A DNA stretch of 64,000 nt from Bryobacteraceae bacterium (GTDB lineage Bacteria > Acidobacteriota > Terriglobia > Bryobacterales > Bryobacteraceae), in assembly GCA_025980665.1 (NCBI GenBank), contig JAICXC010000008.1, positions 1 to 64,000 of the forward strand. Direction: 5' to 3'. Below, one piece after another: positions 1 to 64,000 of the stretch (within the stretch, counting starts at the first letter, position 1; each line of letters begins with the position of its first letter). A model generated the notes under the pieces. It did no database searches. It had not been told where the DNA came from and saw nothing but the letters and a program-made list of their open reading frames with translations. The translations under genes and the position numbers were made by a program.

Positions 1-5
1 GTCTC

Positions 6-1235
6 GTGAAAATTCTTATCATCGGTAGCGGGGGCCGCGAACATGCGATTGCATGGCGTCTGGCGCAAGAAGGTCATCAGATTTACGGCGCGCCAGGCAA
101 TCCCGGGATCGCGGAACTCGGTCAGCTTCTGCCGACCACGGATTACCTGGCCGCGGCGGACTCGGTCGATCCCGATCTCACAGTCGTCGGACCGGAGGTT
201 CCCCTCGTCGCTGGTGTGGTCAATCAATTCCGCGCCGCCAAGCGCAAGATCGTCGGGCCGGCGCAAGACGCCGCGCAACTCGAAGGCAGCAAGATTCATT
301 CCAAGGGATTCATGCGACGCCTTGGTATTCCCACTGCTCGCTACGCTCGCGTGGAGTCGGTAGACGCAGGGATTGCCGCGCTCGCTGAGTTCGACAACCC
401 GGTTGTGATCAAAGCGGACGGACTGGCGGCGGGCAAAGGCGTCATCATCGCGCAAGACCGCGACGAGGCCGAGGCTGCCGTGCGGTCGCTCGGCCCGCGC
501 CTGGTGATCGAAGAATTTCTCGAAGGCGAAGAAGTCAGTTTCATCGCCCTATGTGACGGGAAAAGCATTGTACCGCTCGAAGCCACGCAAGATCACAAAG
601 CCGTGGGCGATGGCGACACCGGTCCCAATACCGGCGGAATGGGCGCATACTGCGACGGCCGCATCCTCGCGAAGTCCGATGCACAGCATGTGCTCGACAC
701 AGTGATCGGCCCGGTGGTTGAGGCCACTCGTTTCACCGGATTTCTCTACGCTGGACTGATAATGACCGCGAACGGGCCCAAGGTCCTCGAATTCAACGTT
801 CGCTTGGGCGATCCGGAAACACAGCCCTTGATGCAGCGTCTCGACTCTCCATTTGGCGAAGTCCTGATGGCTTCCGCGACTGGAAATCTTGCCGGCGTCT
901 CTTTACGTTGGAAGGCGGAACCCTCCGTATGTGTAGTGCTGGCTGCGGCAGGTTATCCGGGTCTAATCCGTACTGGCGATCTGATCACCGGTATCGATCG
1001 CGCCGGCACGCAAGTCTTCCAGGCGGGAACCAAGCAAAGTTCAAAGGGACTCGAAACGGCAGGAGGCCGCGTGCTGGGCGTGACGGCGTCCGGTACCGAT
1101 CTTGCCGGGGCAGCCGCGAACGCCTATGTCGCGGTGGGCAAGATTCACTTCAATGGGATGCAGTACCGGCACGACATCGCCCGCAAAGGCCTAAAGCGCT
1201 GGGGTCCTGCTACAATCAAGACAATTGCTCCTTGA
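6..1235 (+). CDS. purD: Phosphoribosylamine--glycine ligase (GARS)
   Basis: Joins glycine to phosphoribosylamine using ATP in cytosolic purine synthesis. The N-terminus carries the GSGGREHA loop (residues 7-14), the ATP-grasp region shows DGLAAGKGV (138-146), and LEFNVRLGDPETQ near residue 260 is the metal/ATP-binding end of the ATP-grasp fold. At 409 residues it is slightly shorter than most relatives, with no domain missing. The start is GTG at 6; only five bases of upstream sequence are visible, so the start and promoter cannot be checked. The stop lies five bases before a tRNA gene, so both may share a transcript. Confidence 0.96.
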   Translation: MKILIIGSGGREHAIAWRLAQEGHQIYGAPGNPGIAELGQLLPTTDYLAAADSVDPDLTVVGPEVPLVAGVVNQFRAAKRKIVGPAQDAAQLEGSKIHSKGFMRRLGIPTARYARVESVDAGIAALAEFDNPVVIKADGLAAGKGVIIAQDRDEAEAAVRSLGPRLVIEEFLEGEEVSFIALCDGKSIVPLEATQDHKAVGDGDTGPNTGGMGAYCDGRILAKSDAQHVLDTVIGPVVEATRFTGFLYAGLIMTANGPKVLEFNVRLGDPETQPLMQRLDSPFGEVLMASATGNLAGVSLRWKAEPSVCVVLAAAGYPGLIRTGDLITGIDRAGTQVFQAGTKQSSKGLETAGGRVLGVTASGTDLAGAAANAYVAVGKIHFNGMQYRHDIARKGLKRWGPATIKTIAP

Positions 1236-1240
1236 AGTGC

Positions 1241-1317
1241 GGGGACGTAGCTCAGTTGGATAGAGCGGTCGCCTCCTAAGCGACAGGTCGGCAGTTCGAA
1301 TCTGCCCGTCCCCACCA
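1241..1317 (+). tRNA. tRNA-Arg (anticodon CCT)
   Basis: Full cloverleaf: acceptor stem GGGGACG (1241-1247) pairs with CGTCCCC (1307-1313), anticodon stem GTCGC/GCGAC encloses loop CTCCTAA with anticodon CCT (reads AGG), and T-arm GGCAG-TTCGAAT-CTGCC is intact. Discriminator A at 1314 is followed by a genome-encoded CCA (1315-1317). It lies directly after purD. Confidence 0.97.
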
Positions 1318-1370
1318 TAAAATTGGGGCGCAGGATCAGAGGTACGACCGCTCGAAAATGAAGAATGGTC

Positions 1371-1417
1371 CGGTCGACTCTCCTAAGCGACAGGTCGCCA
1401 GTTCGAACTTGCCGGTC
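1371..1417 (+). repeat. Degenerate 3'-half copy of the tRNA-Arg gene
   Basis: Bases 1380-1417 match 1273-1310 of the tRNA gene at 34 of 38 positions by eye, and the match extends left to 1371 with a two-base insertion in the anticodon loop. The mismatches break the T-stem pairing and no acceptor or D-arm is present, so it should not be a functional tRNA. It starts 107 bases downstream of the same position in the real gene. Such 3'-half copies arise at tRNA integration sites, or by slippage. Confidence 0.75.
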
Positions 1418-1505
1418 GCTGGCAGAAAATTGCACTGGCGCGACGGGCTGTGGTATGAAAGAAGTTCCCTTTCACCAGGAAGTTTTGAGGTGATTTGACC
1501 CCAGT

Positions 1506-1766
1506 ATGGCTTACGTAATCGCAGAACCTTGCATCGGCACCAAAGACGCGGCGTGTGTGGACGCCTGTCCGGTGGATTGCATCCACCCTAAGAAAGACGA
1601 TCCTAAGTTCGCCACGGAAGAGTTGATTTATATCGACCCGGTCGAATGTATCGATTGCGGGGCGTGTGTTCCAGTGTGTCCGGTCTCGGCAATTTTTGCC
1701 TTGGACGACCTTCCGGAAAAGTGGTCCGACTTCGCCGGTAAGAACGCCTCCTATTTTGGCCGATAA
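1506..1766 (+). CDS. fdxA: 7Fe-type ferredoxin
   Basis: Small cytosolic electron carrier of 86 residues. Cysteine spacing is C9-x7-C17-x3-C21, then C48-x2-C51-x2-C54-x3-C58. This is the pattern of Azotobacter/Thermus-type ferredoxins holding one [3Fe-4S] and one [4Fe-4S] cluster: C9, C17 and C58 for the first, C21, C48, C51 and C54 for the second. C25 is an extra cysteine. The start ATG follows a GAGGTGA stretch about 12 bases upstream. The partner enzyme cannot be told from the neighbours. Confidence 0.93.
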   Translation: MAYVIAEPCIGTKDAACVDACPVDCIHPKKDDPKFATEELIYIDPVECIDCGACVPVCPVSAIFALDDLPEKWSDFAGKNASYFGR

Positions 1767-1797
1767 TGAAGATTCATTAAGGCTCTCCACATCCAGC

Positions 1798-1825
1798 TTG
1801 CATTGCGCAAGATACTGGTTATAAT
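1798..1825 (+). promoter_or_regulatory. Promoter for leaderless cytochrome c gene
   Basis: TTGCAT (1798-1803), a 16-base spacer and a perfect TATAAT (1820-1825). The start codon begins only six bases after the -10 box, so the predicted transcription start coincides with the ATG at 1832 and leaves no room for a ribosome binding site. Confidence 0.7.
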
Positions 1826-1831
1826 AGCCCC

Positions 1832-2215
1832 ATGCGCAAAATCCTCCTGATGGTTGTTGTGGCCGCTCTCGCCGCTTTCGTTATGTTCGCCCAAGATAAG
1901 GGCGGAGGCGGGAAGGGCGGTGGAAAGGGCAAGGCCCCTCGCGTCAACCTTAAGGTCCTGCCGGACGACGCTAATTTGATTCCAACGATGCAAAGTTTCG
2001 TGGCTGGCCTGGGTCTCGCGGACAAGGGCGGTTGCAACTTCTGCCATGAGATGGACCGGTCTTCCGACGCGAAGCCAGAAAAAGTGACGGCGAGGATGAT
2101 GATCTCCATGGTGAAGGACATCAACTCCAAATTCCCGGACGGCAAAGTACACGTCACCTGCTTCACCTGCCATCGCGGCAGCACGATGCCGTTGACCGCC
2201 CCGGCGGCCAACTAG
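1832..2215 (+). CDS. Small exported dihaem cytochrome c (reaction-centre cytochrome-like)
   Basis: A 127-residue exported protein with a signal peptide (residues 1-20, cleavage near FAQ), a Gly/Lys-rich low-complexity linker (23-36), and two haem-binding motifs, CNFCH (68-72) and CFTCH (110-114). Spacing and surroundings resemble the photosynthetic reaction-centre cytochrome c subunit family, of which acidobacteria without photosynthesis carry many small members. It probably carries electrons in the periplasm; its partner is unknown. It has its own strong promoter with an apparently leaderless start. Confidence 0.85.
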   Translation: MRKILLMVVVAALAAFVMFAQDKGGGGKGGGKGKAPRVNLKVLPDDANLIPTMQSFVAGLGLADKGGCNFCHEMDRSSDAKPEKVTARMMISMVKDINSKFPDGKVHVTCFTCHRGSTMPLTAPAAN

Positions 2216-2227
2216 CACCCGCAAGTA

Positions 2228-3055
2228 ATGCCCGGAATGGAGTTTGACGGGCTACGTGTTTTATCTCTCGAAAGCCGGCGTTCCGCTGAAATCGAGAAGC
2301 TGATTCGCGCACGGGGCGGCCAACCTTTTGTGGCCCCCTCGATGCGAGAGGTTCCCCTCGAAAACAATACCGAGGCATTTCTCTTTGCCACCCGCCTGTT
2401 TGTAGGCGAATTCGACATGGTGATTCTGCTCACCGGCGTCGGGGCGCGCCTGCTCAACCAAATCCTGGAAACGCGCTATCCGCCTGGAGCATTCCCCGAG
2501 GCTTTGCGGCAGTTAACTGTTGTGGTTCGTGGATCGAAGCCCGCAGCCGTCATGCGCGAATGGAACGTACCGGTGGCGGTGAGCGTTCCTGAGCCCAACA
2601 CCTGGCGCGAGATCCTAACCGCGACCGCTGCGCGGCCCGAGCGGAACATCGCCCTCCAGGAGTTCGGACGTAGGAGCACGGAACTGCTCGAAGGGCTGCG
2701 AAATCGCGGCGCACACGTCACTTCAGTCCCTGTCTATCAATGGGATCTTCCTAAAGACACCGGCCTGCTGCGCGAGGCTGTCCAGCGCCTTGCGGAAGGC
2801 CAGTTCGATGTTGTGCTGTTCACCACTTCGGTCCAGGCTGTTCACCTGCTCCGTGTCGCCACCGAAGAGCACCTGGAGGACCAGGTGCGTGCGGCGCTTC
2901 CTCGCATGGTCGTGGCATCGGTCGGCCCGAGCACCAGCGAAACGCTCCGCGAGCACGACGTTCCTGTCGATTTCGAGCCATCCCACCCCAAAATGGGTTT
3001 CCTGGTCAACGAAACTTCGCAGCAGGCTCGCAAGATTCTACAATCGAAGCAGTGA
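2228..3055 (+). CDS. hemD: Uroporphyrinogen-III synthase
   Basis: Closes and inverts ring D of hydroxymethylbilane in tetrapyrrole synthesis. The 275 residues show the two-lobed HEM4 pattern: an N-terminal lobe with the FDMVILLTGVGARLL segment (~residues 61-76), and a second lobe with FDVVLFTTSVQAVHLL followed by VVASVGPSTSETL near the end. A second in-frame ATG at 2237 is an alternative start. The stop overlaps the GTG of the next gene (GTGA). The neighbouring cytochrome uses haem, and hemH lies 9 kb away. Confidence 0.9.
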   Translation: MPGMEFDGLRVLSLESRRSAEIEKLIRARGGQPFVAPSMREVPLENNTEAFLFATRLFVGEFDMVILLTGVGARLLNQILETRYPPGAFPEALRQLTVVVRGSKPAAVMREWNVPVAVSVPEPNTWREILTATAARPERNIALQEFGRRSTELLEGLRNRGAHVTSVPVYQWDLPKDTGLLREAVQRLAEGQFDVVLFTTSVQAVHLLRVATEEHLEDQVRAALPRMVVASVGPSTSETLREHDVPVDFEPSHPKMGFLVNETSQQARKILQSKQ

Positions 3056-3264
3056 ACCCGAAGCAGGAGAACGAGTTTTTTCGCCTGATGGCGCGCTACT
3101 CTCCCGTCATAATGCTGATGCCGGCGAGCGCTCTGGCCGGCTACGCGATCGGCTACGGTCTCGACTATCTCTTTTCCACCGCTTTCTTGCGCTTTGTTTT
3201 CCTGATCCTTGGAGTAGTTTCGGGCATTGTCCAGTTGATCCGCATCCTGGGCCGCGATACATGA
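3052..3264 (+). CDS. atpZ: AtpZ/AtpI-family F0F1 assembly protein
   Basis: A 70-residue inner-membrane protein with two hydrophobic helices (about 17-36 and 44-64) and the ALAGYAIGYGLDYLF motif typical of the AtpZ/AtpI family, which sits at the head of ATP synthase operons and is linked to Mg/Ca transport or ring assembly. GTG start overlaps the hemD stop, and its own stop overlaps the next start (ATGA), so translation is probably coupled. Confidence 0.82.
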   Translation: MNPKQENEFFRLMARYSPVIMLMPASALAGYAIGYGLDYLFSTAFLRFVFLILGVVSGIVQLIRILGRDT

Positions 3265-3638
3265 GCGGTTTCAATTACGATCGCGCGCTGACCCGGATCA
3301 AATACCTTACGCTATTGGTCGGTTCGGTAGGCACGGCAGCGATATTTGTCGCGCGCGGGCGAGGCGCCGCCGCCGGATTCCTGGCGGGCGCCGGGCTCTC
3401 CTACGTGAACTTTGAACTGCTTTCCGGTTTGGCTTACGTGATGGGAGGATCTTCCCCGAAGGCGGCCGGTTGGGGCGTGCTGATCGCGCTGCGCTATGCC
3501 ATCGTCGGCGTCGCCGCCTATGTTATAGTGAGGGTTCTTGGAATCACGCCAGTGGCCGTGCTAGCGGGTCTTTTAGCGGTTTTCGCGGCGGTGATCCTCG
3601 AAATTCTCTACGAGTTAATTTTGTATGCCAGAACATGA
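3261..3638 (+). CDS. atpI: ATP synthase subunit I-like protein
   Basis: A 125-residue protein with four hydrophobic segments, fitting the ATP synthase I-chain family that helps assemble the c-ring. The ATG at 3261 overlaps the previous stop. The open frame runs far upstream through hemD, but that part is a shadow. The C-terminus overlaps the atpB start by 14 bases. The family is weakly conserved, so the call leans on topology and position. Confidence 0.8.
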   Translation: MSGFNYDRALTRIKYLTLLVGSVGTAAIFVARGRGAAAGFLAGAGLSYVNFELLSGLAYVMGGSSPKAAGWGVLIALRYAIVGVAAYVIVRVLGITPVAVLAGLLAVFAAVILEILYELILYART

Positions 3639-4362
3639 ACTGTGGCTAACCGCCCTGTTTAACGACTACCTTGCCGGTATCGCCAACTCGATCCTGGCTG
3701 TGTTTAATATTCACCTCGAGAACCAGGCCCGTCCGTGGGCGAATTGGATTGTGATGGAGCTGCTTGTGGTCGCGCTCCTGATGGCACTCGCGGCTGCGGT
3801 ACGGTCGAGTCTTTCACCAGACAAACCCGGAAAGCTCCAGCACATCTTCGAATTGCTGTACGGATTTATTAAGACGCAGGCTTCCGAAGTGGGCATCGAA
3901 CACCCGGAGAGATACTCTGCGTTCTTCGGCACGCTGTTCGTGTTCGTCCTGGCGATGAACTTGATCGGGGCTATTCCGATCTTCGAATCGCCCACCATGG
4001 AGGTTGCCGTACCGGTTGGGCTCGCGGTCGCCACGTGGATCTACTACCATGCTATGGGCGTGTGGGAGTTGGGGCCGGGGAAGTACCTGAAGCACTTTCT
4101 GGGCCCCGTGATCTGGCTGGCGCCGATCATGATTTTTATCGAAGTCATCGGCCACTTTGCGCGCATGCTCTCACTCTCGGTTCGCCTTTACGGCAACATG
4201 CTCGCGGGCGAACAGATTACCAACGCTTTTATCGGTTTGACCTACTTGATCGTCCCCGTGATTTTTATGTTCTTGCACGTTTTCGTTGCATTCCTGCAAG
4301 CCTATGTTTTTGCATTGCTCGCTATGATCTACGTGAGCATGGCGACTGCGCATGAGCACTAA
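3625..4362 (+). CDS. atpB: ATP synthase F0 subunit a
   Basis: Stator subunit that carries ions past the c-ring in the inner membrane. The 245 residues hold five to six membrane helices. The essential arginine is R187 in the conserved SVRLYGNMLAGE stretch. The N-terminal part (about 37-60) matches the first helix of bacterial a subunits. It overlaps atpI by 14 bases. No subunit b gene follows. Confidence 0.95.
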   Translation: MPEHELWLTALFNDYLAGIANSILAVFNIHLENQARPWANWIVMELLVVALLMALAAAVRSSLSPDKPGKLQHIFELLYGFIKTQASEVGIEHPERYSAFFGTLFVFVLAMNLIGAIPIFESPTMEVAVPVGLAVATWIYYHAMGVWELGPGKYLKHFLGPVIWLAPIMIFIEVIGHFARMLSLSVRLYGNMLAGEQITNAFIGLTYLIVPVIFMFLHVFVAFLQAYVFALLAMIYVSMATAHEH

Positions 4363-4367
4363 ACATT

Positions 4368-4395
4368 TTTATATAGATCACCTTTATATAGATCA
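4368..4395 (+). repeat. Two tandem 15-base units in the atpB-atpE gap
   Basis: TTTATATAGATCA occurs at 4368-4380 and again at 4383-4395, a period of 15 bases, just after atpB in the 141-base gap before atpE. It is the most AT-rich stretch nearby. It could be a processing site or protein-binding tandem; nothing else in the gap was recognised except the atpE ribosome binding site. Confidence 0.6.
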
Positions 4396-4503
4396 TCGGT
4401 AATAACGGCATCATCGCGCCGAGTGTGAGCCACTGATCCCCCAGGACAGCCCGGAACCACCTCCTCGGCGCAACTTAATACGAAAGGGAAGGTACACAAA
4501 GAA

Positions 4504-4815
4504 ATGATTACCAAAAAGACACTGCTTCTGGCAGCGTTGTTTTTGCTGGTTGCTTGTCCAATGTTCGGGCAGACTCCCGGCACGTCGGGCATGGGACCTG
4601 GAGAAGTGAAATTCTTCGGCGCTATGCTGGGTCTGGGGATCGCTGGAGGTCTCTGCGGAATTGGACAGGGCAAGGCGGTCGCAGGCGCTGCCGAAGCGAT
4701 CGCGCGCAACCCCGGAGCCGCGGCCGGAATTCGGTTCACATTTATTCTTGGTTTGGTGTTTATCGAAACACTCACCATTTACGGATTGGCCATCGTTTTC
4801 TTGTATTTGAAGTAG
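4504..4815 (+). CDS. atpE: ATP synthase F0 subunit c with N-terminal signal sequence
   Basis: Ring-forming proteolipid of the rotor. Residues 34-103 give the two-helix hairpin with the polar loop ARNPG (67-71) and the ion-binding glutamate E88. Residues 1-23 form an extra signal-like segment ending near FGQ; it also contains LVAC (15-18), which resembles a lipobox. Ion-site residues are Q55, E88, T89 and Y93 (see findings). At 103 residues it is longer than the usual 70-90 because of the leader. A GGGAAGG ribosome binding site precedes the ATG. F1 genes are absent from the window. Confidence 0.94.
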   Translation: MITKKTLLLAALFLLVACPMFGQTPGTSGMGPGEVKFFGAMLGLGIAGGLCGIGQGKAVAGAAEAIARNPGAAAGIRFTFILGLVFIETLTIYGLAIVFLYLK

Positions 4816-4823
4816 CCGCTGTA

Positions 4824-4858
4824 CTTGTGGGGTGGGGCTGCCAAGGCCCCGCCACAAG
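4824..4858 (+). terminator. Strong hairpin between atpE and the aldolase gene
   Basis: CTTGTGG (4824-4830) pairs with CCACAAG (4852-4858), continued by a GC-rich inner stem of GGTGGGGC against GGCCCCGC around a TGCCAA loop. No T-run follows, so it may slow transcription or protect a 3' end rather than be a full intrinsic terminator. Confidence 0.4.
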
Positions 4859-4865
4859 CATCCTC

Positions 4866-5750
4866 ATGAAGCTGCAAGGTATTTTCCCCGCCATCACGAC
4901 CCCGTTCGATCACAACGGCGACCTGTACAAGGTCAAAATCCAGCACAACATTGAAAAGTGGAATCGCACCGGTCTGGCGGGATACTTAGTCACAGGCTCG
5001 ACCGGGGAAACTCCTTACCTCACTGCGGACGAAAAGATCCAGGTGTGGGAATGGTCGGCGCAGTACGCGGCATCCGATAAAGTTCTGATCGCCGGCTCGG
5101 GAGCCGAGAGCGTCCGCGAGTCGATTCGGCTCACGAATCGCGCTGCCGAGCTGGGCTATAAAGCTGGTCTCGTATTGGCTCCGCACTATTTCCGAAGCAT
5201 GATGAGCCGCATGGAGACGCAGATCTTATTCTTCCGCGCGGTAGCCGATCAGGCCAAGATTCCGATCCTGCTGTATCACTTTCCCCAAGTCACCGGTATC
5301 GAACTGACGCCCGAAGCCGTCGCCACCCTCGCCGACCATCCCAACATCATCGGGATGAAGGACAGTTCCGGAAATCTCGAGGGGACCAAGCGATTCATCG
5401 CCGCCGTGAAACCCGGATTCCAGGTGCTCACAGGATCGGCCGGCCTGCTGGCAGAATCGCTGGCGGCTGGATGCCCAGGAGCCATCCTCGCTCTAGCCAA
5501 CGCTGTCCCGTACGCCTGCATCAGCATCTATGAGGCTCACCGCACCCGCGAACCCGAGGCTGCGATGGACTGGCAGAATCGCATCGCCTGCGCCGCAAAG
5601 CTCTGCGCGATCACCTACGGGATTCCCGGATTGAAGTATGCGATGGATCTGAAGGGTTACTATGGCGGTCCTACGCGTTTGCCACTGACCGTAGTCACTC
5701 CTCAAGCTAAGAGCGAGATCGAGCAGGGATTCGAAGGAGTCAAAAGCTAG
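4866..5750 (+). CDS. DapA-family (class I) aldolase/lyase
   Basis: A 294-residue TIM-barrel enzyme of the dihydrodipicolinate synthase / N-acetylneuraminate lyase family. The Schiff-base lysine is K165 (GMKDSSG), the catalytic tyrosine Y137 (LLYHFP), and the carboxylate-binding loop GSTGE lies at 44-48. The arginine that true DapA uses to bind aspartate semialdehyde, after the NVPGRT-type turn, is not present (YHFPQVTG instead). HPNIIGMKDSSGN resembles 4-hydroxy-2-oxoglutarate aldolase relatives, so the substrate is probably another 2-keto acid. Its 3' end overlaps the convergent CheW-like gene by 11 bases. Confidence 0.85.
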   Translation: MKLQGIFPAITTPFDHNGDLYKVKIQHNIEKWNRTGLAGYLVTGSTGETPYLTADEKIQVWEWSAQYAASDKVLIAGSGAESVRESIRLTNRAAELGYKAGLVLAPHYFRSMMSRMETQILFFRAVADQAKIPILLYHFPQVTGIELTPEAVATLADHPNIIGMKDSSGNLEGTKRFIAAVKPGFQVLTGSAGLLAESLAAGCPGAILALANAVPYACISIYEAHRTREPEAAMDWQNRIACAAKLCAITYGIPGLKYAMDLKGYYGGPTRLPLTVVTPQAKSEIEQGFEGVKS

Positions 5751-6084
5751 GGCACCGAATAAGCAGCGAGTCCGGATCTAGGATCCACTTTGAGCGACCC
5801 CTGGCGGCACGCAGTTTTCCGCCGCGACAATCCTTGGCGTAAGCGACGATCAGGTCCGAGACATAGTCCGCAGCGAAACCCGCTAAGCCCGATTCAGACG
5901 CGTTGGTCTCGAGCACCACCATGTAAGGATGCCGGCCATAGAAAACCGGAGGTAGCCCGAGTCGTTCTCTCAGATCGAAGATCGCGACGTCGTGGTGGTT
6001 CGCCTCGAACGGAGTGATGGCGCGCACGCGCGACGCATCGACGACAAAATCCCGGCCGGCGATACGAAACGGAAGATACTCCAC
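5740..6084 (-). CDS. CheW-like single-domain protein
   Basis: A 114-residue protein with the CheW beta-barrel pattern: an N-terminal YLPFRIAGRDFVVDASRVRAI strand pair in the style of CheW, VAIFDLRERLGLP (~33-45) matching the conserved DLR..LG motif, and VVLETNASESGLAGFAADYVSDLI (~56-79). Typical CheW is 150-170 residues, so this is short. No chemoreceptor or CheA lies nearby; it may be an adaptor for a distant kinase array. It converges on and overlaps the aldolase gene. Confidence 0.65.
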   Translation of the reverse strand: MEYLPFRIAGRDFVVDASRVRAITPFEANHHDVAIFDLRERLGLPPVFYGRHPYMVVLETNASESGLAGFAADYVSDLIVAYAKDCRGGKLRAARGRSKWILDPDSLLIRCPSF

Positions 6085-6091
6085 GCCTTTC

Positions 6092-7315
6092 TCATCGGTT
6101 CAACTTTTCCAAGTGTGAGCGCGAAGCATTCACGGCAATATATCCGCACGCTGCGACTGCTAAGAACATTTCCAGCACCTGACTATGGCCCAGCGTCAGC
6201 TCCGTCCAGCCCGAAATCATCACCGCGATGATTGTGGCGATGGCGCCATGAAGCACCCAGCGCGCCTCGGACTGCGCGGGTAGCCTGTGCAAAGAGGTCC
6301 AGAAATCGTACAGCATTTGGCCCAGCAGCCATAGCAATATACCCAACGCCGGTAACCCGCGCTCAGCCCCATAGTGGATGTAGATGTTGTGTAGGTGCTC
6401 CTTGTACCAGGCGACGGGGAACGGATGCGGGAGGTCAGCTGGAAGATATTCCATGAATTGCGGGCCAACCTGCTCGGGTCCCACGCCCACAATGGGGTGA
6501 GCTCGGATCATTTCCCAACCCACGCGACGTAGCGCAGCGCGATGAGCGCGCGAGTCCAGAACACCTTCCTGCGCGCCGAAGCTGGATAGAGCGCGGTCGC
6601 GCACCTTCAGGGGATTCGCCAGCAAGACAATCCCGATCAAAAGTGGCACGGCGGTGACCAACCATTTATTTTTCCACCACAGCAGCCATAACGCGCCGGC
6701 GACCGTCCCCAGCCACATGCTCCGAGTGAAGGCGAGGAGAATCCCTGCGCCGATGATCACGAGCGCCGGAATGAGCCAGCCAGAAGCGCGCCGGTTCACG
6801 GAAAACAATAGCAGTGCGCCAGCCATCAGGAGCGTCATCATGAGGAGGGCGCTGAATGTCATCCAATGATCGACGAAACCGGTGATGCGATTGCCATTGA
6901 CGTAGACGTAGTAGAAAAATCGTGGAGTGGAGCGGTACATGTGTACGAATTGCCCGAAACCCCACAGCGCGGACAGCGTCGCCCCGGCTGCCCAGGCCAG
7001 CGTGAGAATGCGGATCTGAGATAAAGTACGGACGGCGGAATACACCACGAAGAGCATCAGCCAGACGTAGAATTTCTTCACTTGCGGAATGCCTTCGCGC
7101 GCGTGGCCCGAAGCCGCCAGCGAAACCAAAGTCCACGCCATCCATAAGACCACCGGCCAGACTACGGGCGGCCATCGCCACCTATTACGGGCGATTAGAA
7201 GCGAGGCGATGGCCAATCCCAGCAGGATCTGGCTGGGCGCGATCTTGATAACGGACGCGACCGCAGCGGCACCCGCCAGGTAGAGCGGAGCTTGTTCCCT
7301 CCAGGTGGAACGCAT
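6092..7315 (-). CDS. O-antigen ligase / Wzy-type membrane protein
   Basis: A 407-residue inner-membrane protein with about ten to twelve hydrophobic helices and a large periplasmic loop containing a conserved His region (GWEMIRAHPIVGVGPEQV and YKEHLHNIYIHYGAERG), the hallmark of the O-antigen ligase/polymerase (Wzy_C) family. It would join or polymerise surface glycans. I place the start at ATG 7315, one base after the rhodanese stop; a longer form starting at 7342 would overlap it. The lpx genes in this window agree with an LPS-bearing envelope. Confidence 0.85.
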   Translation of the reverse strand: MRSTWREQAPLYLAGAAAVASVIKIAPSQILLGLAIASLLIARNRWRWPPVVWPVVLWMAWTLVSLAASGHAREGIPQVKKFYVWLMLFVVYSAVRTLSQIRILTLAWAAGATLSALWGFGQFVHMYRSTPRFFYYVYVNGNRITGFVDHWMTFSALLMMTLLMAGALLLFSVNRRASGWLIPALVIIGAGILLAFTRSMWLGTVAGALWLLWWKNKWLVTAVPLLIGIVLLANPLKVRDRALSSFGAQEGVLDSRAHRAALRRVGWEMIRAHPIVGVGPEQVGPQFMEYLPADLPHPFPVAWYKEHLHNIYIHYGAERGLPALGILLWLLGQMLYDFWTSLHRLPAQSEARWVLHGAIATIIAVMISGWTELTLGHSQVLEMFLAVAACGYIAVNASRSHLEKLNR

Positions 7316-7316
7316 G

Positions 7317-7658
7317 CTAGTAGCGCTGAACCGAAGAATCAATACGCAGGCTCCAGGCGTCGATGCCGCCGGCCATGCTCTGACACGCCTCGATACCTTG
7401 TTCGCGGAGCCAGTTGACGACGTTCAGACTGCGGACGCCATGATGGCAATACACGATCAGCATCCCTTCATCGGCGCGCGCGTCCAGATCCTGAAGCTCG
7501 CCCGGCACCGAGCGCATGGGAATCAGCGCCGCGCCTTCGATTTTTGCTTGCGCGAACTCGTGGGGCTCGCGGACATCGATCAGATGGAGCTTTTCACCGG
7601 AGTCGAGCCGCTGTTTGATTTCCTGAGGATCTACTTCAAGAGGAGGTGCGGCCATCAC
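7317..7658 (-). CDS. Rhodanese-like domain protein
   Basis: A single 113-residue rhodanese domain with the active-site loop CHHGVRS (C71-S77 approximately), the CxxGxR pattern of sulfurtransferases, preceded by the usual LIDVREPHEF motif. It may donate sulfane sulfur in cofactor or tRNA thiolation. Start is GTG 7658 or the adjacent ATG 7655. A TATGAT box sits five bases before the GTG. The membrane ligase gene follows after one base, so they are co-transcribed. Confidence 0.88.
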   Translation of the reverse strand: MMAAPPLEVDPQEIKQRLDSGEKLHLIDVREPHEFAQAKIEGAALIPMRSVPGELQDLDARADEGMLIVYCHHGVRSLNVVNWLREQGIEACQSMAGGIDAWSLRIDSSVQRY

Positions 7659-7663
7659 ACCCC

Positions 7664-7669
7664 ATCATA
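7664..7669 (-). promoter_or_regulatory. -10-like box TATGAT just before the rhodanese start
   Basis: TATGAT on the minus strand lies five bases before GTG 7658 and eight before ATG 7655, so a transcript would begin at or within the start codons. Confidence 0.45.
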
Positions 7670-7703
7670 CGCGGGTGGACGTTAGAACTTCTTCAGTTCG
7701 ATA

Positions 7704-8801
7704 TCAGAACTTTTTAAGTTCTTCAATCAAGGCTTGAAGCCCCTTCCTGTTGTAGATCTGCGAAAGGCGCTGTTCTTCGGGCGACGGGTTGACAAGCTGC
7801 CGCAGCCGGGTCTGATCCAGCGCACCGCGGCTGGGAATCCATTGCGAGCCGTCGGCGAATTCGACGCTCGACACGAAGCCCGACATGCTCTGGATGGAGA
7901 TCGGCCGATCGAAACGCAGGGCTGCATCCTGCGCGACGGGGCCGCTTTGATTGGGAGCCAGCGTCATATCGGCCGGCATGGATGCGGCCAGAAATTCGCG
8001 ACCCTGCTGGTCTCTGACGATCCAGGCGATTTCCAGATGCCGCACCGGACGGTTGGAACGGTTACGCACTTCAAACCGCGGCGCTCCGGCTAGGCTTGCC
8101 CCAATCCGCGCCCGCCCGTTGGAAGCCTCTACGGGCGATTCCGGGATGTCCAAGAATGCGAACTGAGACTCGGGTTCCGCGTCTATGTTGGTCGCGCGGC
8201 CACGCACCATCTGCACGCCGCGCTGAGAGCTGTCGCCTTGGCGTGCCAGGCTCGAGAGCATCTCCTTGCGAAGCCCTTCCGGCCCGCCTGCTGCGAGCAG
8301 CGTCTTGAAGTATTTACGGTCGCGCTGCGCCTCCAGTTCCCACCGGATCATGTTGCGCTGCGAATGCAGCAGGTCCGGTCCGTAAAAACTCAAGTCGTCG
8401 AACAGGACGCCATCGAGCGTCACTTCGACCACCGGATTCCCGGCCGTGAGCGGCCGAACCAGCCGCGTGCTGATATGGACGGAGAAGGTTTCGCCAGGGC
8501 CCGCGTCCAGCGTGGGAACGGAGACCGAGCCCTTTCCCGCCGCATCCTGCGTGCTGACCATGAGCGTCATGCTGCGGATCCGCTTCTGACCCGAGTTGCG
8601 CAGCGACAACGCGGCATTTACATCGATCAGATTCGCGCCCCGGGCGGTAGCGTTAGAATTACCGAAATCTTCCGAGAGCAGGCTGACCGGAGAATCTTTG
8701 GGAAAATCGATCTTGTGGTTGAGCGCCTGCGCATGCAGGGAGATCGCACTGGCCACGGCGACTGCGGCACTAATCTTGTTGAAATGAGCCTTATTGAACA
8801 T
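7704..8801 (-). CDS. Exported protein of unknown function, third gene of ECF operon
   Basis: A 365-residue protein with a signal peptide (about 1-24, ending LHA). I do not recognise a named domain. Two beta-rich segments (about 60-130 and 215-320) contain phrases such as AALSLRNSGQKRIRSMTLMV and FEVRNRSNRPVRHLEIAWIV, resembling immunoglobulin-like folds that describe dependence on internal symmetry. Its start lies inside the end of the anti-sigma gene (11-base overlap), so it belongs to the sigma/anti-sigma operon. It may be the envelope sensor or structural target. Confidence 0.75.
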   Translation of the reverse strand: MFNKAHFNKISAAVAVASAISLHAQALNHKIDFPKDSPVSLLSEDFGNSNATARGANLIDVNAALSLRNSGQKRIRSMTLMVSTQDAAGKGSVSVPTLDAGPGETFSVHISTRLVRPLTAGNPVVEVTLDGVLFDDLSFYGPDLLHSQRNMIRWELEAQRDRKYFKTLLAAGGPEGLRKEMLSSLARQGDSSQRGVQMVRGRATNIDAEPESQFAFLDIPESPVEASNGRARIGASLAGAPRFEVRNRSNRPVRHLEIAWIVRDQQGREFLAASMPADMTLAPNQSGPVAQDAALRFDRPISIQSMSGFVSSVEFADGSQWIPSRGALDQTRLRQLVNPSPEEQRLSQIYNRKGLQALIEELKKF

Positions 8802-9408
8802 AGGCCGCCGTAATCGTCACTTGCCCCGTATCCTGGTCTACATAACGGGCGCTGGCCGAGCCCTGCGTGCTCACCGAGAACATCACCGGCTCCAACCCAC
8901 CCTGATCGATGCGAATCTGCCCGCCGTTTTCGATCAGTTCCACTCCTGTCGAAGACGCTCCCACCACCGGACCACGTTCTTCCTGCGGTGAACCAGCCCG
9001 TCCTCGGGTTGCGATGTTACGGAGAGCCCGGCCAATGGTTTCGGTATCGGTGCGCGGAATATTCAGCCACCACGCTCCCGCCAGCAGCACCGCCAATCCC
9101 GCGGCGATGGCCATGGGACGCCAGGAGACCGTCGCGATCTTACGTTCCCGCGGGGTAACGCACTCACCGGCTGCCAGACCGACGCGAATATTCGCCGTCA
9201 TTTCTGCCGCCAGCTGGTCCCAATCTACACTTGCGGGCATGTCCTCGGCCGAGCGGCGGAGTTCTTGCCGGTCCACGCGCAAGGCTTCGACCAGCGCGCG
9301 GCATTCGGCGCATCCACGTACGTGAAACTTTACAACCGCTCCCCGCCACACAGGCAGATCGACTGCGGCATACAGCGCCAGATCGGTTTCCATCACGTGC
9401 CGGCTCAT
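8791..9408 (-). CDS. Zinc-binding anti-sigma factor, single-pass membrane protein
   Basis: A 205-residue protein with the cytosolic ZAS motif H29-x3-C33-x2-C36, a membrane helix (about WRPMAIAAGLAVLLAGAWWL) and a periplasmic C-terminal tail of about 75 residues rich in beta strands. It should hold the upstream ECF sigma factor inactive. ATG 9408 overlaps the sigma stop as ATGA, which decides the start over a longer frame reaching 9486. Confidence 0.88.
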   Translation of the reverse strand: MSRHVMETDLALYAAVDLPVWRGAVVKFHVRGCAECRALVEALRVDRQELRRSAEDMPASVDWDQLAAEMTANIRVGLAAGECVTPRERKIATVSWRPMAIAAGLAVLLAGAWWLNIPRTDTETIGRALRNIATRGRAGSPQEERGPVVGASSTGVELIENGGQIRIDQGGLEPVMFSVSTQGSASARYVDQDTGQVTITAAYVQ

Positions 9409-9998
9409 ATCTTTTTCCGTTCCATGTAGCGCCGCAGCTTCACCCGTGCGTTGGCGATGTGCGAGCGCACCGTGGCCTTCGAGCATTTCAATCGAAGAGC
9501 CACTTCCTCGGCTGGCAGATCCTCCACGTCGCGCAACAAAATAGCCATTTTTTCGCGCGCGGTCAACACTTCCAGGCCCGCTTCCAGGCGTTCTCGGTGC
9601 TCGGCCCGCAAAACCTTCTGTTCCGGGCTTTCCTGATGCGAACGCAACACCGGTTCGGGCAGACTCTCGAGATCCGAGAAATTCACCCGTCCCGCGCGGC
9701 GCAGAAAATCGATCGCGGTGTTGGTGGCGATACGGGATAGCCAGTGGGCGGCCTTCTCCAAATCCTTAAGCTGATCCTGCCGTTGCAGGGCTTTGATAAA
9801 GGCTTCCTGGGTGAGATCCTGGGCGTCGGCCACATTCCCCACCACGCGATAGATCAGCAGGAAGACGCGCCGCATGTTCTCGGTCACAAATCGGTTCTGC
9901 TGCTCCGAGGAGAGCGGAGTGGCATCGTACCGGGTTGATCCGGGCGTTTCGCTCATTACGCGTTCGCTAGCCGTTAGCAGACTGGTCATTGCCGACAT
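9405..9998 (-). CDS. ECF (extracytoplasmic function) RNA polymerase sigma factor
   Basis: 197 residues with sigma region 2 (about 38-105, including DAQDLTQEAFIKAL) and region 4 (about 140-190, with LPAEEVALRLKCSKATVRSHIANARVKLRRYM as the helix-turn-helix). Directs polymerase to stress or envelope genes. Start ATG 9998 has AGGG about seven bases before it; M4 and M15 (9956) are alternatives. Translationally coupled to the anti-sigma gene. Confidence 0.92.
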   Translation of the reverse strand: MSAMTSLLTASERVMSETPGSTRYDATPLSSEQQNRFVTENMRRVFLLIYRVVGNVADAQDLTQEAFIKALQRQDQLKDLEKAAHWLSRIATNTAIDFLRRAGRVNFSDLESLPEPVLRSHQESPEQKVLRAEHRERLEAGLEVLTAREKMAILLRDVEDLPAEEVALRLKCSKATVRSHIANARVKLRRYMERKKI

Positions 9999-10111
9999 CG
10001 CATCCCTGGGGACAATTCATCCCGCATACGGATGACGCGGAAGCACGCCCAAGTGTGCAGTCTGGCCCGCCAGTCTATACTCTATCGGCGGTCACGATAT
10101 CCTAATGATAT

Positions 10112-11272
10112 ATGAGGCCGGTTGCAGTTGTGGGGATTGGCAAAACGGCGTTCGGTGCCTTCCCGGACCGCACGCTCCGCTCGTTGGCGGTGGAAGCCGG
10201 CGAAAAATGCATGCAGGACGCGGGCGTAAGTCCCTCACAAATCGAGGCTTTCTACCTAGGGAACTTCGCCGGACCCGCCTTTGTCGGCCAGAACCACTTG
10301 GCCCCTTACATCGCCGGAAGCCTGGGACTCACGGGAGTACCGTGCACCCGATTTGAGGCTGCCTGCGCTTCCGGCGGGTCGGCGTTTTTTCATGCGGTTT
10401 CGAGTGTAGCGGCCGGTTTGAACGATATCGTCCTGGTGGCGGGGGTGGAAAAGATGACCTCCCAGGCTACGCCGAAGGTCACCGAAATCCTGGCCGGGGC
10501 GGGGGATATGGCCGGCGAGGGACGCGCGGGCGCGACATTCCCGGCGCTCTTCGCGATGATCGCCCGGCGGCATATGCATCAGTACGGGACCACGCGCGAA
10601 CAGCTGGCCGCGGTGGCGGTGAAGAATCATTCGAATGGCGCGAAGAATCCGCTGGCGCACATGCGCAAGGTGATCACGATGGAGCAGGCCTTGGCGGGCA
10701 AAATGATCTCCGAACCCCTCACGGTTTTCGATTGTTCGCTGATCAGCGACGGCGCTGCCGCGGTGGTCATTGTGCCGCTGGAGCGCGCCTCCGAGTTCAC
10801 TGACCAGCCCGTGCGGATTCTGGGGATCGCCCAGACTTCCGATTACGTCGCCTTGGATGCGAAGGCCGACATCACCACCTTCTGGGCGGTTCATGAGGCG
10901 GCCGAAAAAGCTTACAAAATGGCGCACGTGAGCGCCCGCGATATTGAGTTTGCCGAAGTGCATGACTGCTTCACCATCGCGGAAATTATCGCCACCGAAG
11001 ATCTGGGATTCATTAAGAAGGGCGAGGGCGGTTGGTATGCGCTTGAAGGCCGTACGTGTTTGCGCGCGGAGCGTCCGATCAACGCCAGCGGCGGACTCAA
11101 GGCCAAGGGCCATCCTGTAGGCGCAACCGGCGTCGGCCAGATCTGCGATGTCGCGCTGCAGATCCGCGGGGAGGCCGGCGAGCTTCAGCTGGATCGCCAC
11201 TCACTGGGGCTAGCGCAGAATCTGGGCGGATCGGGAGCCACTGCGGTCGTGACTGTCCTGGGTGGCATATGA
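10112..11272 (+). CDS. Thiolase-family acyl-CoA acetyltransferase (SCP-x type)
   Basis: A 386-residue thiolase fold with nucleophile C85 (EAACASGG), a histidine in AEVHDCF (~287) and the C-terminal GHPVGATG loop. The lack of a second CxG cysteine near the C-terminus is typical of the SCP-x/archaeal thiolase branch rather than FadA/AtoB. The next gene, overlapping by ATGA, encodes an OB-fold DUF35-type partner, the same pairing as in archaeal acetoacetyl-CoA thiolases and steroid side-chain thiolases. A TATACT box lies at 10076-10081. Confidence 0.9.
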   Translation: MRPVAVVGIGKTAFGAFPDRTLRSLAVEAGEKCMQDAGVSPSQIEAFYLGNFAGPAFVGQNHLAPYIAGSLGLTGVPCTRFEAACASGGSAFFHAVSSVAAGLNDIVLVAGVEKMTSQATPKVTEILAGAGDMAGEGRAGATFPALFAMIARRHMHQYGTTREQLAAVAVKNHSNGAKNPLAHMRKVITMEQALAGKMISEPLTVFDCSLISDGAAAVVIVPLERASEFTDQPVRILGIAQTSDYVALDAKADITTFWAVHEAAEKAYKMAHVSARDIEFAEVHDCFTIAEIIATEDLGFIKKGEGGWYALEGRTCLRAERPINASGGLKAKGHPVGATGVGQICDVALQIRGEAGELQLDRHSLGLAQNLGGSGATAVVTVLGGI

Positions 11273-11475
11273 ATACAGGAGTGATTTATACCGAAACTGT
11301 GGTCCATGCCGCACCCGCGGAGTTCGTGGCGGACGCGCCGTATCAATTGGCGATCGTGTCGCTCGATAGCGGCGGCCGCCTGACCGCGCGGATCGCCGGA
11401 GAGCGCGTGAAAATCGGCGACAAGGTTGCGTTAGTGGAAACGCGTGACGGGGTCGAGTACTTCAGGAAACAGTGA
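11269..11475 (+). CDS. Minimal OB-fold (DUF35/ChsH2-like) thiolase partner
   Basis: A 68-residue protein matching only the OB-fold half of DUF35 proteins (PYQLAIVSLDSGGRLTARIAGERVKIGDKVALVE). The rubredoxin-like zinc ribbon that precedes this fold in most DUF35 proteins is absent and there are no cysteines. Start ATG 11269 overlaps the thiolase stop, and its own stop overlaps the rlmH GTG. It probably binds the acyl-CoA/thiolase interface. Confidence 0.75.
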   Translation: MNTGVIYTETVVHAAPAEFVADAPYQLAIVSLDSGGRLTARIAGERVKIGDKVALVETRDGVEYFRKQ

Positions 11476-11873
11476 AGGTCTTCCTCTACTACGTCGGCAA
11501 AGCGCGCGATGCGCACGCCAACGCCATGGCGGAGGAATACATCAAGCGGTCGGGCCGGTTCGCCAAGTGCGAGATGCGTGAGATCCACCCGGCCAGGTTG
11601 GATCCTTGGGCGAAACACCTTTCGGCACGCAAGATTCTGCTGGATCCGGCAGGTAAGGCGCTCGATTCGAAAAAGATGACGACTCTGTTTGATCGTGATC
11701 TCGTGTTCATCGTCGGCGGAGCCGACGGACTTCCAGAAGCATGGAAGCCTAAGGCGGATCTTTTGATCTCGCTCTCGGCACTGACCATGCCGCACGAACT
11801 GGCGCGTGTGGTGCTTGCGGAGCAGATCTATCGCGCGCTGACCACTCTGCGCGGGCATCCGTACCCGCGATAG
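11472..11873 (+). CDS. rlmH: 23S rRNA pseudouridine-1915 N3-methyltransferase
   Basis: SPOUT-class methyltransferase of 133 residues that methylates pseudouridine 1915 in helix 69. It has the SAM-binding knot FIVGGADGLPEA (~78-89), the LTMPHELARVVLAEQIYRA helix and a C-terminal GHPYPR. Most relatives end in HPYHR, so the histidine is replaced by proline here. GTG start overlaps the previous stop. Confidence 0.93.
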   Translation: MKVFLYYVGKARDAHANAMAEEYIKRSGRFAKCEMREIHPARLDPWAKHLSARKILLDPAGKALDSKKMTTLFDRDLVFIVGGADGLPEAWKPKADLLISLSALTMPHELARVVLAEQIYRALTTLRGHPYPR

Positions 11874-11883
11874 TCTGAGACTT

Positions 11884-12861
11884 GTGTCTAAATACGACGC
11901 GCTTCTGATTGTTTCGTTCGGCGGTCCCGAAAAACGCGAGGACGTGATTCCGTTTCTGGAAAACGTTCTGCGCGGCAGGAACGTTCCCGGCGAGCGAATG
12001 CTGGAGGTCGCCGAGCATTACTACCATTTCGATGGACGCAGCCCCATTAACGATCAGAATCGGGCTTTGATCGACGCGCTTCGACCGGTGGTGAATATGC
12101 CGATCTACTGGGGCAATCGCAACTGGCATCCCATGCTGGCCGATACCATGCGCCAGATGCGCGATGACGGTGTTCTGCGGGCGGTCGCGTTCGTCACCTC
12201 GGCGTTCGGATCGTACTCCGGCTGCAGGCAATACATGGAAGATATCGAAAGAGCTCGCGCGGTGATCGAGGCGGAAGGTCGCAACGCCCCGCAAATCTCG
12301 AAAATCCGGCCGTTTTCGGCGCATCCCAACTTCATCAAGGCGATGACCGATCGCACACGGATGGCGCTCGCAGAGCTGCCGCAGGGACATCTCGTATTTA
12401 CCGCGCACAGCGTACCGGTTTCGATGGCTGAATCGAGTCCCTATGTGCGTGAGCTGGAGCGGGCATGTGCCGTAGTCGCGCACGGCGTGGGTCGAGATGA
12501 CTGGAAGCTGGTCTACCAGAGCCGCAGCGGGGCGCCGGGACAGCCATGGCTCAAGCCCGATATCGGCGAGTACCTGCGCGAGATTAGCTCCGACGCAGTA
12601 ATCGTGCCGATTGGATTCCTATCCGATCACATGGAAGTACTCTACGATCTGGATACCGAAGCTCGGGCGGTGTGCGAGGAGTTGGGTGTGGAGATGGTCC
12701 GCGCGGGAACCGTGGGGACGCATCCCGCGATGATAGAGATGATCGCGGAAATGGTGACACAAGATCACGCGGAGTGTGCGGAGGGATGCTGCCCGGCGCC
12801 CAGGCGACAGCCGACCCCGCTTGCGGGCAAGAAGATCGATCCGCCTGTCCTACCTAGGTGA
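11884..12861 (+). CDS. hemH: Ferrochelatase (proto- or coproporphyrin type)
   Basis: 325 residues, inserting iron into the porphyrin ring. Recognised by YHFDGRSPINDQNRAL (about 46-61), the catalytic histidine in FTAHSVPVS (about 177), and the conserved glutamate in GFLSDHMEVLYDLD (about 247). The GTG start at 11884 lies ten bases after rlmH. A cysteine cluster CAEGCC sits near the C-terminus, a position where some bacterial ferrochelatases carry cysteines for an Fe-S cluster; three close cysteines alone do not prove one. The 3' end overlaps rsmI by eight bases. Confidence 0.92.
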   Translation: MSKYDALLIVSFGGPEKREDVIPFLENVLRGRNVPGERMLEVAEHYYHFDGRSPINDQNRALIDALRPVVNMPIYWGNRNWHPMLADTMRQMRDDGVLRAVAFVTSAFGSYSGCRQYMEDIERARAVIEAEGRNAPQISKIRPFSAHPNFIKAMTDRTRMALAELPQGHLVFTAHSVPVSMAESSPYVRELERACAVVAHGVGRDDWKLVYQSRSGAPGQPWLKPDIGEYLREISSDAVIVPIGFLSDHMEVLYDLDTEARAVCEELGVEMVRAGTVGTHPAMIEMIAEMVTQDHAECAEGCCPAPRRQPTPLAGKKIDPPVLPR

Positions 12862-13666
12862 CTTGTTTGTAAACCTCGCGCTTGGAAAGACCGCGCTCGC
12901 GAGCTACCTGCTTGATAGCATCCATCCGTGCAACGCCTTTCTGCTCGAGTTCCCGTACTGCCTCTTCGATCGGCGTATCTGAAGCAAGTGGTGCGCCCTT
13001 CCCGATAAGCAGCACTATCTCACCCTTCACCGACGGACCCGCGGCGAGTTTGGTACGAACCTGGTCCGCTGTCCCACGCAGAAATTCTTCGTGCAGCTTG
13101 GTTAGTTCGCGCGCGACCACTACGGGCCGCTCACCATACGCTACGGCGACGTCCACCAGTGCGTCCAGAATCCGATGCGGCGCTTCATAGAAGACCAGCG
13201 TGCAGTCTTCGCCACGAAGCGCTTCCAGCGCCTTTTTTCGCTGGCCCTGCTTCGGCGGAAGAAAGCCGCAGAACCGAAATGCATCCGTCGGCAGACCGGC
13301 GCCCGACAATGCGCTCAGTACCCCCGACGCGCCGGGTATCGGGACTACGGAAATCCCCGCGGCAAGAGCGGCCGTCACCAGCCGATATCCCGGATCGGAT
13401 ACGAGCGGTGTACCCGCATCGGAGACCAGGGCGACATCTATGCCGCCGTCAAGTTTCGATACGAGATCTTGAGTCCGTGCCGCTTCATTGTGCTCGTGAT
13501 AGCTGACCATGGGCTTATCGATACCAAAGTGTGCCAGCAGTTTGCCGGTCTGCCGCGTATCTTCGCAGGCCACCAGATCGGATTCTCGCAGCACGCGCAA
13601 GGCACGCAACGTGATGTCTTCCAGATTGCCAATGGGGGTCGCCACAAGATAGAGTGTTCCAGGCAT
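12854..13666 (-). CDS. rsmI: 16S rRNA cytidine-1402 2'-O-methyltransferase
   Basis: A 270-residue SAM-dependent enzyme of the tetrapyrrole-methylase fold. Signatures: GTLYLVATPIGNLEDITLRA at the N-terminus, EDTRQTGKLL, VSDAGTPLVSDPGYRLV (~82-98) and FYEAPHRI. Convergent with hemH, sharing eight bases at the 3' ends. It is divergent from the JAMM-like gene with only 27 bases between starts. Confidence 0.95.
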   Translation of the reverse strand: MPGTLYLVATPIGNLEDITLRALRVLRESDLVACEDTRQTGKLLAHFGIDKPMVSYHEHNEAARTQDLVSKLDGGIDVALVSDAGTPLVSDPGYRLVTAALAAGISVVPIPGASGVLSALSGAGLPTDAFRFCGFLPPKQGQRKKALEALRGEDCTLVFYEAPHRILDALVDVAVAYGERPVVVARELTKLHEEFLRGTADQVRTKLAAGPSVKGEIVLLIGKGAPLASDTPIEEAVRELEQKGVARMDAIKQVARERGLSKREVYKQVT

Positions 13667-13693
13667 CGCGTAGTACCATGAACCTTAACTGAA

Positions 13694-14782
13694 ATGGACC
13701 CAGCTATTCAAGCCGCGCCCGGCTATTTCGTGTGGCAAGCCCCGGGTCAGTCGGTGGTGGTCCATCTGAGCATTGATGTGGTGGACCGCATGAGCGCCGA
13801 TATTTTGCGTGGATTTGGTGCTGTTCCCAAGCGCGGCGCCGAAGTAGGCGGCATCTTGATCGGCACGATGCAGCCGGGCAAAGTGAATACTGTCCGAATC
13901 GAAGATTTCGAAGCAATTCCGTGCACCTACTCGCGAGGTCCCTCCTACCTTTTTACGGATCCGGAGCGAACTCTATTCAACGAGATTTGCCAGCGCCGCA
14001 CTGCGGAGATCGTAGGCTATTATCGCAGTCACACTCGCGACGGATTGGCCTTGCAGCCGGAGGATATCCAGCTGCTGAACCAGTCTCTTCCTTCTGTCCC
14101 GATCGCGCTACTGGTGAAACCCTTCGCCACTAAGCCGAGCGTGGGCGGATTTTTCGTTCGGGAAAATGGCGCATTCCCCGGCGCGACGCCGCTGGAATTT
14201 CCGTTCCGCCGCTGGGAAATGATGGGCGAAGAGCCGCCCCGGCGGCCTATGCAGGAGAAGAAGCACAAGGATCGACAGTCGGACACAGGTGCTTCGCCGA
14301 AACCAAGCGCGGAGCAACCTGCCGCGGCATCCGATCCGCATTACCGTATCTTTTCAGCAGAACCGGCGGAGCCTGGAAAGCAGCGTCAAGATGATCCGCA
14401 TGCGCCGAAATCGCGAGCCGCAATGTGGACGGTGGCAAGTTTCGTTTTTCTGTTGTTGGGTGTGCTGCTGGGCTATGAAGCCTCGCGGATCACCGGGCCG
14501 CAGCGGGGCGCCGCCGATTTCGCCTTGTCGCTCGCAGTGGAGCGCACGGGTGAGAATCTGACCGTTCACTGGAATCCCGATGCGCGTGCGGTGCGTGCGG
14601 CCAACAACGGCGTGCTGGAGATCGAGGATGGCGGCGATACCAAACGCGTTGAATTGGACCATGCCAACCTGAGCAGCGGAAGCATGGTCTACCGCAATGC
14701 ATCCAACAAGGTTCGCTTTCGGTTGATAGTTAACCTCGCCGCGGGGTTAAGCGTAACGGAAGTATTGGGGTGGTCGCGCTAG
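13694..14782 (+). CDS. Membrane-anchored divergent JAMM (MPN) domain protein
   Basis: 362 residues. The N-terminal domain (about 20-165) follows the JAB1/MPN+ metalloprotease layout: E50 in RGAEVGGILIG, then RSHT (111-114) and D124 with the canonical 11-residue gap from H113. The first histidine of HxHP is R111 and the serine eight residues after H113 is Q121, so metal binding is probably weakened. A disordered, charged linker (about 180-245) leads to one membrane helix (about 247-265, VASFVFLLLGVLLGYEA) and a beta-rich C-terminal domain of about 90 residues. Function unknown; could be an isopeptidase-like regulator or a binding scaffold. Confidence 0.7.
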   Translation: MDPAIQAAPGYFVWQAPGQSVVVHLSIDVVDRMSADILRGFGAVPKRGAEVGGILIGTMQPGKVNTVRIEDFEAIPCTYSRGPSYLFTDPERTLFNEICQRRTAEIVGYYRSHTRDGLALQPEDIQLLNQSLPSVPIALLVKPFATKPSVGGFFVRENGAFPGATPLEFPFRRWEMMGEEPPRRPMQEKKHKDRQSDTGASPKPSAEQPAAASDPHYRIFSAEPAEPGKQRQDDPHAPKSRAAMWTVASFVFLLLGVLLGYEASRITGPQRGAADFALSLAVERTGENLTVHWNPDARAVRAANNGVLEIEDGGDTKRVELDHANLSSGSMVYRNASNKVRFRLIVNLAAGLSVTEVLGWSR

Positions 14783-14785
14783 AAA

Positions 14786-15775
14786 TTAGCTTTCGGGGCG
14801 CCGCTTTTTTGCCAGGCGTGACAGCACTGCCAGTTGCTCCAGGTATTGCTTCAGGGGACGGGCCGGCGTCCCCCACATTACCTGTCCCGCTCGGACGATC
14901 TTTGACGTGAGCACACCACTTCCGGAACCCAGCACGGCACCCGACTCAATCCGCGCCTTGTCGCCAATCCCGACTTGCCCGCCGATGACCGCGTAGTCTT
15001 CGACCACCACCCCCCCGGAAAGTCCCGTCTGCGCCGCTATGACTACGTGACGGCCGATGCGGCAGTTGTGAGCGACGTGCACCAGGTTGTCGAGCTTGGC
15101 GCCTTCGCCGATGGAGGTGACGCCCAAAGCGGCTCGGTCCACGCAGGAATTCGCACCGATCTCCACGTGGTCGCCGATCATCACGCGGCCCACTTGCGGG
15201 AATTTTTCGTACGCTCCGTCGGTCAGAATAAAACCGAAACCATCCGCTCCGATGACGCAACCCGAATGCAGGATCACGTGATTCCCGATGGTCACGTCGT
15301 GATATATAGTCACGCGTGGGTGTAAGACGCAGCGCTGCCCGATGCGGACATAATCCCCAACGACCGATCCGGCGCCGATGGCGGTTCCTTCGCCGATATG
15401 CACTCCCGCGCCCAGGATCGCCAAGGGTCCGATGAAAGCGCCTTTGCCGACCATGACGCCCGGGCCCAATACGGCAGTCGGATGAACGCCGGGTGACGGG
15501 TCACGCTGGGGATGCAGCTTTGGTATGGCGCGGGCTACCGCTGCCCGTGGGTCCCGGGCGCGGATGATCGTGCGCCGTGGCTCGTTTACGAAATCATCGG
15601 GAACCAGAAGGCAGGCAGCCCGCGAAGCGGTAGCTAGTTTAGCCGCGCGTCCATGGGTCACGAAGGAAAGATCCTCATCGCCGGCGTCTTCAAGCGGAGC
15701 AACCCGGCGGATTTCGCGGTCTCCTTCGCCCTCCCAGGGGGCTTCCAGCAAAACGGCCAGTTCCTTGACGCGCAA
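14786..15775 (-). CDS. lpxD: UDP-3-O-acylglucosamine N-acyltransferase
   Basis: Adds the second acyl chain in lipid A synthesis. 329 residues: N-terminal uridine-binding domain (1-95), then left-handed beta-helix hexapeptide repeats with the LpxD signature HSGCVIGADGFGF (about 170-182) and catalytic-region LDNLVHVAHNCRIG (about 230-243). The start is TTG at 15775 preceded by AGGAG about ten bases upstream. It closes the minus-strand gene string that begins with the ABC exporter, after a 35-base gap. Confidence 0.95.
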   Translation of the reverse strand: MRVKELAVLLEAPWEGEGDREIRRVAPLEDAGDEDLSFVTHGRAAKLATASRAACLLVPDDFVNEPRRTIIRARDPRAAVARAIPKLHPQRDPSPGVHPTAVLGPGVMVGKGAFIGPLAILGAGVHIGEGTAIGAGSVVGDYVRIGQRCVLHPRVTIYHDVTIGNHVILHSGCVIGADGFGFILTDGAYEKFPQVGRVMIGDHVEIGANSCVDRAALGVTSIGEGAKLDNLVHVAHNCRIGRHVVIAAQTGLSGGVVVEDYAVIGGQVGIGDKARIESGAVLGSGSGVLTSKIVRAGQVMWGTPARPLKQYLEQLAVLSRLAKKRRPES

Positions 15776-15810
15776 GCCTGTGGGCTCCTGTAATTTAAAG
15801 GGTATTCGAT

Positions 15811-16386
15811 TTAGGTTATCTGCCGCACGGTCGTGAGCTCACCGCCAGCGGCCGCGAATTCTTGCAAGAACTGCGCGCACTTGGTGTCATCCAGACTGCG
15901 CACTGCGTCTGTCACGAGTTTTACTTTGCGGCCTGATGCGAGCAGACCCAGGGCGGCATTTTTCACGCAGATTTCGGTAACCACGCCATAGACCACGCAA
16001 CTCTTTACATCGAGCTGGTCGAGCAGAGCGGGCAGATTCGCGTTGGTGAAGCAATCGACCGATTGTTTTTCGAGTAAAATCTGGCGCGCGCCCTGCACAT
16101 TGAATTCTTCAGGTGCACTGCGAATTATCGTGCGCGGTTCCAGCAGCGTGGCAGCGGGCTTTTGTTGTCCGGCGGTTCCCGCGACGCAGTGCGGAGGCCA
16201 GTGGCGAAACTCGGGGTCGTCTTCCGTGTGCGCATCCATAGTGGAGACGACGGGGATGCCTTTCTCGGCGGCGTATCGGTTGAGCGCCGCGACTTGCAGG
16301 ACGATGGATTCCGCGCCTGGAACGTACAGGGCGCCCGCAGGATACAAGAAATCCAACTGCGTGTCGATATCGAAAAAAACAGTCAT
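15811..16386 (-). CDS. pncA: Nicotinamidase-like isochorismatase-family hydrolase
   Basis: 191 residues of the cysteine-hydrolase fold: D7/D9-type aspartate in VFFDIDTQLDFL, a lysine in LLEKQSVDCF (~106) and nucleophile cysteine in VYGVVTEICVKNAALG (~139). Overlaps the nicotinate phosphoribosyltransferase stop by ATGA, so the pair would turn nicotinamide into nicotinate and then nicotinate mononucleotide for NAD salvage. The symbol rests mostly on this pairing. Confidence 0.85.
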   Translation of the reverse strand: MTVFFDIDTQLDFLYPAGALYVPGAESIVLQVAALNRYAAEKGIPVVSTMDAHTEDDPEFRHWPPHCVAGTAGQQKPAATLLEPRTIIRSAPEEFNVQGARQILLEKQSVDCFTNANLPALLDQLDVKSCVVYGVVTEICVKNAALGLLASGRKVKLVTDAVRSLDDTKCAQFLQEFAAAGGELTTVRQIT

Positions 16387-17756
16387 ACGGCAGCGCCTTT
16401 GCTGACGCTTTCATTCAACACGGCCAGTTCGGGACTGATGTCCACGCGCCACGCGGGTTCGCCGGCGAACAGGCTCAGGCATCCGGCGGGCAGGCGGTTC
16501 AGCGATTCGGAAGCATAACGGCGGGACTCGGCGATCGCCGGCAGCGATTCCACCAACTGGCCTGCGATCATCACGGGACGCTGCAGAGCCTCGCAACTGG
16601 CGCCATTTTGCCCACAGGCAATACACTCGCTGGCGCGCGCCAGCACGTCGTGGTCGGCCGCGCGAAAGATCTGCTTGGCCCCCGGCAAAGTTTGCTTGTC
16701 GTGACTGAGCTTGACGGGATAGCGGCGGCTGCTGCCCGCCTCCAGTTCCACCAGCTTGTACACTACGCCGAGCGAGGGCGCGTCGGCCGACGTAGCCAGT
16801 TCCGTTCCCACGCCGAACACGTCGATGGGCGCGCGGGCTGCCATCAGCTCCTGAATCTTGTACTCATTCAGATCGCCCGTGGCCATAATCTTGGAATCGC
16901 GCAACCCGGCTTCGTCCAGAATGCGCCGGACCGCAACCGCGAGCTCGCCCAGGTTGCCGCTGTCCAGCCTCACTCCCCACAGCGGGCGCCCGAGTGACGC
17001 AGCGCGCCGGGCGCCTTCCATGGTGTCGTACGTATCGATCAGGTATACCGTGCTGTCGCCCAGCAACTGCTGCAATCGTTCGAAGGCCGCCAACTCGCTG
17101 GGAAACGACATGACCCAGGAGTGCCCCGCGGTGCCGAACACCGGCACGCCATAGCGGAACCCTGTCTCCGAATTGCTGGTGCCCGTACAACCGCCGATAT
17201 AAGCCGCACGAGCCGCCAGCACTCCGGCTTCGGGCGAATGCGCGCGGCGGGTTCCGAACTCGACCACATCGCGGCCCAGAGCCGCTCGCACCACACGCGC
17301 CGCCTTGGTGGCGATGGTCGATTGAAACCCGATGGTTGCCAGCAGATAAGTTTCGATTAGCTGTGCTTCGATCAAGGGCGCTCGCACGGTCAGGAACGGC
17401 TCGCCTGCGAAGAGCGGCGTGCCTTCGCGCACGGCAAAAAGATCGCCTGTGAATCGCAAACCGGCGAGCATGTCGAAGAATTCGGAATGCGTATGCTCGA
17501 ACTGCGGCAGCGTTTTGAGATACGCGATCTCCGCGGCGGTGAATTTTAAATTCTGGAGATAGTCGACCGCCTGGGCCAGTCCAGCGGCGAGGATAAAGTT
17601 GCGATTCCAAGGCAGACGCCGGACGAACAACTCGAATGTCGCGCGATTGTCGGCCTTGCCAGCCTCAAAATAGCCGGCCGCCATGGTGAGCTCATAGAGA
17701 TCCGTGTTGAGCGCCGCACCAAGCTTCGGTTCGTTCGGCTCGGCCGGATCGCTCAC
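16383..17756 (-). CDS. pncB: Nicotinate phosphoribosyltransferase
   Basis: A 457-residue NAPRTase. Begins ALNTDLYELTMAAGYFEAG, typical of the family, and contains FGTRRAHSPEAG (~167-178), GTSNSETGFRYGVPVFGTAGHSWV, and YDTMEGARRAA. Start is GTG 17756, whose first base overlaps the TAG stop of the DUF4340 gene. It feeds NAD synthesis with the adjacent nicotinamidase. Confidence 0.94.
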   Translation of the reverse strand: MSDPAEPNEPKLGAALNTDLYELTMAAGYFEAGKADNRATFELFVRRLPWNRNFILAAGLAQAVDYLQNLKFTAAEIAYLKTLPQFEHTHSEFFDMLAGLRFTGDLFAVREGTPLFAGEPFLTVRAPLIEAQLIETYLLATIGFQSTIATKAARVVRAALGRDVVEFGTRRAHSPEAGVLAARAAYIGGCTGTSNSETGFRYGVPVFGTAGHSWVMSFPSELAAFERLQQLLGDSTVYLIDTYDTMEGARRAASLGRPLWGVRLDSGNLGELAVAVRRILDEAGLRDSKIMATGDLNEYKIQELMAARAPIDVFGVGTELATSADAPSLGVVYKLVELEAGSSRRYPVKLSHDKQTLPGAKQIFRAADHDVLARASECIACGQNGASCEALQRPVMIAGQLVESLPAIAESRRYASESLNRLPAGCLSLFAGEPAWRVDISPELAVLNESVSKGAAV

Positions 17757-19090
17757 TACTTCTTCTTTCCGTCTTTGGTTTCCGGAGGAGGTGCGGGCTG
17801 AACCCCCGCCGCTGCTTCGCGCAGACCATTCACAGCGTTGGCATCGAGCTGATAGAGCGAACTGTCGTTTTCACGCCGCGCCAGGAAATTAGGACCTGCG
17901 GCCGCAATCTGAACCTTCTCCGTCCGCTTGCCGTCATTCGATACCACGGTCAATTCCAGAGCGGGGGTGGTAAAACCGCTGTCGACGAACTTCGTCGCGG
18001 CGAGATCGCGCAGCTTGTCAATCAAATTCTGAACCGAGAGCGAATCCATCGTCTTGCCGCCGGAGGTCCAGTTTTCGCCGGATTTTTCGATCACTTTGCT
18101 CTGGCCGCCATCCTTAATCTCAATTCGGTTCGGATCGTTAAACGCAAAGTCGAAGACTTTCTTGTTGCGGAAATCATCTAGCGACTTGTTGAGCCCATCA
18201 GCGATTTCCTTAGTGATCTTGTAGGCACCGTCCTGCGTGCTGACTTTAGCGTAATAGTCGTCCTTGGCTTTGCGGACCTCGAAGGTCAGCGTTCCTTCAG
18301 CGCCGGTCACCTTTGCGATCGCGGTCTTCTGGCCGCTGGCGAACGCCGCCGCGGCAGCCTTCGGATCGGTATCGGTATCCATCGAGGCGTCCTTTAGTTT
18401 GCGAACCAGCTCGTCCACCTGAAAGCTGTCAGCACGCATGGGTTTGGGTTTCAGGACCTGCCAATCGGTTCCGGCGCGTCCGAACTCGATAGGGGGTTTC
18501 CCGGCAACCTCCAGCTCCACGCGGCTAAGCTTGTCCTGGTCGAATACCAGCAGATGCTTCTCGCGCAGATCCTTAGACTGCTTATCGAGCGACGTTTTCC
18601 CAAAACTGGCGATGGTGAACAGGCGTTTATCGCCGTCGAGCATGGCGTACGCACCGCCGTCGGTAGGCGTATCCTCGCCGATGCGCAGTACGTGGGTTTT
18701 GCCGTCCGCCATCGTAAGCGTAATCCCGATGCGCGGCGGTTCCAAGCCGTACGATGAAAGATTACTCGCGTTTTCGTCCACCACCCGATCCGAGGAAAGA
18801 GTTGCCGCGGCGGTTGTGATTGCCCCCACCGCGCTTTGGTCAGCGGCCATCGGCTGCGGCCCAGTGATGGACCACTTGCCGGACCCGTCTCGTTTGACCA
18901 CAGTAGTTTCGCCGTCACGATGCCGGATTTCGACCTGCTTGATCTCGTTTTCCTTGAGATCCAGGATTTTCGGCGCAGCTTTGGGGTCGCCTTTGGCCGC
19001 CTTGGCTGCTTCCGAGCGATTCGACCAGTACACCAGCCCGCCGAGTCCGGCCAGAACCGCGGCTGCGATCAACAAACGCGCGAACTTCAT
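17756..19090 (-). CDS. DUF4340 protein, exporter-associated
   Basis: 444 residues with one N-terminal membrane helix (about 5-25, LLIAAAVLAGLGGLVYW) and a long extracytoplasmic part with repeated beta-strand modules; this is the DUF4340 layout. These proteins usually stand beside GldF/GldG-type ABC genes, as here. Its substrate is unknown. The C-terminus is Pro/Lys-rich. It starts 18 bases after the GldG-like gene. Confidence 0.85.
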   Translation of the reverse strand: MKFARLLIAAAVLAGLGGLVYWSNRSEAAKAAKGDPKAAPKILDLKENEIKQVEIRHRDGETTVVKRDGSGKWSITGPQPMAADQSAVGAITTAAATLSSDRVVDENASNLSSYGLEPPRIGITLTMADGKTHVLRIGEDTPTDGGAYAMLDGDKRLFTIASFGKTSLDKQSKDLREKHLLVFDQDKLSRVELEVAGKPPIEFGRAGTDWQVLKPKPMRADSFQVDELVRKLKDASMDTDTDPKAAAAAFASGQKTAIAKVTGAEGTLTFEVRKAKDDYYAKVSTQDGAYKITKEIADGLNKSLDDFRNKKVFDFAFNDPNRIEIKDGGQSKVIEKSGENWTSGGKTMDSLSVQNLIDKLRDLAATKFVDSGFTTPALELTVVSNDGKRTEKVQIAAAGPNFLARRENDSSLYQLDANAVNGLREAAAGVQPAPPPETKDGKKK

Positions 19091-19108
19091 GACAGTATCC
19101 TTGAGATC

Positions 19109-20473
19109 CTATCTGCGCTTCCACCACACGCCGACACCCGCGATGATGATCGCCAGCGGGAGCAGAACCACGCTACCGTAGAACAGCATCGTCGCCTGGC
19201 GCGGATTCATATTGAGCCGCCGATCCTCGGGATCCTTGGGCCGGATGGAGATCAGATCCTCATCCGAGCTCAGCCAGTTGAGCATGTTCATGTAAAGATC
19301 GCGGTTTCCGTTGAAAGCGAGAAATCCGTTGCTGATCCAGCGTGACGTGCCGACCACCACGAAACGGCCGTTGCCGTTTTCCTTACCGGTGGTATAAGTC
19401 CCGGCAGCCGCCAGAACGCGTGCGCCAGGTTTCGCGGATTTCACGTCGACCCGCGGATTCTTCAGATCTTCCGTTGCCACGGCGTCATCGGTGGTCGAAA
19501 ACAGGGGCGAGACCATTGTTTTGTCGCCCTTGGTCACTTCGAGGGAGCGCGTGATCGGGAAACCCGTCGGCAGTTCTTTCATGTCGCGCACAATGGCGTG
19601 ATCGCCGTACTTGGTCACGATCGGGAACTCGGGCCCCAGGTTGAACAGTTGTCCCACGCCGCTCAAATCCAGCACCAGGTTATTGTCCATCTTGACGCCC
19701 CAGCTATCCAGCACCGCAACCAGGCCGGGGTTCTCATCGATTTCGGATTTGAATTTTAGCGGGGGATCCAGCATGATCAGTGCCCGGCCGCCGTTCTCGA
19801 CGTAGGCTTTGATCGCGTCCACCGCCGGCTGCAGGTAATTCCGTTTGGGGCCGGCCACTACCAGGATGGTGCAGTCGGTGGGAATTTCCGGTTTGGGGAT
19901 CAGCGGGACCACCTTGGTCTTGTAGTTGTTCTTTTCCGTTAGATCCTTGGCGTTTCCGAATCCGTCGCTGCCGGTGGTATCGGTAGTAGCGGCTTCACCG
20001 AACCCACTGGTAAAGCAGACCGTGCGATCGCCGCCCTTGAGCGCGCGGACCATCGCACCGGTGACTTCTTCTTCGGTTAAACTCTTGGCAGTTTCAGTCT
20101 TATTGCCGACGGTGACCAAGATGGTCGGAACGCTTTTCACCCCGGCGGCGATTGCCTCGGTGCGTTTCTTGTCCACGTCCTGATATTCCACCGTGACTTT
20201 CGGCGACAGTCCCTTGTAGCGGTCGAACAGATCCTTGGCGTTATCGAAGCCGGTGGGACGATCCCAATACGTGATCGCCAGGTCCCCCTGCAGATTCTTG
20301 ATGACTTTGGCGGTCTGATCGGAAAGTGTGTATTTTTTATTGGCCGTCGAATCGAAGCTCTTGTTGTAGCGCTGCGCCAGGAAATTGACGACGCCCAGAA
20401 TCGCGATGATGATTACGGTGTAGACGGCCGCCTGGGCGAAGTTCGCGGCGCGATGAGTCTTGGTATTTGCCAT
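19109..20473 (-). CDS. GldG-like ABC exporter auxiliary subunit
   Basis: 454 residues: an N-terminal membrane helix (about 15-35), a large extracytoplasmic domain of the ABC_transp_aux type (YTLSDQTAKVIKNLQGDLAITYW; TILVVAGPKRNYLQPAVDAIKAYVENGGRALIMLDPP) and a C-terminal membrane helix followed by WWKRR. Start ATG 20473 shares one base with the permease stop (TAATG) and has GGAGG seven bases before it, so I prefer it to the in-frame ATG at 20485. Confidence 0.87.
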   Translation of the reverse strand: MANTKTHRAANFAQAAVYTVIIIAILGVVNFLAQRYNKSFDSTANKKYTLSDQTAKVIKNLQGDLAITYWDRPTGFDNAKDLFDRYKGLSPKVTVEYQDVDKKRTEAIAAGVKSVPTILVTVGNKTETAKSLTEEEVTGAMVRALKGGDRTVCFTSGFGEAATTDTTGSDGFGNAKDLTEKNNYKTKVVPLIPKPEIPTDCTILVVAGPKRNYLQPAVDAIKAYVENGGRALIMLDPPLKFKSEIDENPGLVAVLDSWGVKMDNNLVLDLSGVGQLFNLGPEFPIVTKYGDHAIVRDMKELPTGFPITRSLEVTKGDKTMVSPLFSTTDDAVATEDLKNPRVDVKSAKPGARVLAAAGTYTTGKENGNGRFVVVGTSRWISNGFLAFNGNRDLYMNMLNWLSSDEDLISIRPKDPEDRRLNMNPRQATMLFYGSVVLLPLAIIIAGVGVWWKRR

Positions 20474-21237
20474 TATGCCCTCCACCGGATCGATTCCATG
20501 GCCCGCGATGTCATAAATAGGCCGAACACGATCACACTTAAGTAGTAGATCGCGTCCTTAGAGTCGAGCACGCCGCGCATGAAAGACTCGAAGTGCGAGG
20601 TCACGGAAAGATAGCTGATCACCGAGTAAAGTCTGGACGAATCAAACTGCGATACCCAATCCAGCACCCACAGCAGCAGGCACACGCCGAACGTCGCCAC
20701 GCCGGCGACAATCTGATTGCGCGTGGTTGCGGAAATGAACGTCCCGATCGATAGCAGGCATCCGCCTTGCAGGATCAGGCCGAGATAACCGACGGCCATC
20801 GGCCGCCAGTCGGGATTTCCATACGCGAACAGCACCAGCATGTTCAGTCCCGCAACGGCCAGAATCGCCAGGTACAGGACAAATGCCGCCAGCCACTTGC
20901 CGAGAATGATCTCGTAATCGCGCAGGGGCGAGGTCACCAGCAGTTCGATGGTGCCGGTGCGTTTTTCCTCAGCGAACAGGCGCATTGTGATCATGGGAAT
21001 GATGAACAGCCCAACCACACTCATATTGGAGAGAACGTTGCGAACCACCCATTCATTTACGCTGAGAGGAACCGACTGGCCCATCATGGTCGCTTGCAGG
21101 CTCTGGCGCAGGAAAAACTGAACCGCTGAAAAGAAGAAGAAGCCGACGATTAATGCGAAGAAACACATCACGCCGTATGCGATTGGCGAGCGAAAATAGC
21201 TGCTTAGTTCCTTGCGGGCAATAGTAAACGTATTCAT
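20473..21237 (-). CDS. ABC-2 type permease (GldF-like)
   Basis: 254 residues, six membrane helices, with the conserved SYFRSPIAYGVM near the start, MRLFAEEKRTGTIELLVTSPLRDYEIILGKW (about 85-115) and a C-terminal MTSRAMESIRWRA. This is the permease of GldFG-like exporters. The ATG overlaps the ATPase stop (ATGA). Confidence 0.9.
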   Translation of the reverse strand: MNTFTIARKELSSYFRSPIAYGVMCFFALIVGFFFFSAVQFFLRQSLQATMMGQSVPLSVNEWVVRNVLSNMSVVGLFIIPMITMRLFAEEKRTGTIELLVTSPLRDYEIILGKWLAAFVLYLAILAVAGLNMLVLFAYGNPDWRPMAVGYLGLILQGGCLLSIGTFISATTRNQIVAGVATFGVCLLLWVLDWVSQFDSSRLYSVISYLSVTSHFESFMRGVLDSKDAIYYLSVIVFGLFMTSRAMESIRWRA

Positions 21238-22241
21238 TTTGCCTCCTCCGCCGCGACTTGCGGCCCAGACTCCGATATCGCATCTGATTTCGAAGCGGTC
21301 AACTCCAGGAAGATCTCTTCGAGGCTGAGGCCCATGCCGTGCAGCTCATTTAGCTGCCAGCCGGCCTCGATTACAGCTCGTGCCAACTCTGGCCGCACAT
21401 GGCTGCCTTGCTGGCTTTCCACCGTAAAGCGAGCCCGAGCATCCTTGGCGTCCTTCGCGATCACGCGGCTCACACCAGCAACCTTCTCCAGCCTCTCGTG
21501 AACGCTCCGCACCCACTCGGGAGAAGCCGATCCATCGCGTGGAAGCACTTCCACCGCCACGGTTTCAGCGCCATGCAGACGGCTGCTGAGATTCTCCATC
21601 GTGTCTTGGGCCACCAGCTTGCCCCGGTTGATGATCATGACACGCTGGCAGGTCGCCTCCACTTCGGGCAGGATGTGAGTGGAAAGAATAATGGTGTGAT
21701 CGCCGGCCAGGCCCTTGATCAGATCGCGCGTTTCGATGATCTGGTGCGGGTCGAGACCGGACGTCGGTTCGTCCAGGATCAAAACATCGGGATTGTGTAC
21801 GATCGCCTGGGCCAGCCCCACGCGCTGGCGGTAGCCTTTGGACAGCTTGCCTATTTCTTTGTTGCGGACGTCGGTGATGGCGGTTTTCTGCATCACTTCA
21901 TCAATTCGGCCACGCAAGTTGGCCTTGGGTACGCCTTTAATTCGCCCCACGAACTCGAGGTATTCGATGACCTCCATTTCGGGGTAGACGGGAGGCGTCT
22001 CCGGAAGGTAACCGATCCGCCGCTTCACTTCCATGGGGTTCTCACGAACATCGAACCCGGCTACTTCCGCCGAACCCTCGGTGGGCGGCATGAAGCAGGT
22101 GAGCATGCGCATCGTGGTGGTCTTTCCGGCGCCATTGGGCCCCAGGAATCCCACGATCTGGCCTTTTTCTACTGCAAAAGAAATGTGATCGACCGCGACG
22201 TTTCGGGCGTATCGCTTGGTAAGCCCTTCGACTTTGATCAT
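21234..22241 (-). CDS. ABC transporter ATP-binding protein (GldA-like)
   Basis: 335 residues. Walker A GPNGAGKTT (~37-45), signature LSKGYRQRVGLAQAI, Walker B VLILDEPTSGLDP, H-loop STHILPEV. The C-terminal extension of about 110 residues follows the pattern of ABC-2 exporter ATPases. I start at ATG 22241 because the domain begins MIKVEGLTKRY there; a frame open to 22316 adds an unlikely N-terminus. First gene of the exporter string. Confidence 0.93.
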   Translation of the reverse strand: MIKVEGLTKRYARNVAVDHISFAVEKGQIVGFLGPNGAGKTTTMRMLTCFMPPTEGSAEVAGFDVRENPMEVKRRIGYLPETPPVYPEMEVIEYLEFVGRIKGVPKANLRGRIDEVMQKTAITDVRNKEIGKLSKGYRQRVGLAQAIVHNPDVLILDEPTSGLDPHQIIETRDLIKGLAGDHTIILSTHILPEVEATCQRVMIINRGKLVAQDTMENLSSRLHGAETVAVEVLPRDGSASPEWVRSVHERLEKVAGVSRVIAKDAKDARARFTVESQQGSHVRPELARAVIEAGWQLNELHGMGLSLEEIFLELTASKSDAISESGPQVAAEEAK

Positions 22242-22354
22242 AAGAATTAACTCAGAACGAGTGGAGATGGCCCTAAGACCCTCCATATCATAGAGGGAGA
22301 CGGCCTGAACTGTCAATCCGGCCCGTTTGGGATGTTATTCACCCGTAAGGGGTT

Positions 22355-22705
22355 CTATGCGTCCCGATGGACCGTGTCCGGCGCGAAAGCCGGAACGCAG
22401 ATGGCCACGTATTCAGCGCCTTGTGGAGTGCTGTAACGAACCCACTCGCCCTTCCGTGCGATCACCGCCTGGCCGGCTTGAATCTCCAACACGCCTTTGT
22501 CGTGTTGGACGTGCAGGGAGCCGTTTAGTACCACCGTGAATTCATCGAAATCGGGACACTGGCCGGGCTCCGACCAACCGGCCGGACTCCGCATACGGGC
22601 GACGCTGACCTGCGATTCGCGATTGTTCACTCGACCGACGTATTCCTCAATGATCTTGTTCCCTGGGACGGGAATCAGGTGGGGTGCTGATATCAATTCA
22701 GGCAT
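22355..22705 (-). CDS. Cupin-domain protein
   Basis: A 116-residue single cupin barrel. The first motif is FDEFTVVLNGSLHVQH (about 53-68) and the second is weak, so the metal ligands are incomplete and the barrel may bind a ligand without metal. Resembles EutQ/small-molecule cupins. A TACACT box lies six bases before the ATG. Confidence 0.78.
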   Translation of the reverse strand: MPELISAPHLIPVPGNKIIEEYVGRVNNRESQVSVARMRSPAGWSEPGQCPDFDEFTVVLNGSLHVQHDKGVLEIQAGQAVIARKGEWVRYSTPQGAEYVAICVPAFAPDTVHRDA

Positions 22706-22711
22706 GGAGAT

Positions 22712-22717
22712 AGTGTA
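22712..22717 (-). promoter_or_regulatory. -10-like box TACACT six bases before the cupin start
   Basis: Minus-strand TACACT, then six bases, then ATG 22705. No ribosome binding site fits between them and the -35 region is not consensus. Confidence 0.5.
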
Positions 22718-22726
22718 GCGGGCTGG

Positions 22727-23497
22727 TCACTTTCCGACCATGTGCTTCGGATCCCGGTTGTTCTCTTCGCAGATGCTCTCGATGAGATCCGTATCCGGTA
22801 TCAGACGCCATGCCAGATTGACAGTCCACGGCTTGGTATACGCTTCGGGGTCGTCGATAGTGACCTGGATGTCCATATGGCCGATCTTCGGCCGGGAGAA
22901 ACGTTCCGTGATGCGCAGGGCTTCGGTCCCTGGTAATCCTCGCATGTCCAGCCAGGTCTTGCCGTTTTGTCCGATCGTCTCCACGACGAACGTGTCTTTG
23001 TCCCAACGGCCGATCGAATACCCCATCCAGGTCGGTTCCGGATTCTTGGGGAGGGGCCGGCCGTCGGTGAAGATCTGCCGGTAGATGGTCCGGGATTCGT
23101 GCAGAAGCAGGGTCAGGTCTTCGGTCTGGACCAACTTGAGGCCGTCGGGGATGTTGTCCTTTTCCGGGATGCCGGAGGGCAAACAGGAAACGCCGGGATG
23201 ATCCTTGCCGTTGTTCGCGATGCGCTGATTGTAGAGATCCAGCGCCCACGGCTTGAGCGGTACTTCTTCCGGCTTCATGTCGGCGGCGAGGTTCAGCAGG
23301 TGCTTGGTTGGATTTTCCGGCATCCAGAAGCCAGACAGATCGATTTTTCCGTAAGATGTGCGCTGAGCGGGCGCATTCAAATCGACCTTGCCATCGGCCG
23401 TGCGCGGGACTCTTTTCCACGGATAGGGGTCCCATTGCGCGCTTGCCACCGTGGTGATGGTGAGCATTATCGCCGCAGTTTTGAATGTTCGGATCAT
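22727..23497 (-). CDS. Exported protein of unknown function
   Basis: 256 residues with a signal peptide (1-20, ending ASA). Shares the RTADGKVDLNAPAQRTSYGKIDLSGFWMP style of a large paralogous family of secreted acidobacterial proteins with no assigned function. Later segments (WMGYSIGRWDKDTFVVETIG and ALRITERFSRP) suggest a beta-rich fold. GGGGAG precedes the ATG. The 142-base gap upstream holds nothing I recognise. Confidence 0.7.
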   Translation of the reverse strand: MIRTFKTAAIMLTITTVASAQWDPYPWKRVPRTADGKVDLNAPAQRTSYGKIDLSGFWMPENPTKHLLNLAADMKPEEVPLKPWALDLYNQRIANNGKDHPGVSCLPSGIPEKDNIPDGLKLVQTEDLTLLLHESRTIYRQIFTDGRPLPKNPEPTWMGYSIGRWDKDTFVVETIGQNGKTWLDMRGLPGTEALRITERFSRPKIGHMDIQVTIDDPEAYTKPWTVNLAWRLIPDTDLIESICEENNRDPKHMVGK

Positions 23498-23639
23498 GTC
23501 GCTCCCCGTTCTATTTCAGCCCGGCTGCCGACGTTTCGTACCCCCGGCTGCAGATGGCGAACCCCCAGAGGGTGTCGGTGTGTCGTTGCGCGGCGCATAG
23601 CCATCCAGCGTCCAGCACACAAATAACGAATTGGCAAAA

Positions 23640-24551
23640 TTACGCACGCACGTATTTATTGAACCAGTCAATCGTACGCTGCCAGGCAAGATCGGCTGCA
23701 GCTTTGTTGTAGCGTTCGGGCGTTGCATCGCTATTGAAGCCGTGAACCGCACCGGGGTAGATATAGCCCTCGTGTGGAACCCCGATTGTCTTCAAGGCCG
23801 CGTCGTACGCCGGCCAAGTCGCCGCCAACCGTGTGTCGAGCTCGCCGTGATGGACCAGAATCGCAGCCTTGATTTTTGGAATGTCGTCGTTGCCCGGAAC
23901 GGCACCGTAGAAGGGCGCCGCAGCCGCAATATCGGCTCCCAGCCTTACCGCTAGGGTGTTGGCGACGCCGCCGCCGTAACAGAAACCGGTGGCGCCGATC
24001 TTGCCGGTGCAATCCGGGCGCGCCTTCAGCCACCTCGCCGCGGCGACCATGTCCTCCAACATCTTCGGGCCGTTGACCTTGTTGAACAACTGGCCGCCGT
24101 TGTAATCGTCACCGGGAAAACCACCCACCGAAGTGAGTCCGTCCGGCGCAAAAGCCATGAAGTTAGCCAGCGCAAACCGCCGTGCGATGTCCTCGATATG
24201 AGGATTCAGGCCACGATTTTCGTGGACCACGATGATGCCGGGCAATTTTGTCGGCATCGCGTTTCGCGTGTCCGCGCTGACCGGCCGGACGAAATACCCT
24301 TTGATGCTTCCGTTACCTTGCGGTGAGGGCACAGTCTCATAAGTGGCCTTGATGCGGTCATCGGTCTTGGACACCTGCTGACCCAGAGCGTAGTTCGGCA
24401 TCAACGCCTCGACGATGGTTGCCGACGTCAGGCCGCCGATTGCAAATTTCTGTACGCCTTCCATGAAAGCTCGGCGGCTGATCTGGCCGTGAATAAACAG
24501 GTTGTAGAGTTGGATAGCCTCTTTGGGCAGTTTGGGTCTGGCTTGGTCCAT
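23640..24551 (-). CDS. Dienelactone-hydrolase-family protein with Tat-type N-terminus
   Basis: 303 residues. Residues 1-55 carry SRRAFM (25-30), a twin-arginine-like motif followed by a hydrophobic stretch, so it is probably exported folded. The alpha/beta-hydrolase part has the nucleophile cysteine in GATGFCYGGG (~190), an acid in HHGELDTR and the histidine in GAVHGF (~270): the Cys-Asp-His triad of dienelactone hydrolases. AAAGGAG lies before the ATG. Its natural ester or lactone substrate is unknown. Confidence 0.88.
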   Translation of the reverse strand: MDQARPKLPKEAIQLYNLFIHGQISRRAFMEGVQKFAIGGLTSATIVEALMPNYALGQQVSKTDDRIKATYETVPSPQGNGSIKGYFVRPVSADTRNAMPTKLPGIIVVHENRGLNPHIEDIARRFALANFMAFAPDGLTSVGGFPGDDYNGGQLFNKVNGPKMLEDMVAAARWLKARPDCTGKIGATGFCYGGGVANTLAVRLGADIAAAAPFYGAVPGNDDIPKIKAAILVHHGELDTRLAATWPAYDAALKTIGVPHEGYIYPGAVHGFNSDATPERYNKAAADLAWQRTIDWFNKYVRA

Positions 24552-24576
24552 GGCTCGCTCCTTTCCGGTGAATATA

Positions 24577-25563
24577 TCAGTTCTGTGCGAGTTCTACCAG
24601 AATGCCGTTAGGGTCGCGCACAAAGCCGACCTTGCCGTTGCCCAGCTTGACGTTTCCACCTTGGGTAACCGAGGAGCCACCGGCTGCCTTCACTGCGGCG
24701 ATGGCAGCATCGATATCGCGAACCTGCAGGCCGATCGCGGGCGCGCCGGGGTCGGGAATCCGAGGGGCGTAAGGCTTGCGATCCACACCCTTGAATTCCA
24801 CGAATCGCCAAGAGAGAGTTGTACCGGGAATCGTCACCTCCGCCGTTTGGACTTGGGCGCCCGGAGTTCCGAGGTTGCCGTCGTAATTCGAAGTCCAGGC
24901 ATTCGTCTTGACGGCGAAGCCGAAATGATCCCGATAGAACGCGGCCGCCTTTTCAGAGCTGGCCACCACCATGGAGCCAAACGTGGCGCCGATCACTTTG
25001 CCGCTGCCCGATCCCGCGGCGGTGGTTTGCGCCAGTTCTACATAATAACCATCGGGATCTTTCACGGTGACGACGCGGCCCGGTCCGCTGGAGCGCTTGA
25101 CGGGTGAACCGCCGGTAGTAACCACCTCTCCGCCGGCTTTCTTCGCAGCGGTGAGCGCGGCACCTACGTCATCCACATCCAGGACCAGCAGCGACGCGCC
25201 AGGATCCTGAATGCGCGGCTTCGCCGGATGCACATCCATATTGATGAACTCGGTGACCTCTATCGGCAACTCCGCGCCGGGGATCTTGAGCATCATGTTG
25301 CGGAACTTGGTGCCGGCCGGCACATCCACCAGGCCTCGAAGCGCGTCGTTCAGCGTGTTGGGTTTGGCGGTAAGCGCAGGGGCATTGTTCTGCAGATCCA
25401 AACCGAGCGCGTGGTAGAAAGCGTAACTCTTATCCAGATCGGCGACGCCCAGGATGTATTTCGTCAACTTGACGGCGTTGGGCTGAGTAGTCTGGCCGGG
25501 CGCGAGCGCGGCGAAAAACAAGCACGCAGAGACTAAGAGCGGTCGCATATTCGAATCGAGCAT
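24577..25563 (-). CDS. Exported two-domain VOC (glyoxalase-fold) protein
   Basis: 328 residues with a signal peptide (about 6-23, ending APG or PGQ), then two VOC modules (about 32-150 and 175-328). Each has a YILGVADLDKSYAFYHALG or MVVASSEKAAAFYRDHFG start and ends in a DPDGYYVELAQ / DPNGILVELAQ strand carrying the metal-ligand glutamate. Reaction unknown. M6 (25548) is an alternative start. It follows the dienelactone hydrolase in reading direction reversed: it is upstream of it with a 25-base gap, so the two probably share a transcript. Confidence 0.85.
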   Translation of the reverse strand: MLDSNMRPLLVSACLFFAALAPGQTTQPNAVKLTKYILGVADLDKSYAFYHALGLDLQNNAPALTAKPNTLNDALRGLVDVPAGTKFRNMMLKIPGAELPIEVTEFINMDVHPAKPRIQDPGASLLVLDVDDVGAALTAAKKAGGEVVTTGGSPVKRSSGPGRVVTVKDPDGYYVELAQTTAAGSGSGKVIGATFGSMVVASSEKAAAFYRDHFGFAVKTNAWTSNYDGNLGTPGAQVQTAEVTIPGTTLSWRFVEFKGVDRKPYAPRIPDPGAPAIGLQVRDIDAAIAAVKAAGGSSVTQGGNVKLGNGKVGFVRDPNGILVELAQN

Positions 25564-25575
25564 ATCACCTTGTAT

Positions 25576-26805
25576 TTACTCGTATCGCAGGGATTCAACT
25601 GGCGCGATCTTTGTGGCGCTGCGAGCCGGGTAAATCGTCGCGATAAGGCTGACCGCCATGGCCGCCGCCGCGATCCACACGCCATCCACCCATCGCGTCG
25701 TGAACGGGACAAACGAAATGGAATACACCTGCTCGTCCAGACGCAGCCACTGATATTTATCGGCAAAATAGCAGATGGTATAACCCGCCGTCAGGCCGAT
25801 CACGGTCCCCACGGCGCCAATCATCGCGCCTTCCCACACGAAGATCCTGCGAATCTGCTTGGCGCGAGCGCCCATCGACATCAGGATGGCGATATCGCGA
25901 TGTTTCTCCATCACCATCATCACGAGCGCGATCAGGATGTTCAGCGCCGCGACCACCTGAATAAGCCCGATGCTGACTATCGTGACCACGCGCTCCATCT
26001 TTAAAGCGTTCAGCAGCTGACGATTCTGTTCCTGCCAGGTAGAAGCGGCGAGTTTGGGCCCAATCAACGGCATGGCTGCAGCGGCCACTTGCGGGGCGGC
26101 GTCGACGTCGTCCAGGTACAGCTCAATGCTGTTTAGAACGTCCCCTACGTCGAAAACCTTCTGCATCGGGGCGAGATCCATGAAGCCGAACGAATTGTCA
26201 AACTCGAAGAAGCCGGATTCAAACACGCCGGCTACACGCATCCGCACGTTGCTGGGACTCGTACCGTAAGGAGTAATGTGGCCATTGGAGATGGTCAGCG
26301 TGACCTGCTTCCCGACAACTGCCCCGATCCGCTCCGCCAGACGATAGCCGAGGATGATTCCCGGCCGCTCGCCTTCTTCGTTGCGCAACGCGTCGATCGA
26401 GCCTGCTTTCAGATGCAGAAGGGCTTCGGGAACGCGTGCCCCTTTCGCGATGGAGATGCCTTTGATCGAGATGCCATCGCCGCTGAGGGGCCCCATAAGA
26501 AAGCCGACTTCGTAGAGCGCCGGCGAGACGCTCTTCACGTGAGGCAGCCGGGCGAGTCGCGAAGAGAGCTGCTCCCAGCCCTCGATACCAACGCCGGCTT
26601 CTTTTTCAAGGATGGAAACGTGGGCGGTCAGACCCAGGAGATTCCGTTCCAAGGTGCTCCGAAATCCTGTGTTAATCGCCAGTCCGATTACCAGCGCCAT
26701 GACACCCGCAGCTACGCCGATGATCGAGATCACCGTGATCACGGAAATCACGACTTGTTTGCGTTTTGCGCGCAGGTAGCGACGGGCGATGAATAACTCA
26801 AACAT
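25576..26805 (-). CDS. lolC: LolC/LolE-type lipoprotein-releasing ABC permease
   Basis: A 409-residue inner-membrane protein with the FtsX/LolCE pattern: N-terminal FIARRYLRAKRKQVVISVITVISIIGVAAG, a periplasmic domain (about 50-255), and three C-terminal helices with LIALVMMVMEKHRDIAILMSMGA (about 285-310). Extracts lipoproteins for outer-membrane transport. No LolD ATPase is adjacent. The ATG at 26805 directly abuts the heptamer repeat of the four-helix-bundle cassette, so its upstream region is repeat DNA. Confidence 0.88.
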   Translation of the reverse strand: MFELFIARRYLRAKRKQVVISVITVISIIGVAAGVMALVIGLAINTGFRSTLERNLLGLTAHVSILEKEAGVGIEGWEQLSSRLARLPHVKSVSPALYEVGFLMGPLSGDGISIKGISIAKGARVPEALLHLKAGSIDALRNEEGERPGIILGYRLAERIGAVVGKQVTLTISNGHITPYGTSPSNVRMRVAGVFESGFFEFDNSFGFMDLAPMQKVFDVGDVLNSIELYLDDVDAAPQVAAAAMPLIGPKLAASTWQEQNRQLLNALKMERVVTIVSIGLIQVVAALNILIALVMMVMEKHRDIAILMSMGARAKQIRRIFVWEGAMIGAVGTVIGLTAGYTICYFADKYQWLRLDEQVYSISFVPFTTRWVDGVWIAAAAMAVSLIATIYPARSATKIAPVESLRYE

Positions 26806-26832
26806 AAGGAGTCAGGAGTCAGGAGTCAGAAT
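26806..26832 (+). repeat. Left inverted repeat of the four-helix-bundle cassette (heptamer array)
   Basis: Begins AAGGAG and then repeats the heptamer TCAGGAG, ending TCAGAAT: 27 bases. It encodes the last residues of the four-helix-bundle protein (TPDS and stop) on the minus strand. Its inverted partner at 27185-27218 has the same ends and exactly one more seven-base unit. Confidence 0.9.
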
Positions 26833-27186
26833 TGCTTTGGCGTAGGCATCCAGAATTCGGCTGACCTCCTCTAGCAATCTTGCCAGGTTCTGGCACTCGC
26901 CATAGTTCAGATCAGTCGCCAAAATTAAATAGTACCGGCATTCTTCGAGTGAGCCTTGCGCAATGTTCAGCATGCGGACTTTGTCGGCATCGCCGCGCCT
27001 TCGGAATCCTTCAGCTATGTTGGCTGCTATTGATATCGCCGCACGCCGCAATTGAGATGTATGGGAGTAGGCTTCTGATCGGGGAAAATTTGCGGAGTAT
27101 TGGTAGATTCCCAGCACGAATTCGTGGGCTTTTTGCCACACGACGAGATCGCGAAAGGTTTTTGCCGGTGCGCGCGCCGCGCTCAT
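26812..27186 (-). CDS. Four-helix-bundle protein (S23/IVS family)
   Basis: 124 residues, four amphipathic helices. Signatures [18 protein letters not shown] (about 11-28), [20 protein letters not shown] (about 44-63), [17 protein letters not shown] (about 77-93). This is the family found in 23S rRNA intervening sequences and related to Avd, an accessory of diversity-generating retroelements. No rRNA or reverse transcriptase is nearby. Its ATG overlaps the lysS stop (ATGA), and both ends of the gene lie in the inverted repeats. Function unknown. Confidence 0.9.
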
Positions 27187-28643
27187 TCTGACTCCTGACT
27201 ACTGGCTCCTGACTCCTTCAACTTTTGTGCTATCCCAATCTCACCCTCCGGTCGCAGCAGCGGGAACAAGATCACATCTCGTATTGATTTCGAATTCGTG
27301 AGGATCATGGTCAGCCGGTCGATGCCAATACCTTCACCTCCCGTCGGCGGCATCCCGTAAGACATGGCGCGCAGATAATCCTCGTCCATCTGATGCGCCT
27401 CTTCGTCGCCGGCCGCTTTCAGCTCCAGTTGCATTTCGAAGCGACGGCATTGCTCCTTGGGATCGTTCAACTCGGTATAGGCATTCCCGATCTCCATGCC
27501 GGCGGCATAGATTTCGAAGCGTTCGACAAAGGCCGGATCGTCGCGCTTGTGCTTGGAAAGCGGCGAGACTTCCACCGGATAGTCGTAGATGATAGTTGGC
27601 TCGACCAGAGTGGGCTCTACCTGCCGCTCGAACGCCTCCACCAACGCGTGTCCTCGTAGCGAAGAATTGCCTACCGCTTCCTGCATGGAGAGTCGCCGGA
27701 TGTTGCCAAAGTCGAGTTTGGTTCCCTGGTATTCGACAACGGTTGATCCGGTGGCGTCGACAGCGGTTTGCTTTAGCAGGTCCACAGTGAAATCCATCAA
27801 GCCCTGGTAATCGGTGTAAGCCTGATAGAACTCGAGCATGGTGAACTCCGGATTGTGCTGCGTCGAGATTCCTTCATTGCGGAAATTGCGATTGATCTCG
27901 TACACGCGTTCCAGGCCACCGACAATTAGCCGCTTGAGGTACAGCTCCGGTGCGATGCGCAGATACAGATCCAGATCCAGTGTGTTGTGGTGGGTCACGA
28001 ACGGACGGGCGGTCGCGCCGCCGTAAACTGGCTGCATCATGGGAGTTTCCACCTCCACAAAGCCGCGCTCCTCAAGTTGTCGCCGCAGGGAAGAAATGAT
28101 CTTCGCGCGTGTGACGAAAATCTTCCGCGATTCCGGATTCGCGATGAGATCCAGGTAACGCTGGCGGTAGCGGATCTCGACGTCTTCCAGACCGTGCCAT
28201 TTTTCAGGCATAGCGAGAAGGATCTTAGAGAGAAACGTGAGTTTTTCGGCGTGCACCGAAAGCTCTCCTGTACGGGTTCGGAAGAGGTAGCCCTCCACGC
28301 CGACGATATCGCCCAAATCGAGTCCCTCGTACAACGAGTAGTCGGCCTCCGGCACCGCATCCTTGCGCACGTAGACCTGCAGCCGTTCGCCCGATTGCAT
28401 CAAGTGCATGAAGCCGGCCTTCCCCATGCGGCGGATGGTTAGAATCCTGCCGGCGATGAGAACTCGCGGCTGGGTCTCCAACGCCTTCGCTTGCTCATCG
28501 GCCGTCTTCGACGCATAGTCCGCCAAAATCTGCGGAATTGAATGACTCGAATCGAACCGCTGGCCGTAAGCGCGGAAGCCCAGCGCCTCGATTTCTGCAG
28601 TGCGGCGCAGGCGCTGAGCGAACAGATCGTCTTCCAGGGACAA
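27183..28643 (-). CDS. lysS: Lysyl-tRNA synthetase, class II
   Basis: 486 residues. N-terminal OB fold (about 60-165, [18 protein letters not shown]), then the class II core with motif 1 near [16 protein letters not shown], motif 2 ([26 protein letters not shown]) and motif 3 ([14 protein letters not shown] near 440). The start is TTG 28643 with AAGGAG eight bases before it. The last residues (about [10 protein letters not shown] and the stop) are encoded by the right repeat of the four-helix-bundle cassette, past the point where most LysS proteins end. Confidence 0.96.
27185..27218 (-). repeat. Right inverted repeat of the four-helix-bundle cassette
   Basis: Read on the minus strand it begins AAGGAGTCAGGAG and ends TCAGGAGTCAGAAT, with one extra seven-base unit (CCAGTAG) in the middle compared with the left repeat. 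It lies inside the lysS reading frame. Confidence 0.9.
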
Positions 28644-28651
28644 GAATGAAA

Positions 28652-28669
28652 CTCCTTAGATGGAGTATA
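28652..28669 (-). promoter_or_regulatory. lysS -10 box and ribosome binding site
   Basis: TATACT (28664-28669) with a predicted start of transcription close to the AAGGAG (28652-28657), which is ideally placed eight bases before the TTG start. The leader would be only about 14 bases. This site decides the unusual TTG start. Confidence 0.55.
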
Positions 28670-28696
28670 AAGGACTGCGTCCGAAGTGACCTACTG

Positions 28697-29278
28697 CTAC
28701 CGGCGCACGATTACTTCCCGCAGATGATCACGCGTTAGAAAGAACTTCACGGAATCAAAATCGCTAAACAGTTTTTCCAGGCTGCGGTTATTGAAAAATT
28801 GCGCTGGACGGCGTCTCCCGCGGGGAGCGAGTGTGATGGTCTTACGGTCCTGAATCCGATAGGAATATGTAGGGATGGTCTCGGCGCGCTCCTCCGCATG
28901 GAATAGCGCCAGCATGTAACTGCCCGGACGAAGCATGGTGCCCAGCCGTTGGACCACAGTTTCGAGTAGCGGCCCGCTCAAGAATTCCAGCGTGTCCCAG
29001 ACGAGCGCGCCATCGAAATGCTGTGCGGGATAGTCCAGCGCGGCATCCAGGAACTGGGCTACCTTTTGCGGATCTGCCTGGTTTTCGTAGAAATCGCCAT
29101 CCCCGAAACAGCGGTCCATCTGCAACAGGAAATCGTCGGAATAAACTCGATGTCCCAGGTTGGTCAGGAACGCCATGGTGCTCTGGTTGGCGCCCGCCAG
29201 ATCCAATAGAGTTAGTCCGGGCCGCTCGACCAGCAAAGAGCAAAATTGATCCAGACCGCTGCTGTTGCGGGTTTCCAA
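28697..29278 (-). CDS. Class I SAM-dependent methyltransferase-like protein
   Basis: 193 residues. LTLLDLAGANQSTMAFLTNLGHRVYSDDFL (about 23-52) matches the SAM-binding first half of a Rossmann methyltransferase with an atypical DLAGANQ glycine loop. FDGALVWDTLEFLSGPLLETVVQRLGTMLRPGSYMLALFH follows the later strands. Target unknown. Start appears to be TTG 29278, with no strong ribosome binding site. It follows the bactofilin gene after 20 bases and precedes lysS. Confidence 0.68.
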   Translation of the reverse strand: METRNSSGLDQFCSLLVERPGLTLLDLAGANQSTMAFLTNLGHRVYSDDFLLQMDRCFGDGDFYENQADPQKVAQFLDAALDYPAQHFDGALVWDTLEFLSGPLLETVVQRLGTMLRPGSYMLALFHAEERAETIPTYSYRIQDRKTITLAPRGRRRPAQFFNNRSLEKLFSDFDSVKFFLTRDHLREVIVRR

Positions 29279-29298
29279 CCTGATCTAATCCAACATGC

Positions 29299-29898
29299 TT
29301 AGCGCTTGATTTCGCCGGCGCCCGCAGCCATCGCAGGACTGGCCGTTGTGGGAGTCGCTGAAGTAGTCGCCGGTCGGGGAGACGCGCCAGCGGGAGTTGC
29401 GCTCGCGGACTTCGGGACCTCGGCGCGAACGATATCCACGTTGCCCTTGAAATATGCGCCGTCTTCGATCACGATGCGCGCGGTGCGGATATCGCCCACC
29501 AGCTTGGCTTCCTTGCGGATGTCAATCCGGTCGCCGGTCTCCACGTTTCCGTGCAAGGTGCCCAGCACAATGACTTCGCGCGCCTTGACGCTGGCTCGGA
29601 CTTTACCACTCGGTCCAACCGTCAGACGGTGTTCCTGCATCTCGATAGTTCCGTCTACCTCGCCGTCGATGGTCAAATCTTCGCGGCTAAGGATCTGCCC
29701 CTTCACGACGGCCGACTTTCCGAGCACGGCATTACCGGTGCGAGTCGCTTCAAAGGATTCAGTGGGGCGATTGGGAACACTCGACATTGGACTTGTCTCC
29801 TTGGCGGGTAGCGGCCTCACGGGTTGCGTCACGGGCGGCTGAGCCGCAACTGGCTTGGGTGGTGGTTGTTGTTCGTCTTCTTTGCGCCGATTCCACAT
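29299..29898 (-). CDS. Bactofilin (polymer-forming cytoskeletal protein)
   Basis: 199 residues: a proline-rich N-terminal tail (about 1-60), the right-handed beta-helix bactofilin core (about 55-150, with [38 protein letters not shown]) and a Pro/Ala/Thr-rich C-terminal tail. Forms filaments at the membrane, often guiding wall synthesis. I start at ATG 29898, preceded by GGAGG; a longer frame reaches 29934. Divergent from the mutase gene over a 121-base gap. Confidence 0.9.
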
Positions 29899-30007
29899 CT
29901 TCGGGGCGCCTCCTTCTTTGAACTGCTCTAACAATCCTACTACGGTAACTGAGTTTGGGGAGATGCTTCTGCGGCCAAAAGCGTTACGTCATGTAGTCTC
30001 AACGACC

Positions 30008-30013
30008 TACAAT
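30008..30013 (+). promoter_or_regulatory. -10-like box TACAAT six bases before the mutase start
   Basis: TACAAT, then GGAGAC, then GTG 30020. A weak TTACGT lies 18 bases upstream (29984-29989). The GGAG could act as a ribosome binding site only if transcription begins further upstream. Confidence 0.5.
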
Positions 30014-30019
30014 GGAGAC

Positions 30020-31624
30020 GTGGCGGCTCCCCCCACTGCCAAGACGCCGTTCCGCACTCTGAGCGGATTGCCTCTCGATCCGGTCTACACGCCGAAAAGT
30101 CTGCAAGGATTCGATCCCGCGCGCGATCTAAGTGTGCCCGGCCAGTTTCCGTATACCCGCGGCATTCACGAATCGATGTACCGCGGAAGGCTCTGGACTA
30201 TGCGTCAGTTCGCGGGTTTCGCAACTGCTGAGGAGACCAACGCGCGTTTTCGCTATCTGCTTGAACAAGGCCAAACGGGATTATCGGTAGCATTCGATTT
30301 GCCGACGCTGATGGGCGTCGATGCCGATCATCCTACGGCGCTGGGCGAAGTCGGCAAGTGCGGCGTCGCGATTTCATCGTTGGCCGATATGGAGACGCTG
30401 TTCGAAGGAATCCCACTGGGCGACGTAACTGTCTCCATGACGATCAACTCGCCGGCCTCGGTCCTTTGGGCAATGTACTTGGCCGTGGCCGAAAAACAAG
30501 GAGTCGATTGGACACGGCTGTCGGGGACTCTCCAGAACGACATCCTCAAAGAATACATCGCGCAAAAGGAATACATCTATCCGCCGCGTCCATCCATGCG
30601 GCTGGTGACGGATTCCATAGAGTTTGCGACCCAGCGCGTGCCGCGATTCAACCCGATATCAATTTCCGGCTATCACATTCGCGAGGCCGGATCGACAGCC
30701 GTGCAGGAGCTGGCCTTCACCCTGCGTGACGGCATCGAATACGTGGAGCACGTTCTGGATCGCGGGCTGCCGGTGGACTCTTTTGCGCCGCGCCTGAGTT
30801 TCTTTTTCAATGCGCACAATGATTTCTTTGAGGAAATCGCTAAATACCGTGCGGCACGGAAGATTTGGGCGTACATGATGCGCGACCGCTTCCACGCTAA
30901 GAACGAAACCAGTTGGAAACTTCGCTTCCATGCTCAGACCGCGGGATGCTCGCTGACCTGGCAGCAGCCGCGCAACAACATCGTACGGACCGCGATCCAG
31001 GCGATGGCGGCAGTGCTCGGCGGATGCCAGTCGCTTCACACCAACTCGCTCGATGAAGCTTACGCGCTGCCGTCCGAGGACGCCGTGACTCTGGCGCTGC
31101 GTACGCAGCAGGTAATCGCCTACGAGACCGGAGTAACAGCTGAACCCGATCCTCTTGGCGGAAGCTATTTCGTCGAACGCCTGACCCTCGATGTGGAAGC
31201 GGCTGCCAACGACTACATCCGGCGTATCGACGAAATGGGCGGGATGATACCGGCCATCGAGCGCGGCTTCCCGCAATCCGAGATCGCGCAGGCCAGCTAC
31301 GAATACCAGCGTGAAATCGAGCGGGGCGAACAGGTAATCGTGGGCGTGAACAAGTTCACTGAGCACGGAGAGCAGCCCATCGACGTATTGCGGATTGATG
31401 CCACCGCGGAGACAAAACAAATCGAGCGCTTGGATGCCCTCAAAAAGCGGCGAAGCGCTGCCGGGGTCGCGAATGCCTTAGGAGCCTTGCGCCGGGCGGC
31501 AGAGGGCAGCGAAAACACCATGCCGTACATCCTGGACGCCGTTCGGGCCTATGCGACGCTGGGGGAAGTCTGCGGGGAGTTGAAGGACGTTTTCGGCGGC
31601 TATACGGAAACTAGCTTTTTATAA
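30020..31624 (+). CDS. Methylmalonyl-CoA mutase family, catalytic (alpha) chain
   Basis: 534 residues forming the TIM-barrel catalytic chain: [76 protein letters not shown] and the [32 protein letters not shown] region. The B12-binding domain of full-length mutases is absent and is instead encoded by a separate gene at 35715. Converts (R)-methylmalonyl-CoA to succinyl-CoA, or a related acyl-CoA isomerisation. GTG 30020 is preferred over ATG 29963 because the conserved part begins after it. Confidence 0.92.
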
Positions 31625-31636
31625 CGATAGATAGGA

Positions 31637-33145
31637 ATGTCCCTGACCCGGCGTGCCGGCCTGGTGTTCCTGTGCGCCTTTACGTACTTGGGATGGCAGG
31701 CGGCGTCGCGATTTGTTCTCACCTTGAACGATGAGGGCATTTACCTCGACGGCGGCCTGCGCGTTCTGCACGGGCAAGTTCTTTACAAGGATTTCTTCGC
31801 ACTAACGGGACCGGGGACGTTTGTGCTGGAAGCCGCAAGCCTGCGTATTTTCGGCTCGACCCTTGCCGCCGGACGAACGCCAGTGGTGTGGGACATTGCC
31901 ATTCTGGCAGCGTGCCTCTTCTGGCTCGTGGCCAAATTAAGCAACCAGCTGACGGCGGCCTTCGCGTCTTTCACATTTCTTGCGTTAGTTACGCTCGGCG
32001 ACACGGCAGTAGTCGCCAATCATCGGTGGGATTCGAGCGCGTGGGCCGTATTGGCTGTGACACTCATTATCGCTGCGGACGAAAAGTCAAAGCTAACAAC
32101 TTTCGCGGCCGGAATTGCCATTAGCATCGCTGCATGGTGTACGCCTCCTGTCGCTTTGGCGGCCGTCGCGCTCGGGACTTGCCTGGTTGTCTATCGTGCG
32201 ACGCGCCACTTAGTCGTGGCCTACGCAGGTGGCGTGGCCGTCACGTTCGGCGCTGGACTAATCTGGATCGCCTACATGGGAGCACTGCGATCGATGTTCA
32301 ACTCGCTCCTGTGGAGCGCGTCCAATTATTCGGGTGCCAACCGGGTCTGGTATGGCTCAGTGACGGGCGGCTATGCCAATCTTTTGCATGGAGCGTCAGG
32401 TATCGATACAGCGATGACGATCGGGCTGCTGGCTTTTCTCACCCTGCCCGCAACGCTGCCGTTCTTGAGCGCGATCTGGTTGTGGAAGCGTCGCTCGATG
32501 AGCGTCGTCCTATTGCTGGCAACGGGTTTCGCGTTGATTCTCTCGACGTATCCTCGTTGGGATCTGAATCATTTGACTTGGATCTCGGCTCCCTTCTATG
32601 CGCTCACGGCCGCGCTGATTGCTCGGACGTCATTTAAGAAACCAGTCGCGGTGGTTGCGTTGATTGTCGCGGGCTCGTGCTTCATGGTCAGCATTCAGCA
32701 GCGCCTCCATGAGGCCATAGAGGTCACCAGAATCGGTACAGTCCATGGCAAGCGGGCGGATCTCAATGTTCTCGATATGATCCAGGCGCGCGTCAAACCT
32801 TCGGACACATTGTTCGTCTTTCCGTACCGGCCGCTGCTCTATTTCGTCACCGGAGCGCACAACCCCACGCGATATTCTTTCCTGCAGCCCGGAATGTTTT
32901 CCGAGAGCGATGAGGCAGAGGCACTGAGTGAGTTGCGCACGCATCCTCCGCGATGGGTCTTCTATACGCACGTTCCACCGGAAGCATATTTGCGCATGTG
33001 GCCCGGCAGCGATCCACGGCGATTACAAATGGCGGGTATTGAGAATTTCCTGAAGGAAAATTACGGGGGAACGGAACGATGGGCGGACTTCACGCTACTA
33101 AAGCTCGCTGACGCCCGCAATTCGGTGCAAACTGCCTCGCACTGA
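31637..33145 (+). CDS. GT-C-like polytopic membrane protein (glycosyltransferase 39 type)
   Basis: 502 residues with about ten to eleven hydrophobic helices and a soluble C-terminal part of about 130 residues. LNDEGIYLDGGLRVLHGQVLYKDFF (about 30-54) resembles the conserved acidic first loop of GT-C glycosyltransferases that use lipid-linked sugars. No close family member is identified; it could modify lipid A or exported proteins. It begins 12 bases after the mutase gene. Confidence 0.72.
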   Translation: MSLTRRAGLVFLCAFTYLGWQAASRFVLTLNDEGIYLDGGLRVLHGQVLYKDFFALTGPGTFVLEAASLRIFGSTLAAGRTPVVWDIAILAACLFWLVAKLSNQLTAAFASFTFLALVTLGDTAVVANHRWDSSAWAVLAVTLIIAADEKSKLTTFAAGIAISIAAWCTPPVALAAVALGTCLVVYRATRHLVVAYAGGVAVTFGAGLIWIAYMGALRSMFNSLLWSASNYSGANRVWYGSVTGGYANLLHGASGIDTAMTIGLLAFLTLPATLPFLSAIWLWKRRSMSVVLLLATGFALILSTYPRWDLNHLTWISAPFYALTAALIARTSFKKPVAVVALIVAGSCFMVSIQQRLHEAIEVTRIGTVHGKRADLNVLDMIQARVKPSDTLFVFPYRPLLYFVTGAHNPTRYSFLQPGMFSESDEAEALSELRTHPPRWVFYTHVPPEAYLRMWPGSDPRRLQMAGIENFLKENYGGTERWADFTLLKLADARNSVQTASH

Positions 33146-33180
33146 ACGATGAGCATCAGCGAGCGGCTTGGGCGGACTTG

Positions 33181-33774
33181 TTAGAACCGCAAGCCGAAAC
33201 CGATTGACGGTTCGGCGCGATGCGTCAGGATCTCCGCGCTTAATGTGGATACCGCCAGCGTCGGACTGTTATAAACCAGCCCGCGATACTGCGCCCGCAC
33301 GAACCAGCGGTTGCCAAGATCGATATCCGCACCAGCGCCATACACAAATGTCGGACGAGCCAGGACATCGCCGCCGATGTCTTTCGGATCGAACACCAGG
33401 CTGCCCGCTCCAGCCAGCGCAAACGGAGTTACGCGATGAAGTGGCAGGCGCCAAACGTAGGCCGCGGTCGCTTCGTGCGAATACGCCTTGGTGCTAGAGG
33501 TGTTTCCATCCAGCGCGTACTGTTGCGAGTTGAGCGTGTAGCCGTAATTGAATTCCACCCCGTTATGCCGACCGAAGTAGTAGCGATAAGTACCCAAAAC
33601 GCCGCCACTGTTAGTGGCCGAATGGGTTACACCGTTGTCGGTTGTATCTTTCACGAAACTGCCCAACGCTTGCACAGCCACGTCGGACTTAAACTCCTCA
33701 CTCTGCGCAAAGGCCGGTAGCCCCAGTACCGACGCTCCTAACATGAGTGCAACAACACCTTTATTTGCGAACAT
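33181..33774 (-). CDS. Outer-membrane beta-barrel protein
   Basis: 197 residues: signal peptide (1-23, ending AFA), alternating hydrophobic strands and a C-terminal phenylalanine (SIGFGLRF), the standard signal for BAM insertion. Eight-strand OmpX/OmpA-like porin-size. Substrate or role unknown. A GGAGAGAG site lies before the ATG. It shares a divergent 128-base promoter region with the AraC regulator, which might control it. Confidence 0.82.
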   Translation of the reverse strand: MFANKGVVALMLGASVLGLPAFAQSEEFKSDVAVQALGSFVKDTTDNGVTHSATNSGGVLGTYRYYFGRHNGVEFNYGYTLNSQQYALDGNTSSTKAYSHEATAAYVWRLPLHRVTPFALAGAGSLVFDPKDIGGDVLARPTFVYGAGADIDLGNRWFVRAQYRGLVYNSPTLAVSTLSAEILTHRAEPSIGFGLRF

Positions 33775-33902
33775 ATGCGAGCTCTCTCCTTTGCCGGCAA
33801 CCCGCCGGCCCTCATTTGCATCTACACAGCTATGGATGTACAGGGGCGGTTTCCGGCACTGATCGTTAGTCCATAGATTCTGTTCGATCGTCCAAAAACG
33901 AG

Positions 33903-34775
33903 ATGGATCCCATCGCAGATCTGCTGAGCGCTGTTCGTGTGCAGGGAGGTTTCTACGGGCGCATCCACATAGACGCCTCTTGGGTCCCCCCGAGGGAACC
34001 GGGGTCGCATGCCCGATTCGGGTTGATTACATGCGGTCAGGCTTGGCTTAAGGCGTCTGACCGCACGCCGATCCAACTGTTGAGTGGGGATTTTTTCGTA
34101 TTGGCTCCCGGCAGAGAATTCGTAGTCTCCCCAGAAATCGGAGGCGCTCTCACCTCGGTCGTCGCCGGTCGGTTCAGTTTCGACGTTGGGCACGGCAGAC
34201 CCCTGATTGACTGGTTTCCACCGTTGATACTGATCCGCGGAGGCCAGCCACAGATGCTTCCGCTCAAGAAGACGCTGGAATTGTTGGTGTCAGAAGTGGA
34301 TGCCTCCACGCAAGGCTCCGAGATGGCCGTGCAGCATCTAGCAAATCTGCTATTGATACATGCGCTCCGCTCTCACACCGAGACCGTGCCGGAACAACGC
34401 AGCGGTTTGCTGCACGCGCTCGCGGATCCGCATATCGGCGCTGCGCTCAATTCGATGCATAAACGCATCGAACATCCCTGGACGGTGGCCAGCCTGGCTT
34501 TGGAAGCCGGTATGTCGCGCTCGGCTTTTGCGCAGCGCTTCAAAGAGCTCGTGAGCGAATCCCCGCTCGAGTATCTGACGCGCTGGCGGATGTACCGCGG
34601 CCGTGACCTATTGCGCGAAAGCGACCGCAAGCTCGCGGACGTGGCCCAAGCGGTCGGCTACGACTCCGACGGGGCCTTCCACAAGGCGTTCAAGCGTGTC
34701 CTGGGAATTGCACCTGGGGAATACCGGCGATCCGTGGGCGGTCGACCCTTGACTCTGGGTGGCGCTAACGTCTAG
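33903..34775 (+). CDS. AraC-family transcriptional regulator with cupin sensor
   Basis: 290 residues. The N-terminal cupin_6 domain (about 1-160) has GFYGRIHIDASWVPPREPG and LLSGDFFVLAPGREF; the C-terminal AraC helix-turn-helix pair (about 185-285) has WTVASLALEAGMSRSAFAQRFKELVSESPLEYLTRWRM and the second HTH DVAQAVGYDSDGAFHKAFKRVLGIAPGEYRR. Ligand unknown. Its stop TAG shares the palindrome CTAG with the stop of the convergent nitrilase gene. Confidence 0.92.
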   Translation: MDPIADLLSAVRVQGGFYGRIHIDASWVPPREPGSHARFGLITCGQAWLKASDRTPIQLLSGDFFVLAPGREFVVSPEIGGALTSVVAGRFSFDVGHGRPLIDWFPPLILIRGGQPQMLPLKKTLELLVSEVDASTQGSEMAVQHLANLLLIHALRSHTETVPEQRSGLLHALADPHIGAALNSMHKRIEHPWTVASLALEAGMSRSAFAQRFKELVSESPLEYLTRWRMYRGRDLLRESDRKLADVAQAVGYDSDGAFHKAFKRVLGIAPGEYRRSVGGRPLTLGGANV

Positions 34776-35560
34776 ATAGTCTTACAGCGCGCGGCAAGGA
34801 GGCCAATGGCCGCGGCAATGTCGATATCCGCGATGAGCAAACCTTCTTCGCCATAGGGCTGGTAACAGAGCAGCGTTCCGTCGGGCCGCACCACTGCCGA
34901 AGTAGTCTGCGATCCAGCGCTCGCACAATTTACACTTGCGAAGTAGCAGGTGTTCTCGGCGGCGCGGCACAAGGCTGCTTTCTCATGGAATGAGTTGGCA
35001 GGATCGGCGAAACTCGAGGGCGCGTAACCGCCCGGCTCGGCTTCGTGAAAATGAGGGTGGAATACGATGTGCGCGCCATGCTGTACGGCCCAGCGGACCG
35101 TTTCCGGATAACGCCAGCCCTCGTGGCAGATGGCGACACCAAAAGTCAGCGGACCGGTTTGAAAAACCCGCCTTCCGGAACCGGGCGAATAGATAGTGTC
35201 CTCAGTGGGGTCGAGTTGAACTTTGTCCTGGAAGCCGGCGATCTTTCCGTTTTGATTGATCACCAGAGCTGTGATCAAGAGAGCGTCATCGACCAGACGT
35301 TCGGTGCCGAGAACAACCGCGAGATTTGCTTTCGCGGCTGCTCCTGCAATGATGGACCACGCGCGTTCGAGGAACGCCGCATCGGGGGGCGGCACCACCT
35401 TCCCCAGGCCGCGGTAGCCGGGAATGAAGCATTCGGGAAAGCAAATGAGCCCGGCGCCCTGAACGGATGCCTGAGCGATGGCTTGTTCTGCCAGCGCGAC
35501 CGACTCCTCTGGAGTAGCCGGGAACCGGAGGTTTGCTAGGGCAATTCGAAACATCCGCAC
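34772..35560 (-). CDS. Carbon-nitrogen hydrolase (nitrilase superfamily)
   Basis: 262 residues of the CN-hydrolase fold: catalytic Glu in IAQASVQGAGLICFPE (~42), Lys in GFQDKVQLDPTED (~115) and Cys in TFGVAICHEGWRYPE (~147). Cleaves an amide or nitrile; substrate unknown. Start is GTG 35560 or the in-frame ATG 35554. Overlaps the AraC regulator convergently at the stop codons. Confidence 0.9.
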   Translation of the reverse strand: MRMFRIALANLRFPATPEESVALAEQAIAQASVQGAGLICFPECFIPGYRGLGKVVPPPDAAFLERAWSIIAGAAAKANLAVVLGTERLVDDALLITALVINQNGKIAGFQDKVQLDPTEDTIYSPGSGRRVFQTGPLTFGVAICHEGWRYPETVRWAVQHGAHIVFHPHFHEAEPGGYAPSSFADPANSFHEKAALCRAAENTCYFASVNCASAGSQTTSAVVRPDGTLLCYQPYGEEGLLIADIDIAAAIGLLAARCKTI

Positions 35561-35714
35561 CTGATTACCCCAATCTTAGCTTCATTCCCGAATTAGGCAG
35601 ATTTGCGGCCCAGGGCCTGACCCCACCCTTACCCGTGATATGCTCAAGCCAAGGATGCACCGCTGATGCCGGATAGGCAACAGGGGCGTATCGGAGTCTT
35701 AATCGCAGTCTTTT

Positions 35715-36116
35715 ATGGATCATAGAATCCGGGTCTTGGTCGCCAAGCCCGGCCTCGACGGACACGACCGGGGCGCGAAGGTGATTGCTCGCGCGCTGCG
35801 GGATGCAGGTATGGAAGTTATCTATACCGGTCTCCGGCAAACCCCGGAAATGATCGTCAACACCGCGCTGCAGGAGGATGTGCAGGTTATCGGCCTGTCC
35901 ATTCTCTCCGGAGCGCATAACGCCATCGTGCCTCGTGTGATGGATCTACTTAAGGAACAAAAGATGACCGATGTGCTGGTCATCGTAGGCGGCATCGTAC
36001 CGGACGAAGATGCCGCGCAATTGAAAGGGCTGGGAGTGGCCGCGGTTTTTCAACCCGGAGCCTCCCTTCATGAGATTGTGGAATTCATCCGAAGCTCAGT
36101 CAAACAGACAGTTTGA
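35715..36116 (+). CDS. B12-binding chain of methylmalonyl-CoA mutase
   Basis: 133 residues with the cobalamin-binding motif DGHDRG (about 17-22, DxHxxG), [14 protein letters not shown] for the serine loop and [12 protein letters not shown] for the GG loop. It is the stand-alone adenosylcobalamin domain that partners the catalytic chain at 30020. A 154-base gap upstream shows no riboswitch I can identify. Confidence 0.92.
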
Positions 36117-36171
36117 CCAGAGCGCAGCGCATGGCGCCGATGGCGCGTGCGGATTGGAGAAGAAACTGAAA

Positions 36172-37536
36172 ATGCAAGACAAGTTAAACATCGCGGTGTT
36201 CGTCGATTACGACAACATCGAGATCGGACTCAAGTCGACATTGCGTCGCGAGTTCGATGTATCGCTCGCGCTGGACGCGCTTAAGGAGCGCGGCGACCTG
36301 GTCGCCAAGTTCGCTTACGCCAACTGGGGGCGTCAGGATGGAGCCACGCGCCAGATGGCGGAAAACGCGGTACAGATGGTGCAGCGGATTCCTTCGCCGC
36401 GCGGCGATAAAAACGGAGCGGATATCAATCTCGCGCTGGATGCGCTGGAAATGGCGTTTACCCACACGCACGTGAACGCCTTCGCCATCGTCAGCGGCGA
36501 CAGCGATTTCATTCCCCTGGTGAACAAATTGAAAGAGTACGGCAAGACCGTATTCGTGGTGGGTGGCAAGGCGTTCACCTCCACCATCCTCCAGCAAAAT
36601 TGCCACGAGTTCATCAGCTTCGAATCGCTGTTGTCGGATTTACCCGCCAGTGTTGTCCTCCCGGGTGAAACCCGTGCCGTGCGGCCGCGCGGGGATCGTC
36701 CCATGGGTGACCGGCCGGAACGCACCGACCGCCCCGAACGTGGTCCCGATCGCGGCGGCGATCGCGGTGGTGACCGGCGCCAGCGGCCCGCTCCACTCGA
36801 ACTAGGACAGGCGATGCCTTTGGTGGAACGCGCCCTGCAGGTTCTCGAACGACGCGGCGTGCAGCCGCAGCTCGGATTGCTCAAGTCCACGATGCTCCAG
36901 CTGGATCCCGCTTTCAACGAGCGCGCGTATGGCGGATCCAGCTTCTCGGATTTCGTGGAGAAGCTCAAACGCGAGGATCTGGTGAACGTCAGTGGAACCG
37001 GCGGGCGCTATGTCATCGAGCGCAAGGGTTCCTCCCAGTCCGAGCGGGCCACACTCAAACCCGAGGACCTGTTGCCGGCCTTGCGCGATGTGGCTGAGAA
37101 CCATCGCCTGGAGATCGAAAACGGCATCCCGGTCGAAGATCTGGCGCAGTGGTTCAAGGAGGAACATCCCAGCCTGGATACCACAGCATACGGATTCCAG
37201 CAGTTCAGCGAGTTTCTGAACTACGCGCAGGACAAGACGGTGGTTCGTCTGGAGCCGCACGAGGAGCAGGGCGTGATGATGGTGTACTTGGGCGCGGAGT
37301 TTTATCCGCCCGCCGAGCCACCCGCTCCCGAGCCGCAGGCAGCAGCGGAAGTCGAAGAAGAGGAAGAGGAGCCGCAGCCTTACGTGGAAGGCCAGCCCAC
37401 CATCTTTGAACCGAATCCGCCGCCTGCCAAACCCAAGCGAGCTCCTTCAGTTCGGAGGCGTCCGTCTACTAAACCTACTGGAACCGGCGGGGGCGCAGGC
37501 CGCCGCCCGCGTGGCCGGAAAAAGCCCAATGGATAA
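36172..37536 (+). CDS. NYN-domain RNase-like protein with two LOTUS/OST-HTH domains
   Basis: 454 residues. NYN (PIN-like) nuclease domain 5-150 with acidic residues D12, D14, D84 and D110/D112 (VSGDSDF). An RG/RD-rich linker (about 168-207) follows, then two OST-HTH/LOTUS modules (about 209-285 and 294-375), an acidic stretch (about 378-405) and a basic tail (418-454). This is the layout of MARF1-like proteins that bind and cut RNA. Start ATG 36172, with GGAG and an A-rich spacer before it, gives the conserved N-terminus. Its stop overlaps the RidA start by eight bases. Confidence 0.88.
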   Translation: MQDKLNIAVFVDYDNIEIGLKSTLRREFDVSLALDALKERGDLVAKFAYANWGRQDGATRQMAENAVQMVQRIPSPRGDKNGADINLALDALEMAFTHTHVNAFAIVSGDSDFIPLVNKLKEYGKTVFVVGGKAFTSTILQQNCHEFISFESLLSDLPASVVLPGETRAVRPRGDRPMGDRPERTDRPERGPDRGGDRGGDRRQRPAPLELGQAMPLVERALQVLERRGVQPQLGLLKSTMLQLDPAFNERAYGGSSFSDFVEKLKREDLVNVSGTGGRYVIERKGSSQSERATLKPEDLLPALRDVAENHRLEIENGIPVEDLAQWFKEEHPSLDTTAYGFQQFSEFLNYAQDKTVVRLEPHEEQGVMMVYLGAEFYPPAEPPAPEPQAAAEVEEEEEEPQPYVEGQPTIFEPNPPPAKPKRAPSVRRRPSTKPTGTGGGAGRRPRGRKKPNG

Positions 37537-37981
37537 AACCGGCATGGATAAACCCTGGTCCGGCGTGATCATGCAGCCGATTGTTCCTGCCGGCGGAGCG
37601 TCCCCGCGGGGACACTATTCGCCCGCCGTTCACGCTGGAGACTTTGTGTATGTCAGCGGCCAGGGTCCTATCGATCCCGTTACGGATAAGCTCGCCGAGG
37701 GCGATGTCGAATTTCAGACGCGGCTCACGCTTTCAAACATTCGGCAGATTCTCGAAGCAGCCGGCGTAGGGATCACCGATGTGGTCAAGTGCTCTGTGTT
37801 CCTGCGCGACATCGCGGATTTCTCAAAAATGAACCACGTTTATGCGGAGTTCTTCGGGGAACACAAACCGGCGCGGACGACCATCGAGTCAAAATTTCAT
37901 CAGGCGGAAATGCTGGTGGAGATCGACTGCGTGGCGTATAAGCCCCACCATGAACCATCGTTCAGCGGTGTGCTGGATTAG
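37529..37981 (+). CDS. RidA/YjgF-family protein
   Basis: 150 residues; deaminates reactive enamine/imine intermediates or binds ligands as a trimer. The core SPAVHAGDFVYVSGQGPIDPVTDKL, LSNIRQILEAAGVGITDVVKCSVFLRDIADF and YAEFFGEHKPARTTIES with the key arginine (R in KPARTT) is intact. ATG 37529 overlaps the NYN gene; later ATGs at 37544 and 37571 are alternatives. Confidence 0.88.
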   Translation: MDKTGMDKPWSGVIMQPIVPAGGASPRGHYSPAVHAGDFVYVSGQGPIDPVTDKLAEGDVEFQTRLTLSNIRQILEAAGVGITDVVKCSVFLRDIADFSKMNHVYAEFFGEHKPARTTIESKFHQAEMLVEIDCVAYKPHHEPSFSGVLD

Positions 37982-37988
37982 TTCTTAA

Positions 37989-38010
37989 ACTATTTTTTGG
38001 ACTATTTTTT
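37989..38010 (+). repeat. Tandem ACTATTTTTT pair between convergent genes
   Basis: ACTATTTTTT at 37989-37998 and 38001-38010, a 12-base period. The second copy lies in the final codons of the convergent YggX gene, so these T-runs could help end RidA transcripts without an obvious stem. Confidence 0.5.
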
Positions 38011-38331
38011 TGCTTGGGGCGGAACGAAACCGGGCGGAAGCGCGGCGCCTTCTCCAAAGAAGTACTCTTCCATTTGTTTGAGCAGGAACTCCTGCGCTTC
38101 TTGGGTGCCCAGGTTGAGGCGGTACTCGTTCATGATCATCTTCATCTGCTCAATCCACATCTTCCAGGCTTCTTTCGACACGTTCTCGAAGATGCGTTCG
38201 CCAAGAGGATTGTCGAAAGGCGCCTCATCCAGACCGGGCATCTCGCGCTGAAACTTGACGCACATCACCTTGCGCCCGGTCTTGTTGCCTTCCTCGAAGC
38301 GCGGATCTGGTATGCTGCTACCGCAACTCAT
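38002..38331 (-). CDS. Fe(II)-trafficking / oxidative-damage protection protein, YggX-like
   Basis: 109 residues. CVKFQREMPGLDEAPF, NPLGERIFENVSKEAWKMWIEQMKMIMNEYRLNL and LKQMEEYFFGEG fit the YggX family, including the conserved Cys near the start. The AGAGGA site supports ATG 38331, which adds about 22 residues (SCGSSIPDPRFEE...) to the usual size; ATG 38265 would give a normal-length 87-residue form. Confidence 0.85.
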   Translation of the reverse strand: MSCGSSIPDPRFEEGNKTGRKVMCVKFQREMPGLDEAPFDNPLGERIFENVSKEAWKMWIEQMKMIMNEYRLNLGTQEAQEFLLKQMEEYFFGEGAALPPGFVPPQAKK

Positions 38332-38380
38332 TTCGTAAATTCCTCTCGACTTCAGGATAGCGCGAGCGAGAAGGCCCGGT

Positions 38381-38722
38381 CTAAACGTCCTGGGGATCCT
38401 TGGGAGTGGCTTTCTTGGCCTTTACCGCATCCAGGTATTCGGATAGCTTTAGAGGCAAACGTGCGCCCTTTTCCATGTGCCGTTGCACCGCGCGCTGGTA
38501 GCGCCGCAAGGTCTCCCGACGCGACGAATCGCGCAGATTGCAGGCTTCGATATCCAGCAGCAGTTCTACCTCCCAAGGACGGAAGGTGTTGCGGTTCATG
38601 CTGCCGCGCAGCAGTTCCTGAATCAGACGGTTGAACTGGGCTAGGACGGCGTCGCTATCGGGCAGGGAATCATGCATGGTACTGGAGTTTGATGGCAATG
38701 TTAGCACAGCGCGGGCGATCAA
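38381..38722 (-). CDS. Conserved hypothetical protein
   Basis: 113 residues, unrecognised. Charged, mostly helical, with FRPWEVELLLDIEACNLRDSSRRETLRRYQRAVQRHMEKG as the likely conserved core and a Lys-rich C-terminus. ATG 38722 overlaps the SirB1 stop (ATGA), so it is co-translated with that gene; ATG 38677 is an alternative start. Confidence 0.65.
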   Translation of the reverse strand: MIARAVLTLPSNSSTMHDSLPDSDAVLAQFNRLIQELLRGSMNRNTFRPWEVELLLDIEACNLRDSSRRETLRRYQRAVQRHMEKGARLPLKLSEYLDAVKAKKATPKDPQDV

Positions 38723-39531
38723 CTCACCTGCGCGAGCGACAAATGAATCGCCTGGAGCTGCTTCCGGATAGCCTCGCGATCGGTGGCCTCCGGCTCTAGC
38801 TCCAGATATTTCACCAAATCCTTCCGGGCCGCGTGATAGCGTTTTAATTCCAAGGAGAGAATTCCGCGCCGCTTATACCAGGAACCCATTTCGGGCGCCC
38901 CAATAAGCAGCAAATCGAGCGTGGAAATGGCTTTTTTATGGTCTCCCGCCCTCAGATAGACTCCTTGAAGATTTTGCAGCATCCGCATGGCGATCTGCTT
39001 GGGGGTGACGCGCTGCAGAAGAATGGGATCGGCAACTTTGGCTCCGGCCAGCGCGAAACATTCCTGGGCCGTGATGCTGCGGCCTCCATGAAAGGGATCG
39101 ATATAGGTGGCGAAATTGCCGTCGTTGAATTCGAGAACGAAATGGCGCGGCAGGCCGATGCCAAATACCGGCATATGCAGACGCCGTGCAATCTCCATGT
39201 ACATGACGGCCAGCGTAATGGGGATGCCAGTCCGGCGCTCCAGCACCTGGTTCAGGCAGCTGTTCAGGGGGTCGAAGAAATCGGTCTCGTTACCGTGGAA
39301 GCCCAGCTCGCCGAAGAGGTAACTGCTGGCCTTTTCGACGAAATCGCGACCGTCGTTGAAGTTGCGGAGGCGGTCCCCCAGAGACGAGGCGAGATCGTTC
39401 AGCCGGTCCAGGAACGGCTCTGGCTCGAGATCGGGAAAATGGATCGTAGCCAGATCCAGCGCCGCCCGGTCCATACGAACCCTGGGAGTTTCCTCTGACA
39501 GGACCTGCTGCAGATGGTGCAGATGATTCAC
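38719..39531 (-). CDS. SirB1/transglutaminase-like protein with TPR region
   Basis: 270 residues: N-terminal SirB1-type transglutaminase-like domain (about 25-180; GIPITLAVMYMEIARRLHMPVFGIGLPRHFVLEF) and C-terminal TPR-like helices (about 195-260). The papain-like cysteine of active enzymes is not obvious, as in many SirB1 proteins. GTG 39531 follows a TACAAT box by eight bases. Confidence 0.85.
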   Translation of the reverse strand: MNHLHHLQQVLSEETPRVRMDRAALDLATIHFPDLEPEPFLDRLNDLASSLGDRLRNFNDGRDFVEKASSYLFGELGFHGNETDFFDPLNSCLNQVLERRTGIPITLAVMYMEIARRLHMPVFGIGLPRHFVLEFNDGNFATYIDPFHGGRSITAQECFALAGAKVADPILLQRVTPKQIAMRMLQNLQGVYLRAGDHKKAISTLDLLLIGAPEMGSWYKRRGILSLELKRYHAARKDLVKYLELEPEATDREAIRKQLQAIHLSLAQVS

Positions 39532-39539
39532 CTGCCCCT

Positions 39540-39545
39540 ATTGTA
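39540..39545 (-). promoter_or_regulatory. -10-like box TACAAT before the SirB1-like gene
   Basis: TACAAT on the minus strand with eight bases to GTG 39531; the predicted leader is at most one or two bases. Confidence 0.42.
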
Positions 39546-39556
39546 TTATCCCGGTA

Positions 39557-40915
39557 TCAGCCGGCTAAAGTGATGTAGCGAAGGCCGGCCCGCGTGATGC
39601 GTCCTCGATCGAAGGCGTGGCGTGTGTCCAGCAGAATGGGCGTTCGCATCACCGACGCGAGCGATTCCCAATCCAGGTCCAGATATTGCGGCCATTCCGT
39701 GATCAAGACGACTGCATCCGTATCGCGAGCCACTTCATGCACATCGCTGGCCATGACAACGTCCATGCCGGCATGCTCCTTCTTGAACCGGTTCATGGCG
39801 ACGGGATCGTGCACCTTCACACGGGCGCCGCGTTCCAGGAGATGGCGTGCGACGTCCAGGGCGGGAGCTTCCCGCAGATCGTCGGTGTGCGGCTTGAACG
39901 CCAGGCCCAACAGGCCGATGGTACGCCCTTTGAGAATTTTGAGCTCGCCCAAGAGTTTTTCGACCACGCGTTCCCTTTGACGCCGGTTGACGTCGCGAGC
40001 GGCCTTCACAATGGACATGTCCAGCCCGTATTCGGACGCCGTGGACACCAGTGCGGCCGTGTCCTTTCCGAAGCACGACCCTCCCCACCCGATGCCGGCC
40101 TGCAAAAAGCGTGTGCCGATACGGGCATCCAGGCCGATGCCGCGCGCCACTTGCGAGATATCGGCGCCCACTTTTTCGGCCAGCTGCCCGATTTCATTGA
40201 TGTAACTGATCTTGAGCGCCAAAAATGCGTTGGCCGCGTACTTGATCAATTCGGCGGAAGCGAGATCGGTGGAGATAAGCGGTACGCCGCCCACACGATC
40301 GGGTCGGGGCAGAAAAGCTGGCGGCTGGAAAGTCTGGTCCAGAATTGGACGGTACAAGGTATAGAGAACCTCGGCCGTCCGAGGATCGTCGGCTCCGATC
40401 ACCACGCGGTCGGGATACAAGCTGTCGAGAAGTGCGCTGCCTTCGCGTAGAAACTCTGGATTCGAAGCCACGGCGAAACAATCTTTGCCGCGCCCGCGGC
40501 GTTCGGCGGCATCGCGCACCAGCGCCCCCACCCAATTACCGCTTCCAATGGGCACAGTGGACTTGTTCACGATCACCGTGAAATGAGGTCCCAAACGCTC
40601 GCCTACGCCCTCGGCCGCCGCTTGCAGATAGCGCAGATCGGGCGCGCCTCCCACACCGGGGGGCGTGCCGACCGCAATGAACACCACTTGGGAATCCGGG
40701 ATGGCCTCCGAATAATCCATGGTGAATTTTAAGTTCGGACGGGCCGCCACCAATAGGTCCTCTAAGTGGGGTTCGTGGAAGGGAACCTCGCCACGTTGTA
40801 GCGCACCGATCTTATTCGCGTCGGGATCGACGCAAGTGACCTGATGACCAAGATAAGCAAGACAGGCACCGGTGGTTAACCCGACATACCCTGTTCCTAG
40901 GATCGCGACGTTCAT
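39557..40915 (-). CDS. ugd: UDP-glucose 6-dehydrogenase
   Basis: 452 residues. N-terminal NAD fold GTGYVGLTTGACLAYLGH (7-24), catalytic region with NPEFLREGSALLDSLYPDRVVIG (~153-175), nucleophile cysteine in GIGWGGSCFGKDT (~277) and C-terminal UDP-binding domain. Makes UDP-glucuronate for envelope glycans. It follows the ATP-grasp gene after a seven-base gap, so it may be co-transcribed. Confidence 0.96.
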   Translation of the reverse strand: MNVAILGTGYVGLTTGACLAYLGHQVTCVDPDANKIGALQRGEVPFHEPHLEDLLVAARPNLKFTMDYSEAIPDSQVVFIAVGTPPGVGGAPDLRYLQAAAEGVGERLGPHFTVIVNKSTVPIGSGNWVGALVRDAAERRGRGKDCFAVASNPEFLREGSALLDSLYPDRVVIGADDPRTAEVLYTLYRPILDQTFQPPAFLPRPDRVGGVPLISTDLASAELIKYAANAFLALKISYINEIGQLAEKVGADISQVARGIGLDARIGTRFLQAGIGWGGSCFGKDTAALVSTASEYGLDMSIVKAARDVNRRQRERVVEKLLGELKILKGRTIGLLGLAFKPHTDDLREAPALDVARHLLERGARVKVHDPVAMNRFKKEHAGMDVVMASDVHEVARDTDAVVLITEWPQYLDLDWESLASVMRTPILLDTRHAFDRGRITRAGLRYITLAG

Positions 40916-40922
40916 GAGTCTC

Positions 40923-42137
40923 CTATTTTACGATTGGAAGGGCGGCGGAAAAATCAAACTTTAAGCGCTGATGTACTTCCCGCAGAGCCTTTGGTACTAG
41001 ATCGGCGGATTTACCTCGAAAGAACAGGAAACCCAAGTACGAAGATCCCTCAGGCAGTGGAACCGTTTCCTGGCCCTCCTTGGCCGTAATAACGATGTCT
41101 TCCACTCCGGGGATCCGGCGGGCAGCCTCTAGCCCATGAACCCCACGGTACACCCCCGACTGCGGGATTGGGATCATCATCACCCCGTGGCCACCGGCCG
41201 CCAGTTTTGCATTTGAAACATCTTCACCCAGGGCATGCCGGAGCAGGAGCTGTTCGAGTGTACTATAGGGAGCTTCGAAGCGCACTACACGGGCGCACAG
41301 TCCGCCGATCGGACGGGGCGCCGCCTCGAGGATCCAGACGCCCCGGTCGTTGACCCGCATTTCCGCGTGCACGGGGCCGTTCGTCATTCCCAGCGCCGTT
41401 ATCGCCGCCTGCGCGGTATCCCGGATGCGGTCCTGAACATCCGCGGGCTCGCTGGAGGGTGTGACGTAGATGGTCTCTTCGAAGTAGGGGCCTTCCAGGG
41501 GGTCGGGTTTGTCGAACACTACCAGCGTCTGGAGCTTTCCATCGGTGACCACGCCTTCCAGAGCGAACTCGCGACCTGGAATGTAGTCTTCGACAATTAA
41601 ATCGCCGTCCTGCATGCGGGCGATGCGCACAGCCGCTTGGACGAACTCCTCGCGGTTATTAGCGCGGATGACGCCCCGGCTGGCAGAGGAATCGAGCGGC
41701 TTAAGAACGCAGGGAAACCGGACATCTGCGAGGGAGGTACCCGAACGCGCCTCGGCGAACGGCAGCCGCCGAAACTCCGGAACCAGCATCCCGCCCGCGC
41801 GGAAACGCCCTCGTGCCAGAAGCTTGTTCGACGCTGCGCGAGCCGATTCGGCGGGATGAAAGCGAAGCCCCAATCGTTCGGCCGCCTGTGCCGCTACGCA
41901 CGCCGGACGGTCGCCCACCCCGAGGATTCCATCAAACGGCCCGAGTGTGGCGAGAGCCTGTATGCCTGGCCCGGGATCCTCGAAACGAACCGGGGCGGCA
42001 TGGTCGCCCCACGGATTTTCCATGATGTGGCAGCGGTCCGTTGCTAATACCAGTTCGACATCGAGTTCGCGGGCGGCCGTGGCAAATTCGCGCACCTGAT
42101 ATCCGGTGGTAGAGGCAACCAATAAGACCCGCTTCAT
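40923..42137 (-). CDS. ATP-grasp ligase with L-amino-acid-ligase-type C-terminus
   Basis: 404 residues. N-terminal preATP-grasp fold (1-100), ATP-grasp domain (about 105-300; VRFPCVLKPLDSSASRGVIRANN, GDLIVEDYIPGREFALEGVV, ILEAAPRPIGG for metal/ATP binding) and a C-terminal domain (GVMMIPIPQSGVYRGVHGLEAARRIPGVEDI) resembling the LAL_C2 domain of L-amino-acid ligases such as BacD. It would join two carboxylate/amine substrates through an acylphosphate. It lies three bases after the radical SAM gene and shares its operon. Confidence 0.85.
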   Translation of the reverse strand: MKRVLLVASTTGYQVREFATAARELDVELVLATDRCHIMENPWGDHAAPVRFEDPGPGIQALATLGPFDGILGVGDRPACVAAQAAERLGLRFHPAESARAASNKLLARGRFRAGGMLVPEFRRLPFAEARSGTSLADVRFPCVLKPLDSSASRGVIRANNREEFVQAAVRIARMQDGDLIVEDYIPGREFALEGVVTDGKLQTLVVFDKPDPLEGPYFEETIYVTPSSEPADVQDRIRDTAQAAITALGMTNGPVHAEMRVNDRGVWILEAAPRPIGGLCARVVRFEAPYSTLEQLLLRHALGEDVSNAKLAAGGHGVMMIPIPQSGVYRGVHGLEAARRIPGVEDIVITAKEGQETVPLPEGSSYLGFLFFRGKSADLVPKALREVHQRLKFDFSAALPIVK

Positions 42138-42140
42138 GCT

Positions 42141-43484
42141 CTAGACTTGTGGCGCAGGTTCGGCGCAGCAGTACCAGGGTTCGTCGAGATGCGGAACCGT
42201 AGCCTGTGGGCGCAGGCCAGGGGCCGGAGTCTGCAAAACCAGCTCCCAGATTTCGCCGAAGATCTGCGCGCGCGTTTTGTTCTCCGCCTGGCGACGGCTC
42301 ACGAGCTGGAACACCAGGTTGGCCAGTGTATCGACATCCCGATTCGAATGTTTCCAGGGATATACCAAGGCCTTTTCGTCAAATGGGCCGATCACCGGCT
42401 GAATGTCCGGCAAATCCAGCAGGCGCGACTTTTGCGTAATCAGCAAGCGCAATGCGAGTTGAACAGGCGCAGTATTCTCGACAAGCTCCAGTTCCGCCAG
42501 CGCGCGTAACAAGCAGCCGTAACTCTCAATGGTCGTCCACGGCATGAAGGCGATGAAAGTGGGTTGGAGTGAGAGCCCGATCTCGCGCAGGGACGTGGTG
42601 ACTTCGTAAAAATCCTGACGTGTGTGACCTTTTTCCAAAAGACTGAGGACGGAATCGTCGATGGATTCAACTGCACTGGTGATAAACAGGCAGCCGGTCT
42701 GCTTCAGCGCCGGAAGCAGGTCGCGATGCTGCTTGAGATGTTCGATTTTGATCGTGGCGTCATAGCTAATTTCGGGAAATTCAGCGTGGAACGCTTCCAC
42801 GATACGCATCGCGTGGGTGGGACCGTTGAAAAAATCGGGATCGCCGAAGGTGATGTGGCGCGCACCCGCCGCCACCTGTTGTCGGATGTCTTCGAGCACC
42901 ACATCGCGCTGCACCACGCGAAACTGCCCTTCGTATACCGGAACCACCGGACAGTGGCGGCAAAGATGTTTGCAGCCGCGGCTGGCTTCCGTGTATCCAG
43001 CCGTGGTTTTCGTTCCATTCTGCCGAAGATGAGAATACAACTCCAGACCGGGCAGACCTCGGCGGTCCGGTGTCAGGAACGAGAGCTTCTCGATGCTCCT
43101 GGAGGCGCCTTTTAAGGCGGCATTGCCGCCGTTGGCAAGATCGACCAGCGCTGCTTCAAACTCCCCGCCGATGACGGCTTCGATACCCAGCCCGCGCAGC
43201 AGGTCGGCATTCAGGGGTGCGTACAGGCCATAACAAGCCAGGCGCGCGCGTGGGTTCATTCGCCTTATTTGCTCGATCACCGGCATCGCCAGCCGCGTCG
43301 CGGTATGCATCGGCAGATAGAAGGCGACCAAGTCCGCGGCTCGGATCGCGGCTTCGTCGAGCGAACTCACGGACAGATCCAGGCACACGACGCCGTGACC
43401 GTCGCGCGCTAGCCAGGCGGTGGGCGAGCTCAATCCGAAGGGCTGGTGGCCGAGCTCGTAGGTGGAAATAAGAACAACGTTCAC
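42141..43484 (-). CDS. CCAEP-tail radical SAM protein
   Basis: 447 residues. The N-terminal part (1-115) has the Rossmann pattern of B12-binding-like domains but lacks DxHxxG. The radical SAM centre is C171-x3-C175-x2-C178 (GCKHLCRHCPV). The protein ends YCCAEPAPQV, so C439-C440-A-E-P: the tail that names the CUAEP/CCAEP-tail radical SAM family, where some members have selenocysteine in place of the second cysteine. Here both codons are TGC. GTG 43484, 14 bases after the ComEA-like stop, begins the conserved domain. Function unknown. Confidence 0.85.
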   Translation of the reverse strand: MNVVLISTYELGHQPFGLSSPTAWLARDGHGVVCLDLSVSSLDEAAIRAADLVAFYLPMHTATRLAMPVIEQIRRMNPRARLACYGLYAPLNADLLRGLGIEAVIGGEFEAALVDLANGGNAALKGASRSIEKLSFLTPDRRGLPGLELYSHLRQNGTKTTAGYTEASRGCKHLCRHCPVVPVYEGQFRVVQRDVVLEDIRQQVAAGARHITFGDPDFFNGPTHAMRIVEAFHAEFPEISYDATIKIEHLKQHRDLLPALKQTGCLFITSAVESIDDSVLSLLEKGHTRQDFYEVTTSLREIGLSLQPTFIAFMPWTTIESYGCLLRALAELELVENTAPVQLALRLLITQKSRLLDLPDIQPVIGPFDEKALVYPWKHSNRDVDTLANLVFQLVSRRQAENKTRAQIFGEIWELVLQTPAPGLRPQATVPHLDEPWYCCAEPAPQV

Positions 43485-43497
43485 TACTTCGACTTCA

Positions 43498-43854
43498 CTA
43501 TTTCTTTTTTGGCGCAGCGCCCTGCTTGGCGATAATCGAGTCTTTAATCTTGTCGTAAGTGGCTTGGGGGACAATGTTCTTTGAGACCAACTGGTCTTTC
43601 TTCGCATATGGCCGGCCGGCGATGATTTTTGCGGAATATGCTTCGCCGATTCCCGGCAAAGCCTTGAGCTGATCGGCCGTGGCGGAGTTGATATCGAGTA
43701 GAGCGCCACTCTTCTTGGCGGTGTCCGTGGCTTTCGCCGGAGTCTTGGCAGCGGTCGTTTTGGGCGCGGTCTTGGTTTGGGCCAGCGCAGCGCCGGTGAA
43801 TAGTACGCAGGCCAGAAGGGGAGTGAGTAATCGCCGAAAAACAGAAGTATTCAT
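43498..43854 (-). CDS. ComEA-like helix-hairpin-helix protein
   Basis: 118 residues: a signal peptide (1-25, ending ALA), an Ala/Lys/Thr-rich linker (about 27-50) and one HhH pair ([37 protein letters not shown], about 53-90), the ComEA type that binds DNA during uptake. Ends in a basic tail. A TACACT box lies six bases before its ATG. It precedes the radical SAM gene closely; a joint role is not suggested. Confidence 0.88.
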
Positions 43855-43860
43855 AGCACC

Positions 43861-43866
43861 AGTGTA
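43861..43866 (-). promoter_or_regulatory. -10-like box TACACT six bases before the ComEA-like gene
   Basis: Minus-strand TACACT, a six-base gap, then ATG 43854; no ribosome binding site fits. The -35 region is weak. Confidence 0.5.
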
Positions 43867-43886
43867 ACCGCTAATCTATAGAGACA

Positions 43887-44714
43887 GTGCAGCAGCGGCG
43901 GGGCTTTCCGAGATCGATTCTGGATACAATTCTTCCCACGCTGCGCTACTGGACCGAGACGGAAGTGCACGCCCTTGCGTTCTCCGTGGCCGCCAACGTG
44001 CTGCTTGGATTTTTCCCGTTCCTCATCGTCAGTGTTTCGATTTCGCGAATCTTTTTCAGCCGCCAGATTACCGTGGCGGCGATCGATTTCGCCCTGCGCG
44101 ATTACTTTCCAGACGCGCTCGGATCCTTTCTGAGCAGTAATCTTCCAGCCAGGCCGGTGACCGATTGGGTCGCGATCCTACTCCTGCTGTTTTCGTCGAA
44201 TGGGATTTTCGAGCCCCTGGAAGTGGCGCTCAATAAAATTTGGGGAATCCGCAAGAATCGCAGTTATCTCCACAATCAGGTGGTGAGCCTGGCGCTTATT
44301 TTCTCGTGCGGTAGTCTGGCCCTTCTTTCGCTCGGCATCACCGAACTGCGCGTTGGATCCTCGGCCGGTTTGCGTATCGAGCTGTGGACCTCCATACTTT
44401 TTTTCAAGCTGGCCGCGGTGCCCTTGACCTCGCTGATTCTATTTTTGATTTACCGGTATCTCCCCAACGGCCGCCCGCCGCTTCAGCGCGTGATCGCCGC
44501 AGCGATCGGGACGGGACTCCTGCTCGAAGCGCTAAAGTATCTCAACCTTATCGTCTGGCCGCATGTCGATGCCCGTATTCAACGGGAATATGGCGTGTTT
44601 CGATATTCGGCAACCATTTTGTTCCTTAGTTTTTTGGCGACCATGCTGGTGCTGGCTGGCGCGGAGTGGGCTGCGAGGGGCCATCGCCAGAATGAAGTGG
44701 AGGTCGAAAGGTGA
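43887..44714 (+). CDS. YihY/BrkB-family membrane protein
   Basis: 275 residues with six membrane helices. LAFSVAANVLLGFFPFLIVSVSISRIF (~30-56) and VTDWVAILLLLFSSNGIFEPLEVALNKIWGIRKNR (~90-125) are typical of the YihY/BrkB family, whose transported substrate is unknown. GTG 43887 is the start; TAATCT lies nine bases before it. It is divergent from the ComEA-like gene. Confidence 0.87.
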   Translation: MQQRRGFPRSILDTILPTLRYWTETEVHALAFSVAANVLLGFFPFLIVSVSISRIFFSRQITVAAIDFALRDYFPDALGSFLSSNLPARPVTDWVAILLLLFSSNGIFEPLEVALNKIWGIRKNRSYLHNQVVSLALIFSCGSLALLSLGITELRVGSSAGLRIELWTSILFFKLAAVPLTSLILFLIYRYLPNGRPPLQRVIAAAIGTGLLLEALKYLNLIVWPHVDARIQREYGVFRYSATILFLSFLATMLVLAGAEWAARGHRQNEVEVER

Positions 44715-44724
44715 CAATGCCCAT

Positions 44725-45522
44725 ATGCTAGCGGTCATTACGGGAGCCTCCAGTGGTCTGGGTGCGACATTTGCGCGGAAGCTGGCTGCACGGGGCTATG
44801 ATTTGTTGCTGATCGCACGCCGGGAGGACCGGCTGCAATCGATTGCGCGTGAAATCGGTGACATGTATCACGTGCGCGCGGAAGTCCTGGCTGCCGATTT
44901 GACGGACGATGTGGGGCTCGTCTCGGTGGCCGCGCAAATCCAGCAAGCCGCGGATCTGGGGCTACTGGTGAACAATGCCGGATTCGGAACACTGGGCTAT
45001 TTCTTCGATGCCGATCCCCACACTCAGGAGCAAATGCATCGCCTGCACGTGCTCGCGACCATGCGACTGTCACATGCCGCACTAGCGAATCTAGTGCCCC
45101 GGGCCCAAGCGGGAACCGGGATTATCAACGTGTCTTCGGTGGCTGCCTTCGGGTCTTCGCCGCAGAATGTCAGCTATTGCGCTACTAAAACATGGATGAA
45201 CCGCTTCACCGAAGGGCTAGCAATTGAGCTGGGCGCCAAATCATCCCCGGTAGTCGTGCAGGCGCTGTGCCCCGGTTTCACGTTGACCGAATTTCACGAT
45301 GTCATGCCCATGGACCGATCGCGCATTCCCGCGTCGCTGTGGCTGAACCCCGACTTTGTCGTCGATGAAAGCCTGCGCGGCTTCGACCGGCGCGCAGTGT
45401 TCGTGATTCCGGGATGGCGTTACAAGTTGCTGGTGTGGGTCATGAAGATGGTACCGAGCGGGTTGATGCGGTGGGCGTCCATTCGGGCGGTGCAACGCTA
45501 CAAGCAGCCAAAACGCACCTAG
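44725..45522 (+). CDS. Short-chain dehydrogenase/reductase
   Basis: 265 residues. NAD(P)-binding TGASSGLGATFARKLAARG (about 6-24), NNAGFG (~82-87), catalytic Ser in INVSSVAAFG and YCATK (Tyr and Lys), and C-terminal basic helix. ATG 44725, eleven bases after the previous stop, gives the conserved N-terminus; an upstream open frame is a shadow of the BrkB-type gene. Stop shares CTAG with the next gene's stop. Confidence 0.92.
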   Translation: MLAVITGASSGLGATFARKLAARGYDLLLIARREDRLQSIAREIGDMYHVRAEVLAADLTDDVGLVSVAAQIQQAADLGLLVNNAGFGTLGYFFDADPHTQEQMHRLHVLATMRLSHAALANLVPRAQAGTGIINVSSVAAFGSSPQNVSYCATKTWMNRFTEGLAIELGAKSSPVVVQALCPGFTLTEFHDVMPMDRSRIPASLWLNPDFVVDESLRGFDRRAVFVIPGWRYKLLVWVMKMVPSGLMRWASIRAVQRYKQPKRT

Positions 45523-45734
45523 AATTTCTGGGGCTTTAGAATGCCCCGCTGCTCGAGCCACGCTCGCCCCCGAAGCACCAGCGGCCGGAAGCGCCGCACG
45601 ATCGCGTGGTCCGTGCCGAGAACGGCGATGCCCGCCGCGATGAACACAAATCCAGGCACGATCGGCAACAAGGTCCCAATTACGCCCAGGATGAGCAGGC
45701 CGACCCCGATAACTGTGCGGACAATATGCCTCAA
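45519..45734 (-). CDS. PGPGW/YbaN-like small membrane protein
   Basis: 71 residues, two helices (5-27 and 29-45). TLLPIVPGFVFIAAGIAVLG resembles the PGPGW motif proteins. TTG 45734 is the start; TACCAT lies five bases before it. Role unknown. Confidence 0.75.
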   Translation of the reverse strand: MRHIVRTVIGVGLLILGVIGTLLPIVPGFVFIAAGIAVLGTDHAIVRRFRPLVLRGRAWLEQRGILKPQKF

Positions 45735-45739
45735 GTTTC

Positions 45740-45745
45740 ATGGTA
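45740..45745 (-). promoter_or_regulatory. -10-like box TACCAT before the small membrane protein gene
   Basis: Minus-strand TACCAT with five bases to TTG 45734. It lies back to back with the plus-strand TAAAAT of the oxidase subunit gene. Confidence 0.4.
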
Positions 45746-45750
45746 GGGCG

Positions 45751-45756
45751 TAAAAT
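45751..45756 (+). promoter_or_regulatory. -10-like box TAAAAT six bases before the oxidase subunit gene
   Basis: TAAAAT, GGAGGC, ATG 45763. The GGAGG abuts the start codon too closely for normal ribosome binding, so either transcription is leaderless or both signals are partly used. Confidence 0.48.
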
Positions 45757-45762
45757 GGAGGC

Positions 45763-46362
45763 ATGGCACTGCTGAGCGACCGGGCCGGGAAAACATCCCG
45801 GGTAGTTGTGCTTCCCGCATCGCTTGAAGATCCCTCCAAGTCACCTCCTGGCATGTATCGCCTGGGCCTGCTGATCGCCTGCGGCTCGATCCTGGCGTTC
45901 TTTGCGGCGCTGGTAGTGGCTTTCTACTGGCGCTCGCGCACGCCCCCTTTTTGGGAGCCGATTACGTTACCCCGCACGCTGTGGTTATCCACGGCGATCA
46001 TACTGGCGAGCAGCGCTACCTTTGAAGCCGCGCGACGGACCTACCGCCGTGGTCTTCATCTAACCGCGGCGCGATTGCTGGTCGTGACGGCTTGCCTGGG
46101 CGCGGCATTTCTGGCGTCGCAGTTATCGGCCTGGTTGAATCTGGTTCACCGCGGCTACTATCTGGCGCAGAACCCGTATAGCTCGTTTTTTTACATGTTC
46201 ACTGGCCTGCACGCCGCGCATCTGATCGGCGGATTAATCGCGCTTTTCATCGTCGTGCTGGGGCGGTCCACGCGGCGCGAAACCGTGGATACGGTTGCCT
46301 ATTACTGGCACTTTCTGGGCGTACTCTGGGTCACGCTGTTCGTGATTCTCCTAATATCGTGA
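45763..46362 (+). CDS. Haem-copper oxidase subunit III-like protein
   Basis: 199 residues with five membrane helices of the CoxC/CyoC pattern: LGLLIACGSILAFFAALVVAFYWRSR, FYMFTGLHAAHLIGGLIALF (the HxxHxxxG region) and TVAYYWHFLGVLWVTLFVILL. No subunit I or II lies nearby. It would join a terminal oxidase encoded elsewhere. The next gene, LpxA-like, follows after eight bases. Confidence 0.88.
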   Translation: MALLSDRAGKTSRVVVLPASLEDPSKSPPGMYRLGLLIACGSILAFFAALVVAFYWRSRTPPFWEPITLPRTLWLSTAIILASSATFEAARRTYRRGLHLTAARLLVVTACLGAAFLASQLSAWLNLVHRGYYLAQNPYSSFFYMFTGLHAAHLIGGLIALFIVVLGRSTRRETVDTVAYYWHFLGVLWVTLFVILLIS

Positions 46363-46370
46363 TCCTCTGA

Positions 46371-47159
46371 ATGCCGATCGATCCTTCCGCGCAAGTGGCA
46401 CCCACGGCTCGTGTGCATCCCGGCGCTGTAGTTGGTCCGGGCGTCACCATCGGCGACTTTGCCATTATCGAAGAGGATGTGGCGATTGGTGCGAATTCGC
46501 GCCTGGAGCCATACGTTTACGTCAAACGCTGGACCACTGTGGGCGAACGCAACCAGATTTCGGCCGGCACAGTGCTGGGAACAGATCCCCTGGATAAGGG
46601 CTTCACAGGCGCGCGCAGTTATCTAAAAATCGGCAACGGGAACGTCATACGCGAGCACTACACGATCTCGCGCGGCACGGCGCCCGAATCAGAGACCATC
46701 GTCGGCGACGAAAACTACATCATGACGTCGGGCCACATCGCCCACAATTGCCGGATCGGGAACCGCGCGGTAATCGCCAGTTGCGCGCTGGTGGCCGGGT
46801 ACGTGGAAGTGGAGGACCAGGCGTTTATTTCCGGCGGCGTGGTGATCCATCAGTATTCGAGGATCGGCCGGTTGGCGATGATCGGCGGCAACACGCGCGT
46901 GAACAGCGATCTTCCACCCTTCTTTCTGTACACCGATTTCAATGTCGCGGCACATGGTCTGAATCTGGTGGGGCTTAAACGGGCTGGGTTCGGAGAAGCC
47001 GATATCAGGGCGTTGAAGACGGCATATCGCCTGCTATATCGTTCCGGATTGAAGTTAGAAGTTGCGCTCCAGCGAATCGAAACTGAGATTCCAACGGAGC
47101 ACACGCGGCACCTGGTCGCATTCATCCGGACGAGTAAGCGCGGCATCTGCCGCGAATAA
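46371..47159 (+). CDS. LpxA-like acyltransferase, diverged paralog
   Basis: 262 residues of left-handed beta-helix hexapeptide repeats. GHIAHNCRIGNRAVIAS aligns with the catalytic AHIAHDC region and keeps the histidine; VVIHQYSRIGRLAMIGGNTRVNSDLPPFFL and GLKRAGF match the LpxA C-terminus. Compared with the copy at 59658, the GH turn is GY and QFC is QYS. It may use another nucleotide sugar or acyl chain. Its stop lies five bases from the convergent truA stop. Confidence 0.85.
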   Translation: MPIDPSAQVAPTARVHPGAVVGPGVTIGDFAIIEEDVAIGANSRLEPYVYVKRWTTVGERNQISAGTVLGTDPLDKGFTGARSYLKIGNGNVIREHYTISRGTAPESETIVGDENYIMTSGHIAHNCRIGNRAVIASCALVAGYVEVEDQAFISGGVVIHQYSRIGRLAMIGGNTRVNSDLPPFFLYTDFNVAAHGLNLVGLKRAGFGEADIRALKTAYRLLYRSGLKLEVALQRIETEIPTEHTRHLVAFIRTSKRGICRE

Positions 47160-47163
47160 AACG

Positions 47164-47916
47164 TCAATAACGCACGCCTTCGAGAAACAACCCCGACGCG
47201 GGAGCCGTCCAGGCCGCGATATCGAGCTTGGGGTTCTTCTTCCCGTTTAGCAACTCTCGAAATTCGTCGACCGACACTTCGCCCCGTCCGATTTTCACTA
47301 GCGTTCCGGTCAGCCGGCGGACCATTTTCCAGATGAAGTGCGACGCCTCAATACGGAACACGACCAGGTTGTCATCGACGGACACTTCTGCAGATTCTAC
47401 AACTACGATTGTCGATTCTCCCGGTTTAGACGGATCGGCTGCGCGAAATGCGACGAAGTCGTGGCGGCCGGCGATGAGGGCAGCGGCCTGCTGCATGCGT
47501 CCGACGTCCAGCGGTTCCTTGATCCACCAGACGAAGCGCTTCGAAAGCGCAGCCTTGCGCGTCGAAATCTGGTAAAAGTAGGCTCGCGATTTGGCATCGT
47601 GGCGCGCGTGAAAGCGCGGTGGAACCTCGTTCACGTCTAAAACCGCGATGCTGGCGGGCAGCTTGTCATTGAGTTCGCGCAGAATCTGAGAAGCCGTTAG
47701 CGGGGGCGCTTTCTCCCGGATCTTCAAATGCGCGACCTGGCCTACGGCGTGCACGCCGGCATCGGTGCGGCCCGCGCCCTGCACCTCCACATCGATCCGG
47801 AACAAATTCAGCACTGCTTGCTTCAGCTCGCCTTGCACCGTGCGGGCGTTGATCTGTTCCTGCCAGCCGGAAAACCGCGAGCCGTCGTATTCAAGTGTCA
47901 AACGAAATGTCTGCAT
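47164..47916 (-). CDS. truA: tRNA pseudouridine(38-40) synthase
   Basis: 250 residues. Catalytic Asp in GAGRTDAGVHA (~52), RNA-contact FRLTLEYDGSRFSGWQ at the start and HFIWKMVRRLTGTLVKIGRG near the end. ATG 47916 fits the conserved N-terminus; a frame open to 48171 crosses the next gene's 3' end and is not used. Confidence 0.95.
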   Translation of the reverse strand: MQTFRLTLEYDGSRFSGWQEQINARTVQGELKQAVLNLFRIDVEVQGAGRTDAGVHAVGQVAHLKIREKAPPLTASQILRELNDKLPASIAVLDVNEVPPRFHARHDAKSRAYFYQISTRKAALSKRFVWWIKEPLDVGRMQQAAALIAGRHDFVAFRAADPSKPGESTIVVVESAEVSVDDNLVVFRIEASHFIWKMVRRLTGTLVKIGRGEVSVDEFRELLNGKKNPKLDIAAWTAPASGLFLEGVRY

Positions 47917-47936
47917 GGGTTTATTAATGAGAATGC

Positions 47937-48662
47937 TTACTCGGGAAGAACCAGATCCGCCACCAGCGGCAGATGATCCGAAGCGATCAGCGACCTGCGG
48001 GTACGATGATAAAACGCTTTCTCGACTTTGAGGTGATGGTCGAAGTAGATGTGATCCAAATGCAGCATCGGTAGCAGCGCCGGATAGCTCCGCTCCCGCG
48101 TTAGGTGCGCACGCAAATCCGTCAGATGAAACTCGGCTACCAGAGTTTTGGTTACCAATCCCCGCACCCACTCGTTGAAATCACCGAGTACAATGCGTGG
48201 CCCTGAAATATCGACGGCGCGCAACAAATCGCGGTCGATCAGACGAATGGCCTGCTGCCGCCGTTCGCGGACGGCCGTCCCTAAATGCACGTTGAACATG
48301 TGCAGGATGTGGCCACCCATCCGGATATCGGTCCGCAGCGCCACTCGCCGCTCGCGTCCTCCTATCGTAATGTCGATGGGTCGAACCAACTTGAAGTCCC
48401 AGCGGCTGAGCGTCACATTGCCATAAGCGCCGCCGCGATGCTTGCGCGTTTCGCCCAAGGCGCCGAATAGGCCCAGGCGCCCCGCCAGATAATCGGCTTG
48501 ATGATCGGCGATGGCGGCGCCTTCATGGCTCACCACCTCCTGCAGGGAGACGATGTCCGCGTTGATCTCTTCCAGAACTCTCGCCACGCGCTCCGGACGG
48601 ACGCGCCCGTCCACGCCACGGCACTTATGAATGTTGTAAGTTGCGATTCGGAATCGGTGCAT
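47937..48662 (-). CDS. Endonuclease/exonuclease/phosphatase-fold protein
   Basis: 241 residues. FRIATYNIHKCRGVDGR at the start, IVSLQEV (catalytic Glu, ~40), HMFNVHLGTAVRERR, VLGDFNEW (Asp/Asn pair) and SDHLPLVADL (terminal His) are the EEP motifs. May be a phosphodiesterase acting on nucleic acid or lipid phosphate. ATG 48662 lies five bases from the cardiolipin synthase stop, so the two are co-transcribed. Confidence 0.9.
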   Translation of the reverse strand: MHRFRIATYNIHKCRGVDGRVRPERVARVLEEINADIVSLQEVVSHEGAAIADHQADYLAGRLGLFGALGETRKHRGGAYGNVTLSRWDFKLVRPIDITIGGRERRVALRTDIRMGGHILHMFNVHLGTAVRERRQQAIRLIDRDLLRAVDISGPRIVLGDFNEWVRGLVTKTLVAEFHLTDLRAHLTRERSYPALLPMLHLDHIYFDHHLKVEKAFYHRTRRSLIASDHLPLVADLVLPE

Positions 48663-48667
48663 TCGTC

Positions 48668-50152
48668 CTACATCTGGTCTTCCATAAGCGACGCGAACTG
48701 TTCTCCTGCCCGCTGCCAGAATCCACGCCGCTTCCATTCGGACAGTTGCACCTTTTGGCACCGCTCCAGATCCGCCAGAAAGGCTTCGTGGAGGCTGTTG
48801 ACCAGCGAACGATCGTGGAAGCACACGCTGGTTTCGTCGTTGAGCGCGAGCGACCGGTTATCGAAGTTGGCCGTGCCGACGGAGCCCCAAGCGTCGTCGA
48901 CAATGACGATCTTCTGATGCAGCATCGTGGGCAGAAATTCGAAGACCTCGACGCCTGCTTCGAGCAGCTTGCCATATAGCCGCACGCTGTTCTGGCGCGC
49001 CCACCATGTGTCATTGTGCTTGCCGGCTACCATGAGCTTGACGGCTACGCCGCGGCTGCACGCCCGGCCCAGCATATCGATCACGCGCGCATCGGGAATA
49101 AAGTACGGGTTAGCGATATACAAGTGGCGGCGCGCGCATTGCAGCGCGATCAGGTGCATGGTGCCGGCTGCGCCGGTTCCTTCAAAGGGCGAACTCACGA
49201 TGGTCTGTACGTCGATGTTTCCCGCGGGCGCAGGTATCGGAAAGTAATCGTGGCCAGTGAGGATTTCACCGGTGCATTGCAACCAGTTCTGCGCAAAACC
49301 GCTTTGCTGTTCGAGAGCCGCGGGACCTTCCACGCGTACCATGACGTCGCGCCAGGACTTTGCGTCCTCGGCTTCCCCCAGCCAATGATCCGCCAGTCCC
49401 GCGCCTCCGGTAAAGGCAACCTTGCCGTCGACGATAAGCGACTTGCGGTGATCCCGGTGGTTGGCTCGACTCATCGTATACCAGTGAATCGGGCGGAACC
49501 ACGCGAGCTGGCATCCGCCGGCCTCCAGAACCTTAAGTACCGGCTCGCCCAGGGTGGAAGATCCAACCGCGTCCAGCAGGAGCTTGACGGGGATCCCACT
49601 CCGGGCCTTTTCGGCGAAGGCCTCCGCGAAGCGACGCCCTACCTGCCCGTCCCAAAAAATGTACTGCTCCATGGTGACGGAATGTTCCGCCGATTCTACT
49701 GCCTCCAGCATCGCCGGAAAGAATTCATCACCATTGTTGAAGAGCGCAACCCGGTTTCCTGGCAGCATCGGCATGCCGGTCATGCCCGCCATGGTGACGG
49801 GAAACTCCGGGGATTCGACGCCCAGATCTGTTTCGAGCGCGTAGATGGCGGGATGCGATTCCGGAGTGGTTTGGTAGAAGAAGAAGGACCACGCTGCGGC
49901 AATGAGACTTAGAATCCAGTGACCCGTGAGGTGCGCGGCGATTGCCAGGGCCAACCAGACCCACCACGTGCGGATCACGCGCCGAAACCGGTCCCATTGC
50001 TCCAAACGACCCAGCCGCTTAGGTTTGGGACGGCCCGGAGATAGACGGTACAACTGTTCCTTTGGGACGCGGGGCTTGAGCCAGCGCCGTGATTCCTTCG
50101 GCTTCTGGCCCGATTGCGATCCCGATGATGGTAATGATCCCGCGCTGGACAC
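48668..50152 (-). CDS. cls: Cardiolipin synthase / phospholipase D family
   Basis: 494 residues: two membrane helices after a basic N-terminus (about 55-90) and two HKD motifs, HRKSLIVDGKVAFTGG (~233) and HQKIVIVDDAWGSVGTANFDNRS (~410), the PLD-type catalytic pairs. Builds cardiolipin from two phosphatidylglycerols. GTG 50152 is the start, with no clear ribosome binding site. Confidence 0.92.
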   Translation of the reverse strand: MSSAGSLPSSGSQSGQKPKESRRWLKPRVPKEQLYRLSPGRPKPKRLGRLEQWDRFRRVIRTWWVWLALAIAAHLTGHWILSLIAAAWSFFFYQTTPESHPAIYALETDLGVESPEFPVTMAGMTGMPMLPGNRVALFNNGDEFFPAMLEAVESAEHSVTMEQYIFWDGQVGRRFAEAFAEKARSGIPVKLLLDAVGSSTLGEPVLKVLEAGGCQLAWFRPIHWYTMSRANHRDHRKSLIVDGKVAFTGGAGLADHWLGEAEDAKSWRDVMVRVEGPAALEQQSGFAQNWLQCTGEILTGHDYFPIPAPAGNIDVQTIVSSPFEGTGAAGTMHLIALQCARRHLYIANPYFIPDARVIDMLGRACSRGVAVKLMVAGKHNDTWWARQNSVRLYGKLLEAGVEVFEFLPTMLHQKIVIVDDAWGSVGTANFDNRSLALNDETSVCFHDRSLVNSLHEAFLADLERCQKVQLSEWKRRGFWQRAGEQFASLMEDQM

Positions 50153-50182
50153 GCCGACCCCCTACATCATCCTAGCGGCTGG

Positions 50183-51529
50183 TCAAGAAGCGCGGAATAA
50201 GCGCGGCTCTCGGCGGTAGAGAAAGTAAACCAGGCTTGCGAGGGCGATTGCGTGCGCGAATGCGCCTGCCAGGGGGATTCCTGCAATGCCCAGGGTACGC
50301 GAGAGAATCAAATCGCCGACGCCGGTTGCCGCCACCGACAGTAGAGATGCCCGGATCATGACCACTGTCGCGGAAATCGCCACCGCCAACCGCGCCGCCA
50401 GCACGAACAGAATGGCGAAGGGGACTTGCAGCAGAGCAAACTGCTGTACGTTGGTCACCATGAGCGTGGCTGAAGGGCTAAATGCACCCCCTTCGTAAAA
50501 CATCCGCACAATGGGGCCGGAAAGCCAGATGATCGCGGCGGCGCCTGGCAAGGCGAGCGCGGCAATCACCGCGGAATGTATGCGTACGGTGTGGCGAAGG
50601 TGGCTCCAATCGCGTTGCGCGACCAGCCGGGAAAACTCCGGCAGAATCGCTGTAGCGACGGCGGTCGCGCTAATGGCCGCCAAAACCGTGGCCAACTTGG
50701 TTCCGTAGGCCAGCGCCGACACACTTCCCGAACCAAGCGATCCAGCCACGCCTTGATCGATCAGAGGGCACAGCGCCGCGAACAGGGTTCCTGCCAGCAG
50801 CGGAACATACTGGCGGCGAATCGCCGACATCTCCGGAGTCCAGCCGCGCCATGCTGGAAGAATCGGGATTCCTAGCCGTCGCACGCCCCACCCCAGCAGT
50901 ACGGTTTCGATTGCGACTCCCACCAAAGTTCCCCAGCATAGGGTGTACACATTCCATCGATCCGCACCGGCATAAAGAAAAGCGATGGTGATCAGTGGTG
51001 TAGTCAGTGGCGCCGCGGCAGCTAGGGCGAAGGCATTGTGCGCGTTCAACACCGCGCGCCATACCGCGATGCAGGCACTCATCGGCAGCCACAGGATCAA
51101 AGCCAAAAACAGGCTCGTGGTGATCCGTAATTTTTCCGCTGAGAAGCTGGAGCCCAATAGCGGCAAGATCCATGATCCGCCGGCCGCCAGCGAGAGACTT
51201 ACCACCAGCATCGCGCCCAGAACCAGCGCCAGACCTGTTCGGGCGAATATCCGCGCTGCCGCGTCTCCCTGGTCGGATCGCACGCGGATGAAGGCGGGAA
51301 CGAAGCTTGCACCGAAGGATCCCGCCACGATGTCGGTGAAGAAGGCTGGGAGCAGAAACGCGATCACGAATGCGTCCAGTTGATCGCCTGCGCCAAAGTA
51401 GCGCGCGGTCACCATGATCTTGGCGGCCCCGGCCAGTTTGGCGGCAGTGGCCAGGACGCCCACCAGCGCTGCATTGGTGAACACGCGCTGGTGCGATGCG
51501 CGGCGTTCGGCGGCCTGGGTGGGGCTCAC
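50183..51529 (-). CDS. murJ: Lipid II flippase MurJ-like protein
   Basis: 448 residues with about 13 membrane helices of the MOP/MurJ type. AAKIMVTARYFGAGDQLDAFVIAFLLPAFFTDIVAGSFGASFVPAF (about 33-78) is characteristic. It lacks about 50 residues found in longer MurJ forms. GTG 51529 starts six bases after a TACCGT box. Adjacent to the cardiolipin synthase, but 30 bases apart. Confidence 0.9.
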   Translation of the reverse strand: MSPTQAAERRASHQRVFTNAALVGVLATAAKLAGAAKIMVTARYFGAGDQLDAFVIAFLLPAFFTDIVAGSFGASFVPAFIRVRSDQGDAAARIFARTGLALVLGAMLVVSLSLAAGGSWILPLLGSSFSAEKLRITTSLFLALILWLPMSACIAVWRAVLNAHNAFALAAAAPLTTPLITIAFLYAGADRWNVYTLCWGTLVGVAIETVLLGWGVRRLGIPILPAWRGWTPEMSAIRRQYVPLLAGTLFAALCPLIDQGVAGSLGSGSVSALAYGTKLATVLAAISATAVATAILPEFSRLVAQRDWSHLRHTVRIHSAVIAALALPGAAAIIWLSGPIVRMFYEGGAFSPSATLMVTNVQQFALLQVPFAILFVLAARLAVAISATVVMIRASLLSVAATGVGDLILSRTLGIAGIPLAGAFAHAIALASLVYFLYRREPRLFRAS

Positions 51530-51535
51530 CTCAGC

Positions 51536-51541
51536 ACGGTA
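51536..51541 (-). promoter_or_regulatory. -10-like box TACCGT six bases before murJ
   Basis: Minus-strand TACCGT, GCTGAG, GTG 51529. The same six-base spacing is seen at five other genes in this window. Confidence 0.45.
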
Positions 51542-51569
51542 TCACACCTGCATGAATCTGCTGTTTTTA

Positions 51570-53345
51570 CTACTGCAACTTGGCAATTTCTGCCGCTACT
51601 TTGTCGGCAGGCATAACTTTCACGTCACGATTTTCATGGCCGCTTTCCGACAGTGTGACCGAACTGGCCTCACTGGTGAAATGATTCAGGAACTCGGTGC
51701 TTTGGAAGAGTCCTAGATCTACATCCTCCCAGGCGGCGACGTAATAGTCGCCAGGAGCGAGACCTTTGAACTGAAATCCGCCGTTCTGATCGGTTATGGA
51801 TGGCCGGGCTCCCCCAAGGGGGCTCGGATCAGGTATTTTTGGCCATAACGTGACCATCACTCCGGACCGGGCTTCTCCTTTATCGTTCTGGACCGATCCC
51901 GTGATGTCGGCGCTTTTCGAGGAGAGCACCAGTTGCAATGTTCCGCCCGTACCGGAAGTCGTGTCGATCAACGCCTTCGTTACGTCCTGCCCGGCAAAGC
52001 GGGCCGATTTCAGATAGGTTCCTTGCGGCAGCGAATTCAGGTTCAGAGCGTACTTACCAAGACCGACACCGCTGAAGAGAAATGTGCCATCTTCCTTCAC
52101 TTGGGCCGGGGATGTTCCGCCTGTGGGGAGACCTTCGGTGGGGAGGAGCATAAGAGCCAAACGGCCCGCTGGCGGGCGCGCGCCATTTGCGGCAAGAGCC
52201 CCGCCCGGCGTATTCTGCGCGGGCTTGACCAGACTTGCGAGGTCGCCGTCTTCCAGTGTCACCATCCCTGAAATTTCAGGGTGGGGGACCAGGGGCAGCA
52301 CGAGGTTGTCGATGTCCGAGTCGCCAACGGTCACTTCCATGCGTCCAGTCAGATCGGCGACGGGATTACCGTTGACTGAGTTTACTTGCGCTAACTGCAG
52401 GATATACGTTCCCGGAAGAATACCGCGGAATTCGAAAGTGCCGTCCGGCCGCACTTGACTGGAGCCGCCTCCGCTCAGAAAGGCAGGCAGATTGGCGCTG
52501 TTATCTTTACGCATAAGCTGCAGGAAGGCCGATGGTGGCACTCCGGCTGCATTCACCGTTTTGCCGCGAATGGTGTAAACCTTCGCCTGGAGCAACCGGA
52601 TGTCCGTGCCTCGTACCTCAGCACCCGCCGCGACATCCACAGAAACGGCGCTCGAAACATCTGCTCCATTTGGATAATAAGTGGTGATATTCCCTTCCTG
52701 TACTGTGCCAGCGCGCCCAGGCCGCTCTCGCATGAAATTTTGAACGGGGCGGCGATCGGTTGCGCTGACGTAGTAGTGTCCTGGTGCGAGATTGATGAGG
52801 CGATACTCGCCCAGGTCGTTGGTCGTTGTACCACCGTTTGGCTGCAGCTGCTTTCGTCCCCCGGTATACGCAAACCGCATCGCTTGCACTTGCACCGAGA
52901 TCACCGGGTCGCCGTCCTGATCCACTACCCTTCCCGCGATGACGCCCTGAGGGGTCATCTTGATGGCCAGGTCTTTCATGTCCATTCCGGCGGTGAGATT
53001 AAGTTGCGTGCCGATGGACGTGTTAGAGCGCGCACCGTATCTAGTTGCTACGAATCCTGGCTTTTCCGCGGACAGCGTATAGCGGCCGGGCGAGATGTCA
53101 TCAAACAAAAATTTGCCGGCGCTGTCGGTGGTTTCGACGTAACTGGTCGGGGGCTGGCCAGGCTGACTCGGGGTTCCCTGCAGGCGGACGGTCGCCTTGC
53201 GAACCAGGTCGCCATTCAGGCTGAGGATGTTCCCCTCCACGCGGATTTTCTGTGCGGAGTCCGCGGTTGCGGCAGGTGAGGGCGCGTTTTGCGCAGCGGC
53301 AAATGACGCGCCTAAAAGCAGCGTCAATGGCGGAAACCAGCGCAT
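51570..53345 (-). CDS. Secreted carboxypeptidase-regulatory-like repeat protein
   Basis: 591 residues: signal peptide (1-18) followed by several Ig-like carboxypeptidase-regulatory modules, each starting with a phrase like GNILSLNGDLVRKATVRLQG, GVIAGRVVDQDGDPVISVQVQAM or ITGSVQNDKGEARSGVMVTLWP and ending in GRYTLSAEKPGF-type strands. Typical of acidobacterial surface proteins, possibly adhesive. It is preceded by GGGAGG before the ATG. Confidence 0.85.
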   Translation of the reverse strand: MRWFPPLTLLLGASFAAAQNAPSPAATADSAQKIRVEGNILSLNGDLVRKATVRLQGTPSQPGQPPTSYVETTDSAGKFLFDDISPGRYTLSAEKPGFVATRYGARSNTSIGTQLNLTAGMDMKDLAIKMTPQGVIAGRVVDQDGDPVISVQVQAMRFAYTGGRKQLQPNGGTTTNDLGEYRLINLAPGHYYVSATDRRPVQNFMRERPGRAGTVQEGNITTYYPNGADVSSAVSVDVAAGAEVRGTDIRLLQAKVYTIRGKTVNAAGVPPSAFLQLMRKDNSANLPAFLSGGGSSQVRPDGTFEFRGILPGTYILQLAQVNSVNGNPVADLTGRMEVTVGDSDIDNLVLPLVPHPEISGMVTLEDGDLASLVKPAQNTPGGALAANGARPPAGRLALMLLPTEGLPTGGTSPAQVKEDGTFLFSGVGLGKYALNLNSLPQGTYLKSARFAGQDVTKALIDTTSGTGGTLQLVLSSKSADITGSVQNDKGEARSGVMVTLWPKIPDPSPLGGARPSITDQNGGFQFKGLAPGDYYVAAWEDVDLGLFQSTEFLNHFTSEASSVTLSESGHENRDVKVMPADKVAAEIAKLQ

Positions 53346-53398
53346 GGGAATTCCTCCCTAAATCATGATATTACGAATGATTTGCGTAGGTAAGGGCG

Positions 53399-54427
53399 TT
53401 AAACCGCGCGGCCGCCGTAGTTGCTCTGATAATACTTCTGATACTCGCCGCTCTTGACGCGCGCGGTCCAGGCGGCATTCGATCGGTACCACTCGATGGT
53501 CGCGCGCAAACCGTCCTCGAACGGAACCTGTGCTGTCCAGCCGGTCTCGCGCATCAATTTTTCGCTCGATAGAGCGTACCGGCGATCATGCCCAGGACGA
53601 TCCTTCACCGTCTGCATCAGGCTTTCCGGCTTGCCCACGGCGGCCAGGATCTTGCGCACCACATCGAGGTTCGGGAGCGCCCTGCTCCCGCCGATGTTGT
53701 AAATCTCGCCCGCACGGCCGCGCTCTATTACCGCCAGGATGGCACGCGCATGATCGTCCACGTACAACCAGTCGCGGATCTGCTGGCCGTCACCGTAAAT
53801 CGGAAGAGGCTTGTCCTCCATGGCGTTCGAAATCATCAGCGGGATGAGTTTCTCGGGAAAATGATACGGACCATAATTGTTCGAAGCGCGGGTCACGCTC
53901 ACCGGCATTTTGTAAGTGACGAAATAAGATAGGGCCAGAAGGTCCGCGCCCGCCTTCGATGCCGAATACGGGCTGCTGGCGCGAAGCGGATAATTCTCGT
54001 CGGCTTCATGCGGCGCATCGATGCTGCCGTAGACTTCGTCGGTAGAAATCTGTATGTAGCGCGGAGTCTGGTGAGTCCGCGCGGCTTCGAGCAGCGTAAA
54101 TGTTCCGCGCAGGTTGGTTTCGAACACCGGCGCGGGCGACAGTATGCTGCGGTCGACATGCGACTCGGCGGCGAAATTCACGATCACGTCCGGCTTCTCT
54201 TCGGCCACCAGCGAGTCCACGACCGCGGCATCGCAGATATCGCCGTGGACAAAGCGATACCGCGTGGCGTTCTCCGGAATGGCTATCGTCGCCAGGTTGT
54301 CAAGATTTCCGGCATAGGTGAGCTTATCCAGATTCACCACGGTGCAGGAGCGATCGGGATCGCCCATAAGTAGCCGGATGAACGCGCTCCCGATGAATCC
54401 GGCGCCTCCGGTAACCAGGAACTTCAT
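53399..54427 (-). CDS. rfbB: dTDP-glucose 4,6-dehydratase
   Basis: 342 residues. NAD fold VTGGAGFIGSAFIRLL at the start, YIQISTDEVYGSID (Thr/Asp/Glu of the dehydratase) and YSASKAGADLLALSY (Tyr-Lys) with WYRSNAAWTARVKSGEYQKYYQ at the end. Second step of dTDP-rhamnose synthesis. ATG 54427 overlaps the rfbC stop as TAATG, favouring it over 54448. Confidence 0.94.
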   Translation of the reverse strand: MKFLVTGGAGFIGSAFIRLLMGDPDRSCTVVNLDKLTYAGNLDNLATIAIPENATRYRFVHGDICDAAVVDSLVAEEKPDVIVNFAAESHVDRSILSPAPVFETNLRGTFTLLEAARTHQTPRYIQISTDEVYGSIDAPHEADENYPLRASSPYSASKAGADLLALSYFVTYKMPVSVTRASNNYGPYHFPEKLIPLMISNAMEDKPLPIYGDGQQIRDWLYVDDHARAILAVIERGRAGEIYNIGGSRALPNLDVVRKILAAVGKPESLMQTVKDRPGHDRRYALSSEKLMRETGWTAQVPFEDGLRATIEWYRSNAAWTARVKSGEYQKYYQSNYGGRAV

Positions 54428-54981
54428 TACTTGTGTTGGAGCTCCCAATCGTAGGCGATGGAGGGATCGTTGTGCGCGACACGGCCTTCGTCCTTGGGAT
54501 TGTACAAGCGATTGGTCACATAGACCAGAATCGCTGGCTGCTCACCGATGACCTTATAACCGTGCCCCACGCCCGGAGGAATCAGGAGTTGCCAGGGCTT
54601 TAGTGCACCTGCATATATCGTATTCTTGCGCCCGAACGTGCGGGATTCCGGACGCAGATCCACTAGCGTTACCTGGAACATCCCTGCGGCTGGAACCCAC
54701 AGATCGGTTTGATGCAGGTGATAATGAAATGCCTTAATGGTGCCTGGGTAGCTCAGTGCTGCGGAAACCTGGGTGGTCTCCGCTGGAAAGCCGGCGGCCA
54801 AACCTTGGCCCATCCGCGCGACTTCCAGGAAGTAGCCGCGATCGTCCGGCCACAAGTCAAAGGGGCGAATCATCACGCCTTCGATCAGGTCGGCTGAGTC
54901 GGGACTGCGGATTATATGCCCGATACCGGGATCGCACTTAGGGACGGAAATGCGGATCGATTCTGCTGCGCTGGCGCTCAC
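54427..54981 (-). CDS. rfbC: dTDP-4-dehydrorhamnose 3,5-epimerase-like protein
   Basis: 184 residues, cupin fold. LIEGVMIRPFDLWPDDRGYFLEVARM, KAFHYHLHQTDLWVPAAGMFQVTLVDLR (catalytic His) and LLIPPGVGHGYKV are RmlC motifs. The GTG start at 54981 is eight bases after a TAACCT. Pairs with rfbB; rfbA and rfbD are not in the window, so the sugar may be rhamnose or a relative. Confidence 0.88.
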   Translation of the reverse strand: MSASAAESIRISVPKCDPGIGHIIRSPDSADLIEGVMIRPFDLWPDDRGYFLEVARMGQGLAAGFPAETTQVSAALSYPGTIKAFHYHLHQTDLWVPAAGMFQVTLVDLRPESRTFGRKNTIYAGALKPWQLLIPPGVGHGYKVIGEQPAILVYVTNRLYNPKDEGRVAHNDPSIAYDWELQHK

Positions 54982-55005
54982 TACTCTGTAGGTTAGCGCG
55001 AATAG

Positions 55006-55692
55006 TTACTCCGCTACCAGGTCGATCTGCCCCACACCGCCCTTCACGTCCAGACGGATGGTCACCGGGTCAGTTTCGTGACCCGGATTGATCCAGCGGT
55101 CATTGCGTTTCTCCAGCCCGCTCACATTGATTTCGCCGATACCACCAACTGCCATGGCCGAGATCCCGACGCTCTTCGGTAGGTGAATGGTTGCTTGTCC
55201 GACGCCGCCGTTGATCCGAACATCGTAACTGTGCTTGGGATGCCCGCGTAAATCCGACTCCACCTCTCCGGCTCCAAGATCGAATGCGACACTGCGAAGA
55301 TTCAGGCTGCCTAGGTTCAGGTGCGCCTCGCCGGCGCCCATTTTCACCACTAGATCCATCCCGCCCGAGTCGTTGAAACGCATGTCCCATTTGCTTTCGC
55401 CGTGCTGGACTGTCCCCGAAGGATGAATGTCGATATCGCTTCGCACGCCGGTCGAGTGATAGTCCACCTGTGGTCTTGACCCGGGATCGTTGTAGCTGAA
55501 GTCCCCTTCCATGAGCTTGCTTGCACCGCCGCCGATGCGCAGCTCACCCGCGCCTATTTTGATCTGCGCGCGGGTCATCTCGGATTTATCGAGTTCGAGG
55601 ACCTTGGTCTCGTGTTCCATCGGGCCCGTACGGACGTTTCCGCACCCCGCGAGGGCAACGATCCCAACGGTCAACAGCATAGATTTCAGCAT
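55006..55692 (-). CDS. Lipoprotein with LiaF/toast-rack-like beta domain
   Basis: 228 residues. Signal peptide with lipobox LAGC (C17), so membrane-attached by lipid. The rest is beta-rich with repeated phrases (AQIKIGAGELRIGGG, LVVKMGAGEAHLNLG, IRLDVKGGVGQIDL), the toast-rack/DUF4097-LiaF pattern. Possibly an envelope-stress sensor partner. ATG 55692 carries the signal peptide; the frame open to 55860 overlaps gatB and is rejected. Confidence 0.8.
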   Translation of the reverse strand: MLKSMLLTVGIVALAGCGNVRTGPMEHETKVLELDKSEMTRAQIKIGAGELRIGGGASKLMEGDFSYNDPGSRPQVDYHSTGVRSDIDIHPSGTVQHGESKWDMRFNDSGGMDLVVKMGAGEAHLNLGSLNLRSVAFDLGAGEVESDLRGHPKHSYDVRINGGVGQATIHLPKSVGISAMAVGGIGEINVSGLEKRNDRWINPGHETDPVTIRLDVKGGVGQIDLVAE

Positions 55693-55745
55693 TGCAGCAC
55701 CCTGTTCTCCCCTACGTCCCTCTTGGCGGGAATGTTCCGGGAATT

Positions 55746-55775
55746 TTATCACCTGTAAGGCCCGGCCGGTATAAT
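55746..55775 (+). promoter_or_regulatory. gatB promoter with -10 TATAAT seven bases before ATG 55783
   Basis: TTATCA (55746-55751), 18 bases, TATAAT (55770-55775). The upstream in-frame ATG at 55774 lies inside the -10 box and so cannot be the start if this promoter is used. Confidence 0.6.
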
Positions 55776-55782
55776 GACTTTC

Positions 55783-57258
55783 ATGGCGTCGAGCATGACA
55801 ACCGCCGTGTCTCCCGAGCCGATTGCCCGGTACGAGCCGGTGATCGGCCTGGAGGTGCACGTCCAGCTCGCGACGCGTACCAAGATCTTTTGTGGCTGCC
55901 CAACTAGTTTCGGCGCGCCGCCGAACACCAATGTCTGCCCCGTTTGCCTGGGGTTACCGGGAGCTCTTCCGGTGTTGAGCCGCCATGCGGTGGAACTTGC
56001 GATCGAGGCCTCGTTGGCGCTGAACTGCCGCGTGAATCCCCGCTCGATTTTCGCCCGCAAGAATTACTTTTATCCGGACCTGCCCAAGGGCTACCAGATT
56101 TCGCAGTACGATCAGCCGCTGGCCGAGCACGGGTATGTCGATATCGAGGTGGGCGGCGTCCACAAACGCATCGGGATCACGCGCGTCCACATGGAAGACG
56201 ACGCCGGCAAGAGCATCCACGAGGGCTTCAAGGATTCGGACCGTTACACCTACGTGGATCTGAATCGTTCGGGAACGCCGCTGATCGAGATCGTGAGCGA
56301 TCCGGACATCCGCAGCGCCGACGAGGCGCATGCGTACCTGACTGCGATCAAACAAGTTTTGCAGTATGTGGACGTGTCGAGCTGCGACATGGAAAAGGGT
56401 CATCTGCGCTGCGATGCCAATGTCAGCGTTCGCCTGAAGGGCGCGGAAAAATTCGGCACCAAGGCAGAGGTCAAGAATCTGAATTCGTTCCGCTTTTTGA
56501 AACTCGCCGTGGACCAGGAGATCGAGCGGCAGGTAGGCATTCTCGAAAGCGGCGGGCGCGTGCTGCAGGAAACGCGCCTGTTTAACCCGGATACGGGCGA
56601 AACCGTTGGCATGCGCAGCAAGGAACACGCCCACGACTATCGTTATTTCCCCGAGCCCGATCTAGTCCCGCTGCGAGTTAGTGAAACGTGGCTGAGCGAT
56701 ATCCGCAGCAAGATGCCGGAGCTTCCGGCGGCGCGGCGGGCGCGCTTCATCGAATCCTTCGGATTGCGTGAATATGACGCGCAGGTATTGACGGCGACAC
56801 GCGCCATGAGCGACTACTTCGAACAAGTCGCCGCGGGGTCGGGCGATCCGCGAGCGGCTGCGAACTGGGTAATGGGCGATCTGGCAGGCTTGCTTAAGGC
56901 CGAGGGCAAGGAAATCGAAGACTCGCCCGTGAGTGCAGATAACCTAGGGCGTCTGGTGGCCTTGATCGCGCAGGGAAAGATTAGTGGCAAGCTGGCCAAA
57001 GAAATCTTCCCAAAGATGGTTTCAACGGGTGCACCGCCAGAGGCGGTGCTGGCAAGTGAGGGACTCTCGCAGATCAGCGATGAGGGCGCGCTCGGCAAGA
57101 TCATCGGCGAGGTCATCGCTGCGAATCCCACGCAACTCGAGCAATACCGCAGCGGCAAAACCACGGTGATGAACTTCTTCCTGGGCCAGGTGATGAAGGC
57201 TAGTCGCGGCCAGGCTGATCCCGCGTCGGTTACCAAGCTTCTGAAAGAAAAACTGTAG
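55783..57258 (+). CDS. gatB: Aspartyl/glutamyl-tRNA amidotransferase subunit B
   Basis: 491 residues. [20 protein letters not shown] at the start, [47 protein letters not shown] and the C-terminal YqeY-like tail domain (about 405-490) are GatB hallmarks. Transfers ammonia to misacylated Glu-tRNA-Gln/Asp-tRNA-Asn. GatA and GatC are elsewhere. Start placed at 55783 because the earlier ATG (55774) falls within the predicted -10 box. Confidence 0.95.
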
Positions 57259-57268
57259 ACACATTCAA

Positions 57269-57934
57269 ATGATTCGGCTCCGTAACGTCGAGAAATTCTT
57301 TCAGCACGGTGCGACCAAAACCTTCGTTCTCCGCCGCATCGACGTGGACATTCAGGAGGGCGATTTTGTCTCGATCATGGGCCCTTCAGGCGCGGGTAAG
57401 TCCACTCTGCTGCACCTGATCGGCATGCACGATAGCAGTTGGACCGGCGAGTACCATTTTCTCGACTTCCCGATCCACGCGATGAAGAAGAAAGATCGCG
57501 ACGAAGTGTACAAGAAATACTTCGGCTTCGTGTTCCAGAGCTATCATCTGCTCGACTCACTGACGGTGTACGAGAATCTCGAAATTCCTCTGTCGTACCG
57601 GAATGTCCGCAAATCCGAGCGCGACGCAGCAGTGTGCGACGTGCTGGACCGCTTTCAGATTGTCGGCAAGAAGGATCTGTTTCCGAATCAGCTATCCGGC
57701 GGGCAGCAGCAACTAGTAGGCGTCGCGCGGGCGATCATCGCCAATCCGAAAGTGATTTTGGCCGACGAACCCACCGGCAACCTCCACTCGAGTCAGGCCA
57801 AGGAGATCATGGAAGTGTTCAAGAAGCTCAACGAATCCGGCACCACGATCATCCAGGTGACGCATTCGGAATCGAATGCTTCTTACGGGAAAAGGGTGAT
57901 CCAGATCGCCGACGGCTGGATTGAGAAGGCTTAG
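57269..57934 (+). CDS. ABC transporter ATP-binding protein (MacB/LolD type)
   Basis: 221 residues. Walker A GPSGAGKST (~37-45), FGFVFQSYHLLDSLTVYENLEIPL, signature LSGGQQQLVGVARAI, Walker B VILADEPTGNL. These ATPases work with FtsX/MacB-like permeases. The permease is not adjacent; the LolC/E-type permease 30 kb away also lacks an ATPase, but pairing them is speculative. It follows gatB after ten bases. Confidence 0.92.
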   Translation: MIRLRNVEKFFQHGATKTFVLRRIDVDIQEGDFVSIMGPSGAGKSTLLHLIGMHDSSWTGEYHFLDFPIHAMKKKDRDEVYKKYFGFVFQSYHLLDSLTVYENLEIPLSYRNVRKSERDAAVCDVLDRFQIVGKKDLFPNQLSGGQQQLVGVARAIIANPKVILADEPTGNLHSSQAKEIMEVFKKLNESGTTIIQVTHSESNASYGKRVIQIADGWIEKA

Positions 57935-58758
57935 TACCGGCCTGATTTGTCCACAAACGCTTCCTTGAAACTAGCACCAGAGAACCCAGCGGGCGGTTCT
58001 CCGCCAGTGGCATAGCGGTACAGCGCGACGGTAAAGATACCGCGCACTGCGCTCATCACCGCGGTCAGTAAAAGGAAATAAGGTACGGCGATTAGAAATC
58101 CCAACGGGTGCAACTTGAACCCTGCGAGTCCGAGCAAGATTCCCGGAATCGCCAGCAGCAGCGAAGGCAGGCCGAAGCCGAAGCCGCTCACGATCTGCTC
58201 GCCCCAAGTCTGACGCAGTAATTCGCTGGAACGCTGGATGGATCCGAATACGCCATCGTCCTCGGAAATCAGCACGGGAACGATCAAATATGTGGCCATC
58301 GCCCAAGCGATGCCCAGCATGGCGCTGACGATCTTGCCCAGCCACGACGAGCGCTCTTCAATCGCGTGAAGGATCAAGCCTACGGTACTCGCCACCACGG
58401 CCCACATCAAGATGCTGGGAATTTTCCATCCTGCTTGGGCCAGGCCCTCGCGGACGGTCGGTTCACCGCCGCCGAAACGGATTTGCGCACAAGCGGCCAG
58501 AGCACAGTTGAAGAAAATGATCACGAAATAGTTGGTGCAATACCAAAGGAAGAGCCAAGCATACACTGTCGGATCGATGGTGCGATACGCCTTGTACTGC
58601 TCGAGCACGCCCATGTGAAACAGCGGCAGAAAGTACATGGCCGCGATCGCCAGCGTGGACATCCCGCTCAAAATCGGGAACAGAACCAGTTTCTTGTCCT
58701 TGCGCAGGACCGAGAAACTCTCGCCAATCATCTCCCAGGAACGGGCGAATGTATCCAT
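57931..58758 (-). CDS. DUF6159-like integral membrane protein
   Basis: 275 residues with about six membrane helices. The start, FARSWEMIGESFSVLRKDKKLVLFPILSGMSTLAIA, fits DUF6159 membrane proteins of unknown function. A TAA/TAG overlap of four bases joins it convergently to the ABC ATPase. Confidence 0.72.
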   Translation of the reverse strand: MDTFARSWEMIGESFSVLRKDKKLVLFPILSGMSTLAIAAMYFLPLFHMGVLEQYKAYRTIDPTVYAWLFLWYCTNYFVIIFFNCALAACAQIRFGGGEPTVREGLAQAGWKIPSILMWAVVASTVGLILHAIEERSSWLGKIVSAMLGIAWAMATYLIVPVLISEDDGVFGSIQRSSELLRQTWGEQIVSGFGFGLPSLLLAIPGILLGLAGFKLHPLGFLIAVPYFLLLTAVMSAVRGIFTVALYRYATGGEPPAGFSGASFKEAFVDKSGRY

Positions 58759-58841
58759 CTTCCAGAGATCGACGGAGCGAGTGGGCCACAGTAGCGACCT
58801 AGGGATTTCTGCTTAGGCGGTCGTACTGCAGTGCTGGAGAC

Positions 58842-59654
58842 TCACTCAGCGATTACGCTGATCCCAGCGGCGTTGGCGCGCGAAATCAGTTCGTCCCGAT
58901 CGAGCAGCAGTGTGTGCCCCGCGTCGATGGCGAGCGCAGTGGTCCCGGTCTCTTTCATGACGTCGATGGTCTGCGGGCCGATCACCGGGACGTCGAACAG
59001 CAGGTGTTGGCGGCGCCGAGATCCTTTGACCAGCCGCAGAGGCTTACCGTCCACCAGCGACGCCGCGCGTTGCAGCATTGCGTCGGTCCCTTCCATGGCC
59101 TCGACGGCGACGCAAGCTCGCTCAGCGATCGCGACGCTTTGCCCGATATCGTGCTCCGAGAGCACGGCGGCGATGCGGCGGCCGTAGGCGATATCGCGCT
59201 CCTCGTCGGAGGAGGGTTTGCGGCGCGTCAGGGTGCCTTGGGTGGCAAGAAGATCTTTCAGCAGGAGAGTGGAATCGGTGAGCGTGATGCCTTCATCCGC
59301 CAGGATCTTGGCCACGCCGCCGATCAACGCGTCAGTGTTCTTGGCGTCGAGCGAGGCCAGTAGCTTCACCAGGCGCCAGTCCGGCACGATCGAGGAAAAA
59401 ATCTTGACGTGCTTCACCTGACCGCACATCATCACCTGGCGAATACCTTCTTTTTTGCAGATATCAATCAGCTTACTCAGGGCGCCCAGTGAGATCCAGT
59501 GGCATCGCGTGGCCAGTGCTTCAATCTCGGGTGATGCTTCTTCCTTGATCGCGATGGCGACCACGTCCATCCCCGCCTGGCGCGCTGCTTCGAGCGCAAG
59601 CACCGGGAAACGTCCGTTGCCCGCGATCATTCCTAATGGCGCGCCCAAAGGCAT
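58842..59654 (-). CDS. lpxI: UDP-2,3-diacylglucosamine pyrophosphatase LpxI
   Basis: 270 residues. MIAGNGRFPVLALEAARQAG at the start and CGQVKHVKIFSSIVPDW; C-terminal GPQTIDVMKETGTTALAIDAGHTLLLDRDELISRANAAGISV matches the LpxI (DUF1009) catalytic domain. Fourth step of lipid A synthesis, replacing LpxH. ATG 59654 is three bases after the lpxA stop. Confidence 0.93.
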   Translation of the reverse strand: MPLGAPLGMIAGNGRFPVLALEAARQAGMDVVAIAIKEEASPEIEALATRCHWISLGALSKLIDICKKEGIRQVMMCGQVKHVKIFSSIVPDWRLVKLLASLDAKNTDALIGGVAKILADEGITLTDSTLLLKDLLATQGTLTRRKPSSDEERDIAYGRRIAAVLSEHDIGQSVAIAERACVAVEAMEGTDAMLQRAASLVDGKPLRLVKGSRRRQHLLFDVPVIGPQTIDVMKETGTTALAIDAGHTLLLDRDELISRANAAGISVIAE

Positions 59655-59657
59655 GGC

Positions 59658-60434
59658 CTATTTTATGAACCCACGTTGCGATGAAGCGATGAACTCCAGT
59701 AGTTCGTCCACTTCGGGCGAGCCGGTGATCTCCTTGCGGATGCACTCGATGGCCTGCGTGGTATTGAATCCGGAACGGGTCAGAAGCCGGAATGCCTTAT
59801 GCAGCGCGTCGACAGTTTCTGCAGGGAATCCGCGGCGCTCCAGCCCAATTTTGTTCGCCCCGAACACTTTCGCCTCGCGCTCGGTTACGGTGTTTGAGAA
59901 CGGCAGCACGTCCTGAGTGATTACGCTGTAGCCGCCGATAATCGCGTGCCGTCCTACGCGGCAGAACTGATGGACGCCACTCGAGGCTCCAATGAAGGCC
60001 CAGTCGCCGACGTTCACATGGCCGCCGAGCGTCGCGGCGTTCGATAAGACGCAATGACTGCCCACCTGCACATCGTGCGCAACGTGGACGTAGGCCATCA
60101 ACAGGTTATCGTCGCCGACCGACGTCAGCATGCCACCGCCTTCAGTGCCGCGGTGGATAGTTACAAACTCACGAACCTTATTTCTGCTTCCGATTCGTGT
60201 CGATGAGCGCTCGCCCTTGTATTTCAAATCCTGCGGCGCGACGCCAACAGTCGAATACGGAAAGAAAAGATTGTCATCGCCGATCTCGGCCGGCCCTTCC
60301 ATGAAAACGTGAGCCTTGAGGATGGTGTGAGCGCCGATCGTAACGTCCGCGCCGATCACCGAATACGGTCCGATGTCCGCGGAAGGATGGACGCGCGCTC
60401 CTGGATCGATAATCGCAGACGGATGAATCGGCAT
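59658..60434 (-). CDS. lpxA: UDP-GlcNAc O-acyltransferase LpxA
   Basis: 258 residues with the beta-helix and C-terminal helical domain. AYVHVAHDVQVGSHCVLSNAATLGGHVNVGDWAFIGASSGVHQFCRVGRHAIIGG holds the catalytic His and the family residues GH and QFC. First step of lipid A synthesis. Its operon order (fabZ, lpxA, lpxI, read leftward) is the common lpx arrangement. Confidence 0.95.
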   Translation of the reverse strand: MPIHPSAIIDPGARVHPSADIGPYSVIGADVTIGAHTILKAHVFMEGPAEIGDDNLFFPYSTVGVAPQDLKYKGERSSTRIGSRNKVREFVTIHRGTEGGGMLTSVGDDNLLMAYVHVAHDVQVGSHCVLSNAATLGGHVNVGDWAFIGASSGVHQFCRVGRHAIIGGYSVITQDVLPFSNTVTEREAKVFGANKIGLERRGFPAETVDALHKAFRLLTRSGFNTTQAIECIRKEITGSPEVDELLEFIASSQRGFIK

Positions 60435-60444
60435 CCGCGTCTAC

Positions 60445-60882
60445 CTAGGGGCGGTCGGCCAGCTTGCACAGCATTTCCGCTTCGGCCACCACCGCGCCGT
60501 TCACGCTGGCCGTGCCGAACATCTTGGCGACGGTCTCTTTGCGCTTGCCAACTTTCATTTCGATGCGAAGCTGGTCGCCGGGCCGTACCGGTTTGCGGAA
60601 CTTGGCCTGTTCCACCGACGCCAGCAGCACCAATTTTTTATGGCGATCAGGAATGCTGCTCAGCACCAGCACACCCGCGACCTGGGCCATGGCTTCCACG
60701 ATCAGCACACCTGGCATAACTGGAAAATCGGGAAAATGCCCCGCGAAAAACGGCTCGTTGGCAGTCACGTTCTTGATGCCGACCACGCGATCCGCTTCCA
60801 GTTCTTCGATGCGGTCCACCAGCAGCATCGGATAACGGTGCGGAAGAATGTCGCGGATGGCCTGGATATCCAGAGAAGGCAT
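60445..60882 (-). CDS. fabZ: 3-hydroxyacyl-ACP dehydratase FabZ
   Basis: 145 residues. Hot-dog fold with catalytic H and E in GHFPDFPVMPGVLIVEAMAQ (~47-66), and RYPMLLVDRIEEL near the start. Acts in fatty-acid elongation and supplies acyl-ACP to the adjacent lpxA. ATG 60882; a longer frame to 60963 is not used. Confidence 0.95.
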   Translation of the reverse strand: MPSLDIQAIRDILPHRYPMLLVDRIEELEADRVVGIKNVTANEPFFAGHFPDFPVMPGVLIVEAMAQVAGVLVLSSIPDRHKKLVLLASVEQAKFRKPVRPGDQLRIEMKVGKRKETVAKMFGTASVNGAVVAEAEMLCKLADRP

Positions 60883-60894
60883 GTGCGGTCCCGC

Positions 60895-60901
60895 TATTAT
60901 A
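60895..60901. promoter_or_regulatory. Bidirectional -10 region between fabZ and the peptidase gene
   Basis: TATTAT on plus (60895-60900) and TATAAT on minus (60896-60901) overlap in the near-palindrome CTATTATAG, so both genes could start here. Plus leader would be 0-1 bases before GTG 60908; minus leader about seven bases before ATG 60882. Confidence 0.5.
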
Positions 60902-60907
60902 GCAAGC

Positions 60908-62050
60908 GTGGATTCGTTTCTTCGCTCGGCGCGCGTAAAACAAAAAGAGATAATCGCGTGCATTCAGGCGCTTGTCGAATCCGAATCGCCAAGCGATAAC
61001 CCGTCCAGCATCGACGAGTTCGTAAAGCTCTTCCGCGGAATGGTGAGCGATATTGCTCGTGTCCGGACGTATCCGGGAGCCCACATCCGCTGCGAGTTTC
61101 AATTACCTGGTTTGAGTGAACGAGGATCAAAGAAACAAGGCCAAATTCTGGCGCTGGGGCATTCCGATACCGTGTGGCCGGTTGGCACGCTCAAGAGAAT
61201 GCCCTTCCGGCAATCACGCGGGCGATTATGGGGACCCGGCGTGCTCGATATGAAGGCCGGACTCGTGTTCTTCGTCTTCGCGATGCGTATTCTGCGCGAG
61301 CTCGACGTTCCGGTACGGCGCAGAGTCGTCTTGCAAGTAAATTCGGACGAGGAAATCGGCAGCCCGTCATCCAGACTGCTTACAGAGGAAGGGGCAAGAC
61401 AAAGCGCCGCCGTCCTGGTGCTCGAACCCGGCACCGGACTTGACGGAAAGCTGAAGACGGCCCGCAAGGGTGTCGGCGATGTCCGGATTACAGTCCGCGG
61501 CCGTGCCGCTCACGCCGGTCTCGATTTCGAAAGGGGAGCCAATGCCGTGGTCGAGATGGCACGGCAAATCGAGTGCATCGCGAGATTTACGCGCCTGGAC
61601 AAAGGCATCACCGTCAGTCCCGGCGTGATACAGGGCGGCACGCGTAGCAACGTCGTACCCGCCGAGTGCCACATGGAGGTGGACGTTCGCGCGCCGAGCG
61701 CTAGCGCTCAACGGTATCTGGAACGGCAGTTTGCATCCATAAAGCCGTTCGACAAGCGCTGTGCGATCGAGGTTACTGGCGGACTGAACCGGCCACCGAT
61801 GCAGCGCTCGGTTGGATCCCGCCGGCTGTTCCAAACGGCTAAAAAACTCGCGGCGGAGCTCGGGATGACGCTCGAAGAATCCTCGAGCGGCGGTGGATCT
61901 GATGGCAATTTTACGGCGGCTCTGGGTGTTCCCACACTCGACGGCTTAGGCGCGGTCGGCGAAGGCGCGCACGCGATTCACGAGAGCATCTTGATCGACA
62001 GGATCGCCGACCGGACGGCCTTGCTGGCGAAGCTGGTCGCGGCGCTTTAA
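60908..62050 (+). CDS. M20-family metallopeptidase (carboxypeptidase G2-like)
   Basis: 380 residues. First metal histidine in LALGHSDTVWP (~78), GPGVLDMKAG (Asp, Met/Lys region), DEEIGSPSS (Glu-Glu), and late histidine in AHAIHESI. The dimerisation domain sits at about 165-280. GTG 60908 removes a shadow N-terminus. Cleaves a peptide or amide; substrate unknown. Confidence 0.9.
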   Translation: MDSFLRSARVKQKEIIACIQALVESESPSDNPSSIDEFVKLFRGMVSDIARVRTYPGAHIRCEFQLPGLSERGSKKQGQILALGHSDTVWPVGTLKRMPFRQSRGRLWGPGVLDMKAGLVFFVFAMRILRELDVPVRRRVVLQVNSDEEIGSPSSRLLTEEGARQSAAVLVLEPGTGLDGKLKTARKGVGDVRITVRGRAAHAGLDFERGANAVVEMARQIECIARFTRLDKGITVSPGVIQGGTRSNVVPAECHMEVDVRAPSASAQRYLERQFASIKPFDKRCAIEVTGGLNRPPMQRSVGSRRLFQTAKKLAAELGMTLEESSSGGGSDGNFTAALGVPTLDGLGAVGEGAHAIHESILIDRIADRTALLAKLVAAL

Positions 62051-62087
62051 TGCCGATTTTCACGCGCGTTACCATGTAAATACTCGT

Positions 62088-64000
62088 ATGCGCCATACCC
62101 GGTGGCTTTTCCTTGCCGCCATCGCTGTCATTGTTTTCATTGTTGTCACCGCCTATGTCAAACGCAGGGACATTCTTGCCAAGGAGCCTTCGGTACATCC
62201 CAAACCGCTTGAAACAGGGGTCGATGGGCGCACCGATGACTGGGTGCACACGGTCTTCAAGGGCGACCAGAAGCATTTCACAATTCGCGCCCACAACTTT
62301 CGCTCCCTAAAGGATCCATCTCTTGTTGAACTCGAAGGAGTGGAACTGCAACTCTTCCATGAGAACGGCGACAAGTCGGATCTGATTCGTTCCGCGAAAG
62401 CTCAATTCGATGTCAACGCCAAGACGCTCTATTCCGACGGCGAAGTAGATATCATCATGGGCGTGCCGGCGGATCAGCCACCCACGGGCCGCCTGTTGCG
62501 CATCCACGGTTCGGGAATGCGCTTCGCCAGCGATACCGGCAAGGCGACCACGGACCGTGCGGTGACGTTCGGCTTCGACCGCGGTAACGGTTCGGCCGTC
62601 GGCGCCGAGTACGATCCCAGCACTCGCGAGCTGCAGCTGCATCACAAAGTGGTGCTCGACTGGCGTGGGAAAACTCCGCAAGCCAAGCCCATGCACGTCG
62701 AATCGGATCAGGCTATCTACACCGAGCGCGATTCGAAAGTGGTCCTATTCCCGTCCACTAAATTCACTCGCGATACTCTGCACATGGAAGGCGGCCGCAG
62801 CGATGTCCAGCTCGACCAGGGCGCTATTCGTTTTGCCAGGATCCAGATGGCCCGCGGCATCCATGACGATCCAGGCCGCAAGGTTGAGTACGCCGCCGAC
62901 GAATTGAATCTTAATTTCGACGACGGCATGGTGATCCGCACCATTGACGGCCACGACCACGCGCAGTTAATCTCGACTTCCGATACCGCGCGAACCACGG
63001 TAAATTCCGACCGGCTGGACATGGACTTCGAGACCTCCAATAAGGAAAGCACGCTCAAAACTGCTGTCGCGACCGGGAAAAGCGTGGTCCAGGCGACTCC
63101 GCTTCCGCGAGCCGGGACGCAACCGGGAGACACTCGCATTCTCCGCAGTGACATCGTCCGGCTGGCGATGAAGCCCGGCGGTAAGGAGATTGATCGCGTG
63201 GAAACGGACGGGCCGGGAAAGCTCGAATTCCAACCCAACCAGCCCGATCAACCCAAGCGCTCCATGCAGGGCGACCGCATCTGGGTGGCTTACGGTAAGG
63301 AGAACCGCATCCAGTCGGTGCGCTCGATCAACGCGTCCACGCTCACCGAACGCCCGCCCAAGGCACCCAAGACCATGCCAACTGTGACGCGCACGCAGAG
63401 TAAAGACATTCTGGCCACGTTCGATCCCAACACCAGCGAGATGGTCCGCCTGGAACAGACCACCAACTTCCAGTATGAGGAGGGTGATCGGCGCGCCCGC
63501 GGCGATAAAGCCACCCTCGATCAGCCCAAGGATTTGATGACGCTCAACGGTTCGGCGCGGATCTTGGACCCCACCGGCTCGGTGAATGCGGACCGCATCG
63601 TGATGAATCAGAAATCGGGAGATTACACGGCCGACGGTCACGTGTCGTCCACGCGCCAGCCCGACCGCAAGGGAGCATCCTCGGCGTTGCTTTCAAACGA
63701 TGAAGTGATGCAGGCGGTGGCGGACAAGATGATCTCCACCGGAGAAAACAAGCACATCCGTTACGAAGGCAACGCAAGAGCATGGCAGGGGGCGAACAGA
63801 GTGGACGCTGATCGGATCGAAATCGACCGCGACCGGCGCGTTATGGAAGCCCACGGCAAGGTGGTCAGCCAGTTCGCTGACAAATCCGAAGATAAGATCC
63901 CGGACAAAGGTCCGGAGAAAAGTGCGAAGTCTAAAGGGCCGGCCGCTCCTATTTTCACTGTCGTTCGCGCGACCGATCTGGTGTACACCGAGGAAACGCG
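62088..64000 (+). CDS. LPS-transport-type protein (LptC-like with LptA/OstA modules), incomplete
   Basis: Open to the window end with no stop: 637 complete codons plus two bases. A single N-terminal helix (about 6-24) is followed by an LptC-like periplasmic part (about 30-210; TIRAHNFRSLKDPSLVELEGVELQLFHENGDKSDLIRSAKAQF) and then several OstA/LptA-type beta modules (about 210-637; LNGSARILDPTGSVNADRIVMNQKSGDYTADGHVSS, IRYEGNARAWQGANRVDADRIEIDRDRRVMEAHGKVVS). Should guide LPS to the outer membrane. Far longer than LptC (~190 residues). It starts 38 bases after the peptidase gene. Confidence 0.82.
   Translation, partial: MRHTRWLFLAAIAVIVFIVVTAYVKRRDILAKEPSVHPKPLETGVDGRTDDWVHTVFKGDQKHFTIRAHNFRSLKDPSLVELEGVELQLFHENGDKSDLIRSAKAQFDVNAKTLYSDGEVDIIMGVPADQPPTGRLLRIHGSGMRFASDTGKATTDRAVTFGFDRGNGSAVGAEYDPSTRELQLHHKVVLDWRGKTPQAKPMHVESDQAIYTERDSKVVLFPSTKFTRDTLHMEGGRSDVQLDQGAIRFARIQMARGIHDDPGRKVEYAADELNLNFDDGMVIRTIDGHDHAQLISTSDTARTTVNSDRLDMDFETSNKESTLKTAVATGKSVVQATPLPRAGTQPGDTRILRSDIVRLAMKPGGKEIDRVETDGPGKLEFQPNQPDQPKRSMQGDRIWVAYGKENRIQSVRSINASTLTERPPKAPKTMPTVTRTQSKDILATFDPNTSEMVRLEQTTNFQYEEGDRRARGDKATLDQPKDLMTLNGSARILDPTGSVNADRIVMNQKSGDYTADGHVSSTRQPDRKGASSALLSNDEVMQAVADKMISTGENKHIRYEGNARAWQGANRVDADRIEIDRDRRVMEAHGKVVSQFADKSEDKIPDKGPEKSAKSKGPAAPIFTVVRATDLVYTEET

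Follow-up and report, generated by a model that had tools for sequence, protein, structure and literature searches.

What does a radical SAM enzyme whose chain ends in Cys-Cys-Ala-Glu-Pro do together with the ATP-grasp enzyme encoded directly behind it? The question is raised by a 64,000-nucleotide stretch from the genome of a soil bacterium of the Bryobacteraceae (the window), in which the radical SAM gene begins with GTG at 43484 and stops at 42141, its product ending ...DEPWYCCAEPAPQV, the ATP-grasp gene follows after three bases, and a UDP-glucose dehydrogenase gene starts seven bases past that, at 40915 (Table 1). The initial annotation had given both spacings, the CCAEP end, the CxxxCxxC motif and a LAL_C2-like end of the ATP-grasp protein, and each of these proved exact or was borne out by a profile match. 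It had gone on to propose that the two enzymes may assemble and modify a small product derived from amino acids, with the Cys-Cys tail as a metal or persulfide site.

Table 1. Coordinates of the gene pair, its motifs and a nearby iron-trafficking gene in the window.
Feature	Position	Strand	Details and basis
CCAEP-tail radical SAM protein	42141..43484	(-)	447 aa; Cys form of CUAEP/CCAEP (seleno)protein family NF040546
CKHLCRHC = CxxxCxxC (C171, C175, C178)	42951..42974	(-)	[4Fe-4S] cluster motif; sequence reading
Cys-Cys-Ala-Glu-Pro tail (C439-P443)	42156..42170	(-)	proposed substrate-holding site; sequence and alignments
LAL-type ATP-grasp ligase	40923..42137	(-)	404 aa; Pfam domains, fold 3vot, co-occurrence
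LAL_C2 (ligase residues 321-395)	40953..41177	(-)	PF18603, 54.8 bits, cut-off 29.4
YggX gene	38002-38331	same as pair	about 3.8 kb away

Score, motif and tail all mark the radical SAM protein as a true member of the CUAEP/CCAEP-tail family: in a profile search it matches NF040546 over nearly its full length with 607.5 bits (curated cut-off 500). Its nearest relatives, at 83-87% identity, come from metagenome-assembled genomes (MAGs) of Terriglobia/Bryobacterales (Acidobacteriota). NF040546 is a family without assigned function, and a literature search on CUAEP/CCAEP found no mention of it. An alignment of 58 relatives shows the CxxxCxxC motif, the Cys-Cys/Sec-Ala-Glu-Pro tail and the E435, P436 and W437 that immediately precede it to be invariant, and since the tail residues are conserved to this extent the CCAEP motif has not arisen by chance.

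In most relatives the second Cys of the tail is replaced by a TGA codon, followed by Ala-Glu-Pro and, shortly downstream, by an ordinary stop. The selenocysteine synthase SelA was present in every one of the 45 TGA-form genomes sampled versus five of the 11 Cys-form genomes (Fisher 1.4e-5; counts tallied by hand from result lists), and it was not found in the genome of the window (89% complete), where the CCAEP gene is of the Cys form. Taken together, these distributions lead us to conclude that the TGA in the tail of the relatives almost certainly encodes selenocysteine and that the window carries the Cys version.

The AlphaFold model of the radical SAM protein (pLDDT 94) has AprD4 as its closest solved fold (Z 28.7, rmsd 3.4, 401 residues), followed by MgmA (Z 26.7), with OxsB and TsrM also matching. 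Over most of its length the model combines an N-terminal B12-binding-like domain with a radical SAM barrel, a predicted architecture held in common with the cobalamin-dependent (class B) enzymes MgmA, OxsB and TsrM. However, alignment places STYELG.QPFG near the position where class B enzymes carry DxHxxG, and the match to the B12-binding domain PF02310 (29.3 bits) lies below the Pfam cut-off of 32.1. The enzyme may bind B12 in the base-off/His-off manner.

A kinship that the initial annotation did not contain emerged from comparison with other families. The second-best family for the window protein is ArsL (NF040542, 250 bits), the next reaching 44 bits; this lies below the curated ArsL cut-off of 450, as do the scores of CUAEP proteins from other families (up to 348 bits). 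When plasmids were searched, one CUAEP protein came first and the nearest relatives after it were all ArsL/RCCLKC-tail proteins (30-33% identity, 387 residues). An alignment of 109 CUAEP with four ArsL sequences gave 52 positions that vary little or not at all in either family, among them D215/D217, H249, E273, R346, the terminal Cys-Cys (C439, C440) and a [YF]E.G.QP motif that is N-terminal, near the place of DxHxxG in B12 enzymes. In phylogenies ArsL forms one clade, grouping with CUAEP proteins against the remaining radical SAM proteins encoded in the genome, in a tree where the outgroups are long branches and CUAEP monophyly itself is weakly supported. On sequence grounds, then, ArsL is the closest characterised relative of the family.

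ArsL, the radical SAM enzyme of the biosynthesis of the arsenic antibiotic arsinothricin, transfers the 3-amino-3-carboxypropyl group of SAM to arsenite. In Escherichia coli it makes hydroxyarsinothricin from As(III) (PMC8552651). The window protein has in common with it the radical SAM core, the N-terminal [YF]E.G.QP and the C-terminal vicinal Cys-Cys, but no more than about 31% of residues are identical, and outside the Cys-Cys the tails differ (RCCLKC versus CCAEPAPQV), both of which speak against an ArsL-like mode of action. Moreover, ArsL is found in ars-type loci with ArsM, ArsR and transporters, whereas CUAEP loci are without recurrent arsM, arsQ or arsR. We do not class the window protein as ArsL, because score, tail and gene context all depart from those of that family; by analogy, it may well work like ArsL.

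Besides LAL_C2, the partner ligase contains ATP-grasp_4 (104.7 bits, above the Pfam cut-off); its closest solved structure by sequence, aligned over most of its length, is BL00235 (3vot, E-value 8.8e-29), and the same L-amino acid ligase is the closest fold (Z 39.2, rmsd 2.9, 382 residues; runner-up Z 32). The catalytic acid and arginine residues of ATP-grasp enzymes are retained: E259, E271 and R275 align with residues of 3vot and are invariant in 29 relatives. Domains and fold are thus those of the L-amino acid ligases BL00235, BacD and RizA, but identity to these is 23%, no NCBIfam equivalog scored at or above its cut-off, and the window ligase belongs to a deep lineage of its own, the ligase partners of CUAEP proteins forming a single lineage with support of 99/98. 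This enzyme is of the LAL type and, going by its family, would form dipeptides. Selenocysteine in the ligase was also considered and rejected, as the TGA codons that were checked lie at the C-terminal end, past the conserved part.

Are the two genes neighbours by accident? Among 396 Acidobacteriota genomes, 63 carry both, 326 neither, two the radical SAM gene only (71% and 74% complete) and five the ligase only, one by a weak match of 235 bits (Fisher 1.7e-64, a value inflated by the relatedness of the genomes). Within one family, represented by at least 43 genomes, the identical four carry both (chance about 8e-6). A survey of the window together with 80 loci of named genomes found the ATP-grasp gene to be the sole broadly recurrent neighbour, present in 47 loci, always on the same strand and at a median of four bases downstream of the radical SAM gene. 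In a wider set of 124 loci, all with a sufficient length of sequence downstream, the ligase is adjacent (same strand, within 2 kb) in 60, far from the complete lack of adjacency in relatives that the initial annotation had named as fatal to its proposal. Adjacency is also not essential: where 20 genomes had no clear adjacent ligase, it was found elsewhere or displaced in 18, and in Methylomirabilota and Chloroflexi MAGs, which have the pair too, the genes are often apart. The radical SAM protein and the ligase are an obligate pair, and since they are co-inherited even without adjacency, this is strong evidence for one pathway; very probably they jointly make one small molecule. As far as a literature search shows, an obligate ligase partner for the CUAEP/CCAEP family is new.

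Three cases count against a two-gene pathway or lack the partner. In Nonomuraea candida the CCAEP radical SAM gene stands without a ligase anywhere in the genome, the ligase was not found in one further MAG among the 20 genomes, and none was found on the CUAEP-bearing replicon of Thermomicrobium roseum, the first and last being the cases that weigh against the model. In N. candida (locus L105:10001-12479) a methyltransferase gene lies 16 bases after the radical SAM gene, and the end product there is possibly different.

The same survey bears on the gene that follows the pair in the window. Together with UDP-glucose dehydrogenase, the two enzymes could belong to a polysaccharide pathway, for example one in which a uronic acid is decorated with an amino acid, a reading suggested by the seven-base spacing in the window and the closeness of that gene in the nearest relatives. 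However, UDP-glucose dehydrogenase is a neighbour in only eight loci including the window, all from the nearest clade, as against 60 of 124 for the ligase, which is by contrast co-inherited across the phylum; we reject the dehydrogenase as a pathway member, and the survey has very nearly refuted this explanation. Two further candidates were also rejected: a helix-hairpin-helix (ComEA-like) gene 13 bases upstream, detected in only two other loci, and an aminotransferase, which occurs at variable distances and whose proteins are 25-36% alike between lineages. A search of neighbours for recurrent ATP-grasp, transporter or precursor genes, as the initial annotation had advised, has yielded the first of these, and the CUAEP loci surveyed showed no general transporter or precursor-peptide gene. 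A gene for a POT-type oligopeptide transporter, named by sequence, does occur in 16 loci (L111, L150, L153, L156, L160, L164-L167, L172, L174, L178, L182, L185, L188, L189), in most directly flanking the radical SAM gene; it is possible that it exports or imports the product of the pair.

Four things were observed: to which families the proteins belong, that the two genes are an obligate pair, that the radical SAM protein has a core in common with ArsL, and that the ligase fold is intact. From these we infer a reaction, an acceptor and a product. First, the radical SAM enzyme would, in the manner of ArsL, cleave SAM to a 3-amino-3-carboxypropyl radical and add this group to a thiophilic acceptor, most likely trivalent arsenic, on the vicinal Cys-Cys (or Cys-Sec) of the tail, giving a glutamate-like non-protein amino acid derived from the aminobutyrate moiety of SAM. 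Second, the LAL-type ligase would use ATP to join this new amino acid to another amino acid, as expected from its family, yielding a dipeptide as a small peptide natural product. To this two-enzyme pathway as a whole we give a little less than an even chance. It accords in part with the product class first proposed for the locus, in favour of which there are now co-occurrence, ArsL kinship and an L-amino acid ligase fold. As to the tail, nothing was found for a persulfide; a site for a thiophilic element would fit the Cys-Cys signature of arsinothricin loci, and by analogy the CC/CU tail is perhaps a holder of a thiophilic substrate, perhaps As(III).

That signature, and a parallel to the pairing, come from plasmids. 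Five of six ArsL plasmid loci (L128, L129, L131, L190 and L191, from Priestia, Alicyclobacillus, Klebsiella and two Pantoea) have a LAL-like ATP-grasp gene near arsL, while the Pseudomonas amygdali locus is without one. Scores of these ATP-grasps against a profile of CUAEP partners are at or below those of other LALs, and in the tree they constitute a separate lineage, which lends no support to common ancestry of the ligases in the two systems; therefore LAL-like ligases appear to have been taken up independently by these two related families of radical SAM enzymes, in a convergent pairing, and as the ligases are not sister lineages the two systems may differ in the class of their product. The plasmid ATP-grasps suggest peptide forms of arsinothricin; a literature search for arsinothricin together with ATP-grasp found none. 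Vicinal Cys-Cys near a terminus (no more than 12 residues from the C-terminal or 15 from the N-terminal end) occurs in 20 of 70 listed gene products from the ArsL loci and one control locus: ArsL, ArsM (NCCSAEP, NCCAP...), MarR regulators, small proteins and even the ligases of the Klebsiella and P. agglomerans loci, which themselves end in Cys-Cys. Around CUAEP loci the figure is seven of 1355 neighbouring open reading frames, a set that includes spurious ones and in which the scan covered just the C-terminus. We infer that terminal Cys-Cys marks proteins which bind trivalent arsenicals or pass them on.

The gene context of CUAEP loci speaks against arsenic as the acceptor: no arsR, arsB, arsN1 or arsQ homologue was found near them, and arsM-like or arsC-like matches are isolated. 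This absence would suit a pathway resembling that of pyrrolysine, in which a radical SAM enzyme is likewise followed by an ATP-grasp ligase. An ordinary 5'-deoxyadenosyl radical would then remodel an amino acid, the ligase would join the new amino acid to another one, and the tail would be a redox or cluster-protecting device and not an acceptor site; the closest folds of the radical SAM model, AprD4 and MgmA, use 5'-deoxyadenosyl chemistry. PylB and PylC resemble the window pair as a biosynthetic couple, but both proteins are from other families: the sequence kinship of the radical SAM protein is with ArsL, not PylB, the window ligase scores 20.4 bits against a PylC cut-off of 248.3, and the radical SAM protein has its terminal vicinal Cys-Cys in common with ArsL and with arsenic-handling neighbours. 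We regard this pathway as rather unlikely, though it is the strongest competitor.

A second alternative keeps ArsL-type transfer and exchanges the acceptor, for selenide, tellurite, antimonite, mercury or a protein or peptide thiol, the peptide then serving detoxification or storage rather than warfare. A chromosomal location without ars genes would be in keeping with this, as would the selenocysteine in the tail of most relatives indicated by the SelA counts. Among the selenoproteins predicted for mercury and metalloids there are some with Cys-Sec or Sec-Cys motifs (PMC13188914). On the other hand, no gene for handling mercury, selenium or antimony was recognised as a recurrent neighbour of CUAEP loci, and we consider another acceptor improbable.

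Returning to the aminocarboxypropyl transfer that we favour, its boldest form would be a widespread chromosomal two-gene route to a peptide-linked, SAM-derived organoarsenic or organometalloid amino acid, in most cases with a selenocysteine tail holding the metalloid. In this full form the proposal is doubtful, if well short of fanciful. Were it true, soil bacteria would make organometalloid natural products much more often than one would gather from the small number of arsinothricin loci known, the presence of selenocysteine in such a tail would be explained, and the very small group of radical SAM enzymes with aminocarboxypropyl transfer activity (Dph2, ArsL) would gain a member. A minimal two-enzyme route of this chemistry would exist in a notable share of Acidobacteriota and reach other phyla. 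A named but functionless (seleno)protein family is meanwhile provided with a constant partner, with a relative that has been characterised and with a reaction that can be put to the test.

Several smaller observations concern the surroundings of the pair. One CUAEP relative (locus L186) is without a recognisable tail, ending SSWLCFESSSRLG..., and a homologue of arsinothricin-type ArsM (201 bits) lies in the same locus. Proteins named by sequence as NifU-like or HesB/IscA-like iron-sulfur proteins adjoin the pair in some lineages (loci L133, L134, L136, L137, L138 and L054). A gene for the Fe(2+)-trafficking protein YggX (PF04362) is found in 66 of 139 CUAEP loci from several families (e.g. L079), where it directly follows the ligase gene, in most cases on the other strand; the window has one as well (Table 1).
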